From Lepisosteus oculatus (taxonomy: Eukaryota > Chordata > Actinopteri > Semionotiformes > Lepisosteidae): a stretch of DNA of 64,000 bases. Positions within the stretch are counted from its first letter, which is position 1; every line of letters begins with the position of its first letter. The position numbers were made by a program, and so were the translations under genes. Below the pieces are notes generated by a model. It was not told the origin of the DNA, searched no databases, and saw only the letters and a list, made by a program, of their open reading frames with translations. The stretch is from NCBI RefSeq assembly GCF_040954835.1, contig NC_090716.1, forward strand, positions 9,750,775-9,814,774. Direction: 5' to 3'. This document shows positions 1 to 64,000 of this stretch, one piece after another.

Positions 1-167
1 GTCTAGCTAGTGATAAGATTCCCAGCTGGCTGAGCTCTTCCAGTGTTGGGTAGGTTTGAAAGTGGCCAGGAATGCCTCAGCTTCCTATCTGACAGTGATG
101 CTTTCAGCTTGTCTGGTGCATGTGAACTTGCTGTGTTAAAGGGAGAGTTGCATCTGTCCTCCCTCTG

Positions 168-695
168 ATGCCTGTGCCCTGCTGATGTCACTGTGCTCAA
201 GGAGGGAGAGTTAGATGATGGCTTGGCAGCGCATGTTTCACATTGACATGGATTCTGCCTTCCTCTCTCCTGGGCTAATATGAGAGGTATAGTTTCAGTG
301 ACCTGACTTGCTTTAAAAAAATAAAAAACAGAATTGAAAAAGAGGATATTAAAATGTTCAGTAAGAATGTCTGCAAATGAAAAAACAACAATCAATCAAC
401 ACAATATACAGTACAGTAACTATACAAAGATATGCCTGTGCCCTGCTGATGTCACTGTGCTCAAGGAGGGAGAGTTAGATGATGGCTTGGCAGCGCATGT
501 TTCACATTGACATGGATTCTGCCTTCCTCTCTCCTGGGCTAATATGAGAGGTATAGTTTCAGTGACCTGACTTGCTTTAAAAAAATAAAAAACAGAATTG
601 AAAAAGAGGATATTAAAATGTTCAGTAAGAATGTCTGCAAATGAAAAAACAACAATCAATCAACACAATATACAGTACAGTAACTATACAAAGAT
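168..695. repeat. Perfect 264-bp direct tandem duplication
   Basis: The segment from about 168 to 431 is repeated head-to-tail at 432 to about 695. By eye the copies are identical, including the A-rich tract (at about 313 and 577) and the closing 'tatacaaagatat'. No flanking homology remains visible beyond the unit. It lies in the intron upstream of the first NRIP3 exon seen here. It is either a very recent tandem duplication or an assembly artefact; no coding content was recognised. Confidence 0.93.
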
Positions 696-916
696 ATATA
701 CAGTTAATACTCTTACATAAGTTTACCAGAATTTTGCACATTACTCTGTTATACCTCAAATAAAGTGCATATGAAGGTAAGTGAGCCTTGTTAATTTGGG
801 TGTTATATCCAACTGCTTTCATTATGTTTGTGATTGGTTAATTTTGATGACAGCATCTCTGTGTAGAGACAAAGCAAAGAATTGCTAGTATTAAAGGCAG
901 TTATTCATTTTTACAG

Positions 917-3900
917 CAGCCACACAACATCCTTCAGAGACGACTACTGGAAACAAACCTGTCGAGATTTCGAATGAACAACCGTGGAACAAGGCTCCCA
1001 AACAATGCAATACATGCACAGAGCAATGGTTTTCATCACAGCAAACCAGAGGGCATAACAGTACCAGAGGAAGAGGACCTCATATTTGTGTGTTGCAAGG
1101 TAACAACACATTTTAAGAACTCAGTCAGAGTAGATATAAGCAGTGTTGACTGCTAAACAAGGTAATACAGCAGCATTGTTGTATTTTTTCAGAAGCCTAT
1201 CTTAAAAAGATTGGGAAACTTGTAGAGAAGGTAAACAAGCAATATGAAATAAAACCTTGTAATTTATTTGGGTAATTTTTTTAATCTTAAGTGCAGCACC
1301 TCCGTATTTGAAGATTCATGGTACACGTGGTGTCCTGTACCTCCTGTTTGTTTTGAAAGTGTAAGCAAGTGACTCTAAAGCTTTATGTTTACCTATATCA
1401 TATTTTTCCCTTAATATTGCTTTTATCTGACCTTTTATTCAAAGTATGCAGGGGTTCTTGGGTTGTTTTTATGGTGTCCAACAAATGCTGGCTGCTCTAA
1501 TCGGACATTCTGTGTAACCCACGGTAAAGTTTGAATGAATACATTCCAGTCAACCTTGGGACATTAGGATATCCTACTTTTCCTGTGACCTTCAGAGATT
1601 CTGAGTGAGGATTATTACACCAGCTGTCTTGGGCATTTACTGGCAAATATGAAAAAAGACCAGGCGTTTGTTGCTGCTAAAGGTGAAAATGCTGGTATCT
1701 CTGTTTTTATTAGCTAATGTGAAAAATAATAATGTAGTGGTAGTGCAGTTTCTGCTATTTAATGCAGCTTTAATGTAATTTTAATAGTCCCGTTCTGCTG
1801 ATTTATGGTTTCATTAAATCAATAGAGAAATGTTCTCTATTTAACTAATCTCATTTCCCCTGCTCCCAACAGTGCTCTGGGAGGGAGATTAAGGTCCTGA
1901 TTGACACTGGCTGCAAGTATAACTTCATTTCCACTGCGTGTCTGGACAGACTCGGGTATGCATCGCAAACAATTGGATAAGAAAAAAATCATCACCAATT
2001 CTTTTGTGTCAGCTCACCTGGTGGAATAGCCCGTTGTGTGATTGTTTTATCTGGGCACCTATTTGCAAACCGATGGAGGTTCAGCACCAATTGGAGAAGC
2101 AGCACATCCCTCACACACTCTGTCGCTGTGACCAGAGAGGGCCCTGGCCAACTTCTCCCAGCCTCCCCCTCGGTGGCACTCAGACACTCATGTGCCATCT
2201 ACTCAGGGAATCCCAGTTGGCTAATGACAAGACTCAGGCTCGAACCTGCAGCTCCTGGACTACAGAGCTCTACCTGTGCACGAGCAAGCATCTATACTGG
2301 TTGAGTCACTTGGGAGCCAGGGTTTTCCTTATTATACACTCCCTTTACCTCTCTGCAAAATATTTGTTCTCCAAAACAATCTGTTAGTATTCTGCTCATA
2401 GAATGGTCTTTGTGCTACACATCTAGTGGCTTGTCACCATTATGTAGTACGATGTTTACTGTTTTTTTAAATTCAGCAACAGTTTTGATGGCAGTAAAGT
2501 GTCTGAAAACCACGGGTTGAATTTGTTTCACTGAAAGATCAATGCAACTACTACTTATATAATTTTATTTACAAATTGCAAGATTTCAGACTTCATTGAG
2601 AGTGCTTTTCTGGCTCAGACTCAAAGGGGATTAGGTGGATCATTTAATAAAAAAAGGATAAAAAGTTCCTTTAAGAAAATTGGCAATTATTTTTACAATG
2701 ATATCACCCAATCTAGAATTGCAAACTGTGTCTTTACGTCTGAACAATTACCTCTGGATCACCTCTGCACCCACATTGAGAGATAGAGGAATAGCAAACC
2801 AATATTTACTATTGAGATAATGATGGGTAATTGGTCCTGTATATCTAAGGCTTGTGTTTCCATCCATAAAACAAGTAGCTAATGTGTATTTTTACCTTTT
2901 CAGTTTAAAGGAATCTGTCAATGCGAACAAAATTGAAACAGACAACCTCCTGTTTTCACATCGTTTCCAAGCCATGGGACAGATTGAGAAAGTGTCTCTG
3001 ATGATTGGGCATGTGAAGGTCGACTGCTCAGTAATTGTTGTAGGTGAGTTTAAAAAGTACCAAAGTCTGTAATATTATATGTTAAATCATGACTGCTGAG
3101 AATTATTAAGTGTAGGCAAAAAGACTACACTTAATGTTCAATCTCTCTGAACTTTCATGCAGTGATCTGAATATTGACTGCAAGTGTGGTGGAATCCTGT
3201 AATTTAGAAATGTATTGATACAATATACATGATGACTGTGGCAGTTCTGATACAGTTTAAATTAATTCATTTTACAGAAAATGACAGGAACTTTATGTCA
3301 CTGGGCAGTAAAACTCTGAAGTCATTGAAGGTAAGAAAGCTGTTCATATTTCCAATTACAGATAACTAATGGTCTCTGGAGAGCTAAACCCCCAAAACTG
3401 TAGTAGTATGGTTTACATTGCTGTCTGAAGGCAGAATGTATTGCCTTCTAATAAGGAATTTGATGCCATAACAACTACAGCATATGTTTTTTTATTTTGC
3501 TACATTACACTTAATGCAGTTGTGTTCTGTCATGTGTGCTTTACTTATTTTTTACAGCTTTATTAGAGTTAAACCTGTAGCAGCTTCCTATATTATGATG
3601 TTATACTGCTCTGTAAATAAACTTGATTTCATCTTCATCACAGCCCAAAAAACTATTTTTTGTTACTTAATTAATTTTGTTATGATTTCCACTAGAAAAA
3701 CACTAGATAAAATAGTTTTCTTAACTTTTTTTTTTCTGTTCACTATGGTTTATTTTAATTATGTTTTACAGGCTGTCCAGCATTAACAGTGCCTATATGA
3801 GTGATTTATCCATTTATCTCTTTTATGTTTTTCTCTGAATATACAAAACCTTTTATAGATGTTTTGACATCTTCTTTCAGTGTGTGATTGACACAGAAAA

Positions 3901-4003
3901 GCGAGTCTTAGTTCTGGGCAGAGTGGAAAAGGATCAAGTTCAGTTTGTTGATGGTAAAGACGAATCGCAAGGAGACAGGTTAGTACATGTCAACTTCAGC
4001 TGA
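917..4003 (+). CDS. NRIP3: Nuclear receptor-interacting protein 3, 3' exons (5' end outside window)
   Basis: Coding exons are 917-1099, 1873-1955, 2904-3043, 3278-3330 and 3881-4003, all with GT-AG borders and matching phases (0, 2, 1, 0); together 193 residues plus stop. Exon 1 here encodes 'QPHNILQRRLLETNLSRFR', close to the human NRIP3 segment around 'PHNILQRRLMETNLSKLR'. Exon 2 carries 'VLIDTGCKYNFIS', the D-T-G active-site signature of a retropepsin-like aspartyl protease fold. Exons 3-4 cover the rest of that fold (GQIEKVSLMIGHVKVDC). The NRIP2/NRIP3 family binds nuclear receptors or has protease-like domains; catalysis by NRIP3 is not established. The N-terminal exons must lie left of the window, as only the last part of the roughly 240-residue family length is present. 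The C-terminus is ambiguous: reading on past GACAG at 3978 gives a stop at 4001-4003, while splicing there to an acceptor at about 4289 would give a short SSPGI tail and stop. Confidence 0.9.
2030..2325 (-). repeat. tRNA-derived SINE copy (family A)
   Basis: Read on the minus strand, the copy starts with a tRNA-like head: an A-box-like 'GGTAGAGCTCTGTAGTCC' and a B box 'GGTTCGAGCC' (plus strand near 2250). A body shared with copies at about 14.77, 15.83 and 49.3 kb follows. It lies in the intron after the NRIP3 DTG exon. Long reading frames on both strands here are a by-product of its GC content, not genes. Confidence 0.7.
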
Positions 4004-6480
4004 TGTCAGGATTGCTTTAATTTTTCTACTGTTCTATTTTATGATCTTCTCAGCTCCTGTTTCGTAGATTTTGTAATAGTCTGATACACAAAGAAAGTTC
4101 TACATTGTCTTTTTAACATTATTTATTTAGATTTTATTTTAAAATATTTTTAAGTCCCATAAATGCATTTTGGAACTGTTTTCTTTCAAGGCCCATGATG
4201 AATGTTTAGAGACATTTGTATTCTGGAGAATACATAAAGAAGTACTTTAATAAATCAATTTTGTTCTTTTTTCTCTCTCTACTAATCAGCTCTCCTGGAA
4301 TTTGAAACACAGTTTTCTCAGCACATGACTGCCAGCACTAACATATACAATCTGTGCACAGTTGCTTAATTAGAATTCACACAAACATTCACAAAGCCTG
4401 CAGTCTGCCATCACAGTTCCTCCATTTTTCCATTGCAAATCAGTCCCTTATTTTCTTATCTGCTTGTGGCCATGATGAATTACATATAATAGCAAGTGTC
4501 ATGTTAATGATGTCATCTTCATGCATTGTAGTACATACTGGTTTACTATATATATGGACCACAAAAAAACCAATGGAGCACATTTACAGTATTTATGAAG
4601 TTTATCATGCTGTAACATAGAATTGTAATATTGCTTAAGGTTTCTTATATGAAAAGCTGCTTTGGCTTTTAGCAACAATTTTAAAGACGTTTTTTAAAAT
4701 TAAGCCAGATGTATCACATTCTTGTATTTCCAAGTACAGAAAATTCAAAAAATGTTCCGTAAATGTAACTGGCTTATCAAAGACATTGTGTTTTTATATA
4801 GCAGGATGAAGAAGGCTAGTGGTTATTTTAAACTGCTTTGACTGAGCTCCTGTTACTGCACGAACAGGTTCACAAAGAACCAAAGTTATAATTTTCAATA
4901 TTGATAGAACCGTTTCTACATTCTGTTCGTAGGAAGACTGTGGATAAAAAATATATAAAGCAGAGTTATATCACAGACTGTAACCACACTTTAAAGCTTT
5001 TTTAACAGTTTTGATTTATTTACACCAGCTCTACCTTTCAGCTTAGTGCCTGTATTTTCACATTTGTAGAGAGAGGTATTTACTTCTATATTAGGAGCTG
5101 TATTTCTAGTCCTATTTAAGCAACTATTGGTTTGTATTAGTTTATAAAAGCCACATATAGATGAATTTTTGTGAATGTATTTTGATAACTTGAGATTTAT
5201 AGCACAGATAACACATATGGTGTAATGTTGTTAATATGATTAATTGTTATTGTATCAACCAAAGTGAAAAATTTAAGGTGACTTTCTGAGTATTTTTATG
5301 TGTTCAAATAAATAGAGTTTTGGTGCAGCAGTCATTGAGAGTTAACGTTAGCTTTTTGATCTGGACATAGCTGCCTAAGTTAAAAGTGGACTCTGTTGTT
5401 TGTCTTTAAAGTATGATTAGCTCTTATGCTTGAAATAAAAATCATATTAAGTGCAATTCTGCTTTATTGCGTCTTCATTATTAGAAAGCATTTTGTGATT
5501 AGTAGATTATAAAAATAATTATACTGTAAGATTTCATGTACTACACCTTGCCTCATTTGATATAATGTTTAATAACACCAAAGCACACATTTTAAACACT
5601 GATTCTTTAGGGACAATACATTAAAATAACATCAAGTAAACAGTATACAGGTATCATGTAAATAGGTATAGTTTTCTGAATGATTAATTAAGTTATTTAA
5701 TGATTAAAAAGGAATATTCATTTATTGTTACAAATGTATTTTGGTGGTAACATTAGTCATAGTTATCAATAGGCTACTGAACCTCTCTTACAGTGTCCAT
5801 ACAAAAAAAAAACTAATGACCATCTTCAGACACCATTAATTCCAGCGATGAGCTAACTCTTGCCTTAATGTGTCTATAGCAGTGCATTACAGATAATTTT
5901 CAAGTAACAATGTGTTTTTAATAGAAATAAATCTTAAATTTTTAGAGAAAAATGTCAAGTTTTGAGACCAATAACAGTGTTTCTGCAGGGCTATTATTTG
6001 CAATGCTTTGGAGTGAAATATGCTCAGCCTTCTTTTATTAAATTGCATTGATTAGAGCTTTTGTTGGGTAATGAAAGCTAGCACTGTTACTTTTGACTAA
6101 GGTAGAAGAAGTATTGATAGTCATGAAACACAGACCCATGTAGCAAAGGCACTCTGAGCTCTTCATTCAGCTGCTGAAGAGGCAATCTAGGGGAACACTA
6201 TGAAAGATGCACTAAGGACAGTAATGGACAACAGCATTACAACGTAATTAACCAGAGTGTGGCACAAAAGCAGGTCTAACATTTACAATGCTCCATCATA
6301 TCAAAAATGGACAGGCCCACATGGCTCCTGACAGTAAAAGTACTGGCAACATAACAATACAACAACCAAAAGAAGAAAGGGAAAGGGATAATTATGATGT
6401 ATTGCTTTTTGTGTATCACATATAATATAGACAACTCTATACATTTAGAAATGCTCAATTAATCTAAATTTAGAAACACC
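4004..6480. other. NRIP3 3' UTR and AT-rich intergenic DNA
   Basis: Low-complexity AT-rich sequence with the NRIP3 polyadenylation signals in its first part. No protein homology, splice-supported exon or RNA gene was recognised. A small hairpin-like motif at 4848-4877 recurs near 28.69 kb. Confidence 0.6.
4249..5439 (+). promoter_or_regulatory. Candidate NRIP3 polyadenylation signals
   Basis: Canonical AATAAA hexamers occur at 4249-4254, 5307-5312 and 5434-5439, after the NRIP3 stop codon. If the terminal exon is the spliced form starting near 4289, only the two later signals can serve it. Which is used cannot be decided from sequence. Confidence 0.4.
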
Positions 6481-6489
6481 TCTTTAAGA

Positions 6490-6725
6490 TTAAGAAGCTC
6501 GAGGATGGGATGGGAAGAACTGAATCCCTGCTGCCGGTTTGCCTGATGTTGATTTCCGGAGGTGACACTGACGGTCTGGCCATGGGAGTGGCCAGCTGAT
6601 TTCCCTCTTGTTCCGTGGTCCCGGCTCTGAGTCTCCACAGGCCGACAGGTCCCAGGAAACTCGCTGCCGACTCCAGAGCTGGCAGCACTGAGAACACGAG
6701 CGGACAAGATGAACAGGTCACAGAC
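6490..6725. other. Isolated GC-rich block, unidentified
   Basis: About 235 bp of markedly higher GC, with several CpG sites, inside very AT-rich surroundings. Two overlapping minus-strand frames stay open for 82-93 codons, but neither resembles a known protein and neither has convincing splice sites. It may be an old repeat or a fragment of an unrecognised gene. Confidence 0.35.
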
Positions 6726-9700
6726 AGGGGTCTAAAGCAATAAATATTCAATATGATGGGTTGTTACTGAAGAATTGGTGCTTAGTTAAAAGCAGAATTA
6801 ATACATTGATTTACGAGTATAGTTCTTGTTTTTCATCCAGAAGTACACCGTGGCCTGCACCAATATTGGGGATGATAATAGCTTTATTTCTTCTTGTCCC
6901 CATGAGGGTGATTTTCTCTATATCTTAGTTATGTAAAATAAATTAGACATTTTTGTTACAGTCTGTTAAAGTTTGCTTTTAATGTAGTGCAACATAGTCC
7001 TTTAAGGTCTCTAAAAAAAAAGTTGAGTGTTATGGACATATTCCCTACTGTATTTTCTAACTTTCATTGCCAAAAGAAAGGGAACCATTTTTATATGTGA
7101 CATCAATGTCAATGTCACATTGTAGCGATGAATGGTCAATTACCTAAGCACGTTTCCTTAAAGGTTCACTTGTTGGGAGCAGGTACATAAAATATCAAAC
7201 ATCATTTGGTGCTTTTAAGTAAAAACTAAAAAAAACATTTTGCTTACAAGCACCCACACACTCATACTTTGTTACTTGGATTATTACATCGTATTGCATA
7301 CTTCAGTTTTGTGACTGGGATTTTTAAGTGCTGAGAAGTTGTATATTATATGTATTTTAGCTGTTTCCTGCTTTACCCCTGGTTAATAAAATTACTATGT
7401 GATCTTACAGTGCCAAGAAAAATAAAGAAAAGAAAATATGTAGAAACAATTTAAAGACACAAAGATGCCATATCTGCTTTTTTGCCCAGAATAAAGTAAA
7501 AGAACTCTTAACCAAAACATGGGAAGAGTTTTGGTCAAGTTGAATCATTGGGCATGAAGTTGAAACATCAGCAACAGTGAGGAAAGGTGTTTAATAAGTG
7601 TGAACAAGCCTGGGGTCTGATATCTGCTTTTGTTATGACTTTACAAGTCTAAGATTATTCTGTCACAGCTGCAGGGGGCTGATATTGCCACTACTATACA
7701 TGATGAGTGAATTCTTCTATCATATCCTAATTGCCAAATGTACTGTTATTTAAAATAAAAAGTCATTATGGGTTCTGAATTATCTGATAGCAGAAAAAAC
7801 AATGCTAAAAGGGATATTGCAAAACCGTAACAACAGTAAAATCATAAAGAATTAGAACATTATGAATGTCTCATGGTTATCTGCATTTTTTGGGGGGGAT
7901 ATCTAATGGAAATGAGATTATTTTCCAGGTGGACATCCACATGACTGAAATGTACATGATGTTAGATCAAAATGAGCATGTATTACATTGCTTTAATAGC
8001 TCTGGTAATAACACGAGGATGAGACATTAGAAATTAAACAAAACAATAGCTTGGTGAAGAAAAATAAAGTATTTTTTTCAGTACTGTGCTTTATATCTTT
8101 CCTTATCATTTTGAGACAATGTCACCATCCCTCCAAGGACTGTTGAGTGTTATGAGTATAAGAAAGGAGATCATTCTCTGACCATCTCTCTCATTTGGCT
8201 GCAAGTACTGTACCTATTTTGAACTGAGAATCTTACCCAGCCATTTCATGAAAGCAGCCAGGGTATTAGCTTCAGAAAATGGCTGGCGAGCTTGTTCCAG
8301 ACTCCTAAAACCCTTCATAAAATAAGAAAGTGTCTCCGGTTCGCACGTTCACAGGCACTTCTCCATAGTTTCGACTCAGGCCCCACGATTTGACTTTGTC
8401 AGCGCCTTTGTGAATTTTGAATATTTGAATCCGGCGCCCTTTGTCTAATCTTCTGTATTCAAAACTAAACAGATTGAGTTAATTTCCTGAAATTGTAAAC
8501 TCCTGATTTGGGCTCTGCCTGTACTGTACCCTACTATAATTACAGTTCTCTAAAGATATTAGAAACTTCCCTTGACTGCTGCCTGTGTTCTTCACACCCT
8601 GACACCTGCCCACACTGTTGCAATGTCAGAAGCAAATACCTCTGCTGAGTGTATTTATAATTAAAAAGCATACACTGTCTTCCTGTTAGCCGGAGCCATC
8701 TGATTAAATACCCAGAAGTAGGCCTGGGGAGCAAAACACCATGAAATTAAGTTTCCAGTGCAGAACACAACAGGTGAGAAAAATGGACAACTTCATTCAG
8801 ACAGCTCCTCCCTCCCTTTTTAGAAATTGTATTGCAAACACCAATTTCTCCAAATTGAGCTCTTTTTTGGACTGAGAATGGATGCCGCATTTGCTACATA
8901 AATGTAGGAAGTGGTTCAAGATCGCCCAGTAGCTATTGACTGCAGCAGCTTGCAATACGTAACAAAGAAGGTCTAAGTTGAGCATTCCATTACAAAGGCT
9001 CCCAATAAAGTGAAGAGCAGCTGCTGATGGTTCTGTTAACTGGGGGTTGGAATGGGCTGTGCTCTGAAAGGTTAGGTCAGTGCTCTTTTGCAGATTCCTA
9101 GTCAGTCTGAAAGAGCAGTAACAAAATACTAATTTAAATGCCTCTGTGCCGGTCTAAAATCCCACTCTATACTACAGTAATATGTTTGCTGTTTAGACAT
9201 AAAAGAATATAATGCATTCAAAAGATCATTCTCAAGTTACATATTTAAAGTCCTTTTTTTGTTTTATTTTTTTAAACTAAATTCAAAGAGGACTGAGACA
9301 TTCTGTTTTTATGCATATTTTAAACAAAATGCAAATAACAGGTAAAACACTCTTGAATGTAGACAGATTCTGATTAAGTGATTTTCAATACAGTATTGTC
9401 ATTATATACAGTATAGATTTGGAAGAACACAGTGGGGACTAAGTGGATTATTGTTCCTTTCTTTCCAAGACTAAATTATATAAATAGAATTGCATAGTCA
9501 CTTATTGTACTATAGTCATTTTTCAGGTGTCTCGATATTGTTACTATTGCCATTGTTAACCCCAGATCAGTCTTGAATGAAAACGTAACAGATTGATGAC
9601 TGTATGGAAGCTGCTATACATGGCTGGTGTGCTGACTAACTAGGGAATAATGCTAAATGAGACCTCCTTTTAAAACAGATTTTCTAACTGGGTCTAAATG

Positions 9701-10640
9701 AAAATTGATTTAGAAAGCCCCTTTCAACTACAATATTTAACTTCAAAATGATGACATGGAAAAAGAATATATTATGAAATGTGTAAGTCGTTTAACATAA
9801 TACTTCTGTAAAGCATTATTACACATTTCCTATCTTCTGAATTTTCAAAGCTCCCTTATTTTATACCTTATTTTCCTGATGCCTCTTGACCTGATGAAAT
9901 GTCTCCCTTCAAAATAATGACTCACAACTCTACACTTCACACACATTAAGGCTGATCTCTCATGCCTGCTTAGACAGTCCAACCAATTTAATACACTTGA
10001 AGCAAGGCATGGGCACTTAAGAGCTACTGAACCCATCTGGTCATAAAAACGAGACAATTAGAAATCTGCAAGGAGCTCTTCAAGAAGTTTAATTGTTTAA
10101 TAGTAAAATGCTAATTAGCATTCAATCAAATTATTTTGAAACTAAGAGGTTATATTAATGAGTTATTCAGTTTAAAATACAAACAAAACACCATAAACAA
10201 CTCTACAGTACATACTGTAAAAGGGCACCTAGTACCTGTTTAAAAGTAATTGATATTGTTCAGCCAAAGTTTTATTTATTGCCAAAAGTTCTAAAGCCTT
10301 TGGTGATAGTTAATTGCAAATCATTTTTATTTTGTTGTTGGAGGGAGGGCTAAGTTATGTGGATGACATACATGGAATATATTCACGTACGTACCATATA
10401 CAGAAAAGAAACATGTTAAGAAACTCTGGAATAATGTGAACCAAGTTATGATTAATAAAATCTGATAGTTCTCAAAATACTGGGTACTGGCTGTGGAGGA
10501 CAGTCATTGTTCTTTTGAATTATTTGCATTCTGCTTGATCCATTGTTTGTTTTTAATTAAGACAGCCTGAAAGCATAACTAATGCTGCAGCTGTCTGTAT
10601 TTATGAATACATTGGTAGGAAATTCTGAGGGATCGGTTTC
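6726..10640. other. AT-rich intergenic stretch
   Basis: No gene was recognised. A segment at about 8270-8470 with several CpGs looks like the degraded end of a mobile element, family unknown. 8530-8760 and 9000-9110 are less AT-rich and could be conserved non-coding DNA, which only cross-species alignment could show. Confidence 0.5.
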
Positions 10641-10647
10641 ATGGAAG

Positions 10648-10661
10648 GTTGCTATGGAAAC
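10648..10661 (+). promoter_or_regulatory. RFX-type X-box
   Basis: The 14-mer GTTGCTATGGAAAC matches the inverted-half-site RFX consensus GTNRCC-N(0-3)-RGYAAC with one mismatch per half. X-boxes are typical of promoters and enhancers of ciliary genes. It is about 700 bp upstream of the orphan exon-like ORF at 11366-11506 and about 1.7 kb upstream of the TMEM9B start. Function is inferred from the motif alone. Confidence 0.55.
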
Positions 10662-11365
10662 AGTACACCTGGGTCCCCTGGAGCTGCTATTCTAGTCTTT
10701 TTTCCACAACTGTTAGGCCTACAACTCCAACTCAATCAATAAAGACGTCAGCTCCCCGAGTACATGAACAGACACCTGTAATGAAGGACGTTACTTATTA
10801 CATGTGCCAGTAGTAGTTCATAGACTACATATAAATAACTTCACACAGTATAGGGTGTAGTCACCTGGGTTAACAGTTGTACCACATGTCTTATAATTTT
10901 CGATTAACAGATGTTTTTCTAAAACCTGGACTTTAACAACATCAAGCTTAAGTGCCAAAATGTTTATTATTCAGCGAGACGGCGTTATTTTCTTTGATTA
11001 TTTTTTAAAATAAATATCGGATAAAGAACATATCCGATATCTGAAAAGTTATTTTATTTGTAAGAATTGAAGATACCTGAAAATCCACCGCAATGACGGG
11101 GATTTAAGGAGCAAAAGGAAGGCCATGTCCGTTAAAAACATAGTAATCCTGCTCTACAATTAAAAGCAATGTATACTTTCACAGGCTTCCCGCTACCGAA
11201 TATAACCTATAGAATAACAGGGGAGTCTTATTGTGTAACACCCAACAAGCAGACGGATTATTCGTGGGACACTGTTTCAAACTCCTGAGACGTAATAAGG
11301 TACATGTAATTATATTTACTCAACCCACTGTGTCAACGTTGATTTAATTAAATGCAATTCGAAAC

Positions 11366-11506
11366 ATGACTGACATGTTTCCAGAAGGAATGATATTTCT
11401 CCGGACTTGTGTGGACGACCGCGATGCAAGCTACATTCAGCTTGGCAGCACCTTTCAAAATAAAAGTACCCGAAACCCTGCGTCAGAAAAAATCATCCTG
11501 AACCAG
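11366..11506 (+). CDS. Orphan exon-like ORF with 5' splice site (unassigned)
   Basis: From ATG 11366, 47 codons stay open to a strong donor, AACCAG|GTAAAG, in phase 0. The peptide starts MTDMFPEGMIFLRTCVDD and has mixed, soluble-protein-like composition. A second in-frame ATG is at 11375. An in-frame TAA lies just upstream, so it would be a first coding exon. I do not recognise the protein. One possible acceptor is near 11671, but that continuation soon stops, so the partner exon is unknown. Alternatives are an alternative TMEM9B first exon (phase-compatible but lacking a signal peptide), a lncRNA exon or chance. Confidence 0.3.
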
Positions 11507-11669
11507 GTAAAGTCACATTTATAGCACAACAACAATTTGTACATCCTCAAAACTAGGTGGAATGTGATAAATACACCCACAGGTAATAAGAAATGGCCGT
11601 TCTTCATTATATATTTTTGCTTTCTTGGAATCTTATTGGTGTTTTTATATCACTTCCTCCTTGCAAATT

Positions 11670-11985
11670 GACACAGAGCTGTGCACTGCTAGACAGAAAA
11701 AAGTCTCATTCCTGACAAAAAACAAATTGTGCCTCTCTAAAAGTAGCTCAGATCTATTCTACAGACCCACAGCTAATAGAAAATCACCTTGTTTTTGTCA
11801 CATACGTTTCTCTGTCAAAACTGCTGATAAGGTTGATAAGACCACCTGCTGTTCCCAGACTGGGACACTGCAGTGATGGACAGGGAGTAGTCTCATTCCC
11901 CTCCCGACCAAACAAAAATTTGTGCCTCTCCAAAAGTGACTCAGATCTGTTCTACAGACCCCCAGCTCATAGTATATAACCATGG
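11670..11985. repeat. Pair of diverged direct repeats
   Basis: Two units of about 110-120 bp, near 11672-11790 and 11862-11980, share several blocks such as TCTCATTCC, TTGTGCCTCTC, CTCAGATCT and TTCTACAGACCC in the same order. They are an old tandem duplication or two neighbouring copies of one mobile element. Family not recognised. Confidence 0.75.
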
Positions 11986-12274
11986 TTTTGCCAGATGAGC
12001 GTCCTTTGCCAATGTTGCTGGGGTTTATAGGGGTCTTTTAGCGGCCGATACTAGATTTGTCTCGAAGGCATGTTATCGCAATGTGGGCATTGTTAACACT
12101 TCACCGGTGGATCATCCATTCTGGTTTGAAATAAAGTTTCAATTTCACACTATTTTCCTTACCGTCTATGGGATAATTGTTTGTATAATAAATGTAAGAC
12201 AAATTTTGACGTATCATACGATACTGTGGTAGTTGAAAGGCTTTTATTTTGATTGAAATTCGGCTATTTACATA

Positions 12275-12445
12275 CACTTCCGGATCATTCCTGTCGCATA
12301 ATGTAGCTTCACGCTACTAGGAAAATGGAGTAAAGAGGAAATGTTTATTGACAACCGCTGATTTTCGGGTTTATATGCGCGTGTTTTGTTTTAATCTATA
12401 ATTAGTATAATTGAACACCGATAATATAATTTAAACTCTGGGAGA
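12275..12445 (+). promoter_or_regulatory. TMEM9B: Likely TMEM9B promoter and 5' UTR
   Basis: An ETS/GABPA-type core, CACTTCCGGAT, lies at 12275-12285, about 160 bp before the TMEM9B start codon, in TATA-less sequence. This is typical of housekeeping promoters. The transcription start is probably between 12300 and 12400; its exact position is not visible. Confidence 0.45.
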
Positions 12446-15370
<2,925 letters not shown>

Positions 15371-16496
15371 AACCTGCTGCTCCCTTTTAACATCATGTCC
15401 TCCATGAAATTGTGACTGGAGAAGTGCGATCACTGTGACTGGGTCTTCCAAACCACTCCAGCTGCTCATAAGCCTCTCCTCCCTGCCCACCTGTCTAGGG
15501 GTTAGCTCTGATGACTGCATCTTCCATCTTGTGTATATTCCTGTAATTCCTATGATTCCTGTAATGTTAAAATGAATAATCTTGATTTTGAGGTCCCGTG
15601 ACAAAAGTACAAGCACAAAATAGAGCAGCCACAAACACAATATTTGAAACTTTTGCCATCACAAAAGGCCAAAAGGCCTTGGACAAAAAAGAAATTGGAC
15701 TGTTCTAGTGGGGCTTAGTGTTTGATAAAAATGTAGAATTGCACATTACTTTTTATTGTTTGCCCAGCACAGACTCGTTGACTCACCAACTCATTCAGCC
15801 ATTCATATTTTGACACATGTGCTGGACGTTCAGTGCCGACTGGAGTAGAGGCATGTCTCACTGATGTTATCACATCACTCAGCCTGCAGAGGCCTGGGAA
15901 ATTGCAGAGGTTGTGGTTTTGCCAGACTCCCGAGAGAGCCTTGGCCAGCTAATCCCAACTCTACCCCTGGCAGCACAGTTGTGCTCCACTGCTTGAGGAA
16001 TCCTGGTTATTGTTGGCTAGTAACATTATCCAGGGTTCAGCTCTATGGGTGTTCTTTTTAATATAGCAAGGACCCACATATAAAAGTGATTGTAAGGATG
16101 TATAATGTAGTTGATCATGATGCGTGTTTGGTATTTTTCTTTGGGTTCATGTGGGAGCCAAATGGTCCTTAAAAAAATGAATGAATAACCTTAGTTACAT
16201 GTATTACACCTGTCTTATGCAGAAATTAATGCATGAACTCTTGCAATTTTAAAAAGATAATGTATAAAACTAATACTGCATTCCTAATACTGATCAAAAT
16301 ATGCAGCATTAAGAATAATTACCAACTATAAATTGTGAAATTTCCATGATGACTGATCTTGCTTTTTCATAGATATTAAAATCCAGTTTGAAAGACTTTT
16401 TTTAAAAAAAACTGAAGAGCAAGCAATTATTTCTGCTTACTCATGCTAATGATGCAGTATCTAAACAATTACACAGGTATAATAAATGTTAGTTCC
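15371..16496 (+). other. TMEM9B 3' UTR region with candidate poly(A) signal
   Basis: Sequence after the TMEM9B stop. The first canonical AATAAA is at 16491-16496, and a variant ATTAAA occurs near 16374. A family A SINE copy lies within it at 15825-16060. Confidence 0.45.
15825..16060 (-). repeat. tRNA-derived SINE copy (family A)
   Basis: Shares 'ttcagtgccgactggagtagaggc', then the cagttgtg/gaatcctgg/ggctagtaac block, with the other family A copies. The tRNA-like head is poorly preserved at the right end. Confidence 0.6.
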
Positions 16497-17258
16497 ATAG
16501 TTATACTTGAGTGTTAATTCTGCTATTATTTTTTCATAGTGATGAATTTCCTTTGCTAAAAACTGATATGAAGGCAGTTTTGGAACAATAGTTGCTGTCT
16601 TATCCAGTTGATTAAACCCCTTTTCTCCTTTGTTTGGACCTGCCTTTTAGTGTCCAGAGTGTTGTATATGATATGACAATCTTTCTTCCTGTTATTTGTC
16701 AGAAGGAAGTTTTTTGATTTCAAGTTTTAAAAAACTATTCAAATCAATAATTCTTCAATATAAATCATATTTAAAAATCAATTTTTGTAACATTAATTGA
16801 GCTTCTAATGAACAATGTACATAGTAAATATATTCACCATTAAGATGTAAGTATTGCCAATTCTTGTTAAAACATGCTTGATGAAAATCGGTTCTCTTCA
16901 AAATAATTTAAAAAAATGTAATTTACCTTGGCACCTAAATGTATAGTGCTTAATGGCAGTCAGAATATAATTGTCTTAATGCTAAAACATACAATGTTTC
17001 TAATCTCTTGTACAATTTGTGTTATAACTTCTGCATTAAAGTTAAATTCCTTATCATGTACAATCCATCTTGAGTGTTTAACTCATTCAGTTGTTTTTGT
17101 AGATATCAATGAATGTAATTATGCATAAGGCAATGCAACAAATTCTGCCACAACACAATTCTGTTCTCATTTTTTAACCATATAATAATTTTGCAGTAAA
17201 TGATGCAGCTTCTAGATTTGTTTTCGTGTACTTACCCAAACTTGTGATTTAATTAATT

Positions 17259-17690
17259 GGATTTCATATAGCACCTTTCATCCCAAAGTGCTTCATGTAT
17301 AGGACTAACATCATCCACCACTGAAGTATTGCACTCACCATCAACCAGCAACTCTGTCACAGAGCACCCGAGGCAGAGAAATGACAAGCTCTGGGTAATC
17401 TTTTAGGGAAGCCGAATCGGACATATACACAGAACATTTTGTAATCGGAACACTTTGCTGTTATTAACGGTCTCAGATCTGAATTTAGACAGGGCGCCAG
17501 GGTTAACACTTCTACACATTATGAACAGGTTTGTGGCCAAACACTCAGCAGGATCCGAATCGGACGGTAATTTGGCAGCAGAGTCCCAAAGCGCCATTCT
17601 GGGCCGTTTTGAAATTATTGTCCAGTGAGGAGAGCGCCACCTACTGATCTGACACCAGTAGCAAGAACCAGTTTTTATCAAAGGTTCCGG
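17259..17690. repeat. Degraded interspersed repeat, same family as 27410-28080
   Basis: Opens with 'tttcatatagcacctttcat' and 'cccaaagtgctt' and later has 'gggttaacacttctac'. This is the layout of a common fish repeat that begins 'tatatagcgcctttcat' and contains 'ggggttaacacccctac'. The segment at 27410-27697 has the same blocks in the same order. I cannot name the family with certainty. No ASCL3-like bHLH sequence was found here or nearby. Confidence 0.55.
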
Positions 17691-17957
17691 TGTCCTAATA
17701 AAATCACAACCAGCCTTGCTAAACTTCCAGGATCGGACAAGATCTAAGTAAAGACGATATCAATATGCTATCATGTATATTATGAAGATTTAAAAACAAA
17801 AACACGGCAAATTACACAATACTAGAAATATTTTAGATAAGCATTTTCTTTAATTATTGGAACGTATTTAAATTATACTATTACTATTTGTGATAATAAT
17901 GTATTCTTTTTAAATGAGATATGTGTTAAATGGGCCACCGTAGGTTATTAGCTAGCA

Positions 17958-17972
17958 ATGGCCCGTAGCAAC
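17958..17972 (+). promoter_or_regulatory. X-box (RFX site) at the C11orf16 promoter
   Basis: ATGGCC-CGT-AGCAAC fits the RFX consensus GTNRCC-N(3)-RGYAAC with one mismatch. It lies at the start of the CpG-enriched 17940-18080 segment, which ends in a donor at 18079|18080. It probably marks the promoter, and the ATG within it is then not a start codon. X-boxes typically drive cilium-related genes. Confidence 0.5.
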
Positions 17973-17974
17973 GT

Positions 17975-18079
17975 TTGTTCGACCCATGGAGACCTGTGTC
18001 AACAAAGAGTCCTGTGTTTCCAGTGCGCTTCGATGCACTTTCCGCACCACAGGAGCCAAACAGGGTCCGGATTCAACAG
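17975..18079 (+). other. Candidate 5' exon of C11orf16-like gene
   Basis: Ends in CAACAG|GTTTGT. The frame in phase with the next exon is open from 17969 to 18079 but has no ATG; it reads PWRPVSTKSPVFPVRF and onward. Either this is 5' UTR, with translation starting at 18492, or coding sequence begins in a still earlier exon. Confidence 0.4.
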
Positions 18080-18491
18080 GTTTGTCATAATGCGATCATG
18101 CGATATGAAATATTGTGTATTTTAATGGATTATCAAAGGGGAAATATGTTATCTTGCCCTGAAAAATTCACGCTGAGACACCTTTCTTTTGTTGTTGACA
18201 GCGTTAAAAGCGGTGCAGGTGGACATTAAGTTTCTATGGTTTCCTCTGCCGCTCGTAGTGTAGTAAGGTCGCAATGAACACGACGCCAGTGAATATTGTT
18301 AGACTAAAAGCGACTTAGGTTGATAAAGATGCTGTCTTCTTCAGGCTGATTGACTCTTGAACACTTACCCGTTCTTGTAAAACTTACTCTGCATTTTGGG
18401 TCCACTACTTCCGTGAGAAAATAAATGTGTAGATTTTAAATGTTCCCTTCGATTCTGCTGTTTTTAGGGGCTGCTCAGTGCGAAGACGGAA

Positions 18492-21400
18492 ATGCCTGTG
18501 ATCAACCCGTTAGCTCACTCCCTGGGCTCTCTTCCCCTGTTCGGGGAGATTAGAGACCGAAATATCACGTTTGTCATTGACACCTCTGACAGCATGTACA
18601 CCTGTCTTGAGATGGTGAAACATCATCTCATTGAGGCACTGCTGGCTAAATCTCGGGCCGGAGACTCTCTGTTCAACGTCGTGGAGTTCTCATATAAGGT
18701 ATTCCAAATGATTCTTTTAACCTTTATTTTTTTTACACATAACCTGAGTTTTTATTCCACCACAATTCTTGAAAAGAACCGCATGAAGAAACGATACAAT
18801 GTCTTTATAATGACTAAACTTAAGTCAGTTCATGTAACGTTGATGCTCACGTACTGACTCTTTCGTTTGCGTCTTCGTCTGCACACCAGGTATGTTGTGC
18901 ATTTTGGTAAGACTGATTATATGTGTAAGCTTGTGTCAGTTTCTGTCAGGGCGGTGACACAAATTGTATGTTCACGTGTACTCTTGTTCACAAACAGGTT
19001 ACAAAATGGTGTGACCGAATGGTGACCTGCTCTCCCAACACTGTCTATGGGGCCCTGGACTGGATCCGTTCTCTGTGCTGTAAACCCGGTAGAGATCTAC
19101 TTGGTGCTCTGATAGCTGCCTTTGATGACCTAGCTTGCCAAGCTGTCTATCTGGTAACAAATGGCTTCCCCCACACAAAAGCGCAAGAGGTTTTGCAAGT
19201 GGTGTCGCGCGTATCGCGGGAGCGCCCTGTTCATGTTTTCTATGTGGCTGACAAGTGGACGGACAGCGAAGAGCTGAGGTTTCTCCAGAAGCTTGCTCAG
19301 TGCACTAGAGGGAGCTGTCACCTCATCGTTCTCGGTGCTGCCGACGTGAAACAGGTAATCACGCAGAATGTGCTAAGCAAAGCATTTCACTTTCTTTTCC
19401 ACCTCGGAGAAAGTCCTAGCCTGTAAGGCACAGCTGCATTGTTACTTTAAAAAATGGTAAGTGTATCTGTAATAAATATGCAAAAGAACTAAAATTACGC
19501 TTCTTTAGTTTTTCATGCTTAACTCTAGCTTAGTCGAAAATATTATTGCCACTCTTGTGACAGCAATGATGGGCATGTGCTGTTAATATAAGCTTAATGT
19601 AATGATCAGTTATCATGTTTTCTATATACAGTACAGCTGGAATAGGGAAGGGTTTCTGAATATAACTTGTGCATCCATTTTCTAACTGCTTCATCCAATT
19701 CAGGGTCAGGGGGGAGCTGGACCTTATCCTGGCAAGCATCAAGCACAAGGCAGGATACGCCTGGATGGGACACCAGACAATTGCAGAACAGACACACACA
19801 GTCACACCAGGGGCACTTTTCCCATGTCTATGGACTATGGGAGGACTCAAGAGCGCTTAGGCAAAACCCATGTAGACATTAACTAACACTACCACTAGAT
19901 GAAATATTATCAATGTCACTCAAAATCATTTTTTGTTCTAAGCATAACGAATAAGAGCCGTTTATGCAGTGAGTAGATAGTCTATCTGTATATCTTAAAT
20001 CAAACTAATGGAGTAATAGAACTGATACCTGCTGTGATTTGCTTGTATTCACTTTTGCTTAATTTGTCTCATTTGTAACTGTAACCTCATCCATAGGTGG
20101 TTCCAGTTTACAAAACAGAATGCTGGACTACTGGGCCGTTCTACTGGGATGTGAAATACTGCAGTGCAGGGACGAATCTGGACAGACCTGTAACAGCTGT
20201 GACGGATTTATCCTTGTGCGCCTCCCCCCTGGGACACACTCACTGCTGTCACCCAGCTGTCACAGTACCTGCGAGGTACATATTTGTTCACGCCTATCTG
20301 ATTATTTACTGTCATTATTCACTGTATACGTTTGTATTTCAGGGTACTTTTTATTTTCAACTCATCCCGCCCAATTCGTTTTTTTATTTGCCTTTTCTCT
20401 CCCGTTTGGAATGGCCAGCTAAGACTTTAAGACAGTGCAGGCCGTGCCCCAAAAGGACCTACCCTGAAGTTAACATGGAGCTCCGTTACGAAGGTCCTCC
20501 GATTTGGGAACTTCAGCCACAAAGCCACTTTATAGTTCACAATACGTGTATTGTTTTCATCAATGTTAAGAACCGTCAGCCCAAATCAATCAAAAATGTT
20601 ATGGTCACAGGTTGTGTACAAAATGAAAGTGCGTACGTTAAAGTCATGTCCCTGAATATTTTTCATTGCAGGCACAATTTGGTCAGTTTGGTTCCCACGT
20701 GTCCCCTTAGCACCTGTGAGATCGCTGAAATGCTGGAGTCACCCCTGGGCTCCTCTCTGTTAACAGTAGGCACTCGTGTCTTAGCAAGAAGAGAGCCGGA
20801 TGGGTATTACTATCTTGGGAGCATTAAACAAGAAGTTGAGGTAGATTGGGACCAGATTCTGATTAATCTTTTAGTGCTGAGGACTCATTTTTCTCAGTGA
20901 TTCTGTTAATTGTATTGTGCATGTTTTATTTATTAAAACATTCTTAAAACTGAATGCTTAAACTTAAACAGTGCCATGTTTGAACTGTCTCTAGAGAAGA
21001 AGGGGGATATTCCTGGTTAATTTTGATAAACCAGCTCTCATCGGTGGAAAGTATCAGACGTCAGTGCAAAAGACCAGCATAATGGATGTTTTACACTACA
21101 CAGAGGCTCTCCGACACAGTGTTGTGCCAGGGGATAAGGTTCTGGCACCATGGGAGACAGATCTGGTGAGATACGGGCCTGGAAGTGTACTCTCTGGAGT
21201 TGAGATAAGGGACCCACTAAGTGGTATGTAATCTCATTTTCTTTTCTCAAGTCAATCAAAATTCTGATTTAATGAAATTCTGTGGCTATGAAATTCATTT
21301 GGAAATCTTCTGCAAAATTGTTTAGTTCTGTTCTGGGTTGTGTCCTGCTCCTGATGGGCAATGAAATGAAAGTGTTCATTGTGCTCATCAATTTGCATTT

Positions 21401-23233
21401 TATATCTGTGCCAACAAAATAGTCTATCACATCCCAAAGCTGATTAAGATATGAAATTAGTCAATGTGCTCTTGCGTCTAAGCTTTTCAGTTTTAATTTT
21501 TATTTCCTTTTTATTCCAGCCAAAGATGGAGAGGAGATCAGAGTATCCTTCTGGAATGGAAAAGAAGCTAAAGTGCCAAGAGGAGTAGCTGTGTGGATCT
21601 CACCACCTTTATATGAGCAAATCGTAAAGGAGATTCACCAGCCCCTCACTGCAAGAGGAGCCCTTGTACAAAATGAATCGATTTGGCCAGAAATATGTGC
21701 TTGCAGATCTGTACCGCTCCCCTTGTGTCATCGCTCTTTGTGTAAGTGCCACAGTATGTCCTCTCCATATTGCTCTTATTACAGTCCCTGGAGAAGCACC
21801 TGCTGTGTTCCAGCCCACCATTTAGGCAGCTGTCTTCACAAATTGCACACGTGGTGGCCTTTAACGACGGGGAACCCACACTACACGAGAGACCCCCGGA
21901 ATGAAGATCTGGATAAAAAGATTAACCTGCAGCTTCAAGAGCTCCGGGAGTCCAACAGGCCCCTTTCTGTCTCTTCCTCTTCGCTGTCAGAAGAGAAAAA
22001 CTCTGATTCGGAGGGAGAAGCAGAGCCCACCAGTAAAACAGCAGTACGTGTTAGTATTGACCGGGCAGTCAACACAGACTCCAGTCTCTTTAACAGGCCA
22101 AGATCAACGTCTCCAGACAGACCAGCCTGGAAGTACTGGAGGAGAAGCCACCCTGAGCCACTGCATAAGACACCAGGTATTAGTGTACAGCAACATGAAT
22201 GTGAATGAGGTTATGTGAGCTAAAAGCTTTATTCTTTTGCTTTTGCAGTGTAAAGGTACAATTATTTTACTTAATAGTGTTCATATCCTTAATGTAGGAA
22301 CAACGTTTTTAGCAGATAAGAAAAGTTCAGATGGGAATTTAAAAAGCTCATACTCCATTTTACCCAATATTCCAAAACTGCTGTCTGGAAATTACATTTC
22401 CAAGAGTCAGCAACAGTCATTGCTTTCTTTTTACTTATGTGTACAGTGTGTAATTACTATTTTTTAGCTTTTTGCTTCTTAATTTGTACTTTTAGAGTAC
22501 ATTTATAACCTCAAAAACTCATAAAAGATTAGAACCCTGCCCCATCCTGTTAAAATTATTTTACTTAATTATGAGCAAGAGATTTTCCCACTGAATTCCC
22601 TCGTAAATTATTTTACTCATGTAGTCAGATATACAACAGGTTCGATCTCCCTTATACCAGTACTAAAACTGAGAATGAAGTAACAGTCACTGTGAATATA
22701 TATCTAATGCTTGTTTTTTGATGGTACTCAGGGAACCAAGTCAGGAGTGTAGGGAAATGCACTTTTAGTTCAGCAGACGTGAACTCTCCAGAGTTTTGCT
22801 TTGCTGGTCCAACCAATCGCAGCGCAATGTTTGAAACAATTCCATATTCTTCAAGAAGAAGTATTGGCATGAAGGATGTGTTAGCCCAGCATGATATCCA
22901 ACCTCCACTCAGGGTAATTTTATAAGTCGTGGCTTTTTAAAAAAATATACCTGTAAGCTTCATAGTAGTTTGTTAACAATTTTGGTGCATTCTGTTACCT
23001 GCAGTAAATTTGTCTACTTAAAATGAGTAGTATTTGCAAAAATATTGTCCTTAAGTGTCAATGGATATATTTGAGTTATGTATATCTGGCTTTTTATTTT
23101 TAGAAATACAGAACTGGATAGAATTTACCAATTTGCCCTTTTTTTACAGGAAAGTACTTGTGAAAAGCATTTGAAAACAAAGGTGATGAGAAGTTACCTG
23201 ACAAGGCAAGCAGAGAAACGGAGAGCAAAGTGA
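18492..23233 (+). CDS. C11orf16: C11orf16 orthologue: VWA plus DUF4537 protein
   Basis: Exons 18468-18698 (ATG at 18492), 18998-19354, 20097-20275, 20672-20840, 20995-21223, 21520-22176, 22732-22913 and 23150-23233 join in phase to about 687 residues. Residues 17-188 form a von Willebrand A domain like those of VWA3A/VWA3B: FVIDTSDSMY gives a D-x-S-x-S MIDAS at 30-34. The later MIDAS parts look degenerate (GRDLLGAL at 100-107, and VTNG at 123-125 instead of VTDG). Residues about 280-425 are the DUF4537 region: VLARREPDGYYYLGSIK, then PGDKVLAPWE and YGPGSVLSGVEIRDP, then VSFWNGKEAKVPRG. These align with human C11orf16 (VLARREADGFYYRAQIK, PGDKVLALWE, VHFWNGKAAKVP). A Cys-rich stretch, a Ser/Glu linker and RAVNTDSSLF/PAWKYWRRS follow, again as in human. 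Function is unknown; a ciliary role is inferred only from VWA3-type kinship and the X-box. The start and the segment 20276-20671 are the uncertain parts. Confidence 0.88.
19660..19875 (-). repeat. L2-type fish retroposon copy
   Basis: On the plus strand it starts 'ccattttctaactgcttcatcc' and includes 'ggatgggacaccag'. This is the reverse of the standard fish L2-type 3' region (GTCCCATCC, then AGGCTCC, then a GGATGG-like tail). It lies in the intron between the VWA exon and the next exon of the C11orf16-like gene. Confidence 0.7.
20276..20671 (+). other. Stop-free, in-phase putative intron of C11orf16-like gene
   Basis: The donor GCGAG|GTACAT and the acceptor TTTTCATTGCAG bound 396 nt, exactly 132 codons, with no stop in the gene's frame. 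Most of it is T-rich and encodes a hydrophobic run, as expected of an intron. The middle (about 20432-20530, CPKRTYPEVNMELRYEGPP) looks more protein-like. It could be an intron, a retained coding intron, or contain a short exon. Confidence 0.5.
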
Positions 23234-23723
23234 CTCACCAGGAAGTCTTATAGCAGTTTAGTTTGGGCCTGTTCCAGTCCATTAGATTTGCACGGACATC
23301 CTGAAGTTAATCCATTTGAAATGATTACAGAAATACAAAGCAAAAAAAAAAAGTTGCTCAGAGATCTACTAGCATATGTTGAAGAAGCATCTTTGCAACC
23401 TGCATTGTAATTGACTGAAGTGGACAACATTTCTTGCAAGAAGAACTTTAAATTACAGGAGGACTTAAATCTCTCAAAAGAACTGAACAACTTGGTTCAG
23501 ATTTTATGTGATTTTAAGTCATGATTTATTGGGACTGTAATAGTGCCTGTATGTTTTTTTCTGCCTCATATTCTGTTTATTCTCTAGTGAATTTAAGTAT
23601 TTTAAAGAATTTTTGGGGACAATTTCTTCAGGAGGCCTGTTTAAGCATTTAAATGATGCACAATGTTGTATTTATCTCTGACATAAAACCTACATATATG
23701 TATATCAATTTCCCAAAAAGTAA

Positions 23724-23802
23724 AATAAAGGAATAATAATATGTTCATTTTTGTACCACTGTGGTGGCCTTGAAAAGATTAAATGAGCACTTTTGAATAA
23801 AT
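23724..23802 (+). promoter_or_regulatory. C11orf16-like polyadenylation signals
   Basis: AATAAA occurs at 23724-23729 and 23797-23802, about 500-570 nt after the stop codon at 23231-23233. The transcript would end before the AKIP1 terminal exon on the other strand. Confidence 0.55.
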
Positions 23803-24176
23803 AAAACAAACCCTTTGAGACGAAAACTTGGCAACCTTTAGACCTCCAACAACGTAGGATCCCAAATGGCAAGAAGTACTGAAAACAAGCAAGACTGCTT
23901 TGTACCCGACAACTCTGATGAACTATCACAGAAAGGTATGTATAAACAGAGCAACTTCACTTTGAATTTATCTGGATTAAGTTTTTACTAAAAGTGACTT
24001 AAATTTGTATCCTTTGTTTTTTTTACAGCTGGCCATTGTACTGATGCACTCTGGATGACGTATGCAACAGAGGTGCCACTCCTGGGCTTGGAACCCACAC
24101 CCTTCCAGGTACAAGTTCCCAGTACAAACTACAGTGTACGAGGTGGACTGCTGACAGATCTTGATAAAAATAACAC

Positions 24177-24182
24177 TTTAAT
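24177..24182 (-). promoter_or_regulatory. Candidate AKIP1 polyadenylation signal (ATTAAA)
   Basis: The minus strand reads ATTAAA about 275 nt downstream of the AKIP1 stop. No canonical AATAAA is nearer on that strand. Weak evidence. Confidence 0.3.
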
Positions 24183-24454
24183 GACACAAATATGTATAGG
24201 ATGCATACAACTTAATAAGACAAAATTAAACTATATTCACACCTCTGAAATAAAAATAATTGCACGATTAGAAAAGGACAGTATACTGAGAACTGGCAGC
24301 AGTTCAATGGTTCAGCTCAAGTTCATAAAGAAGCCCTGATCCACAAATACAGTTCGCCCTCCCTCTTCACAAATGAACAGGACAGCATTGCACGCTTTAA
24401 AACACAGGAGTATGTTATTGCACTTGCCCCTGCTCCAGCACCGGTTGGGACAGG

Positions 24455-25679
24455 TCAGAGAGTAAATGTGAGATTCACGCTTTCTCCTGCACCGATCTGC
24501 ACCAGCCGGGTCTGTTTCTCAGTGTCTTGAGCTCCCGCTGTGATGGCATATGTTCCTGGAGCCACTTCAATGTGAAAATCCTCAGAGGACCTTTGTTCCT
24601 AAAAGCCACAATCAGTAGCACTGTAAATAATACATACGAGTGGAATGAAAGTAAATGGAAACAACAAGAAAAAAAACTGAATATACAATATAAAGCTGTC
24701 AAGGGCACAGTGTTGTTGTTCTGGTTGCTGTAGAAAGTGAACTACTAACTTGATTTCAGGAGAACCAGTCAAATGCATGAACGCTTTTCACCATAAACTG
24801 TGAATATCATCAAGGTTTCTGTAACAGCAGTGACATCCTGCTCTTCAAACACACTGGAAATGCATGTACTGTATTAGAGTTTTCACTTACCTGCCTACTG
24901 GAATCTCGTGCCTTTGAGGCAGAGTTACGCTGAGCGTGGTACCTGTGTACATGGTTTACTTCAGTCTGACTGGACTCAGCTGCCGACACAGATCTGTAAA
25001 AATACTGTAAAATAATTCATACCACAGTTTTATGCATGTTTACATACCATGTAAGACAACTCAGGCCAAACTCACTGTGTAACTTAAGACACTTGCTCTC
25101 TGCTTCACAAGAAGAAAAACAATTAAGTGTATTTTAATAACATATAAGTATCTATCAGATCATCTCCAATATTTTATTTTAATGTTTCTTAAGACGATAG
25201 GTCTTTAAAGACTTAAACTTTCCTTTTTTTGTGAAAATTAGCAAGAAGAGAGTATACATAATGCATGTTTACCTTACATTGGTGGGTAGTGTGAGCCATA
25301 AACTCCATTATGGTTTCAAAGGCATCATCCAGTTTTGTGTGTCTCTGTTCTTCCTATTGATAAGGAACAGACATATGTATGTTTCACAGTAATTCTCTTG
25401 CCCCTGAATTCAGGGGAGGGCTTCACCTGAATGACAGCAATGGTAAGACTGAACTCTTATTTGCTGCCGAAAGCTGTCTAACGTGATGGGTACCTAAACT
25501 GAGCCTACCTCACCAGCCTCCTCCTTTCCTGATGGGCTGTCCTCCTTCAGCCTCAGCTGTCGGGAAGGGCGTAGCCTGGGCCACTCAATGCGTCTTCTCT
25601 GAGCGCGGGCCAACACTTCACGGCCAAGCCTGGTGGAACGGTCCAGGGATGATTCCAGCCAAGTAGGTCTCCTCTCCAT
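24455..25679 (-). CDS. AKIP1: A-kinase-interacting protein 1, complete
   Basis: Minus-strand coding exons 25679-25509, 25353-25273, 25004-24891 and 24598-24455 (57, 27, 38 and 47 codons plus stop) give 169 residues. All introns are GT-AG in phase 0. The N-terminus 'SLDRSTRLGREVLARAQRRR' matches human 'RRSLQRSARLALEVLERAKR'. Exon 2 ends 'IMEFMAHTTHQCK' (human MAEFMDYTSSQCGK). Exon 3 has 'YFYRSVSA' and 'NHVHRYHAQR' (human YYSSV, HVYRYHRGE). The last exon has 'FHIEVAPGTYAIT' (human LYIEVYPGTYSVT). AKIP1 binds the PKA catalytic subunit and NF-kB p65 and promotes their nuclear retention. The protein is shorter than human (about 210) because no counterpart of the human linker around its 'GCMGVLAREAPHLEK' stretch was found. 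It converges with C11orf16; the stop codons are about 1.2 kb apart. Confidence 0.95.
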
Positions 25680-25748
25680 TGCGCAAATACCGAAGACAAA
25701 AACTGAGCCCCGCACTGAGGAGTGTGCGTGCGCGCACTTATTGAAGTG
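25680..25748 (-). other. AKIP1: AKIP1 5' UTR part of first coding exon
   Basis: On the minus strand, a pyrimidine-rich tract ending TTCCTCAG is just right of 25748. The exon containing the ATG therefore probably begins there, with a separate upstream non-coding exon. The alternating TGCGTGCGCGCA run lies in this 5' UTR. The frame remains open further upstream, but the acceptor and the homology favour the ATG at 25679. Confidence 0.45.
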
Positions 25749-27180
25749 CTGAGGAAGTAAAAAAGGTTTAGCTGTAGAGCTATCTCTACAGGGATAGATT
25801 TGATAAAGCTGTAAAATAATGTAATTAGGCACAGAACAAGTTTACAGCACAGTACAATAATAAATGCTGACCATGACTTTAGAAGCATAAATTACCTTAC
25901 ACTCAATTTAAACACAAGCTGTCTTTAGCCCTCTAAGCTGGTTCATACAGAAATGTAGAGAACCAGACTTAGAACAAACAGCTTAATTAGCGAATACATA
26001 TGCAGGACAACTGGAGAAGACGTTTTACAGTGGATGGATTTTTAGAAACATCCCATCAGTGACATCACTGAAGTCAACTCCTAGGTAACTGCCGTGTGGA
26101 TAGTTTCACAAGAATCAGACAAAGGTTTATGCATCGCTTGTTCTAGATAAAACTGCAAAAAAAAACAAAACAACAACCCATAACGTACTTCTTTGCGGCT
26201 CTGTTTACCCAAATCATATATTCACAACGTGAAATTAGAAAATAATATTACGTAACCAAAATCCGCAATATGGAAACAGAACCTGTGTAATTGTTGACAG
26301 ATGATGTACTCGTAACATTTTTACAAGACGAACTACAACATTTAAAAAATGACTTGTATGTACTTGATATCTCTAATCAATCCACGGCGATACAGTTAAA
26401 GCAGAGTCCCCGCACTGCATTAAAACAAAACGAAACTAAAACGCCCTGGGCATACCGTTTCGCGCTTCTTATCAGTTGCTCAAAAGTAATTTGACCGTAT
26501 GAAATGCATAATATAAACCTACAAACATATACGTGAGCAGTATTTACGTAGTATCGGTGTCAAGAAATACCTCTCAAATACTGTAAATCAAGTTAAAAAT
26601 ATCTCAAGACCGATTCTGGTCATAATGAAACCACTACCGTCTGAAAGTTAGCTACTTTGTAACACATCCTTTAAACACTTAAAACTATCACTTTTCGAGT
26701 GATGAAACCCCACCTAATAATCTAAAGAGGAAACGCGTTGTACGCCGGGAAATGTAGTTTACACCACTCTTGCTACATACAATAAGTGCTTATCGGTGTG
26801 AGCGTTTTTGGTTTGCTTGTTTTTCCTTTAAATAGGAATGTGGCTTTTTTGTAAATACCATCTCATAAAGATCGTGTAATATGAAATGGTAACACAAATA
26901 TAAACGTATAACTTCCCTTAACCTGCTTTCTGCGTAGCAACTTTGCCCCTTTTCGGCAATTAAGGTGGAGTACAGCAGCCCTCGATGATCAATTAAAACG
27001 GTCTTGATTCATTTCAGTTTACACAAGTGATGGGGGCCTGGAAGCTTAGTGCTAGTGCATCTTTGTCCATAGGTTTTGAAGTCGATTCGATACTGGGGCT
27101 CCTATATTATGGGACCTGTATGAATCCTCTTTTATCCGAGGGCTCAATTTACCTGCTAAACTGATCATAAAACCATGCTC
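25749..27180. other. Upstream region of AKIP1
   Basis: Mostly AT-rich with no recognised coding sequence. It holds the ZNF143-type motif at 26741-26758. The rest probably covers the first AKIP1 intron and a divergent upstream region. Confidence 0.45.
26741..26758 (-). promoter_or_regulatory. ZNF143/SBS-type promoter element
   Basis: Minus strand ACTACATTTCCCGGCGTA matches the core of the ZNF143 (SBS) motif ACTACAATTCCCAGCATGC. Such sites sit within about 100 bp of transcription starts. It is about 1 kb upstream of the AKIP1 coding exon, in the first CpG-containing segment on that side, so it may mark the AKIP1 promoter. Confidence 0.55.
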
Positions 27181-27184
27181 ACCG

Positions 27185-27265
27185 GATTAATTGGTGTCCC
27201 AGAATTCTCCCTCATGGATGTGCCCTACAATGGATTGGCGTCCCGGCGAGGGTGTGTCCTTCAGT
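27185..27265 (+). repeat. L2-type retroposon fragment
   Basis: Contains 'ttaattggtgtccc' and 'tacaatggattggcgtcccg', matching the block 'gatggactggcgtccc' of the copy at 45.42-45.65 kb. Confidence 0.55.
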
Positions 27266-27409
27266 GGATAGGGAATTGGACACATCACCCGCTCATCGCG
27301 ACAATGCATTGAGTTGAACACGAGTGGGTGACCACAAAGTGCTACTTTTTATTATTTCACGTTTAAAAAAATTCCCAGGCTCTCCGTTGTGGATATTACA
27401 TGTAATAAT

Positions 27410-28080
27410 GATTTACAATTGCATTTTAATAGCACATTTCATCCCAAATAAATCACAAAGCACTACATCGACATTTAGGATGGTACCTACTGTATTTCAT
27501 CCAACCCTCGAAGCAGACCTTACCTGGGTCACGCGAGACACCAGCAACTCTCCCAGTGCAGAACACGCAATTAATCGCTTCATTAATCGAATTAAGGGGG
27601 GAATTCAGGACGATATGCGTGAAATTAATCCCGAACACCGGCTTTAACACCCCCACTCTGCCGACTAGTGCCGTGGGATCTTTAAATCGGTTTAACGCAG
27701 TGGTCGCCAACCCTGCTCCTGGTGACCCACCCCCTTGTCGGTTCTCATTCCATCCCGCCTTCATTAGATAAGGGAAGCCTTTCTTGATCTTAGAAGATGC
27801 TTCATTGGAATATGCGCATTTTCTTTCTTGTCACAGGTGTGAAATTTGATTCCACTCACAAGTGTTTCGGAACTGGAAACAAACCGTTCAAATACCTCTT
27901 TATTAATGAAGTCGGTGGAGGGTTTGGTTGTATAATTGAGGGCTTGGGTGGAACACAAACCGACAGGTGCCAGGACTGGGAAGTACTGTTTTAACGTATC
28001 CGAAAGGTGTAGGCACCTCCCACGCCACACTGGTGCATCAGTCACGCCATAATTATAAATCGCTTAATCGCGATGGAGTT
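27410..28080. repeat. Old interspersed repeat interrupted by a hAT MITE
   Basis: Left part 27410-27697 ('agcacatttcatccca' ... 'ggctttaacacccccactct' ... 'gtgccgtgggatcttta') and right part from 27997 ('tatccgaaaggtgtaggcacctcc') form the order of a common fish repeat, in which the 'gtttaacg' target is normally followed directly by 'tctcatccgaa'. The insertion at 27698-27988 splits it there. A second, more decayed copy is at 17259-17690. Confidence 0.7.
27698..27988 (+). mobile_element. hAT-superfamily MITE with target-site duplication
   Basis: The left end is CAGTGGTCGCCAACCCTGCT and the right end, reversed, is CAGTACTTCCCAGTCCTGGC: imperfect terminal inverted repeats that both run into a TGTCGGTT block. 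Flanks are gtttaacg (27690-27697) and ttttaacg (27989-27996), an 8-bp target duplication with one mismatch, as hAT elements make. The 291-bp element has no transposase, so it is non-autonomous. Confidence 0.88.
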
Positions 28081-29330
28081 TATACGTCTAGCAGAACTAC
28101 ACCCGGAATGAACGGCTGTCCATTGCAGGTGCGTCAGATACACACGCACAATTTACAGACACCAGTTAAAATAGTCAGCGTGCCCTCCGCTAGTTAGTCT
28201 TTTCGTTTTGAAAATTCATCTTCGGAGTGAAGAGCACAGTCTGTCGGTCCACAAACACCACTTACAGCAGCACCCACCCCTTCTTTAAAGGTCTTACGTC
28301 CCCGTACTGATCAGACCCAAACGTTTGAAACATCTAGTGAATCAAGGCTTCTGTCATTGTACCTATCCATATATAGGGAAAAAAGCTTTTTGTACACACA
28401 CGAATGGGGTATATATAGTAATATGCATAAAGAAAGCTAAATGGATTTGAAAAAATGATCCCATAAAAATGACACAATACGTTCTACTGTATGAGAAATC
28501 TGCGGTTTTATACCTGTAATGCTAAGATTGTCCCCCCCCCTCAGCGCCAGTTTATAAAAAGAGGTTTTGCTATGTACACGCAGGTTCTTGTCTTCTGGAA
28601 CTGGTCCCAAATAGTTTATGACGGCAACTGGAGTCCAGCGCTTTTACTTTCTGGTCCAGCTTTTGGTTCACTTAGGCAGAACTGAACTCCTGTTCAGCTG
28701 AACTGCACGAACAGTTCACTTATCTCAACTAAATAGCTATAATTTTATGTTTAAGTGAGCTAAAAAGTGAAATTTAATTTATTTTATTTCATGGTATGAG
28801 ACGGGTGGCTGATTCACGACGAGGTGAAACGTCAATACAGAATAAAAATGCTCACGCGTCAGAGTATTTCATTTCCATGTAACGTGTTTCTTACTTGCAT
28901 TGCATTCGCGCTCAGCATAGGCTTTTCTTGCTTTAATAGAAACCATATGGTGAGAAGTCACGGATCAGATCCCAGACACCAGAAGCAGTTGCTGCCGCCG
29001 TCACGATGTAGGACGGAGTATTTACCCCTCCGAGAGTTCGTTTCAGATACACCACAAAGAGAGATGAAATTCAGAACAGTGAAATAGCGTTTAAATCACC
29101 GTGTTTTTCGTTTTTTATCATGAGATGAGTGAAATGTAAATAATTGCTAGTGCCTTGGGACAGCTAAAAAAACAAAACAACATTGCAGGATGTGAAGCGA
29201 TTATAAGTAATTTGCTGATGTTTTGATCCCCGAGGGAGTTCTAGAGAATCCGTTCTCCTAAAAAAAAAAGTGGACTGCACAGCTATTCTTCCAATAGCTC
29301 TTCTAAAACTCGCATTAGTTTACCAGACTG
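28080..29330. other. Intergenic stretch upstream of DENND2B
   Basis: Includes a C-run at 28531-28540 and a hairpin-like motif at 28683-28718 related to 4848-4877. It has scattered CpGs and an unremarkable open frame at 28824-29087. No gene was recognised. Confidence 0.45.
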
Positions 29331-29379
29331 ATCGTCACCGCTTCCTGTTCCTTTCCTTTTCGTAAGTATCCAAAAGCCA

Positions 29380-29482
29380 AAAGAGCGTTTCAGGCGCAGC
29401 TCGGTCAGAACTTGAGCAGAGAAGGGAGCTGGAGCTGCAAAGCTATGGATTTCTAAAGCCGAGAAAGAGTTTTGATAAAACG
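29380..29482 (+). other. DENND2B: Candidate non-coding first exon and promoter of DENND2B
   Basis: A segment with CpGs and CAGAG/GGAGCTGG tracts ends in ATAAAACG|GTACGG. An ETS-like CTTCCTGTTCC is just upstream (about 29340). The only ATG in it opens a three-codon frame. It is the first promoter-like segment upstream of the DENND2B coding exon with the correct orientation. Inference only. Confidence 0.35.
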
Positions 29483-32400
29483 GTACGGACTTGCCTGTTT
29501 TATATCTTTTCTTATTTCAGTTTCAGATCGGTCATGCAAACAATTGTCACTTCTAGAAGCAGTTTAATGCATTCGGTGTTTCTGTTATTGCTGGCGTGAG
29601 CGGTAGTAATGATGATCTAAACGTACTGTATTTCAGAATACAGGATATTTTGAAGTTCACGTAATGAGGACAATAAATAAAAACATCCAATAACAAATAT
29701 CTGACGGATATGTACAAAAATAGGTAAACATTACCCGGTTATATATTCTTTTTTTTAACTAGGATATTGTTTTTTTAATATGATAAATATTAAAACGTTA
29801 AAATCGAAACGCTTGGATGGGAAATCTGTCGAAGTGTGTGTGTTTCTTTAATGCGTTTCAACTGTTAATAAAAAGGATGTCAGTAAGTCAATGCCTGATG
29901 AACCAAACTTAATTTTAAAAACAGTTGGGTCTGTGCAGGAATACATCGATAATTTAGGATTTTACCCATTCTGTATTCAGATACAAGGTGGCGCTATTTA
30001 TCTTATTTAGGCATTGTTTACGAATATGAAAATAAATATTACGTTAGAGGGAGCAGATCATTTTATATGAAATCGGTTCATATACAAATACAATAAATAA
30101 CATTCACAGGTACAGTAGGCTAGGTTGCTAGTTACACTCTACATACTTCTATTGACACACATTTAGGATTGCCAGAATGGGTTAGCTATAGGATAGAAAA
30201 CACTGCTTTTGTGTGTATGAGAAAAGTTACACAAACATAAAAATGTATTGAGAAATTGTAACTGTTTGCAGGTACTTTACCGAACATTTCTTCCCGTGTA
30301 AGTGAAGGTGTTTCTCTCTCAGTCAAAATAATGAAATTAACAAAATGTCCTATCACTGTAACCAGCACATGTTCCTAAGTAGAACTGAAGTCTTGAAAAT
30401 CTGTAACAGAAAAGGGGATTGTGAGAGCAATAATATGGGGAAAAAAGCTTTTTGTACAAGCTGTGTTTCTGGTAATGTGAGCTTTAGGATAATAGTCCTG
30501 CTACAAATCCACAGGTAAGAGTAAATACATGGATGGATTAAAGAGCAGCCACTTCAGTTACAGTTAGTATTAAATAAAGGCGGATCCCTGTTTAATTGCT
30601 GTTTCTCTTTCTTACTCCAGACCTGTAACTTATACAAGTCTGCAGTAATGAGCTGAAAAATGAGTCTGAAAATCTGTTTGCCCCAGGAGTGTTTCGATAG
30701 GTTAATGGAAGTTGCATCACAGTCAAAGGGAATGGGGATGCATCAGAGATTCCAAGTCTACATTTCAAGGCCCCTTCGGCCATGTTTATGTTGTTATTAT
30801 GACTGTGCTGGATGACATCCTGCGAATGTCATAAGAGATCATTAGTTATCTATGTTCTCCTGGGTTGTTTAGAGACCTGCTATTGTAGTGCAGTGGGAGA
30901 ATAGCAGGTTGTGTTCCACAGCTCCACTTAATTATAGTATAAAGTGAAAATGGATGGCTTGATTATTATTTACACTTTATTTTATCAGTGTTTGGTTGTA
31001 GAATTGATTGGATTTTTTCAAATGTGTATTTTTTTATTGGTTATTTCACATAACAGCTTGACTGCACTTGAATTTGCAAATATGTATTTGTTTATTTTTA
31101 GGGGCTTATCTGCGCAACATGATATTGAATTATTCTCTGTTCGGCTTTTCTTTTTTTGCTGGTTTGTGTGGTTTTTAAGTCCAAGTAATTCTGCTCTTTT
31201 ACAGCCAGTACTTTCGTCCAAAAATTGTGGAAAAAAAAACAGTTTTGAAAAATATCTTAACTGAATCAAAATGACATCCCCTGTGGCTGAATGGAGGCCA
31301 GGATCTGTTTCTCCCCTTTCTGTGTTAAAATGAACAGTCAGTCCAAAAGACAGCTTATTAACACGTGGAACTAATCATGCTACAGCATGCAGATTAATGG
31401 TGGAGCCTGCTGCCAATTCCTTTATTTATTATATCTGTCAAGTGGAATACTGTACTGTGTGCTAGTTTCAAAAGGTCTGTTAGTGCACCTTTGAGCAATC
31501 CTCAATGTATATATCATGGATATGACTGTAGCATTTTTTTTTTTCGCTCCATGAAACTGTGGTTGAAAAAGTGGTAAGAGCTGTGAAATGTATTCTAAAC
31601 TGTTCCTTTGCTGGAATTTGTTTTGTACTCCATACTGTATGTAGTGGTATTCAATGCTTCATGTTGCTCTGTGCTAGCAGTATACATTTTGGGACGAGGG
31701 CTTGGAAAATTATGTTTAAGGTTTTGAAATGTGCCTATATGCAGCCAGTATGCAAAGTATATTGTACATGTTTTCATTATTAACTTGTGTCAAAATTGAA
31801 AAACATATCACATAAAATATCACACCTTAATAGAAAGTTATTGCATGTTCTCTGAGGCAAGAACAATGAGCTAGACATGAGCTTCCTTCTACTAATAAAG
31901 AGTGGAGTAGAGCAGGAGTTTCCAGAACTCCAGAACTTCCAGAAGTAAATTTATTCATGACCATAGGTTCCTTGAGTAATCCATCCGATTTCATTGTAGA
32001 GTATTTCCTTTACGAGACAGATGTCTAACCGGTAATAACTGAGCTAAATTACTAAGCTGTTTTATGTTCATATAAGCCTTGCAGATACTTCTGTATTTTT
32101 CAGTCTCCTCATTTCCATAACTCCCTTGACTTATTGACCTGTAGTGTTTTAAAAATCTCCAGATGTTTGAAGGAATGATCCCATAGGAATATTTTATGTT
32201 GAAGCATACAGGAAAGGTTTAAATTGCTCCTGTATAGAAGACTGTGGTGTTGTAGATCGCACTATACATGAACGATGGAGGCCTTATAACTCAGATGATG
32301 TTAACATATTTGACCCAATCATTTTGAAATATTTGCATTTAATTACTTTAGCAGTTTTTCCACTGAGCAGTCTCATGGGTGATTTCAAATTTCAAAATGT

Positions 32401-34335
32401 TATAAAGCTTTTGGCATTTTATTATAGAGGAAAAAAACATTACATAAAAGCTAATAATACAGAGCAATATATAACATTGTGTACAATCAAAGCTATAGAC
32501 CAATAGTTTATATATGCTATGGTTAGGACATTTGGGCAATGAATTTCTAGCAACCAAATAAGGAAATAAGGCTTCAGCTGTTGAAAGATTACATTAAAAA
32601 ACGATAGTTTTTTCTTTATAATGGAAGATCTCAGTGTTTCCTCTTATAAATACAGTATGTAGAGTCTTATACGTATATAAGGAAACATACACTATATGTG
32701 CAGAAAAGAGAAGATTGTAGATAAATATATGTTGACCAACATTTTTGGGCAAAATCATGAAGGTTACATTAATAATACTAATATGGTATATTTGTTCTAT
32801 GCATCCACAATATAACCTGAGCTTTTTTTTCCTTGAGAATTTTCTGAAATTAAGAATGAAAGCTATCTCAGAATCAAACCTTTGCCTTCCCACAAATAAT
32901 GTAGGACACTGTGTTGAAATAGCAGTACAGAAGTAACATGTCATTTTATTCAGACAGAATGCCCAAGAGCAATGTGTGAGAGATGCAGGTTTGAGGAGGC
33001 TAACTCTTCATAAGTGCTCTGTTAGGAATAAAAATCAGTTTATTAAAAATGCACAGAAAAGCCCTCGGAATTACAGAACGCCATTACTTTGTCTGTCACA
33101 TTCTTTTGGATTTTGCACATTTGTGGAATAATATTCATATAACTAAAAGTTAAAAAGTTAAAAAAGTTTAAAAAAGTTAAAAAAAATCTTACACTAAAAT
33201 CACATTCTGCATTTGAATTTTTTAAAACATTTTATTCCTTCATGCACAGTTAAAGAGGTAAATTGCAGTTGGAGGTGTTATTATGGTGAAAATGGAAAAT
33301 AGTGTTTTATTTAAATCCTTTTGAAAAAGATTAGTGTTTGTATATAGTTCTATTTAATAACACAATGCTTCCTCATTATTGTAATGCTTTGCTTCAATGT
33401 CTCAGTGTTAGATTGTTAGATGTTAGTTTTCCATGTGGGAACTTTTTCCAAATCACTTAATCCTTCATGCATTAGTTTCTCCCCCAATGTGTTAGATATG
33501 TTATTGAAGACTTGCAATGTAAAATGAAATTGAAGGACAGACTGCGCATGCCTTCATCTCCTTACACTTGCAAGTGTTAATTTGGAGATTGGGAGTGATT
33601 CTGTACTAGAAAAGAAAGCAAGCAGAGTTCAAGTCAGGCTCTTCAGAACACAGTGCCTGTACTATTGTACTAGGATCTAGTCCTTATTATTCCATCAATG
33701 AAATATTAAAAACAGCTCTTAAAAATTAGCAAATTTTCTTAGTTTCTTTAATCATCAGTATTTGAATGTGTGTCCCTATACCTTTATATAAAGGCATTCC
33801 TGAATACCTTCCTTCCTGAACGCTTATCTGTATATATACTGAATATATATCTATATATATTCTGACATATGTGCCTATATATGTGTGTGAGTGAAGGAAC
33901 AAAGTTTAAGAGTTTAATTCAGTGGTGAAAAGTAAAAGAAAAAATCAACACACCTAAAGAAAGCTTCGTAGCCTGAAAGTTTTCTTTATGTGTTTTACTT
34001 TTCAGTGTGGAATTAACATCTTGTTTCTTTCCAGCTCGCACACTGGCACACTGGCACACTCCTCACTCTAACTTACATATTTATCTGTGTACATATGGTG
34101 CATACTTCATGTAGAATATTCTGAGCTTCTGGCTTTAATTCCACCTCAGCTGGACTATCAATTTAGCCTGAAGGATTGCTGCAGTTCTGAGTGGATCTAC
34201 AGGGAGCTGCGGTTGAGGTGGACATGCACAGCTGCTTTCAGGAAAGAAAGCAGATCATTTAAACCAATTTCAAGATGTATAATTGAGTTCCTGTTGGACA
34301 CTGCATATTTTCCCAAACTGTGTGCTGGTTAGCTG
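29483..34335 (+). other. Presumed DENND2B intron, AT-rich
   Basis: No exon was recognised. It contains an AAAAGTT-type minisatellite at about 33142-33187 and an AT-rich simple repeat at about 33828-33890. Other open frames are short and lack homology. Confidence 0.45.
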
Positions 34336-34339
34336 GAGC

Positions 34340-34600
34340 TTAAAACATGCACTGGGCACAAGGTGGGGTGGGACACCAGTTCATCACAGAGTACAAGGGA
34401 AACAGGAGGGCAATTTAGAGACTCCAGTTAACCTGGACAGGATGTAATTGCATTGTGGGAGGAAACGGGAGATTCCAGAGACGATCCACACGGACATGGA
34501 GGGAACATGCAAACTTCCCCAGGACCAACCAGCCCAGGACCCTAACGCTGTTTGGCAGCAGCCATGCCACCATGCATGTATGTACACAAATACATTTTGT
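34340..34600 (-). repeat. L2-type retroposon copy
   Basis: Reverse orientation: 'gggacaccagttcatcaca', 'gcattgtgggaggaaac' and 'gaacatgcaaacttcccc' are the reverse of the GTCCCA, CCTCCCACAGTCC and GTTTGCATGTTC blocks seen at 36.93 and 37.93 kb. Confidence 0.75.
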
Positions 34601-35568
34601 TGCCATGTTAATGTTAGAATGTTATGTATAGGAGTGAATGCATGAGAGCTCGTACCATGCCATGGAATGGCATTCTTCCCAGGGTGTAGTGCAGCCCTAC
34701 AGAATAGGATTAGGTTCTGGTGCACCACAAACCAATGAGGCTGAAGAGATTTCCGAAAGTGGATGGGTAGGATACGTAGTACATATATACAACTACGGAC
34801 ATAAGCATCAACATTCTCCATCAGCAGCTGTATTCTTTAGGTTATGTAATAGAATGTGGAGTTGCAGAAACAGGTATTCACATCCTGTGCCTTAAATGAG
34901 TTTATGCCTAGAAACCGTAATTTTTACTTCCTAAAAGAATGTGTTTTCAGTCCACTGAAATGTGATATCATAAGCAAATAAAACGAGTATAAGACATTGT
35001 AAAAGTAGTATATTGCAGAAACTGGGTATAAGCTTCACCCGGATGAGCCTCTAGGTTTAAGCATTGAATTTGCTTTAAACATGAATAATTAGTCTGAACT
35101 GAACATTACAAAATGCTTGAATTATTTTCCTTTCATTTGATTTAAAACATAAACGATACGCAGGATGTTTCTGAAGCCATACCCCAAATAACAATGAGAC
35201 TGCAGAAGCTGAAAATAAGCACGAAATTGCTGTGGACACAATGAAGGTCTACATTTTTTAGTGACACCTGGTGCTTCTCTCCGGCTCACTGAAGAAATTA
35301 TTTTTCCTTTAGTTTGAAGCCCTTGGGCACTGAATTAATAAGATGAAGTTGCCCCCAACTCCCCAAAAAAATATGCAGCGCTCAAAAAAGAGAGTGTATT
35401 AGCCCCAAGCGTCTGCATCGTTGGAAGTCTACAGCCTGCACAGCAGGAGCATAGCCACCCTGATTGATCCTAGGCCTACCCGCTCAGTCCAAAGTAATTA
35501 AAAATGTTCCTCCTTTGTTTGCGATACATGATTTGCTAAAAAGTTACTAAATTTGCTAAACATGTTAC

Positions 35569-35595
35569 GTGTTTGTGTGTGTGTGTGTGTGTGTT
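35569..35595. repeat. (GT)n microsatellite
   Basis: A run of GT dinucleotides inside the presumed DENND2B intron. Confidence 0.9.
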
Positions 35596-35689
35596 TTTGC
35601 ATCGTACGTGATTTGCTATTGGCCCGATGTATCTTTTGTGACCAATTCGAAAATTATGTGAATGTAGTGGGGCGGTGCATACCTAGCCG

Positions 35690-36230
35690 TAGCCTAATTG
35701 TCTATCGCTGTCGTCGGAGGCTCTTGGAGCTCTCTAGCGCTGTGCCCAGACCTGCGTCTTCAGAGGGCAGGTGTGCGCTCACGCTGTATTCTACACCAAG
35801 AACCGTGAGCTCATCGCTTCGTGTTCGCGCATAAGACATCTGTAAATACGAACACACTGATAATGACAGTTTGTTAAATAAGTAGGATATATGTTCACTT
35901 CTGTTATGTGAAAATAATAATAAAAAAATGTTTCCAATATTGCCGCGGTCCGCAGGTGCGAGACGATGGACTTCCCTATGTTGCTTCTCGGTCGTTTTAT
36001 TCACTACCCGCGACAACCTTGTACGTAGTGCCCCTTGAAAAACACCCTGGTTCTTTTTCACGTTAACGGATGTGCTTTGTATAAGAAGTGCGACAGCGAT
36101 CTTTTTCGTAAAGTGGCCTTTTTCAAGCCTTTTTGAACACGTGGCTCGACTGACGCGTCGAATCTTTACACGTCCCCTGGTGCGCGTGTTCAAGAAGGAG
36201 ACAGTGAGAAACTTCACGGAGCTCAAGGTA
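35690..36230. promoter_or_regulatory. CpG-enriched segment, candidate alternative promoter or first exon
   Basis: CpG density rises clearly above the surroundings, with GCGC, CCGCGG and ACGCGTC sites. It ends with the donor-like GAGCTCAAG|GTAAACC on the plus strand. The minus strand has a 194-codon open frame (36286-35702) without recognisable homology, probably because CpG-rich DNA has few stops. It could be an internal DENND2B promoter or an old GC-rich repeat. Confidence 0.35.
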
Positions 36231-36924
36231 AACCGTGCATGGCATTTTAAATAGAATATTTTGGACAGATTTGGAAAATATTGCATTTTGCGTTGTGTTC
36301 ATTGTGTTTTGCAGTAAAATATGAACTTCAGAGTAACTCGTTAAACTACTGAACAATCTAAAAGCAGGCATACGAAATACTTAGAACTGTTACAAGCAAC
36401 AAGTGAAAATGAGCTCTTGCAGCTTTTCTTTAGCTAAAGACAAAGTCCTCACATGACAGACCTTTGCAAACTAGCTGTGATTTGAACGGGAATTTGCCGA
36501 CTCTCTAGACAGTGACGAGATTATCGCCATATTCAATTCCAAACCCCGAAGCCTGAGTCTGGCCTAGAAGGCCAAAACCAAAACAGAGGCAGGCACTGAT
36601 TGTTTTTGTGTGTGTCCGCCGTGGGACAGCAGCGTTCGGCAGCCTAGGTAATTGTTGCTTGAGCTGTGTGTATGAGAGACAATGTATATATACAGTATAT
36701 AAGGTTCCGCTAGTTCTGCCGTTGGATTATGCCGCTCGTGGATTGCATCAGGCCACCCATTTCTGCACAGGCCCACCCAAAAATCAATTCCTGACTACGC
36801 CCCTGCTGCACAGTAATGGGATCTACATTTAAATGATAACTTAAAACAAAGTTTAGCCGTGTCTCTGTTGGTACCCTGTCTCCATAAACTCAAATATCAA
36901 CATTTTTATTAATAGCAGGAGTAT

Positions 36925-37195
36925 ATTAGGTGTGTACATTGCTGCCTCCCCCAGAACTGGGTTCCTGTGTTCAATTGTGGACCTGGAGTGTGATCTGCGT
37001 GGAGTTTTTATGTTTTCACCAGGTGCTCCACTTTCCTCCCGCAGTCCAAAGACATACTAGAAGGTTAATGGGCTTCTGGGAAAACCGACCCTGGTGTGAG
37101 CATGTGTGTGTTTGTGTTGCTTGAAGGCTAGGCTCCGGCTGCCCTGCGACCCTGTATCGGATCAGGCGGTTAGAAAATGAACGAATGGATGAATA
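36925..37195 (+). repeat. L2-type retroposon copy
   Basis: Contains 'ttgctgcctccc', 'gatctgcgtggagttt', 'cctcccgcagtccaaagaca', 'ggcttctgggaaaac', 'ggctccggctgccctgcgac' and a tail 'gaatggatgaata'. It is parallel to the copy one kilobase downstream. Confidence 0.8.
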
Positions 37196-37924
37196 AAGTA
37201 TCATTTTACAGTACGTTTCGATGACCCACTTTTGGGGTTTACCATCCTAATTTCCATATAGGCTTAAGCTGATAGTTTGCAATACCTCAAATTATGTATT
37301 ATTTTAGCTTTTTTTTTCCCTGTACAGGATATTTTGTGGAGCTGATGAAGCTGCTTGTAATTGCAGAATTTCAGTACTAATTGGAATGACTTGAGGAAGT
37401 TCTTCTCTGGTTGTATCTTCAGAGGTTGAAAATTACAGATTTGTTTAGGATGCCACATCTCTTAGCAGAAAGGCAGTGGTTTCTCATCTCTTGGCAGCCA
37501 GATAGCTGTGGCTTCCTGTGCGAAACACTGGAGGGTTTAAAGCATTATTTTAATGATTACATTTTAATGTTATAACACCACCTTCAGCACAGAAGAAGAG
37601 TTTCGCCATTAATGTTTAAACAAAAACAACTCTGTAATTATCATATATGTTTCCTCCGTAAAGTGATGAATAGTGTAAGGAAATTCTTTAGTTTGTCTAA
37701 ACAACTTGGATTTTCCCACATTTATGAAAATCTTATTCACCACGCATATTTATTTCTATGAATCCATAATCAACATGTGTGCTATCGTGGAAGATCTTAG
37801 ACCTATGAAAAAACACCACTACTAGTAAAAATGTTTTACAGTGATGTCATAATTTGAAGTCAATTGGTTATAAATAGTTGTTTTTGTACACAATATTTAT
37901 CTATGATAATACATAATGTTGGTG

Positions 37925-38185
37925 GTATGGTGACACAGTGGTGAGCATTGCAGCCTCAGCACTGGGCCATAGATTCAATCTGTACCTGGGGTGCTATCTG
38001 TGTGGAGTTTGCATGTTTCCCCCGTGCTCTTTTGGGTTTCCTCTGGGCACCCCAGAGGTTTCCTTGCACAGTCCAAAGCTTTACTGTTTGGTTAATTGGC
38101 TTCTGGGAGAAATTGGCCCTGGTGTGAGTGTGTGTGTCTTTGTGTGTCAACCTTGTGTTCGGAGCTGATAAGCTCCAGCTGCACC
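37925..38185 (+). repeat. L2-type retroposon copy
   Basis: Same blocks as 36925-37195: 'gtgagcattgcagcctcag', 'gtgtggagtttgcatgtt', 'cacagtccaaagc', 'ttggcttctgggaga' and 'gctgcaccgcaaccctg'. Confidence 0.8.
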
Positions 38186-38189
38186 GCAA

Positions 38190-40380
38190 CCCTGAAATGT
38201 GTAGTGCAATAAGTAAATGCATGCAATAAACAGCAGTAACTCGCTTTGTACTGGAGGGAAAAGAAATGCAAGTGTTATCATGTTATAAGGATCTCATCAA
38301 TTAGTGGTATGCACAAGATGCTTATGCGTTAGATTCGGAGAACAAGAACTCTTTCCTTTTGTTTAATGGGAGAAAAAGTCAGTGGTAAAGCTTGTGTCTG
38401 GTGCAGGATTATCCACTCCATCTCCAATAATGTTTTCAGATGTTCCTGATTGAAGAGTTCCCTTGTGGATTTCTTGCTATGACTCAAAAGCATAGTTAAA
38501 GCGCATGACCCACTCATTGGCCTCATGGGTAGATGCATGACATATCCCCTGCTTCTACCACAAAACCACTCCACACAGCCAACTTAAGGCACCACCATGC
38601 TGAATGTTTGTGCAATCATGCCTTCCTGTTGACTGGATATGTGGCCTTCTTCTTTTCTATCTTCTGGAAAAGCATCTGTCTTTTTGGAATAAGATAGTAA
38701 AATGTCGGTAAATAAAAATATTGTTTTAGTTGCACCCACACATTATTAATTAAAACATTTTTCTTACAATCCCAACAATTTTTTAAATGGTGCCTCAGGG
38801 TCATGGTTTACATTCTTGTCTCAACATATCAAAGCGATATTTGTGTATTCGAGAATTTTTTTATGAGGCCGAAAGAGTAGTTCAAATAAATAACATGATG
38901 ATAAGCTATTCAGAAAGTCTCATTTGCTCAGGTGTAGCGCATACAGTGATAATAACAGAATTACCTCAGTTTACAGCTTGGTAGAAACAAATGTGACCTT
39001 GTATGACAAGGCTTTGTAAAAGTAGTATCCTTCATAATTTGTTTTACTTATTTTTTTTACCTTTCACATAAATTGAAAAGTTATCAAAACTTGAAAAAAT
39101 AAAAAGGCAAATATGTTTTGGAAGAGGAGTGTCTGAATCGTTCAGGGGTTTCTGTATGACTGTCTCCTTGGACAGCTTAAATTATCTGAAAAAAGCCTTG
39201 ACATTCTTTAGGTCTGAAAGAAAAAAAAACACTTGACTCAGTGTTAATTGATCTTTTATGCTGAATTCTACAATCACATTTGTTCTTAATTCTTGTTACC
39301 ATGGATCATTTTTTAGTTTTTCTCATTGTACTTAAAGAACTGGATAAAAATGAGCAAGCATTATTATTTAAAGAAAAGAGGGCAAATGTACTGAAATATC
39401 AGGAAATGAGGTAAACATTAACTGTTATCAGAAGTGACTAGTGTTGCTTCTCTCACTGTCTTCAAGACAGAGATGTATTTCAAGAGACTGAAGTATTTTT
39501 GTGCCAAGCTGCCTTCCAGATTTCAGTAAAGCTGGAGCATGTTTTTTGTGTCAACCAAATGTGTTAATCTTTTTTGTGCAGTTTTACTAAAAACCACACT
39601 CAGAGCAAACTTGAACAGCTGAACATTTCCATTGAAGCATTTTAAATATGCAGCAGGCTGTTTTGTATTTATACTTATTTCATTGTGTCTAAAGAAAATC
39701 CTGAAATACCAGCCATTGGTGCAGTGTAGTCCTGTAGATCTGTCTCTGAAGAAGGCTAAATTCTGGATTCCAAGGTTACATCACCAAATCTGGCGTGTAC
39801 TTCTGCAGCAGATTAAAGTAATTGCCCACATTCCAAAAGAGGGGGAAAACCTGCAGGACTGCACATGAAACCCTACCTGGCTATCATGAATACCTACACA
39901 AATTATGCCATTGAGTGCAGTTTCTGAGAAAGAGGGTGGGTCAGACGTCTCTAAGAGGCTCTGATCTGGCATCGCTCATTATGTTCCCTCAACAAGGAAA
40001 ATGAACAAAGAAAATGAACGAGAAAACGAAAAGCAAAACTTCAAACAAAAGAGTCGTAATAGTTCCAGATTAACGCTGTGTATCAGCTTTCGATGCGGTT
40101 GGCGCATCTTAAAACAGTCTGTACATTACATCAACAGTATTCCTGGTTCTTGTATTTTATTGAAATTCTGCTCCGCTGGATGTATGAATTGGTATTTGTT
40201 ATATAAGTTTCCGCTGTATAACAAACCTTTGGAGGCTCTATGAAAGAATAGTCCGATAAGAAAAGAACAAAACAAAGCTTAGACGACCAGACGACTTAGT
40301 TATAGTGGATACGTTTAGCAGTGTTGAAACAAATAAAAAAGTTAGAAGCGTACGTCTGTTTTTAAAGCGATGTTCAAATT
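38190..40380 (+). other. Presumed DENND2B intron
   Basis: AT-rich; no exon, RNA gene or named repeat was recognised. Confidence 0.45.
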
Positions 40381-40533
40381 GTACCCCTTCTCTGTGCGGC
40401 TGTGAGTGTGTGTGTGTGCGCAAGAGAGAGAGGGAGAGAAAAAGGCGAGTTGGGGGAGAAACAACAGATCTCCATGGAAACTAGCCCAGCCTGCACTCTG
40501 CATTCCCCGGGTGGGTTCAGTTTGCTTGGAAGG

Positions 40534-40676
40534 TCATGCCTGGGAGTTGTGGGAAGATCAGCAGGTATCACAGGCGAAACTGCTGGCTTTGCTACAGTCT
40601 AGCTAATAGGGCAGATGTTTGTCTGGGAAATACAAAAATGAGAATGGCGAGGAAAGTGAAACTCCACGACTACAAG
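40534..40676 (+). other. Candidate alternative first exon of DENND2B
   Basis: ATG 40638 opens 13 codons, MRMARKVKLHDYK, ending at TACAAG|GTAATC in phase 0. Upstream at 40534-40552 is CATGCCTGGGAGTTGTGGG, a partial ZNF143-type motif, in a CpG- and purine-rich stretch. Joined to the exon at 55626, this frame would miss the DENND2B frame and stop soon. It would therefore need another downstream exon, or be a non-coding leader. Confidence 0.35.
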
Positions 40677-40679
40677 GTA

Positions 40680-43600
40680 ATCAAGCGTGTTTATGTTGCT
40701 TCGTTTGTGTTTGTTGTGAAAACAAGAACAAAGTAGCAATAAAAGTGTCCCTTTGAACGCAACACCGGTGCATTTTTTCAGGAATAACTTTGGCATATCT
40801 CGGTGGGGTGATGTCATGCTGAAGCATTTGGGTTTTATTAGGCAAAAACAGAAAACTTTAAACATTTGTTACACACAAAAATGTGACCATATTTGGTCAT
40901 TTGCTGTGCAAGCCGTTCTCTTTAAGTGTTTTAAAGGTTCTGCATGTTGCTTTCTTTGCAAAATCTTTGTTACTATTTTGAGCATATCACCACATTGCTT
41001 TTGATTTTATTGTTATCGGTTAAACGGGTTGTCGGACGAGATGAAAATCGTGTCTCCTTATCTCTTTTAGTAGGAGATGTTTGGTCCTAAACAAAGCAAA
41101 GAGCAACATCCGTTTCTGTAATAAACCGGGGAGCGGGTTCAACTGAAATCAGACCGAAATCTATGTCAAGATTGTATAATTTATACAGACATTAGACTGG
41201 GTATACATTTGGAAAGTTGTTCTTGATGTTTTTTACACACCTGTATAGTGTTTTTCGATCTACGTTGTTAGGATAATAAAACTGTTGTGCTTTTGTAGAC
41301 ATTTGTTCCGTGTGTATTTTCCCAGTTGCAGGATTAATGCTTAGATGAACATGGATTCTCGGGGAAACTGCGAATTGGTGGCATTTTACAAAATGGATTT
41401 GGTATCTGTCACAGGGTTACCATGCCTAGAATTAGGTCTAAATATCAAATTATCCATAAACGATTTTATTTATATAACGTTTGATAACTCTGAAGTACAA
41501 CATGCTGAAATATGTTCATCTCGAGCTGAATTTTTACGGATTATGTCCTCGCTTTTGATAGGGAAGAACTGTCCCTTTCCCAGAATTGAGGAAAGTCCCG
41601 GGTTTTAAAGGGAATCTTATCTTCTTTCGGTCAAGGGTGTGTTGGTGCGTAGAAGATGCCGAGGAATAAAGGGAAAAAAATCTATAACAACTGTCTACTT
41701 TCTACTTTTCTGCCTACCGCCTGCTATCCGTGCAACTCACACTGACTCCTCTGAACAGAGTGTCTATTGTGCTGATATAACAATGACCTTTACTTGTGAT
41801 TGGCTTGAATTGTCGGCTCAAAGTCAGGGAAAGCTGCGGGCTGTGGTTTTTGTCCAGTCCTTGACTAATAGGAGTAAGGGTGGAAAGATACCAGGAGAAG
41901 CCACAGTACCTAAGGTATCTGTCTGCACAGGCTGTAGCATGTATCTTAAAAGATAAAATGGATGCTCTCAGCATTTTCTAGTGTTTTTTTAGTGAACCTG
42001 AATGGCACACTGCTCTAAGTTTGCTTCAGGGCGTATAGATTTTGGATAGGGTTCCAGACGCTCACTTCTTTAATGTTTTATCTGTTGTGTATGCAGTATA
42101 TATACTGCAGTGTCATGGGCCGCGTTTTCTCAAACCGTGTGACTTCACACATGGATAGGAGACCTGCGCAGTTTTGGAAAAGGACCAAATGAGAATTAAA
42201 AAAAAAGGAATACCTTAAATATTGGTTTAAAAGACACGCGTGTTTTTCAGGTCTGACGGGTTTAAAAAAACAAAAACGGAACGCCCGATAGCTGTTGAGC
42301 AAGAGCTCCGAGTTTTCATGTAACCCAGTTCCTGACAATATAAGACGACTGGTCTTCGAGGAAAACTGATTAAAATACATTTTATTCGTAGTAATATGTA
42401 CCAACAATAATACTAGCGTCAAAATTCTTTTTTTTAAGTGTCCCGTAAAATGAAAAAGGTTGGGAAATACTAGTCTTGAGTAACTTAGTGTTAAGCCGCT
42501 CTCTATCCTGTAAGTAGCAAACTAATTACTTCAATTAGTTTACCGCGGTTGCTAATGAAGTTGTCTGCTTGACTAAAAAAAGGTCAGCTCAACGAAACTA
42601 ATGTTTAGAAAAACAGTCTCGTAAAAATATCAGAGCCAAGTATTCTCATCCTTGCAACTGAGGAATTCATTTCATGTGTCATCAAAAAGTATCAGCAGCT
42701 TTCATGGGAAATGCAAATTAAACAAGTACCGTTATCCATTAAAAATGAATTTCCTTTTCATTTCTGTGTTCTTAGCTGGCTAAAATTGTTTGTGGAGCAG
42801 TGTTTATAACAGCTGTAAGACTTTATCAAGTGATTGAGGCAGGAGTCCAGTTGTTTCCAGACAGCTTTACAAATAACATCATTAATGTGATTAATAACTA
42901 GAGTTTGAAGAGCTGCTGCAAGTCTTTTGAACCATGCTTGTTAAGTATCAGGTGGAACAGTATCTATAGTACTGAAAGGTAAATCTGGCAGGTCAAGCGG
43001 ACCTTGTTAAATGGGTAATATTATTCCATTTACAAATGAATGGCAAAAGCCATTAGGCAAAGGAGAGAGAGTACAGTATACAGTATAATACATGTCTTCA
43101 CACAAGTGTGTTACAAATTCCAGAAGAGCTGGGGGAATTTCTGACTTGGATCTGAAATTTCCCATCCTTTCATTTGAGGTAAATTGTCAATTCATTATTA
43201 TATAGCATATCCAATTTGGCATTTTTTTTGTACCTTTTGTTTTGCTTTCCTCAGCAGTTTGAGATGACTGGTTAAAATGTCTCGGCTTAAATAGTGGAAT
43301 GGGACTGACCTAGCAAATGACTGTCCCCTTGTCTCTGAATCTCTGTAGCTCTTCTTCACTGCTGAAAGGCAGTTTTAACCAGCGGATTCTCCCCAGCCTG
43401 CGAAGCCCTGGAGGGCACAGCTTTGTGAGTCACAGGGGCTGTTCATGATCTCTAGTGAGGGTCAGTCCCTTTCCTTGTCCCAGATTGGCTACTGATTGAC
43501 CAAGGATCCCTTGCAGTGGATCTTAGGCCAGCTGGTAGCTTGGCTTGGCTAGCATGTATTCTTCTAATGTGAATACTAGGGAAAGTTTGATGAGAAGAAG

Positions 43601-45420
43601 CCATTAAGACCAATGACACTCCCAGTTTTTTAAACACTGAATTTTTCTGTTGTACTACTGTATGCCTTAAATTTATCGTGGTCACAGCTGATTAGTTTCC
43701 ACACACTTTGGTATTATTTTATGCAGTAATAATTATTCTTATAAATAGAGTTGTTTTAGAAATGCTTTTAATAAACTACTCATTTATTTCCTGGTATTTG
43801 GCTTGCTGATCTTTTGTAGTAGAGACAAGAGCTACAAGGAGATGTTCCCAACATGCTCTAATGTTGAGATACTTGCCTTCATTACCTTTTTTAGCTGTTA
43901 ATATATTCCTGTCTTAACCTTCAACATCCTTAAGGCATAGAGCAGTTTAGTTGACAAACTTTGCAGGTAAAATTGCAAACTGTCATATTCAATGTTAATT
44001 GTGATACGACTTATGATTTGTCTATAGTGATATGAACTTGTGCAATATTTACCTCTCTATGAAGTTTGAATATTTTTTTCATTTCAGCAACACTGCATTA
44101 ATTTGATAAAGAGGAGAGAAATAATGTCTAATGTTAAAATAGTACTGAAATTGCCTGAACAAGCACTTTCTGACACAGTTTTCTGGTTTGGGGCCAGGCT
44201 GAGATTGGTAGAGCTGAGCTCCATTCTCTGGGTTCAGTAACTCAGTAATAAAGACTCGGGTCAGTAAAAGATGTGTCCTTTGAATTCTTTATCAAGCCAT
44301 GTGTTGATTTTTATTGGCCACTTTTTTTTTGGCTTCAGGTTTTGGGAACAAATTAGATCAAAATAGAAAAATGCAAAATACTCAAACTGAACACAGCTGA
44401 ACCTCAGAGATATATGCGGTACCATGAGAAATATGTGTATGTACTGTATGCCATTATGTTTTAGCATCCAATTTAAGTGCACAGGGGAGAACAAACTAAT
44501 TCCACATGCTTGTATTGGCAGCAGGGCACGCTCATGTTCAGATCGTAGACCAGTGCTCGTCAGCTCAGATGGAATCGGTTCATTTAGTTACAGCCTTCTT
44601 TCTCTCAAGCAAAAAGCAAAAAAAAAAATCATAGATTATTTCCCTTTAAAAATGTAAACAGTTAAGAAAAAGAATGGAAGGGGCTTACACAATTAGTTCC
44701 ATCTGGGCTGTGAAATGAATGAGCTGTGAGGGCATTGTGCAGAGAGTGTGCAGCTGCCGAGAGAGATGACTCTCTGAGAGAGCTGTGCTGTCATTGGGCC
44801 TGTGCGCCACAAATGAGTCTCCATGGGAACAGCAGTGAGGAGCTTACAGGCCTATTTAACACTCCCATCGTGGTGAGCATCCACTGTGTGATTCTTTTAA
44901 ACGAATGTTTCTGAAAACACCGAAGGGCAAGCTAGTTTTTATAATATCCGTTCTATCTGTATTATTTGAAGATTTCTCAAGATATATTGTACATATTTAT
45001 TTAGGAGTAGAATATCAATCTAGTTTAATTCAGATATACCCTCAGGTGGTAGATTATCAATGGCAACTTGATTTTTAAAAGTTTTTTACACAGATTAGGG
45101 AAAGTGTACTGGGTGTTTTTGTGATTTGTTTTAATCTCCATGTCTGTGTATTTGTTATAAACTAGTCAGAAAAAATACTGTAAGTATGTTTTGTTGGAAG
45201 TATACTTCATCTTATATTTTCTATCAATTGTGTTGTTTGCTTATAACATATTTCATCCAGTGAGCATTCAAATTAAAGTTGAAGGCTCCTTTTTATCTTG
45301 TTACGAATTGGACATACAACATCTGCTTCATAGCGCAACCCAGTTGAAACTGAACAAGAGGTGCCCCACCCAATGACAAGAGGGCTACGAGGCAAAAACA
45401 ACAGTAAGAACCCCATATTG
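40680..45420 (+). other. Presumed DENND2B intron
   Basis: No exon was recognised. 42640-42960 contains an octamer ATGCAAAT (42711-42718) and several TAAT cores in complex, non-repetitive sequence, which may be a conserved enhancer. The rest is ordinary AT-rich intron. Confidence 0.4.
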
Positions 45421-45424
45421 GTGA

Positions 45425-45645
45425 TTTGAGACCTCTCTCAGCTCCAGTTTCCTCAGTCAAAAGAGGTAATGGTAGGTTAAGTGGCTCCTGGGAAAACTGG
45501 CCTTGTGTGCCCTGCAGTGGACTGGCGTCCCATCCAGGTTGTGTCCCGTCTTGTGTCCATTGCTTGCCAGGATAGGCTCGGGCTCCTTCAGCCATGAATT
45601 GAAAGAACCAATTGGAAAATGGATGGAAATGGATGTTGACCTCTT
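45425..45645 (+). repeat. L2-type retroposon 3' end
   Basis: Contains 'ggactggcgtcccatccagg', 'tgcttgccaggataggctcg' and a tail 'aaaatggatggaaatggatg'. This is the most complete 3' end of this family in the window. Confidence 0.85.
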
Positions 45646-46389
45646 TCAATTTCCATATTATTTTATACTATCTAGTTTTTTTTCTATTTCTGTTATGTTA
45701 TCAGAAGTAGTTTTTCTCCTGGGAAACCCCAGTGGCTTCATTTTCATTCTAGATCACTCATTTTACCCAGCTGGCAGCTTAACTGAAGCAATAATGTGCT
45801 GAAGCTGCCTTTTCAGCGAAAAGAAATAACAATTATGACAAATCCTGGTCAAGATAAGTAAGGTAACAATGAAGTAACTGAGAATTGGGTTTGAATGAAA
45901 ACCTGAAAACATGCTAGGCCTCTGTTTCTAAGGTTTACTGTTCAAAGTTTCTGGAATTCCTGTTTCAAAACAGAAGGGTAATAATTTGGTTATAAAAACA
46001 CACTGCAGTAGCCCTGTGTCTGGGAAAAGATTGTCCCACTGAGAACACTGTAAAGTAATGGATCTTTTTAAAAATTTTTTTGAATCAATAGTAATTATTA
46101 TATTCCGACTCAATAAGGAATTGTGTGTTTGTTTCAAGTCTTGTAGCTGTGAAGAGAGAATTAGGGTTGGCAGAGATGTTCCTCTGACATGCTCTCTTGT
46201 AAGGACCATTCATCTGTTGACACATTGGAAGCTTCACAATGCCTAATGGGCATTGGCACTAAGGTAAGGAGCAGCACATGTTTTTACTGCTGTCACTACT
46301 TTAGCCCTGTATGTTTTAAGAGTTGCTGTTTCACTGAAGGCTAGGACCGTCTCTATGCTGGTGGTACTCTTCTTTTTGTTGCCCTCACC

Positions 46390-46450
46390 ACTTGGAGTAC
46401 TCTGGCCCCAGTCAGCTAGTGACATGTCCTAGGTTTGCATCTATGTCAGA
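46390..46450 (-). repeat. Family A SINE fragment
   Basis: Carries 'cttggagtactctggcccca' and 'gtcagctagtgacatg', parallel to the central block of the other family A copies. Confidence 0.4.
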
Positions 46451-48814
46451 GAGTTACTCCACATTTCTGGGAGAGCCAGAGGGTGATGTCACTGGACCAG
46501 GAGCAATTGTACAATCTGAGCACATCTTTCCCTCCATAAGTAATTTCTTATCTAGAGGGATTTGAGAGGTAAAAAATAATCAATTTTGACTGTAATATAA
46601 CATCTTGTAGAAAATACCTACCAGTTATAGTTATATTTTTCTACAACAATAGTAAAAGATTACTGCATACTGAACTGTTAGTGTAACATACCAGTATATA
46701 TCATATGCAAATATGTACTGCATATACTGTACAGTAGTTATCTGTTCCATGTGATATTATGTTAGAACAGTATTTTGGGGTGGATATTTTCCACTCTGCA
46801 GTAACCCCATTCCCATTACTGAAAATGCATATCTGACACATACGAGTTCTAACAGTAATCTGACTGCACGTGCAGTATAATGGGGAAAAAAAAACATTGT
46901 TAAAAACAAAAGTGTCAGATCTTGTCTGAATGTATATGCTATGCAGTAATGTCTCTTGGTCTGGAAAGTGTTGAGAATTTGCAGAGGTTTCAGTCTTTTC
47001 TTTGCTTTTGGCTGTAAAGGAGCTCCATAGTGGTTTTAAAACATTTACTGTTCTGCTTCATTCATGCTGATCAGCAGAAAACAAGCTGATCTACCTGCCA
47101 GTAGAGGGTCCAACCATAGACCAAAATTAACACTGTGTATGTGTAGTATATATATATATTGGATATACTCTCTGTTTTTTATTTCCTGCCCATGATGTTA
47201 AATGTAGATAAATATCTTATTTTATTAAGTAACTGGCTAGATCTTGTTGTTGGTTCTTTTTTTACACCTTTGGGGATGGTTTCTTTATAAGAATCAGAAA
47301 AAAAGAAGAATTGAAAGGCAAACAACTTTGTATACAAACTCTATATAAAGGTATTTCCATATTTTACTAAAAGAAACTAAACACCTGATAATGTTCCACA
47401 TGTTAGTACAAGTAACTTATATATACATATATGAAGTGTTGTGGTGCATATCTAATTTATGTACTTACTGCTGGCCTAATATCCCTGTGGGTATGGTTGG
47501 TGAAATTTAGGAACACTGCTCACTTGTGCTAGAAAGTTGCAAAGAAAATGTAAAGAGCAGTCAGTTAAAGTAGGCTTGTTTTTAATAGAGTATTAAGAGT
47601 TAGTAAATATCTGGTAGCTATAAGCTACATAATGGTAGTTTTTGCTAGATCCTTAGCATTTTAATTACATCAAATTGACTTTGGATGAAAATGTATTCAA
47701 AACTTCAATGCTCCCTATAATCGCAAATTGTAGAAGCATTCCAATGACCTCCAACAACCTTCCACTGACTAGAGTGAGAAGCCTCTGTCTTACCAAAAGC
47801 TTCAGGATTTGTTGGTTGTGAATGAATGTGTCAGTTTTAAGGGTTCGATATGATCTGTGCCTCACTGGGATTAGAAAATCTTGCTAAGTGGTAAATTAGG
47901 TTTATATTAACTCATTCTTGCATGCTCCTCGGCAGTTAGCCATTGTATTTTAAGGTCAGGGATCTCAAACATGTTTTTGACCTGCAAACATTCCATACTG
48001 AGTCAGACGTACTGTATGTAGGCTTACAGATAATGACACTCTTTCTTAGGTTAAAGTATTTTCTTTTTAAATCACTTTTCAAGGACAAACTACAAAAAAC
48101 ATTCCACTTTCCTTCATCAAGAAGGTGAACTATATCACTGTAGGTATAAGAAAAACCCTCTACATGTATCACATGTTTCATACTAACAGATTATGATCCT
48201 AAAGATTTAGCCTAAATTTTGCTCAAAATATAATTATCCAACGAATCCCTGCCTTCCGGTAAGGAATAAAAAAACTCAAAAATAATTTAGTTTTTTAAAA
48301 AAATAATATTGATATTTTACACTCACATGAACAAAATAGGATGGGTGCAGCTTCCTGTTGACTAAGATATTTGGTGAAAACTGAAAGCCAGAGACTCAAG
48401 AGGATACAGTGATTTCCAAGACCGCGTCTTGGAAAGATGCATGGTTTGAAAAATGCTCTTTTTTATGTTTAATCTACCAAAGTATAATTATATATAACCC
48501 AAGTGAAACCCAGGATTGTCGAATGGAGATTTTATTTCCCCATGTTCCATAGAGAAGTATGCTCAAAATTCCTTTAATTGATCTGGAGATGGAACTGGGC
48601 CATTCAGAGCTGACTGACTTTAGGTTGGGCCAGGTTGAATCTTGGAAATGGGCCCTCTCTGGATTTAACTGGAGAGCAACCCAAATCATACATTGCCTTC
48701 TGAAAAGCTGGTATATCTCTATCTGTGTTGACATTTCTTTCGTGCTGTCCTCTTTGATTTTTTCAAATTTTGATTAGCCTGTTATTTTTGTTATTTCCAC
48801 CTGAATAAAAGGGT

Positions 48815-49100
48815 GCAGGGCAGAGCGGTGGCTCTGTGGCTCAGGATCTGCGCCTGTGGCTGGAAGGTTGCTGGTTCAAATCCCGTAGCCGGCAGAGGAA
48901 TCCTACTCCGTTGGGCCACTGAGCAAGGCCCTTAACCTCATCTGCTCCAGGGGCGCTGTGCAATGGCTGACCCTGCGCTCTGACCCCAAGCTTCTCTCCT
49001 CGTCTGTGTATCTCATGGAGAGCAAGCTGGGGTATGCGAAAAGACAAATTCCTAATGCAAGAAATTGTATAGGGCTGATAAAGTGATGTTATGTTATGAT
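48815..49100 (+). repeat. tRNA-derived SINE with V-SINE-like core (family B)
   Basis: Head: 'gcggtggctctgtggctcag' (A box) and 'GGTTCAAATCC' (B box). Core: 'ttgggccactgagcaaggcc', 'cttaacctcatctgctccag', then 'ctgaccctgcgctctgacc'. The tail includes 'gacaaattcctaatgcaaga' and 'gttatgttatg'. This is the layout of fish V-SINEs. The copy appears full length and young, since both promoter boxes are intact. Confidence 0.82.
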
Positions 49101-49299
49101 TTGGATTCGGTAGTTGAATGTGTTCCCACACCCAAGATTGCAGTTACAAGCTCCCCAACCACACACAGGGGAAAATGGGGAAGTTTGGACCTGACCCCCC
49201 CTACCTTCAAGGCACTCATCTTCTAACACATCACAGATTTCACAGCCCCCTTCGCCTGAGGTCCAGTGCTAGGGTTTGGAGAGATACAGCCCATACAAA

Positions 49300-49425
49300 C
49301 AGCATGCTAATCACACCCCACCCTTGGTGGTCCTCAGCCAGTTGTACAGTGCCGCTTGGGCAATCCTGGGCACCATCAACTTGTGACAAGACCCAGACCC
49401 GTTACACATGATCATAGAGCTCAAC
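49300..49425 (-). repeat. tRNA-derived SINE copy (family A)
   Basis: Has 'cagttgtacagtgccgcttg', 'ggcaatcctgggcacc', 'gtgacaagacccagaccc' and 'gatcatagagctc', in the order seen at 2.03, 14.77 and 15.83 kb. Confidence 0.65.
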
Positions 49426-49429
49426 ATTT

Positions 49430-52400
49430 AGATAGAGCAACTTCACAGGTGGGACCCTCTGATAGGCACTGTAAGATTTACATCATAAAGGAAAAGCAGT
49501 ATAGTGTTGGCAAGGTGCAGCAACTTTTAAGGGTCCAAAAAGGAATTCTGAGTGGGAAATGAAAAAGAAACTGCTGTGGACTAAGGAGGACTAGAACCTA
49601 TGTAGGCCAGAACAAGCACCAGATTTTCCTCTCAAAAATTACCTTGTGACCCTGTGCAAAGTAGGTGTTCATTTATTAAACAGTACCTCATCACATAAAC
49701 CAGCAGGGTTTGTGTTCTTCAAACAAAACAAATGAAAAGCCTCAGTTTGTTCCTGGCTCCAGTTTCCTGTCTTGAAAGCTGTGAGACTACAGACAGGGCT
49801 CTTGTTCTAAATAGCGGATGCATTTTGCATAGTTGCTTGAGTGGCAAAATGTTTTTACTTGGGTAATGCTTTTTCTGTGGTAAAATAGTTTGTCAAAGCA
49901 AACCAGAGAGCATGTTTTTGCTTGCATAATGAAACGGCCAAACATTAGATGCTTGTTGCAGGCGTCCTATGAAGAATGGAAGTTTTGCTTCAGTGATCAC
50001 TGTAGCTGCTTTTAAAAGGCTTTAATGAGTTTAAAAGGCTTTCAGTTTGGCCCATGTGCCTTCAACATGTATTTTCACTCTAGTATGTCCTGAGTACTGA
50101 GTTACTTCAGTGGGTACCTGTTGCATTCAATTAGTGGAAGTGGGCTGAAAGTTTGTGAGATACTGTATGAATTCTCAATTTTGAATCTGCCTGCAGGCTG
50201 TCATGCAGTGTGGGTATGAACCACTTTTTGCCTGAGCTCTGCATTCCAGACTTTCAGACCTTTGGAATAAGAACGTTTTTTTGAGGAGCTGCATGTGGCT
50301 TCTCAGAGGGGGTGAGAGCCAAACTAGAGAAACCGACTGGCTCAAGGGCTGCCTAGTGGTTTATATCAGAATCGGCCCTCAGGACGTCTAAACCAGGGGT
50401 CTGCAACGCTGGTCCTGGTGAAGCAGTGTTTTCTGTTTCTTGTCCCAGCTGAGGTCTGATTGACTTAATTGGATCAATTAGTTGCTTAATTAGGGCTTAA
50501 CATGCTTTCCAGATCTCTGTTCATTGACGGTTTCAAACGTGTGGGACTGTAGCCCAGAAGGAGCAGTGTAGCAGAATCCTGTTCTAATCCTGCCCCGTAA
50601 TGTTTCTATACCACTACTGGCTTTTCCCTGCTGGGGTCAGTATGATGCAAAACAGGAGTGAATCACCATTTACACACCAATTGTTCTGTGTAAGTGTAAA
50701 CTCAATTTTGTTTGTCCTTAAAGTGACAATTAAATCTCAGGAATGTAAAGTGTAACACGAGCAATGTTCTCCTAGCTGTAGTAGTGCCTTTCTTGTTATT
50801 GGACATGGTTTTGTTGTTAATAAAACATGAGGTATTTTACATAGCTGTAAGCTGATCGCTACAAAGCACCTTTAACCAGTGCGCTGTAGTATCCTGAAGT
50901 ATTTTGCTTAATGGTACACTGGCATGTCTCAGTGCCTTTGTTGAGTACCATTGACAGGAGTATTTATGTGCTGACACATTATATATTCAAGAAGCAGATG
51001 AAAAAATGTAGTGGTTGTAGTCTGGTCGACAATCCTTGTCTGCTAATCTACCCAGAATGTGCATTGAAAATCCTTATGCACTGCCTTGTGAAATTGTGTT
51101 TTGTTTCTTTAAGAAGTAATGATAAAATTGTGTTGAGTTTTAAAGCAATTCTTCTTTTTATACTTCCTATTATAGAATTACTTCAAAACATCTAGGAGTA
51201 CAATACTGAGAATCTGTATGGCATTGTGCAATTTAAATGCTTTTTATTAAACTTATCATTAGAATGTAGCACTTCATCTGTTTTAGCAATTATATAGTTC
51301 TGATTTAGGAATGTACAGTATAAAGATGCAACACACCATTGTGGTGCTAAAGGTCATGATCGGTAATGCAAGACTGTGCTTCAGTTCCTACTTACTTGTG
51401 CTGAACTGCTTTGGGCGTCAGTTTTGCCTGTGTACACTGATATAAACTCCACACAACTGAATGGGAATGGAGGTTTTCAGCAGGGGGCAAATGCCAATCA
51501 TGTTTAGTAACCATGCCAAGTGGCTATTCTAGCTTTTGTGCACATATTGAATCAATATTTAGATTCCAGTTAGTGCCTTAGGTTTCTGGTATTTATAGTC
51601 CATTGAGAGTTAAGGCATTTTCTGCCAAAAAATTTCTGGGGGTCCTTCTTCCAATCTGCACTTAGGTTAGTTAGAACTGTTTTGTGGAACTACAGCTTTG
51701 CCTTAGAGAAACAGTGTCACATAAATCTTTGACTGTGTAAAAATGGCTTTTTTAGAGATGCGGCATAGTCACCCTTTATTGCACACTAATGTTGTAGCCA
51801 ATGTATTTGCTTGCTAACATAAAATAGCTGGTTAACTTCCTACACACAAGGCAGAAGAATAACATAGGATTCTGAAATCATAAAAACAGAAAAAAGGCCC
51901 CACTCAAACTAATAAACAAGATCATATAGCAGCAAAAGCGCAGACGTGTAGTTTTAAAATGTTCTTGCTAATATTATTTTTTAACACAAGTTAATAAAAT
52001 AATCATCATAATATTATTATGCTCAATTTGATTTGGTGGTTTATTTTAAAAGTTTCACAGCAGTGTAGCTTTCAATGATTAAATGAAATATGTTAACCTA
52101 TTCTGAAAAAAAATGCCTGATTTCTTCATTCAGAAATATTGATATTCTTCAGATAATCCCCATGTATTGCTTCTTCTTTTGTTTATTGGTCTATTTTAAA
52201 TGAAAATCTTGCTAGTTGATTTCTGCCAAGAGGTTTAAGTGCACTGAATTATGGTAACATGTCTTGCTTTTCATTTCATTAATTTAGGTGGACTGAAAAC
52301 AAATGATGTTACCTGTGATGTAACACTTTTTTACCTCTGGAATGTGATATATTGCAGTATTTCAGCATCTTTAGTTACTCTGATTACTCTACAGACACAG

Positions 52401-52690
52401 AATTGCAATACATCATAACACTGTATCAGTATAAATGCTGTAGCTATTTTGCACTTCTTTCTAAGGAGGAGTAAATGTTTCAGAGGGTTTGAATGGACAG
52501 TTATGAGCTACAGAAGGTCAGTGGGTTCAGTGTGCTTATGAATGTTAGTTTCCTGACTCAAGAGCCTCCCCCACCACCCCAGCCATTTCTGGGAAATAAG
52601 AATTCACAACAAGGTCTCCAGCCCTCAGAGCTCTCTTGCACTCACCTGTGATATCCACACTGTCCCAGATGGGACTCTCATCTATGGCAG
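49430..52690 (+). other. Presumed DENND2B intron
   Basis: Apart from the hAT fragment at 50395, no exon, RNA gene or named repeat was recognised. Confidence 0.45.
50395..50510 (+). mobile_element. hAT MITE end fragment
   Basis: Starts CCAGGGGTCTGCAACGCTGG and continues TCCTGGTGAAG, then a TTAATTGG/TTAATTAGG body. This resembles the left end of hAT MITEs with a 'caggggtctccaaccctggt' terminus. No right end was located. Confidence 0.5.
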
Positions 52691-52699
52691 AGCCATGGA

Positions 52700-52880
52700 G
52701 AAAGGGAAAACAGGGAGTCAAGTTTAGTTAGCATGTCTTTGGAAGTGGGAGGAAACCAACTCCCTTGACAAAAACCAATGTGAAGATGGGAAGACCAAGG
52801 CACACAGTTAGCCAACGTGGAGCCCTGGGCCTGGAGCTGTGATAAAGCAGCCCAAACCTCTGCTAACTGCAGTACTGTTG
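52700..52880 (-). repeat. L2-type retroposon fragment
   Basis: 'gtctttggaagtgggaggaa', 'accaaggcacacagttagcc' and 'tggagccctgggcctggagc' are the reverse of the family blocks CCTCCCACAGTCCAAAGAC and TTCAATTCTGGACCTGGG. Confidence 0.6.
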
Positions 52881-53756
52881 GTGTTTTTATCTCAGAACAA
52901 TTTAACCCTGACCTGACCAAGCCTCAGCTTGACTCCTGACGTCTCAGAAGAGAGTGAAGTTAGGGTTGGAAGTTGAGGTGGAAAAGAGTTTTAGGACAAA
53001 GCGGGTAGGGCAGCAATCTCCCGGCTTTCGATTAAAATGAAGATCTATGTTCTCAGAGTCATCTGAAACAGGAAATTGCTGACAGAAGGAATGCAGTCTC
53101 CCTCCTCCATCTGTCTTAGAAGCAGTCCAAAGGCAGTTCAGTGCACCACTCTCTTGCCTGCTCTTTCAGACAACAACTTCCTGTAAACAAGCAGCTTTTG
53201 CCATGTGCCCTCCTCTCCTTGTGAGCTTAATTGTTTCACACTAACCCCTAAATAAATCAGAAAACTGCTATGCAGTAAAAAAAAAAGATGAATAAAATGA
53301 AGTGACAGCAGGGCTGTTGTTTAAATCTTGACGTCTTGGTTTTCCCACATTTTTGCTGCCCTTTTGGCTTTGTGGGGGAAGGCAAAGAAATTAGCAAAAT
53401 GTTGATGAAGTCTTAAACTGTTTAAGACGTCACTAGGACTTCTTAAAGCAGCAGAGATAATTATAGAGTGTCGGGATCTTTTCTTAAAAACACTTTTTGA
53501 AATGTCCTTCAGTGCACAGCAGAAGCTTGAGGATTCGGAAGGATTCTTTCATTTGATCACTGTGGAAATATTTCGGAATGTAACCTATTAAAACTTGTAA
53601 TCTTGTTTTGTAAGAAAACCCTACATGCTGGGAGTAGGGCAGAACGTGATGATAGAGCTTACGGTATAATCGCGATGCAGTTTTAGATTATCTTTACAAC
53701 AGGAATTTGTTTTGAGAATATAAATCATGATTACTAACAATAATTTAATAAAAGCT

Positions 53757-53890
53757 TTAAAGAAGGGGTGCTTCCCAACCTTTATACCAAAGGTGTGGGA
53801 GTGTGGAACAAGCTGCCCACATTGAGGAAGCCAATATGCTTTCAAGAAACATTACATGAGATCCACAGATCAATTCATTTGATAACTGTA
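53757..53890 (+). repeat. Non-LTR retrotransposon C-terminal remnant
   Basis: 'gtggaacaagctgccc' followed by 'tttcaagaaacattacatga' fits the end of a CR1/Jockey-type reverse transcriptase ORF (V-W-N-K-L-P ... F-K). It is related to 61745-61985. Decayed, with stops. Confidence 0.55.
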
Positions 53891-55625
53891 AAAATAGGTT
53901 ACTTGGGTCAAATGTCTTTCCCGCATTTCTTGTAGACATAATAATAGTAAAATCTTTATTAAACACGTAATTCCTAAATAACATTAATGGTGTGTTTGTG
54001 TAAAACAGTGGTCTATAACACGTGAAAAATGGTCTGTTCAGAGGAGCTGTCTTTATTTGTAATGGCCAGGACAGATGATGGAAGGGAAAGGCTCTCATAA
54101 TATTTAGTTTAAGCCTTATGGGTTCTGAACATCGAAACCACAATTCTCCAACGCAGCTTGTAAAACTAATATCTGCAATAAAATCACAGCGAGCCAATTT
54201 AATGATTTTCTAGGTGTGCACATTCATGGGAAAAAGCAATCATTCTTTAATGAGCCAAGAGACTAACCCTCTTTCTGTTAATCTTGGCCCTTCCTTTCAA
54301 ACAGACTAGGATATGCACAAACATTTTTATTCTAAAAGTACCACGTTTCTCCTTTTTTTGGCCCATATAGTATATGCAAAACAGCTGGCCTACATTCAGG
54401 TTTACAGCATCTCATGAAATGAGCAAAGATTTAAAGCCACAGAGCTATTGGGTAACTATAAGACATTATTTATTTTATTATTTCTGTGAAAACCTATTCA
54501 TTCCACTTCATTTATTTAGCTAGTGAAGTTGATTTTTCACAGTAAGGTATGCAACATTAGCAAGTTCAAAAGTACATTGGGATTGTTGAAAAAAGCAGGA
54601 CTTTATTGACTTTTTAGGTGACCTTACTGACACACTTCTTTTGTATGTTTGCTTGCGCTGTGTGGAACCGAATGGTTTAGTCATGTTAACCTTGCAATAT
54701 CTGATATGGAGCATTTTGCTTGTAAGGTTTAAGGTCCATATTTATCATGGACAAGTCTAAAATCTAATCCAAATCCAACTCTATTTATTGAACCACAGTG
54801 ACATTTATTTGTTTAAATGATGTCATCCTAAAACGTAATTTATATTATGGGATGTATTCGTGTAAATACATTAAACATGCCATATTGTAGTTAAGATATC
54901 CACAGATGCATGTGTGTTTGATATTTAATAATGTATCACAAGATGTTTTAGAGAGGAACATCTGTCTCATAAATCTGCAAGATGGTTTAATTGCTTTTTG
55001 TTTTTTACATACATATAATACCAATTGTACTGGAGCATTGCTGAAAGATTTTGGTCTTATCCATCCAGTTTACTTTTAGAGTCTTAAATTAAAAAAACAT
55101 TATCTGCCTGTCACAGCTGAAAACAGATCAGATGAACCTCTATTCTGTACTGTGCTAGTTTTAACGATCATTTCTGAACTTCAATCGATATGACATATAC
55201 ACTGAGGAAAAGAATGCTCGGATGTCAGTCTGAGCCTGTAGGACGTCTGTGTTAGACTAATACAGAACACCTTTGTTTTTTTATAGTGACAGATAAACCT
55301 TTATAAAGAAGAAGCAAAGCTTCTTTGAAATTTTCTTTGTTATTTTTAATGTTGTTTAAAAATGGGCTGCTGATAAAGAAAGAAAAATGCACAATAGGAC
55401 CGTTGGCCAGAAGAATGCTTGAGCAGGCATCAGCCAGGAACTTATTCAAGGAGCTCCTATTGCAATCCTGATGGATCAGCCTGAATCTGGACTGATGGCG
55501 TTTATTTTTGGTTAACAGAGGGGTTTTGCGCTTGATGCATTGCATTGACTAGAGGGAAAATAGGGGGATAAAAGAACTGGAGGCAACTAGGAGGTAAAAA
55601 TCCTTGTTTGTGTCTTTTCTTCCAG

Positions 55626-55730
55626 GTGAGCAGGAAGTCCGTGGGCAGAGGCAACGATGACTGCCAACAAGAATGCCAAAGCTGCCCCCCGAGCTGGAGG
55701 GAATAAAGTGTCCCGGGATATTCCTGAAAG
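55626..55730 (+). CDS. DENND2B: DENND2B (ST5) first coding exon
   Basis: A good acceptor (cttttcttccag) at 55625 and donor CTGAAAG|GTTAGG at 55731 bound the exon. The ATG at 55657 follows 31 nt of leader. The peptide begins MTANKNAKAAPRAGGNK and runs 24 codons plus two nucleotides; human DENND2B begins MTMTANKNSSITHGAGGTK. The exon ends in phase 2. DENND2B is a large DENN-domain guanine-nucleotide exchange factor for Rab proteins (Rab13 in human), and the C-terminal part is known as suppressor of tumorigenicity 5. The DENN domain and the Pro-rich exons lie beyond the right edge. It is the expected neighbour of AKIP1 by human synteny. Confidence 0.9.
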
Positions 55731-58700
55731 GTTAGGAATTTGAGAGTTATCCAGAGTGGCACCGTAAGGTTTAATGGGAATGATGAGGTCAAGATGATGC
55801 CCATGATGTGCTTCAGTAAAACACTTAGCCGGGTAAATAGCTATACTGTAAAAGGAATTACCTTTGGATGAAAGAAACAACAAAGTAAATTAATAACAAT
55901 AACATATTGACAAGCATGTGTAAACAGAAAGTTGTGCTTCTAATGAACTGGATAACTTCTATAAGTGAAATTGTTGACCTGTGTATCTTTTTTTTTTACT
56001 CATCTATGAATGAAAGTACGTTGAATCGCAACTGCCAAGGCTGGTATTGAGGAGTGAGAGAAGGAAGCTTAAGAGATAGAAAGCTAAGACAGAATTAACA
56101 TAAACCTATAATTTTAATTATTTTTTTTCTGTTGGAAGAAATTTGGCAAGAAGCCTGATTCATGCAGCACTTATTACTTTCTTTGTATATAATGGGTTAT
56201 CTGGGTTTTTGAATGTCCAGAAAGGCCTGTGACGTTCACCAGAAATGTCTTAACAAGGACTCGCAATTTAATAGCATTAAATGGGAAAGTATAATTCTAT
56301 TAAACATTCTTACATTTTTAAGTAGATTATTAAAACAGAAATGCAGGTAAAATTATATGCTTTGGACTGCTATGGTTTCCCTGGCGTTGGGTGGAAAAGT
56401 TTCATTTTTAGTTTCAGTTTCAAAGAATTGCAAGTGTTTGTATCTCCAGGTATTGTCAAACACATTCAGCAGAAGACAACTGCAGAAGAGCAGCAGTTTG
56501 AAATTAGGTACAGGTAATGTGGACATGACAATAGCAATTTTGCAGACAGTTGCAAATGTAAAAGCAAAGACAAATTTAAAAATCAAGGGTCCAGGATCCT
56601 CTGTTTGATCTCGGATAACCTTTGTTTGAGAACCATGGCCTTAAAAACCAATAAGAAAAGAAAACAGTGAAGCAAAAACGCGCAACAGGAGGAGGAAGTT
56701 GTAACATTTCAATAAAGAATTCATTGGCACTATCTTTTTCCATTGTGGTTTCAGACTGCATTGTGTCTGAGACAGTAAAAATGACTAAAACCCCAATTTG
56801 ACAGATTATGTTTGTGTATGTACTGTAAGTTTAGAATCAGACATTCTAAATCACATTTGCTACATGTATAGCTAATGCAGTAGAATGCTGGAAAAAAAAA
56901 AAAACTTGTTTAGAGCCTATGAATAATTATAAATGAGGGGTAGGCATCTGGCCCATCTAGATTATTTGATTTTTATGAGCTAAATGATCTTAGGATCTCA
57001 CCCAGTCAGGGTAGCTACTTTAACAGCACAGCAGTTGGGGAGTTGCCCCAAATTCACAGTTTTAAAGGCACCATAATTTCCTTCCAGAGTCTTGGTTTGA
57101 CTGCAATTATCTCTTCTAAACTGTTGAACTTGCATATGATTGCTATCTGCCTCCTGCTTTGAAGCTCAAAAAAACATTTGCGCAATTTGGCTTTTCTTGG
57201 TTAGGACAGGAAGCTTTTATTTTAACTATACTATTCCTCACTGAAATTGTGAGACATACTTCACTAACTTATGTTGACATAAAAGCTACTGTACGTAATT
57301 CACAGGGTTAGACATGTTTCTACGGTATCTAGTATGTGATGTCATTCGGGCGTCTTCAATATTCACAACATGAATCACAGAGACTTGCATCACACAAAAA
57401 AACCTGATTTAAGCTACAGACATTTATTAAATTTAAATGGTTTGCAGTGCATTATGTTTTTCTGTATAATATCATTGCGTCTTTCCATAATTACTCTATT
57501 TGCTATTCAGACTTAATTCTGTTTGCTGTGTACCATTAGCCTGTTATTTGAACTGAATTGATACTGTTTTATATCATTTTAATTTAATTCATTTTTTCTA
57601 ATAAAACAGCTATCAGGGACCATTCACTTGCAAAGATCCTGAGCCCTAAAAAAATCAAAAATCTAGAATGACTCTCTTATATACCTCTGACAGGGGACAC
57701 AGGTCAAACATTCACCAAACATGCAGTTCCAAAACAGTCTGTAGCCTAACAAAGGGGGTTATACCCCCCTTCTGAACCCAGAGAAGTGATACCACCATAC
57801 CATGCTCATTCTGTACTGCCAGCCCTTTTGCAGTAGCACAACATTACCAGCACTCAAGTATAAGTGATAAAAAGCAACATCTCTGTGACTCTGTGAAGCA
57901 GATGGAAGCGTTTCTATTCTCCATTCCACACTTCAGATTCTGTTGTATGGGTCCTTACACCCGGAGAAGACTTCACAGCTGTAACATTGTGTTTCCTTTC
58001 TTCTCTTTTCAGCATGGAATAAATCTTTACTTGTTCCTTCGCAACATACGCATGCTGACGCAGCTCCCCACCTAAAGTACTTTAGATTCTGCTGTCAAGC
58101 ACGATTTTCAGTTTTGTTCCAGAGCCCCCTGCCTCTCCAGATAACCAGAAACAAGGCTGACAAAAACAGAAATGGCTTTTCAATTGTCACTTGTTTTAAG
58201 ACTAGAGTCCTGTTGATACATAAACTCTTTTATTCCCATTAACCTGTGAGCTGAGGTTCTGCCTCTGAAGTAAGGGGCCAAATACCGTACATGAGAGAAC
58301 TGTTTTGGACTGTGGAGGAATATTCCCCGATCTGTCGTGTTCTCATACAAGACAAGAGGTGTCATTTTGGTTCCACTGGCCCTGTGAGATTTCCAAGCAG
58401 AACATGTCTGATGCTGCTGGCATGGTTAAATTAAATGGCTGGGGGAAAAGAATGAGAATAATTAGTGTCTCTTTTTGGAAATCAAGCAGGTGGGAACTCT
58501 GGTGTTGTTTAAGTTGTAAGACTAATGGTTGAAATCTGTTGCTGCTTTGCCTCGAGCTGCTTCTTCGCATACTCTAGTTAAGAGCGCTTCACAAATTCAG
58601 ATTTTTTTTTCAGGGGGAATATTCTTGGTTTCAGGCTCTGTTGATTTAAAAGTCTGCTAACATGGAAAAGTGAAGGCAGTCCAAGTCTGAGAGCCATTTG

Positions 58701-61700
58701 CAGGCTGAAATTGTATATATAAAGTGAAAACAAATCACAATGGAATTTTAAGTTGTCTTTTTCGAAAGACACAAATGCAGTACGGTTTAGTCAGCTGGGT
58801 GCCCTTGGAAACCTAGTGACAGTCAGCCATTGGGGATGTTTCGAGCGTCGATTTATGCCCTGGAAAGTCTTGACTTCTTTTCATGTCTGATTTTTTTAAA
58901 TAACAAAGCAATTGGAATTCCAGTACATCATTATAACATGAATTGTCTCTGCAAAGGCCAACTTGCTTAATAAGGATGTAAAATTCTCTGCTGTCACAGT
59001 ATCAAGCATTTCCTTTTATATATGTTACGAAAACATTCTCTCACTCCCAGACATCAATCCAAGGGCCAACATCTATATTACACACTGTAAAAAGGTTGGA
59101 GGGGGAGTAGAGTAGGTAGGTGTTCCTTCCCAAGTGGCTCTGTCCTAAAACTGCTTGTTTGGAGTGCAAGCTGAGCCCCACACTGACATCGGCACTGACA
59201 CTGCTGGGTCACTCCTATAGGTGAGACCTGCATCACCCCAATTGATGCCAACTGCCTGCAAAGCAGACGGAAAATTAATTTTTGACAAAACACACCTGGT
59301 TCTTGTTCCCAATGACATAAGCGTGGCTGTGGTATGCTCAGCTGATTAATAATAGTCCATTGCTTAATGATATTAAAGTCATGTTATGCAAATCTTTGCA
59401 AAATCTTGACATTTTATAACCTTATAAAATGATAAAGCAATCTAAAAAAAACATCAGCATTGTTTCTCTCTATATGAATCACACCGAGTTGTACAGTAGG
59501 TGGACTATACAAAATTCACTTTGCTCCACCGGCTTTGGCGAAACACCGAGGTTTAGGTGCACACAAACTGATTTTCATGACACAGTAACTCCTAATAAAT
59601 GTTACTCTTCTAAAGGATTGTAAAAACACATCTTTCTTTAAAAGGACAGAGTACGAAATGACTGTCCGCAGTCAAGGGGCCTAAGTTTCGCTGTCTGTGC
59701 TTTAAATGTGGCTGGATGAGTCTGTCCCACAGTGGAATAGCAGAGCTGGGGGTGTGTTAATTGGGCCTCTTTAGGGGATGTATCTTTTGATGTCGGTAAC
59801 TTGAATCTCTTCCTCCCAGTCTGTTATCGGATTCTGCAAACAGGAAATGGCCTGTGGCTGACATACCCACAGACCTCTGTGAGAGTCTGTGTCTCAGTTG
59901 GCACCCTGTGCAGTCAATGTGTGGCCCGTTACAATTTAAGCCAAACTTTTGAAATCCACGATCACTAGACCACGCTCTCTGAGCTTGTTTGTACTGGCTT
60001 CAACTTGAGGCTTTTCCAGAGAAATTTTGCAGAGCTGTTAGCCCATTAACTGAAACCTGACTTGGCATTAGATGTAGGCCTAGATCCTCTTTCAGAGAGG
60101 AAAACTTTGTATTTTATTCTTTTGTTCTTTTTTGTTCGTGAGATAAATATTGAAGGTCAGCGCCAGGGGCGTATCCAGTAAGCTGTCTTTTAGGTGTAAT
60201 AAATGCTTCCCACCCCTCTTGTCAAAATGAGATGGTTAGAAATTGCAGACCAGCTGTATTCATTACATCAATTCGTTACATCAATTGAAGAACAAACATA
60301 CTTGTAAAAACTAGTTTTAGGAGAGTTAATATCCATTTCAGGAGAATTAGAGTTATGTAACTGTACAGGGAGTGAGAATCTTCTTAATTTGTAAGGTTTA
60401 TCATTGTATCTCATGTTTTATTTTTAACGTATTTGGATGATACTTTTATCCTTATACACTGTGTTATTATTTGAAGGCATCTCTTTTTTTGTACAGAGAG
60501 CTATTTATTGTTCATTGGGCTGGAATAATTTGGGCAATTCTGCAAGTGTACAGCAGCACTGCCACCTGGGACTTCATAGCTCTAACCACTGCTCCACACT
60601 GCTCCCACACACCACCTCATCCATCTGACCCTCTTTCCCTTTATTCCTTCCTCTCCTGCACCACTGTCCAGCAAAAGAGAATCACTTTTAATAGTTTTTC
60701 CTTACATTTGATTGAAAAACCCCTAAAAAGTAATGGCAAATTCTCTAATGTTCCAGTTTTATCATGTTTTCCCTGTGTTTTTTCCATATGTTCAATTTCA
60801 AGTTGATTCAGTGTGTTATTTTTGAGGTTTACAATGTTTTTCATGTTTGAACCAACCCCTCATAAACCTCCTCCTGCTTTTTATACAATATTATTATAGT
60901 GCCACAGATTTCCTTAGTAAACATTCATAGTCTTATCTTTGTAGGATGTTGTCCGTAATAATAATTGTTGTTTCCAAATTGCTGAGTAAGAGGAGCCACT
61001 GGAAAAGTTAAGTATCTAAGAAGGAACAACAGATTGTTACACAGAGAAAAACAGATAAGCAAAAAGGAAGAAATAAAAGGAACAAATCAGTTCAGTTCAT
61101 AGTCATTGTTACCGTCCACAGGAAATAGTTGCTCATTTTTAGAGTATCCTGAAGGAGTAGAAAAAAGGATGCTCTGATGTTTTTCTCATGAGTCCTCCCC
61201 AGGTAACGGTATTGGCAGCTGCTTGTAGATTGTAGTGTGAAACGGCAAGAACAGAGAGATAGCAGAGAGATAACAGACAGAATTAGAAGGTGAAAGCTCG
61301 TGTTGGGGTGACATAATTTGTGGTCTACCACAGGAATCAGATGTTCTTCATTTATATCAATTATCTGTGTTCTGGGTAGTTGGTAAGCTAGTTATGATTG
61401 CAGACAATATTAAAATAGGAGGACTAGCAGAATATTACACGCAGGTAGTACAAATATAAACTAGATAAATATACAATATTGGAAACTCTCAGCTTGAGGA
61501 AGCTACCTATAAAAAGATTTCATTATAGTTGACACATCATTTTAATTTCCTTGACAATGTGGGGAAGCAATAAAAAGGCACACAGAATGTTATAATATAT
61601 ACAGTATCAGAGTTTAAATCAAAGGATGCTTTGTTAAATATTTAATAAGTAAACAGTCATTAATAATACCGCATACAATTTTGATCACAACTTTCCAAAA

Positions 61701-61740
61701 GTATATTGCTAGAAATGAAACTAATCTGTTTGGTTTTGAG
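55731..61740 (+). other. DENND2B intron after the first coding exon
   Basis: No further DENND2B exon was recognised. 59080-59290 is less AT-rich but unidentified. A reversed tRNA-like SINE head fragment lies at about 60535-60615 ('gccacctgggacttcatagc', 'accactgctccacactgc'). Confidence 0.5.
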
Positions 61741-61744
61741 CAGT

Positions 61745-61985
61745 GAAGACTTCGGGAAGACGTGAATTCACGTCTTCAAAATCCTCAAAACCATTGAAGA
61801 CGACCCAATGTCTTCAGAGCCAACAGTACAACTTGAAAACTCAATTTAAAATTGAGATCAGGAAGCACTTCTTTACACAAAGGGTTGTCTGGAACAAACG
61901 TACCCATCCAAGTTGTTAAAACATACAGCCAATTGACTGCAAGGAACCAAACAAGCTAGATGGGGTAATGGCTTCCTCTCATTTA
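61745..61985 (+). repeat. Non-LTR retrotransposon C-terminal remnant
   Basis: 'cgtcttcaaaatcctcaaaa', then 'atcaggaagcacttctttac' (I-R-K-H-F-F-T) and 'aaagggttgtctgg' match the end of a CR1/Jockey-type reverse transcriptase ORF, followed by the 'agatggggtaatggcttcctctc' end block. Decayed. Related to 53757-53890. Confidence 0.65.
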
Positions 61986-61989
61986 CTGA

Positions 61990-64000
61990 CTCTGTTATGT
62001 TCCTGTCTCCTTTTCTAAAGAACTTCAGTCATTGGTGGAAAAAAGGCTTAATGGCATTTTAAAATGGCTGAGCTATACTGTAACATTTAATAGTCGCTCG
62101 AGCGATTAATACATGGGTAGAGTAAATGTTTTCTGAAGTATAATTCAAGCAAAAGCACAAACACTGTAATTGGAATCCTGTTTATGAGAACTTTTGCTAT
62201 TTTATTTTCAGAAACTCTCAAGGAGAGAATTCTTACCTGGAAAATTCTTGTAGCCTTCCGTTACAGTAACCATCTCATTGCCAAAGTGAAGGAACCTGTT
62301 CGGAGTTCCGGCTGTATCTGTGCCATCTGACCATGACAAAGTGCTCACAATGAGCCTCTTAGTTCAATGTAACTGGATTCAATTGCTTTCAAATCTTTAT
62401 CTGCATGACTGTGTTTTGTGATTGGCTTTGCATCAGCCCGATTCATTTTTACTAGCCGACTAGGGCGCCTCGTGGTTAAAGTTTTGGTAAGCGTGGATAG
62501 GTGTCCATGTCTATTAATTTTATTTCAGTAGGAGGAATCAAATTCCAGTTTCACTCAACTGCATCAGGTGCATTGACAATCCTTGTATGCTGTACGCTCT
62601 CCCTCATCCCTTAGTGTACACTAATCACAAAGCTGGAGCTCTTTTTGTCTTAAAAAGAAGTACTTATAACACTTTATAAAGTGCTACCTCCTCTTTTAGC
62701 TACAATTTATTTAAATAAATGTGAAAACCAAGCAACTGTCTTGAATGAATGCACTAAGGAAATTCAGATGGATAACATGTACAGTAGCTTCATCATTATT
62801 TCAATCAGCTATTATACTCTGAGGGATTAATAGAAAACTTCATTACAGTGACCTCAGGTTCCATCACAGAAGCAAAGCCAGCTAGGTCTTTTTTAGATAG
62901 GCTTAATTTTTAGAACCTTTCTTAAAGTATTTCCTGCAAAGTTGCACACTGTGCACAGGAATTCAGCATTATGAGTCTGAATCATGAGGCTGGCCCGTTT
63001 CCTGCACAAACACACAAAAAAAACATTTTTCCTTTGCTTTAATTATTTGAAGTATCATCAAAAGCCGTAAAGGAGGAAATTAATCATTAGCCCTAGTCCA
63101 ATTTGATTATTTTTTTGCCATTTTGTGAACATTTCAAGAGAATTTCATTATTACATATCTGATTACAGCCATCGCTTGAATGGAACTTGGATGGAATGTA
63201 ACACATTGCATCAACTGGTCTAAAGGCATAAAACTGCAGTGTATTATGTTTAACCACAATCAATAGGTCACAGAACAAGTATATAAGGACCAAATAAATC
63301 ATAGGGGATAAAGTTTAATGATCCTGTAAATAAAGATTAATCAATGCACATTCTCATTCTGTAAGCATAATTTAGGTTTGTCTGGAGAACAAAGATAATT
63401 AAGGTGAATTCAGGAAACTTCAATCACTACACAATACGGGCTGTGACCATTTTTTCTCTGTTAAAATGGTTGTATCCTCTTTTCTTTTTGTTTAACAAAA
63501 TGTCAAACTATATTTCATGTGTTTCTATTTAAATGTAATTGAGTTTTACAATTTATAACCACAGCCTATTGGAAATTGACTTCATGTTGAGCTATATAAC
63601 ATGATATAAGTGTACTTTCATCTTTTTTCTTCAGTGGAACTATGGTTACTATTAAGGTTAAAAAGCCATTGTGCTCTAATGCAGACAGGCCTCTAGTTTT
63701 CTTGTCACATTTGTAGTGGTGTTGCATTTATTATTATCTCTTAGTCCTTACTTTCTGGATATGCAACGACTGAACTATAAAATGAAAAACATTTTCTTTT
63801 TTAAGTTCTCTGAATAATTGTCTTCTTAATATATTGCTTTAAAATGTTTAATTTTGCAACAAGCATAGACGTCTCTTGGTGTCTGCACTGACTTGATGAA
63901 AGCATGCCTTTCTTTTTTTGCTCATGCTTAATTCAGCCATCATAAATCAGTGCTGATTTATTGTTGAATGGGTATAGTTCTGTTAATGACATAGTGCTGG
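61990..64000 (+). other. DENND2B intron to the window edge
   Basis: AT-rich sequence with no recognised exon, RNA gene or named repeat. Confidence 0.5.

Follow-up and report, generated by a model that had tools for sequence, protein, structure and literature searches.

A predicted C11orf16 ortholog with an N-terminal VWA domain, a DUF4537 module, and apparent kinship to VWA3A and VWA3B

Human C11orf16, which we take to have no VWA domain, appears to have an ortholog in the stretch of DNA analyzed here (64,000 nucleotides, C21:9750775-9814774; hereafter the window), where two exons coding for a VWA domain lie directly upstream of C11orf16-like exons. Do these exons form one gene, to which VWA genes is it related, and is the human protein a shortened relative? 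The reading that we favor, with a probability of roughly 0.88, is an intact C11orf16 ortholog that keeps an ancestral-looking VWA3 architecture, was born together with a paralog on contig C7 by duplication of a block including a DENND2-type gene, and has an altered metal site. The host genome searched comprises 1.2 Gb in 813 contigs.

The gene model, predicted from genomic sequence, has eight exons on the + strand (18492-23233), with GT-AG at every junction and junction phases of 0, 0, 2, 0, 1, 1, and 0, in order. The product is stop-free and 687 residues long. The exons and one neighboring gene are as follows.

13303..15370, + strand: exon pieces of the TMEM9B neighbor, upstream on the same strand, assigned by Tmemb_9 and similarity to human TMEM9B
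18492..18698, + strand: coding exon 1, residues 1-69, with the start Met, an LFG motif, the first VWA strand, and MIDAS-type DTSDS; borders ATG to AAG/GTATTC, with an upstream in-frame TAG at 18465
18998..19354, + strand: coding exon 2, residues 70-188, remainder of the VWA domain; borders CAG/GTTACA to CAG/GTAATC
20097..20275, + strand: coding exon 3, residues 189-247, linker with TTGPFYWDVKYCSAGTNL; the human protein begins to align here
20672..20840, + strand: coding exon 4, opening part of DUF4537 with its first Tudor-like unit
20995..21223, + strand: coding exon 5, DUF4537, 229 nt
21520..22176, + strand: coding exon 6, end of DUF4537 and a Cys-/Ser-rich tail
22732..22913, + strand: coding exon 7
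23150..23233, + strand: coding exon 8 with the stop codon; AATAAA at 23724 and 23796

Pfam models matched the full protein at residues 24-177 (VWA_3; 38.5 bits, E 1.5e-9, cutoff of 27) and at residues 281-418 (DUF4537; 91.9 bits, E 3.9e-26, above cutoff). Exons 1 and 2 together reached 42.6 bits for VWA_3, while each fell below cutoff when tested singly (22.7 bits for exon 2; only VWA_2, at 16.8 bits, for exon 1). Phase 0 applies to junctions 1/2 and 2/3 alike, and the initial annotation was right that two phase-matched exons encode a VWA domain. The coding nature of these exons was gauged against overlapping, + strand chance windows from nearby noncoding sequence. The 119-codon open frame of exon 2 had no stop-free equivalent of the same length (0/21386), and its codon score was reached by 12/21386 chance windows. 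Exon 1 is less striking (568/21686 stop-free; 109/21686 reaching its codon score). A structure model of exon 2 alone had a mean pLDDT of 51.2 and was left out of the fold search.

Identification of the window gene as C11orf16 is supported by alignment and by gene neighborhood. Residues 199-608 align with a provisional sequence of human C11orf16 at E 3e-41, and the motifs WWPL, AVNTD, and W(K/R)YW in the exon 6 tail are common to the two proteins. TMEM9B adjoins the window gene on the same strand (Tmemb_9, 38.4 bits for one piece in Pfam), and TMEM9B is a neighbor of C11orf16 in the human gene order as well. Human ASCL3 presumably lies between these two genes; the corresponding stretch here is 15400-18400, and a search of the window for ASCL-type bHLH frames gave none (best E 0.12). 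PANTHER appears to place C11orf16 in a VWFA-named family, in which case a link between C11orf16 and VWA would be partly known to automatic annotation. Among the literature titles and abstract openings listed, which came from openly available papers, none linked C11orf16 to VWA3 or gave it a VWA domain. In the portion of one paper that was available, C11orf16 is named among proteins with domains assigned by fold matching, with details absent there (PMC8986115).

The human protein, which we take to be 467 residues long with its own start Met inside the exon 3 region, matches window residues 199-608 and has no counterpart to residues 1-198, which hold the VWA domain. We consider it unlikely that VWA exons persist in C11orf16 of humans or other tetrapods, whether unannotated or confined to a different isoform, with no loss having occurred. 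The provisional human sequence and a search that covered the host genome leave room for such exons; the separate start Met of the human protein argues against them, as does, weakly, the entry of goat C11orf16 as "DUF4537 domain-containing protein," a name without VWA, in the accessible part of its source (PMC9281040). We prefer loss of the domain. The C7 gene and, by position, VWA3B (both described below) likewise place VWA ahead of DUF4537, an order therefore likelier to be the older one and seemingly ancestral to the VWA3 family. Given such an ancestor, a human protein without VWA would represent a loss, presumably in mammals, and human C11orf16 is probably a VWA3 family member in shortened form.

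The paralog lies on the minus strand of contig C7 (6458218-6464356), between an ADCK2-like gene and NDUFB2, and is an apparently intact VWA and DUF4537 gene. Counterparts of window exons 1, 2, 4, 5, and 6 occur in the same order, and exon 3 has a candidate. The joined pieces scored 28.2 bits for VWA_3 and 88.9 bits for DUF4537 (Pfam). Intron phases, read from splice sites, equal those of the window gene (0 for exon 1 out/exon 2 in, 0 for exon 2 out, 2 for exon 4 in, 0 for 4/5, and 1 for 5/6). The two VWA exons are split at the same place and phase in both genes, the counterpart of exon 5 (6471-6699 in gene orientation) has the same length of 229 nt, and the first MIDAS Asp stands at residue 30 or 31 in both proteins. 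Overall, 142/360 aligned residues are identical when window exon 6 is represented by its first 75 residues (29/69 in exon 1, 37/111 in exon 2, 19/47 in exon 4, 35/76 in exon 5, and 22/57 in the first part of exon 6).

Each copy also has a DENND2-type gene downstream on its own strand, at ∼67 kb from the window gene (C21:9840900-9849419) and ∼80 kb from the C7 gene (C7:6374114-6377802). There are 39 DENN matches in the host genome, and C21 has two more DENN loci, at 9.46 and 9.67 Mb, which are of other types or outside the comparison. In one DENN exon, the C21 and C7 copies are alike at 48/60 residues, compared with 45/60 for a C5 copy and 27/60 for another copy; the frames of 4/10 pieces in this comparison were picked by eye. 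The names ADCK2, DENND2, and TMEM9 are likewise provisional, with ADCK2 placed on the flank of the C7 gene by eye and with Pfam support for the TMEM9 family and for NDUFB2 (NADH_B2). We take the human counterparts DENND2A, ADCK2, and NDUFB2 to lie together at 7q34 and DENND2B to lie near C11orf16 at 11p15.4; we know of no human counterpart of the C7 gene, if one exists. Two blocks with conserved order suggest early vertebrate duplications. Most likely, the C21 and C7 copies stem from the early vertebrate whole-genome duplications, in a block that included the DENND2-type gene, the age being one that we infer. A later, lineage-specific duplication is quite improbable. It would be compatible with a comparison that rests on one genome and with the neighborhood of TMEM9, for which the host genome search gave matches on C21 and C5 and none on C7, so that this neighbor lends the block duplication no support. 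The low identity of the window and C7 proteins (142/360) argues against it, as do the separate DENND2-type neighbors at similar distance and orientation, alike at 48/60 residues in one exon. An early block duplication thus remains our preferred origin of the pair.

The initial annotation had likened the VWA domain to those of VWA3A and VWA3B, and this likeness was borne out: after its own paralog, the window domain scored best with these two among the same-genome VWA domains compared, which cover part of the host genome's VWA genes. Locus names in this comparison (VWA3A, VWA3B, VWA5, ITIH, CACNA2D, PARP4, and matrilin-like) are provisional assignments, in part made by eye. The window VWA scored 77 bits with the C7 gene, 64 with VWA3B, and 56 with VWA3A, against 21, 17, and 13 with three ITIH genes, 11 with one VWA5 gene, and 7.7 for the best shuffled decoy. 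With the VWA3B domain as the query, 14 candidates were scored and 8 matched at E 10 or better, all of them within four genes, namely, 3 in VWA3B itself, 3 in VWA3A, and single matches in the window gene (E 0.046) and its C7 paralog (E 1.65). At full length, the C7 domain gives a less clear picture (62.8 bits with VWA3B, 37.3 with VWA3A, and 35.8 with one ITIH). Profile comparison of the C11orf16 pair gave 99.7% over 160 columns with VWA3A/B and 97.6% over 110 columns with ITIH, for which 2/3 rows are partial. In the Pfam VWA_3 family search of the host genome (18 matches, 19 candidates scored), the C7 paralog and the C19 gene were both absent from the list; further VWA3-type members could thus be missed by it.

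The gene on C15 that we take for VWA3B has a complete VWA domain (65.7 bits with VWA_3 for the joined exons; Pfam) and, lying 15 to 41 kb further downstream and equally oriented, three copies of DUF4537 (63.9, 100.1, and 53.2 bits). These exons presumably form one gene. VWA3B thus resembles the window gene in having VWA_3 with DUF4537 downstream and provides its closest VWA after the C7 paralog; it differs in its three DUF4537 copies, its complete MIDAS (DTSES, GGSTNT, and TDG), and, by eye, its exon boundaries within the VWA domain. A long triplet run, coding for poly-Q, poly-N, or poly-T depending on the frame, directly follows the first VWA exon of VWA3B (C15:23093457-23093570). The gene on C19 that we take for VWA3A has a VWA of the window-gene type and differs in having two VWA domains, one read fully (40.4 bits) and the first in part, and no DUF4537 match on C19 among the 12 listed in the host genome.

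Full-length VWA trees were built from 10 sequences, i.e., the window gene, C15:23.09 Mb, C13 (two exons), C4:66.2 Mb, C2 (two), C7:43.1 Mb, C10:41.79 Mb, C28:0.47 Mb, C7:6.46 Mb, and the C19 gene; some rows are partial, with provisional exon joins. Loci left out were C28:10.57 Mb (two), both on C26, C7:7.8 Mb, C4:63.8 Mb, C15:31.6 Mb, and C10:41.83 Mb, and the first VWA of VWA3A was kept out because it was seen only in part. The four VWA3-type genes grouped together in 6/6 full-length runs (SH-aLRT of 92 to 97; UFBoot of 84 to 97). The ITIH alternative had a p-AU of 0.02 to 0.10 in these runs and was rejected at 0.05 in just 3/6. On a trimmed core of ∼105 residues, the tree was unresolved, with ITIH plus the C11orf16 pair likeliest (p-AU of 0.744 versus 0.322 for the VWA3 clade); here, the C7 domain scored 37.1 bits with one ITIH versus 35.4 with VWA3B, and VWA3A scored 31.8 bits with one ITIH versus 29.1 with C11orf16. 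Because the full-length trees group the four genes and the trimmed core does not, much of the VWA3 signal appears to come from the domain ends, that is, LF(G/E) before the first strand, a stretch common to all four VWA3-type genes, and a final L..(L/I)(A/S)..T(G/R)G.

ITIH proteins have a related kind of VWA, and ITIH1 is the best PDB match of the window VWA part (E 0.0025). An independent acquisition of the C11orf16 VWA from an ITIH-like gene, with no kinship to VWA3, is nonetheless very unlikely. Such an origin would fit the slight preference of the core-only tree and a C7 domain that scores almost equally with one ITIH and with VWA3A, whereas the lower full-domain scores of ITIH to C11orf16, the full-length trees, the LF(G/E) stretch, and the DUF4537 module common to C11orf16 and VWA3B all favor VWA3 kinship.

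DUF4537 exceeded the cutoff only on C21, C7, and C15 (12 matches, 12 scored in the host genome), and two other matches, on C2 and C5, fell below it (E 0.95 and 6). The DUF4537 regions of C11orf16 and the C7 gene compare at 119 bits. Either one scored 9.8 to 18.0 bits with repeats 1 and 2 of VWA3B, where the best shuffled decoys reached 6.8 to 9.6, and repeat 3 was at decoy level. Of the agreement between VWA and DUF4537 phylogenies that had been proposed as a check, the VWA part was thus obtained at full length and failed on the trimmed core, and DUF4537 gave no conflict, being too weak to decide. The best PDB matches of the window DUF4537 were the Tudor domains of PHF19, PHF1, and 53BP1, all weak (E 0.03 and above), and repeat 2 of VWA3B passed Tudor_3 in Pfam (29.2 bits; cutoff of 25.8). 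DUF4537 therefore looks like tandem Tudor units.

The window gene thus shares with the VWA3 family a VWA_3-type domain, a full-length VWA closer to VWA3A/B, and a DUF4537 module behind it. VWA3B-like exon boundaries and a complete MIDAS are lacking, neither of which we take as defining, the boundaries because intron positions can change. The earlier proposal of a third VWA3 member is supported in placing C11orf16 with VWA3A and VWA3B; it is not simply the third, as the C7 paralog makes a fourth.

Read directly from the two loci, VWA precedes DUF4537 with matching phases in both the window and C7 genes. Exon 3 of the window gene (20097-20275; residues 189-247) has no in-frame ATG; the Met residues of the model stand at positions 1, 35, 41, 77, 268, 334, 460, 632, 646, and 673. 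Since the human alignment starts at residue 199, translation must reach the exon 3 frame through coding sequence in an exon further upstream. The claim that the VWA exons are joined directly to the C11orf16-like exon thus stands, as far as splice sites and reading frames can tell, on a consensus phase 0 junction 2/3, an ATG-less exon 3, and the same order in the C7 paralog, and we regard the VWA and DUF4537 exons as confirmed to be one predicted gene. That the VWA exons are a separate small gene beside C11orf16, unspliced to exon 3, is scarcely credible: an AATAAA within intron 2 (19471) and a frame that stays open past the end of exon 2 could yield a short VWA-only product, but the ATG-less exon 3, the phase-matched junction 2/3 with consensus splice sites, and the occurrence of VWA upstream of DUF4537 in the C7 copy and, by position, in VWA3B speak against it. 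The same AATAAA and open read-through could also permit a short VWA-only product of the window gene itself.

The window VWA keeps DTSDS, the Asp and Ser residues of the MIDAS. The position of the MIDAS Thr is occupied by Arg (Arg101), as it is in the C7 copy, and TDG reads TNG (Asn124) in the window copy only. The Arg common to both points to a metal-site change that predates the split of the copies. Because the MIDAS Thr is lost in both copies and the TDG Asp in the window copy, the window VWA probably binds partners without the usual metal site.

Under the favored reading, an ancestral-type gene in which an N-terminal VWA domain stood ahead of a DUF4537 module like tandem Tudor units would have been duplicated in a block including a DENND2-type gene, yielding C11orf16 on C21 and its paralog on C7; the VWA would have lost the canonical metal-site Thr (Arg in both copies) and, in the window copy alone, the TDG Asp. 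We lean, by a little more than even odds, toward a fuller history in which the gene before duplication stood beside DENND2 with VWA, tandem Tudor units, and the metal-site Thr already lost. Both copies would persist here, while mammals would have lost one and removed the VWA from the other, so that C11orf16 would look like an orphan Tudor-like protein although it belongs to a motile-cilia family. The uncharacterized human C11orf16 could thereby be assigned to a family with an ancestral architecture and to a site of action open to testing, and it would be a clear case of a protein whose kinship is hidden because its most recognizable domain was lost.

As for function, the domain content makes a protein-binding adaptor the likeliest role. 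That C11orf16 plays this role in motile cilia or sperm flagella is a tentative suggestion, somewhat less likely than not; it comes only from kinship with VWA3A and VWA3B, which are reported there. If C11orf16 is indeed a cut-down relative of these proteins, ciliated cells and sperm would be the places to look. In the parts of the sources available, VWA3A belongs to a human motile-cilia signature, with in situ staining in chicken choroid plexus not apparent for it (PMC7331728); detection of VWA3B is described for respiratory cilia of wild-type humans (PMC12310455); and several candidates at a locus for bull fertility include a nonsense variant of VWA3A (PMC8010996). C11orf16 is absent from the main text of PMC7331728 and PMC12310455, and the portions of the literature searched contained no link between C11orf16 and cilia. 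Against the ciliary reading, C11orf16 has a positive weight and FOXJ1 a negative one in an ovarian cancer profile, as given in the accessible part of that report (PMC2837379). A one-mismatch RFX X-box lies at 17958-17972, ∼530 bases upstream of the start codon; it is weak evidence because 19 such one-mismatch sites occur in the window on both strands.

Wider scans of the window and its protein added little. No relative of the window protein was found in viral contigs, and 6 pattern matches in bacterial and archaeal genome contigs yielded 0 confirmed. NCBIfam returned only a sortase-target VWA, far below cutoff, for the window protein, and neither Rfam nor tRNA scanning of the window gave a match. 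Near the start of the window, at 168-695, there is a perfect tandem duplication of 264 bases, whose two copies are 100% identical and which is either very recent or a product of assembly.
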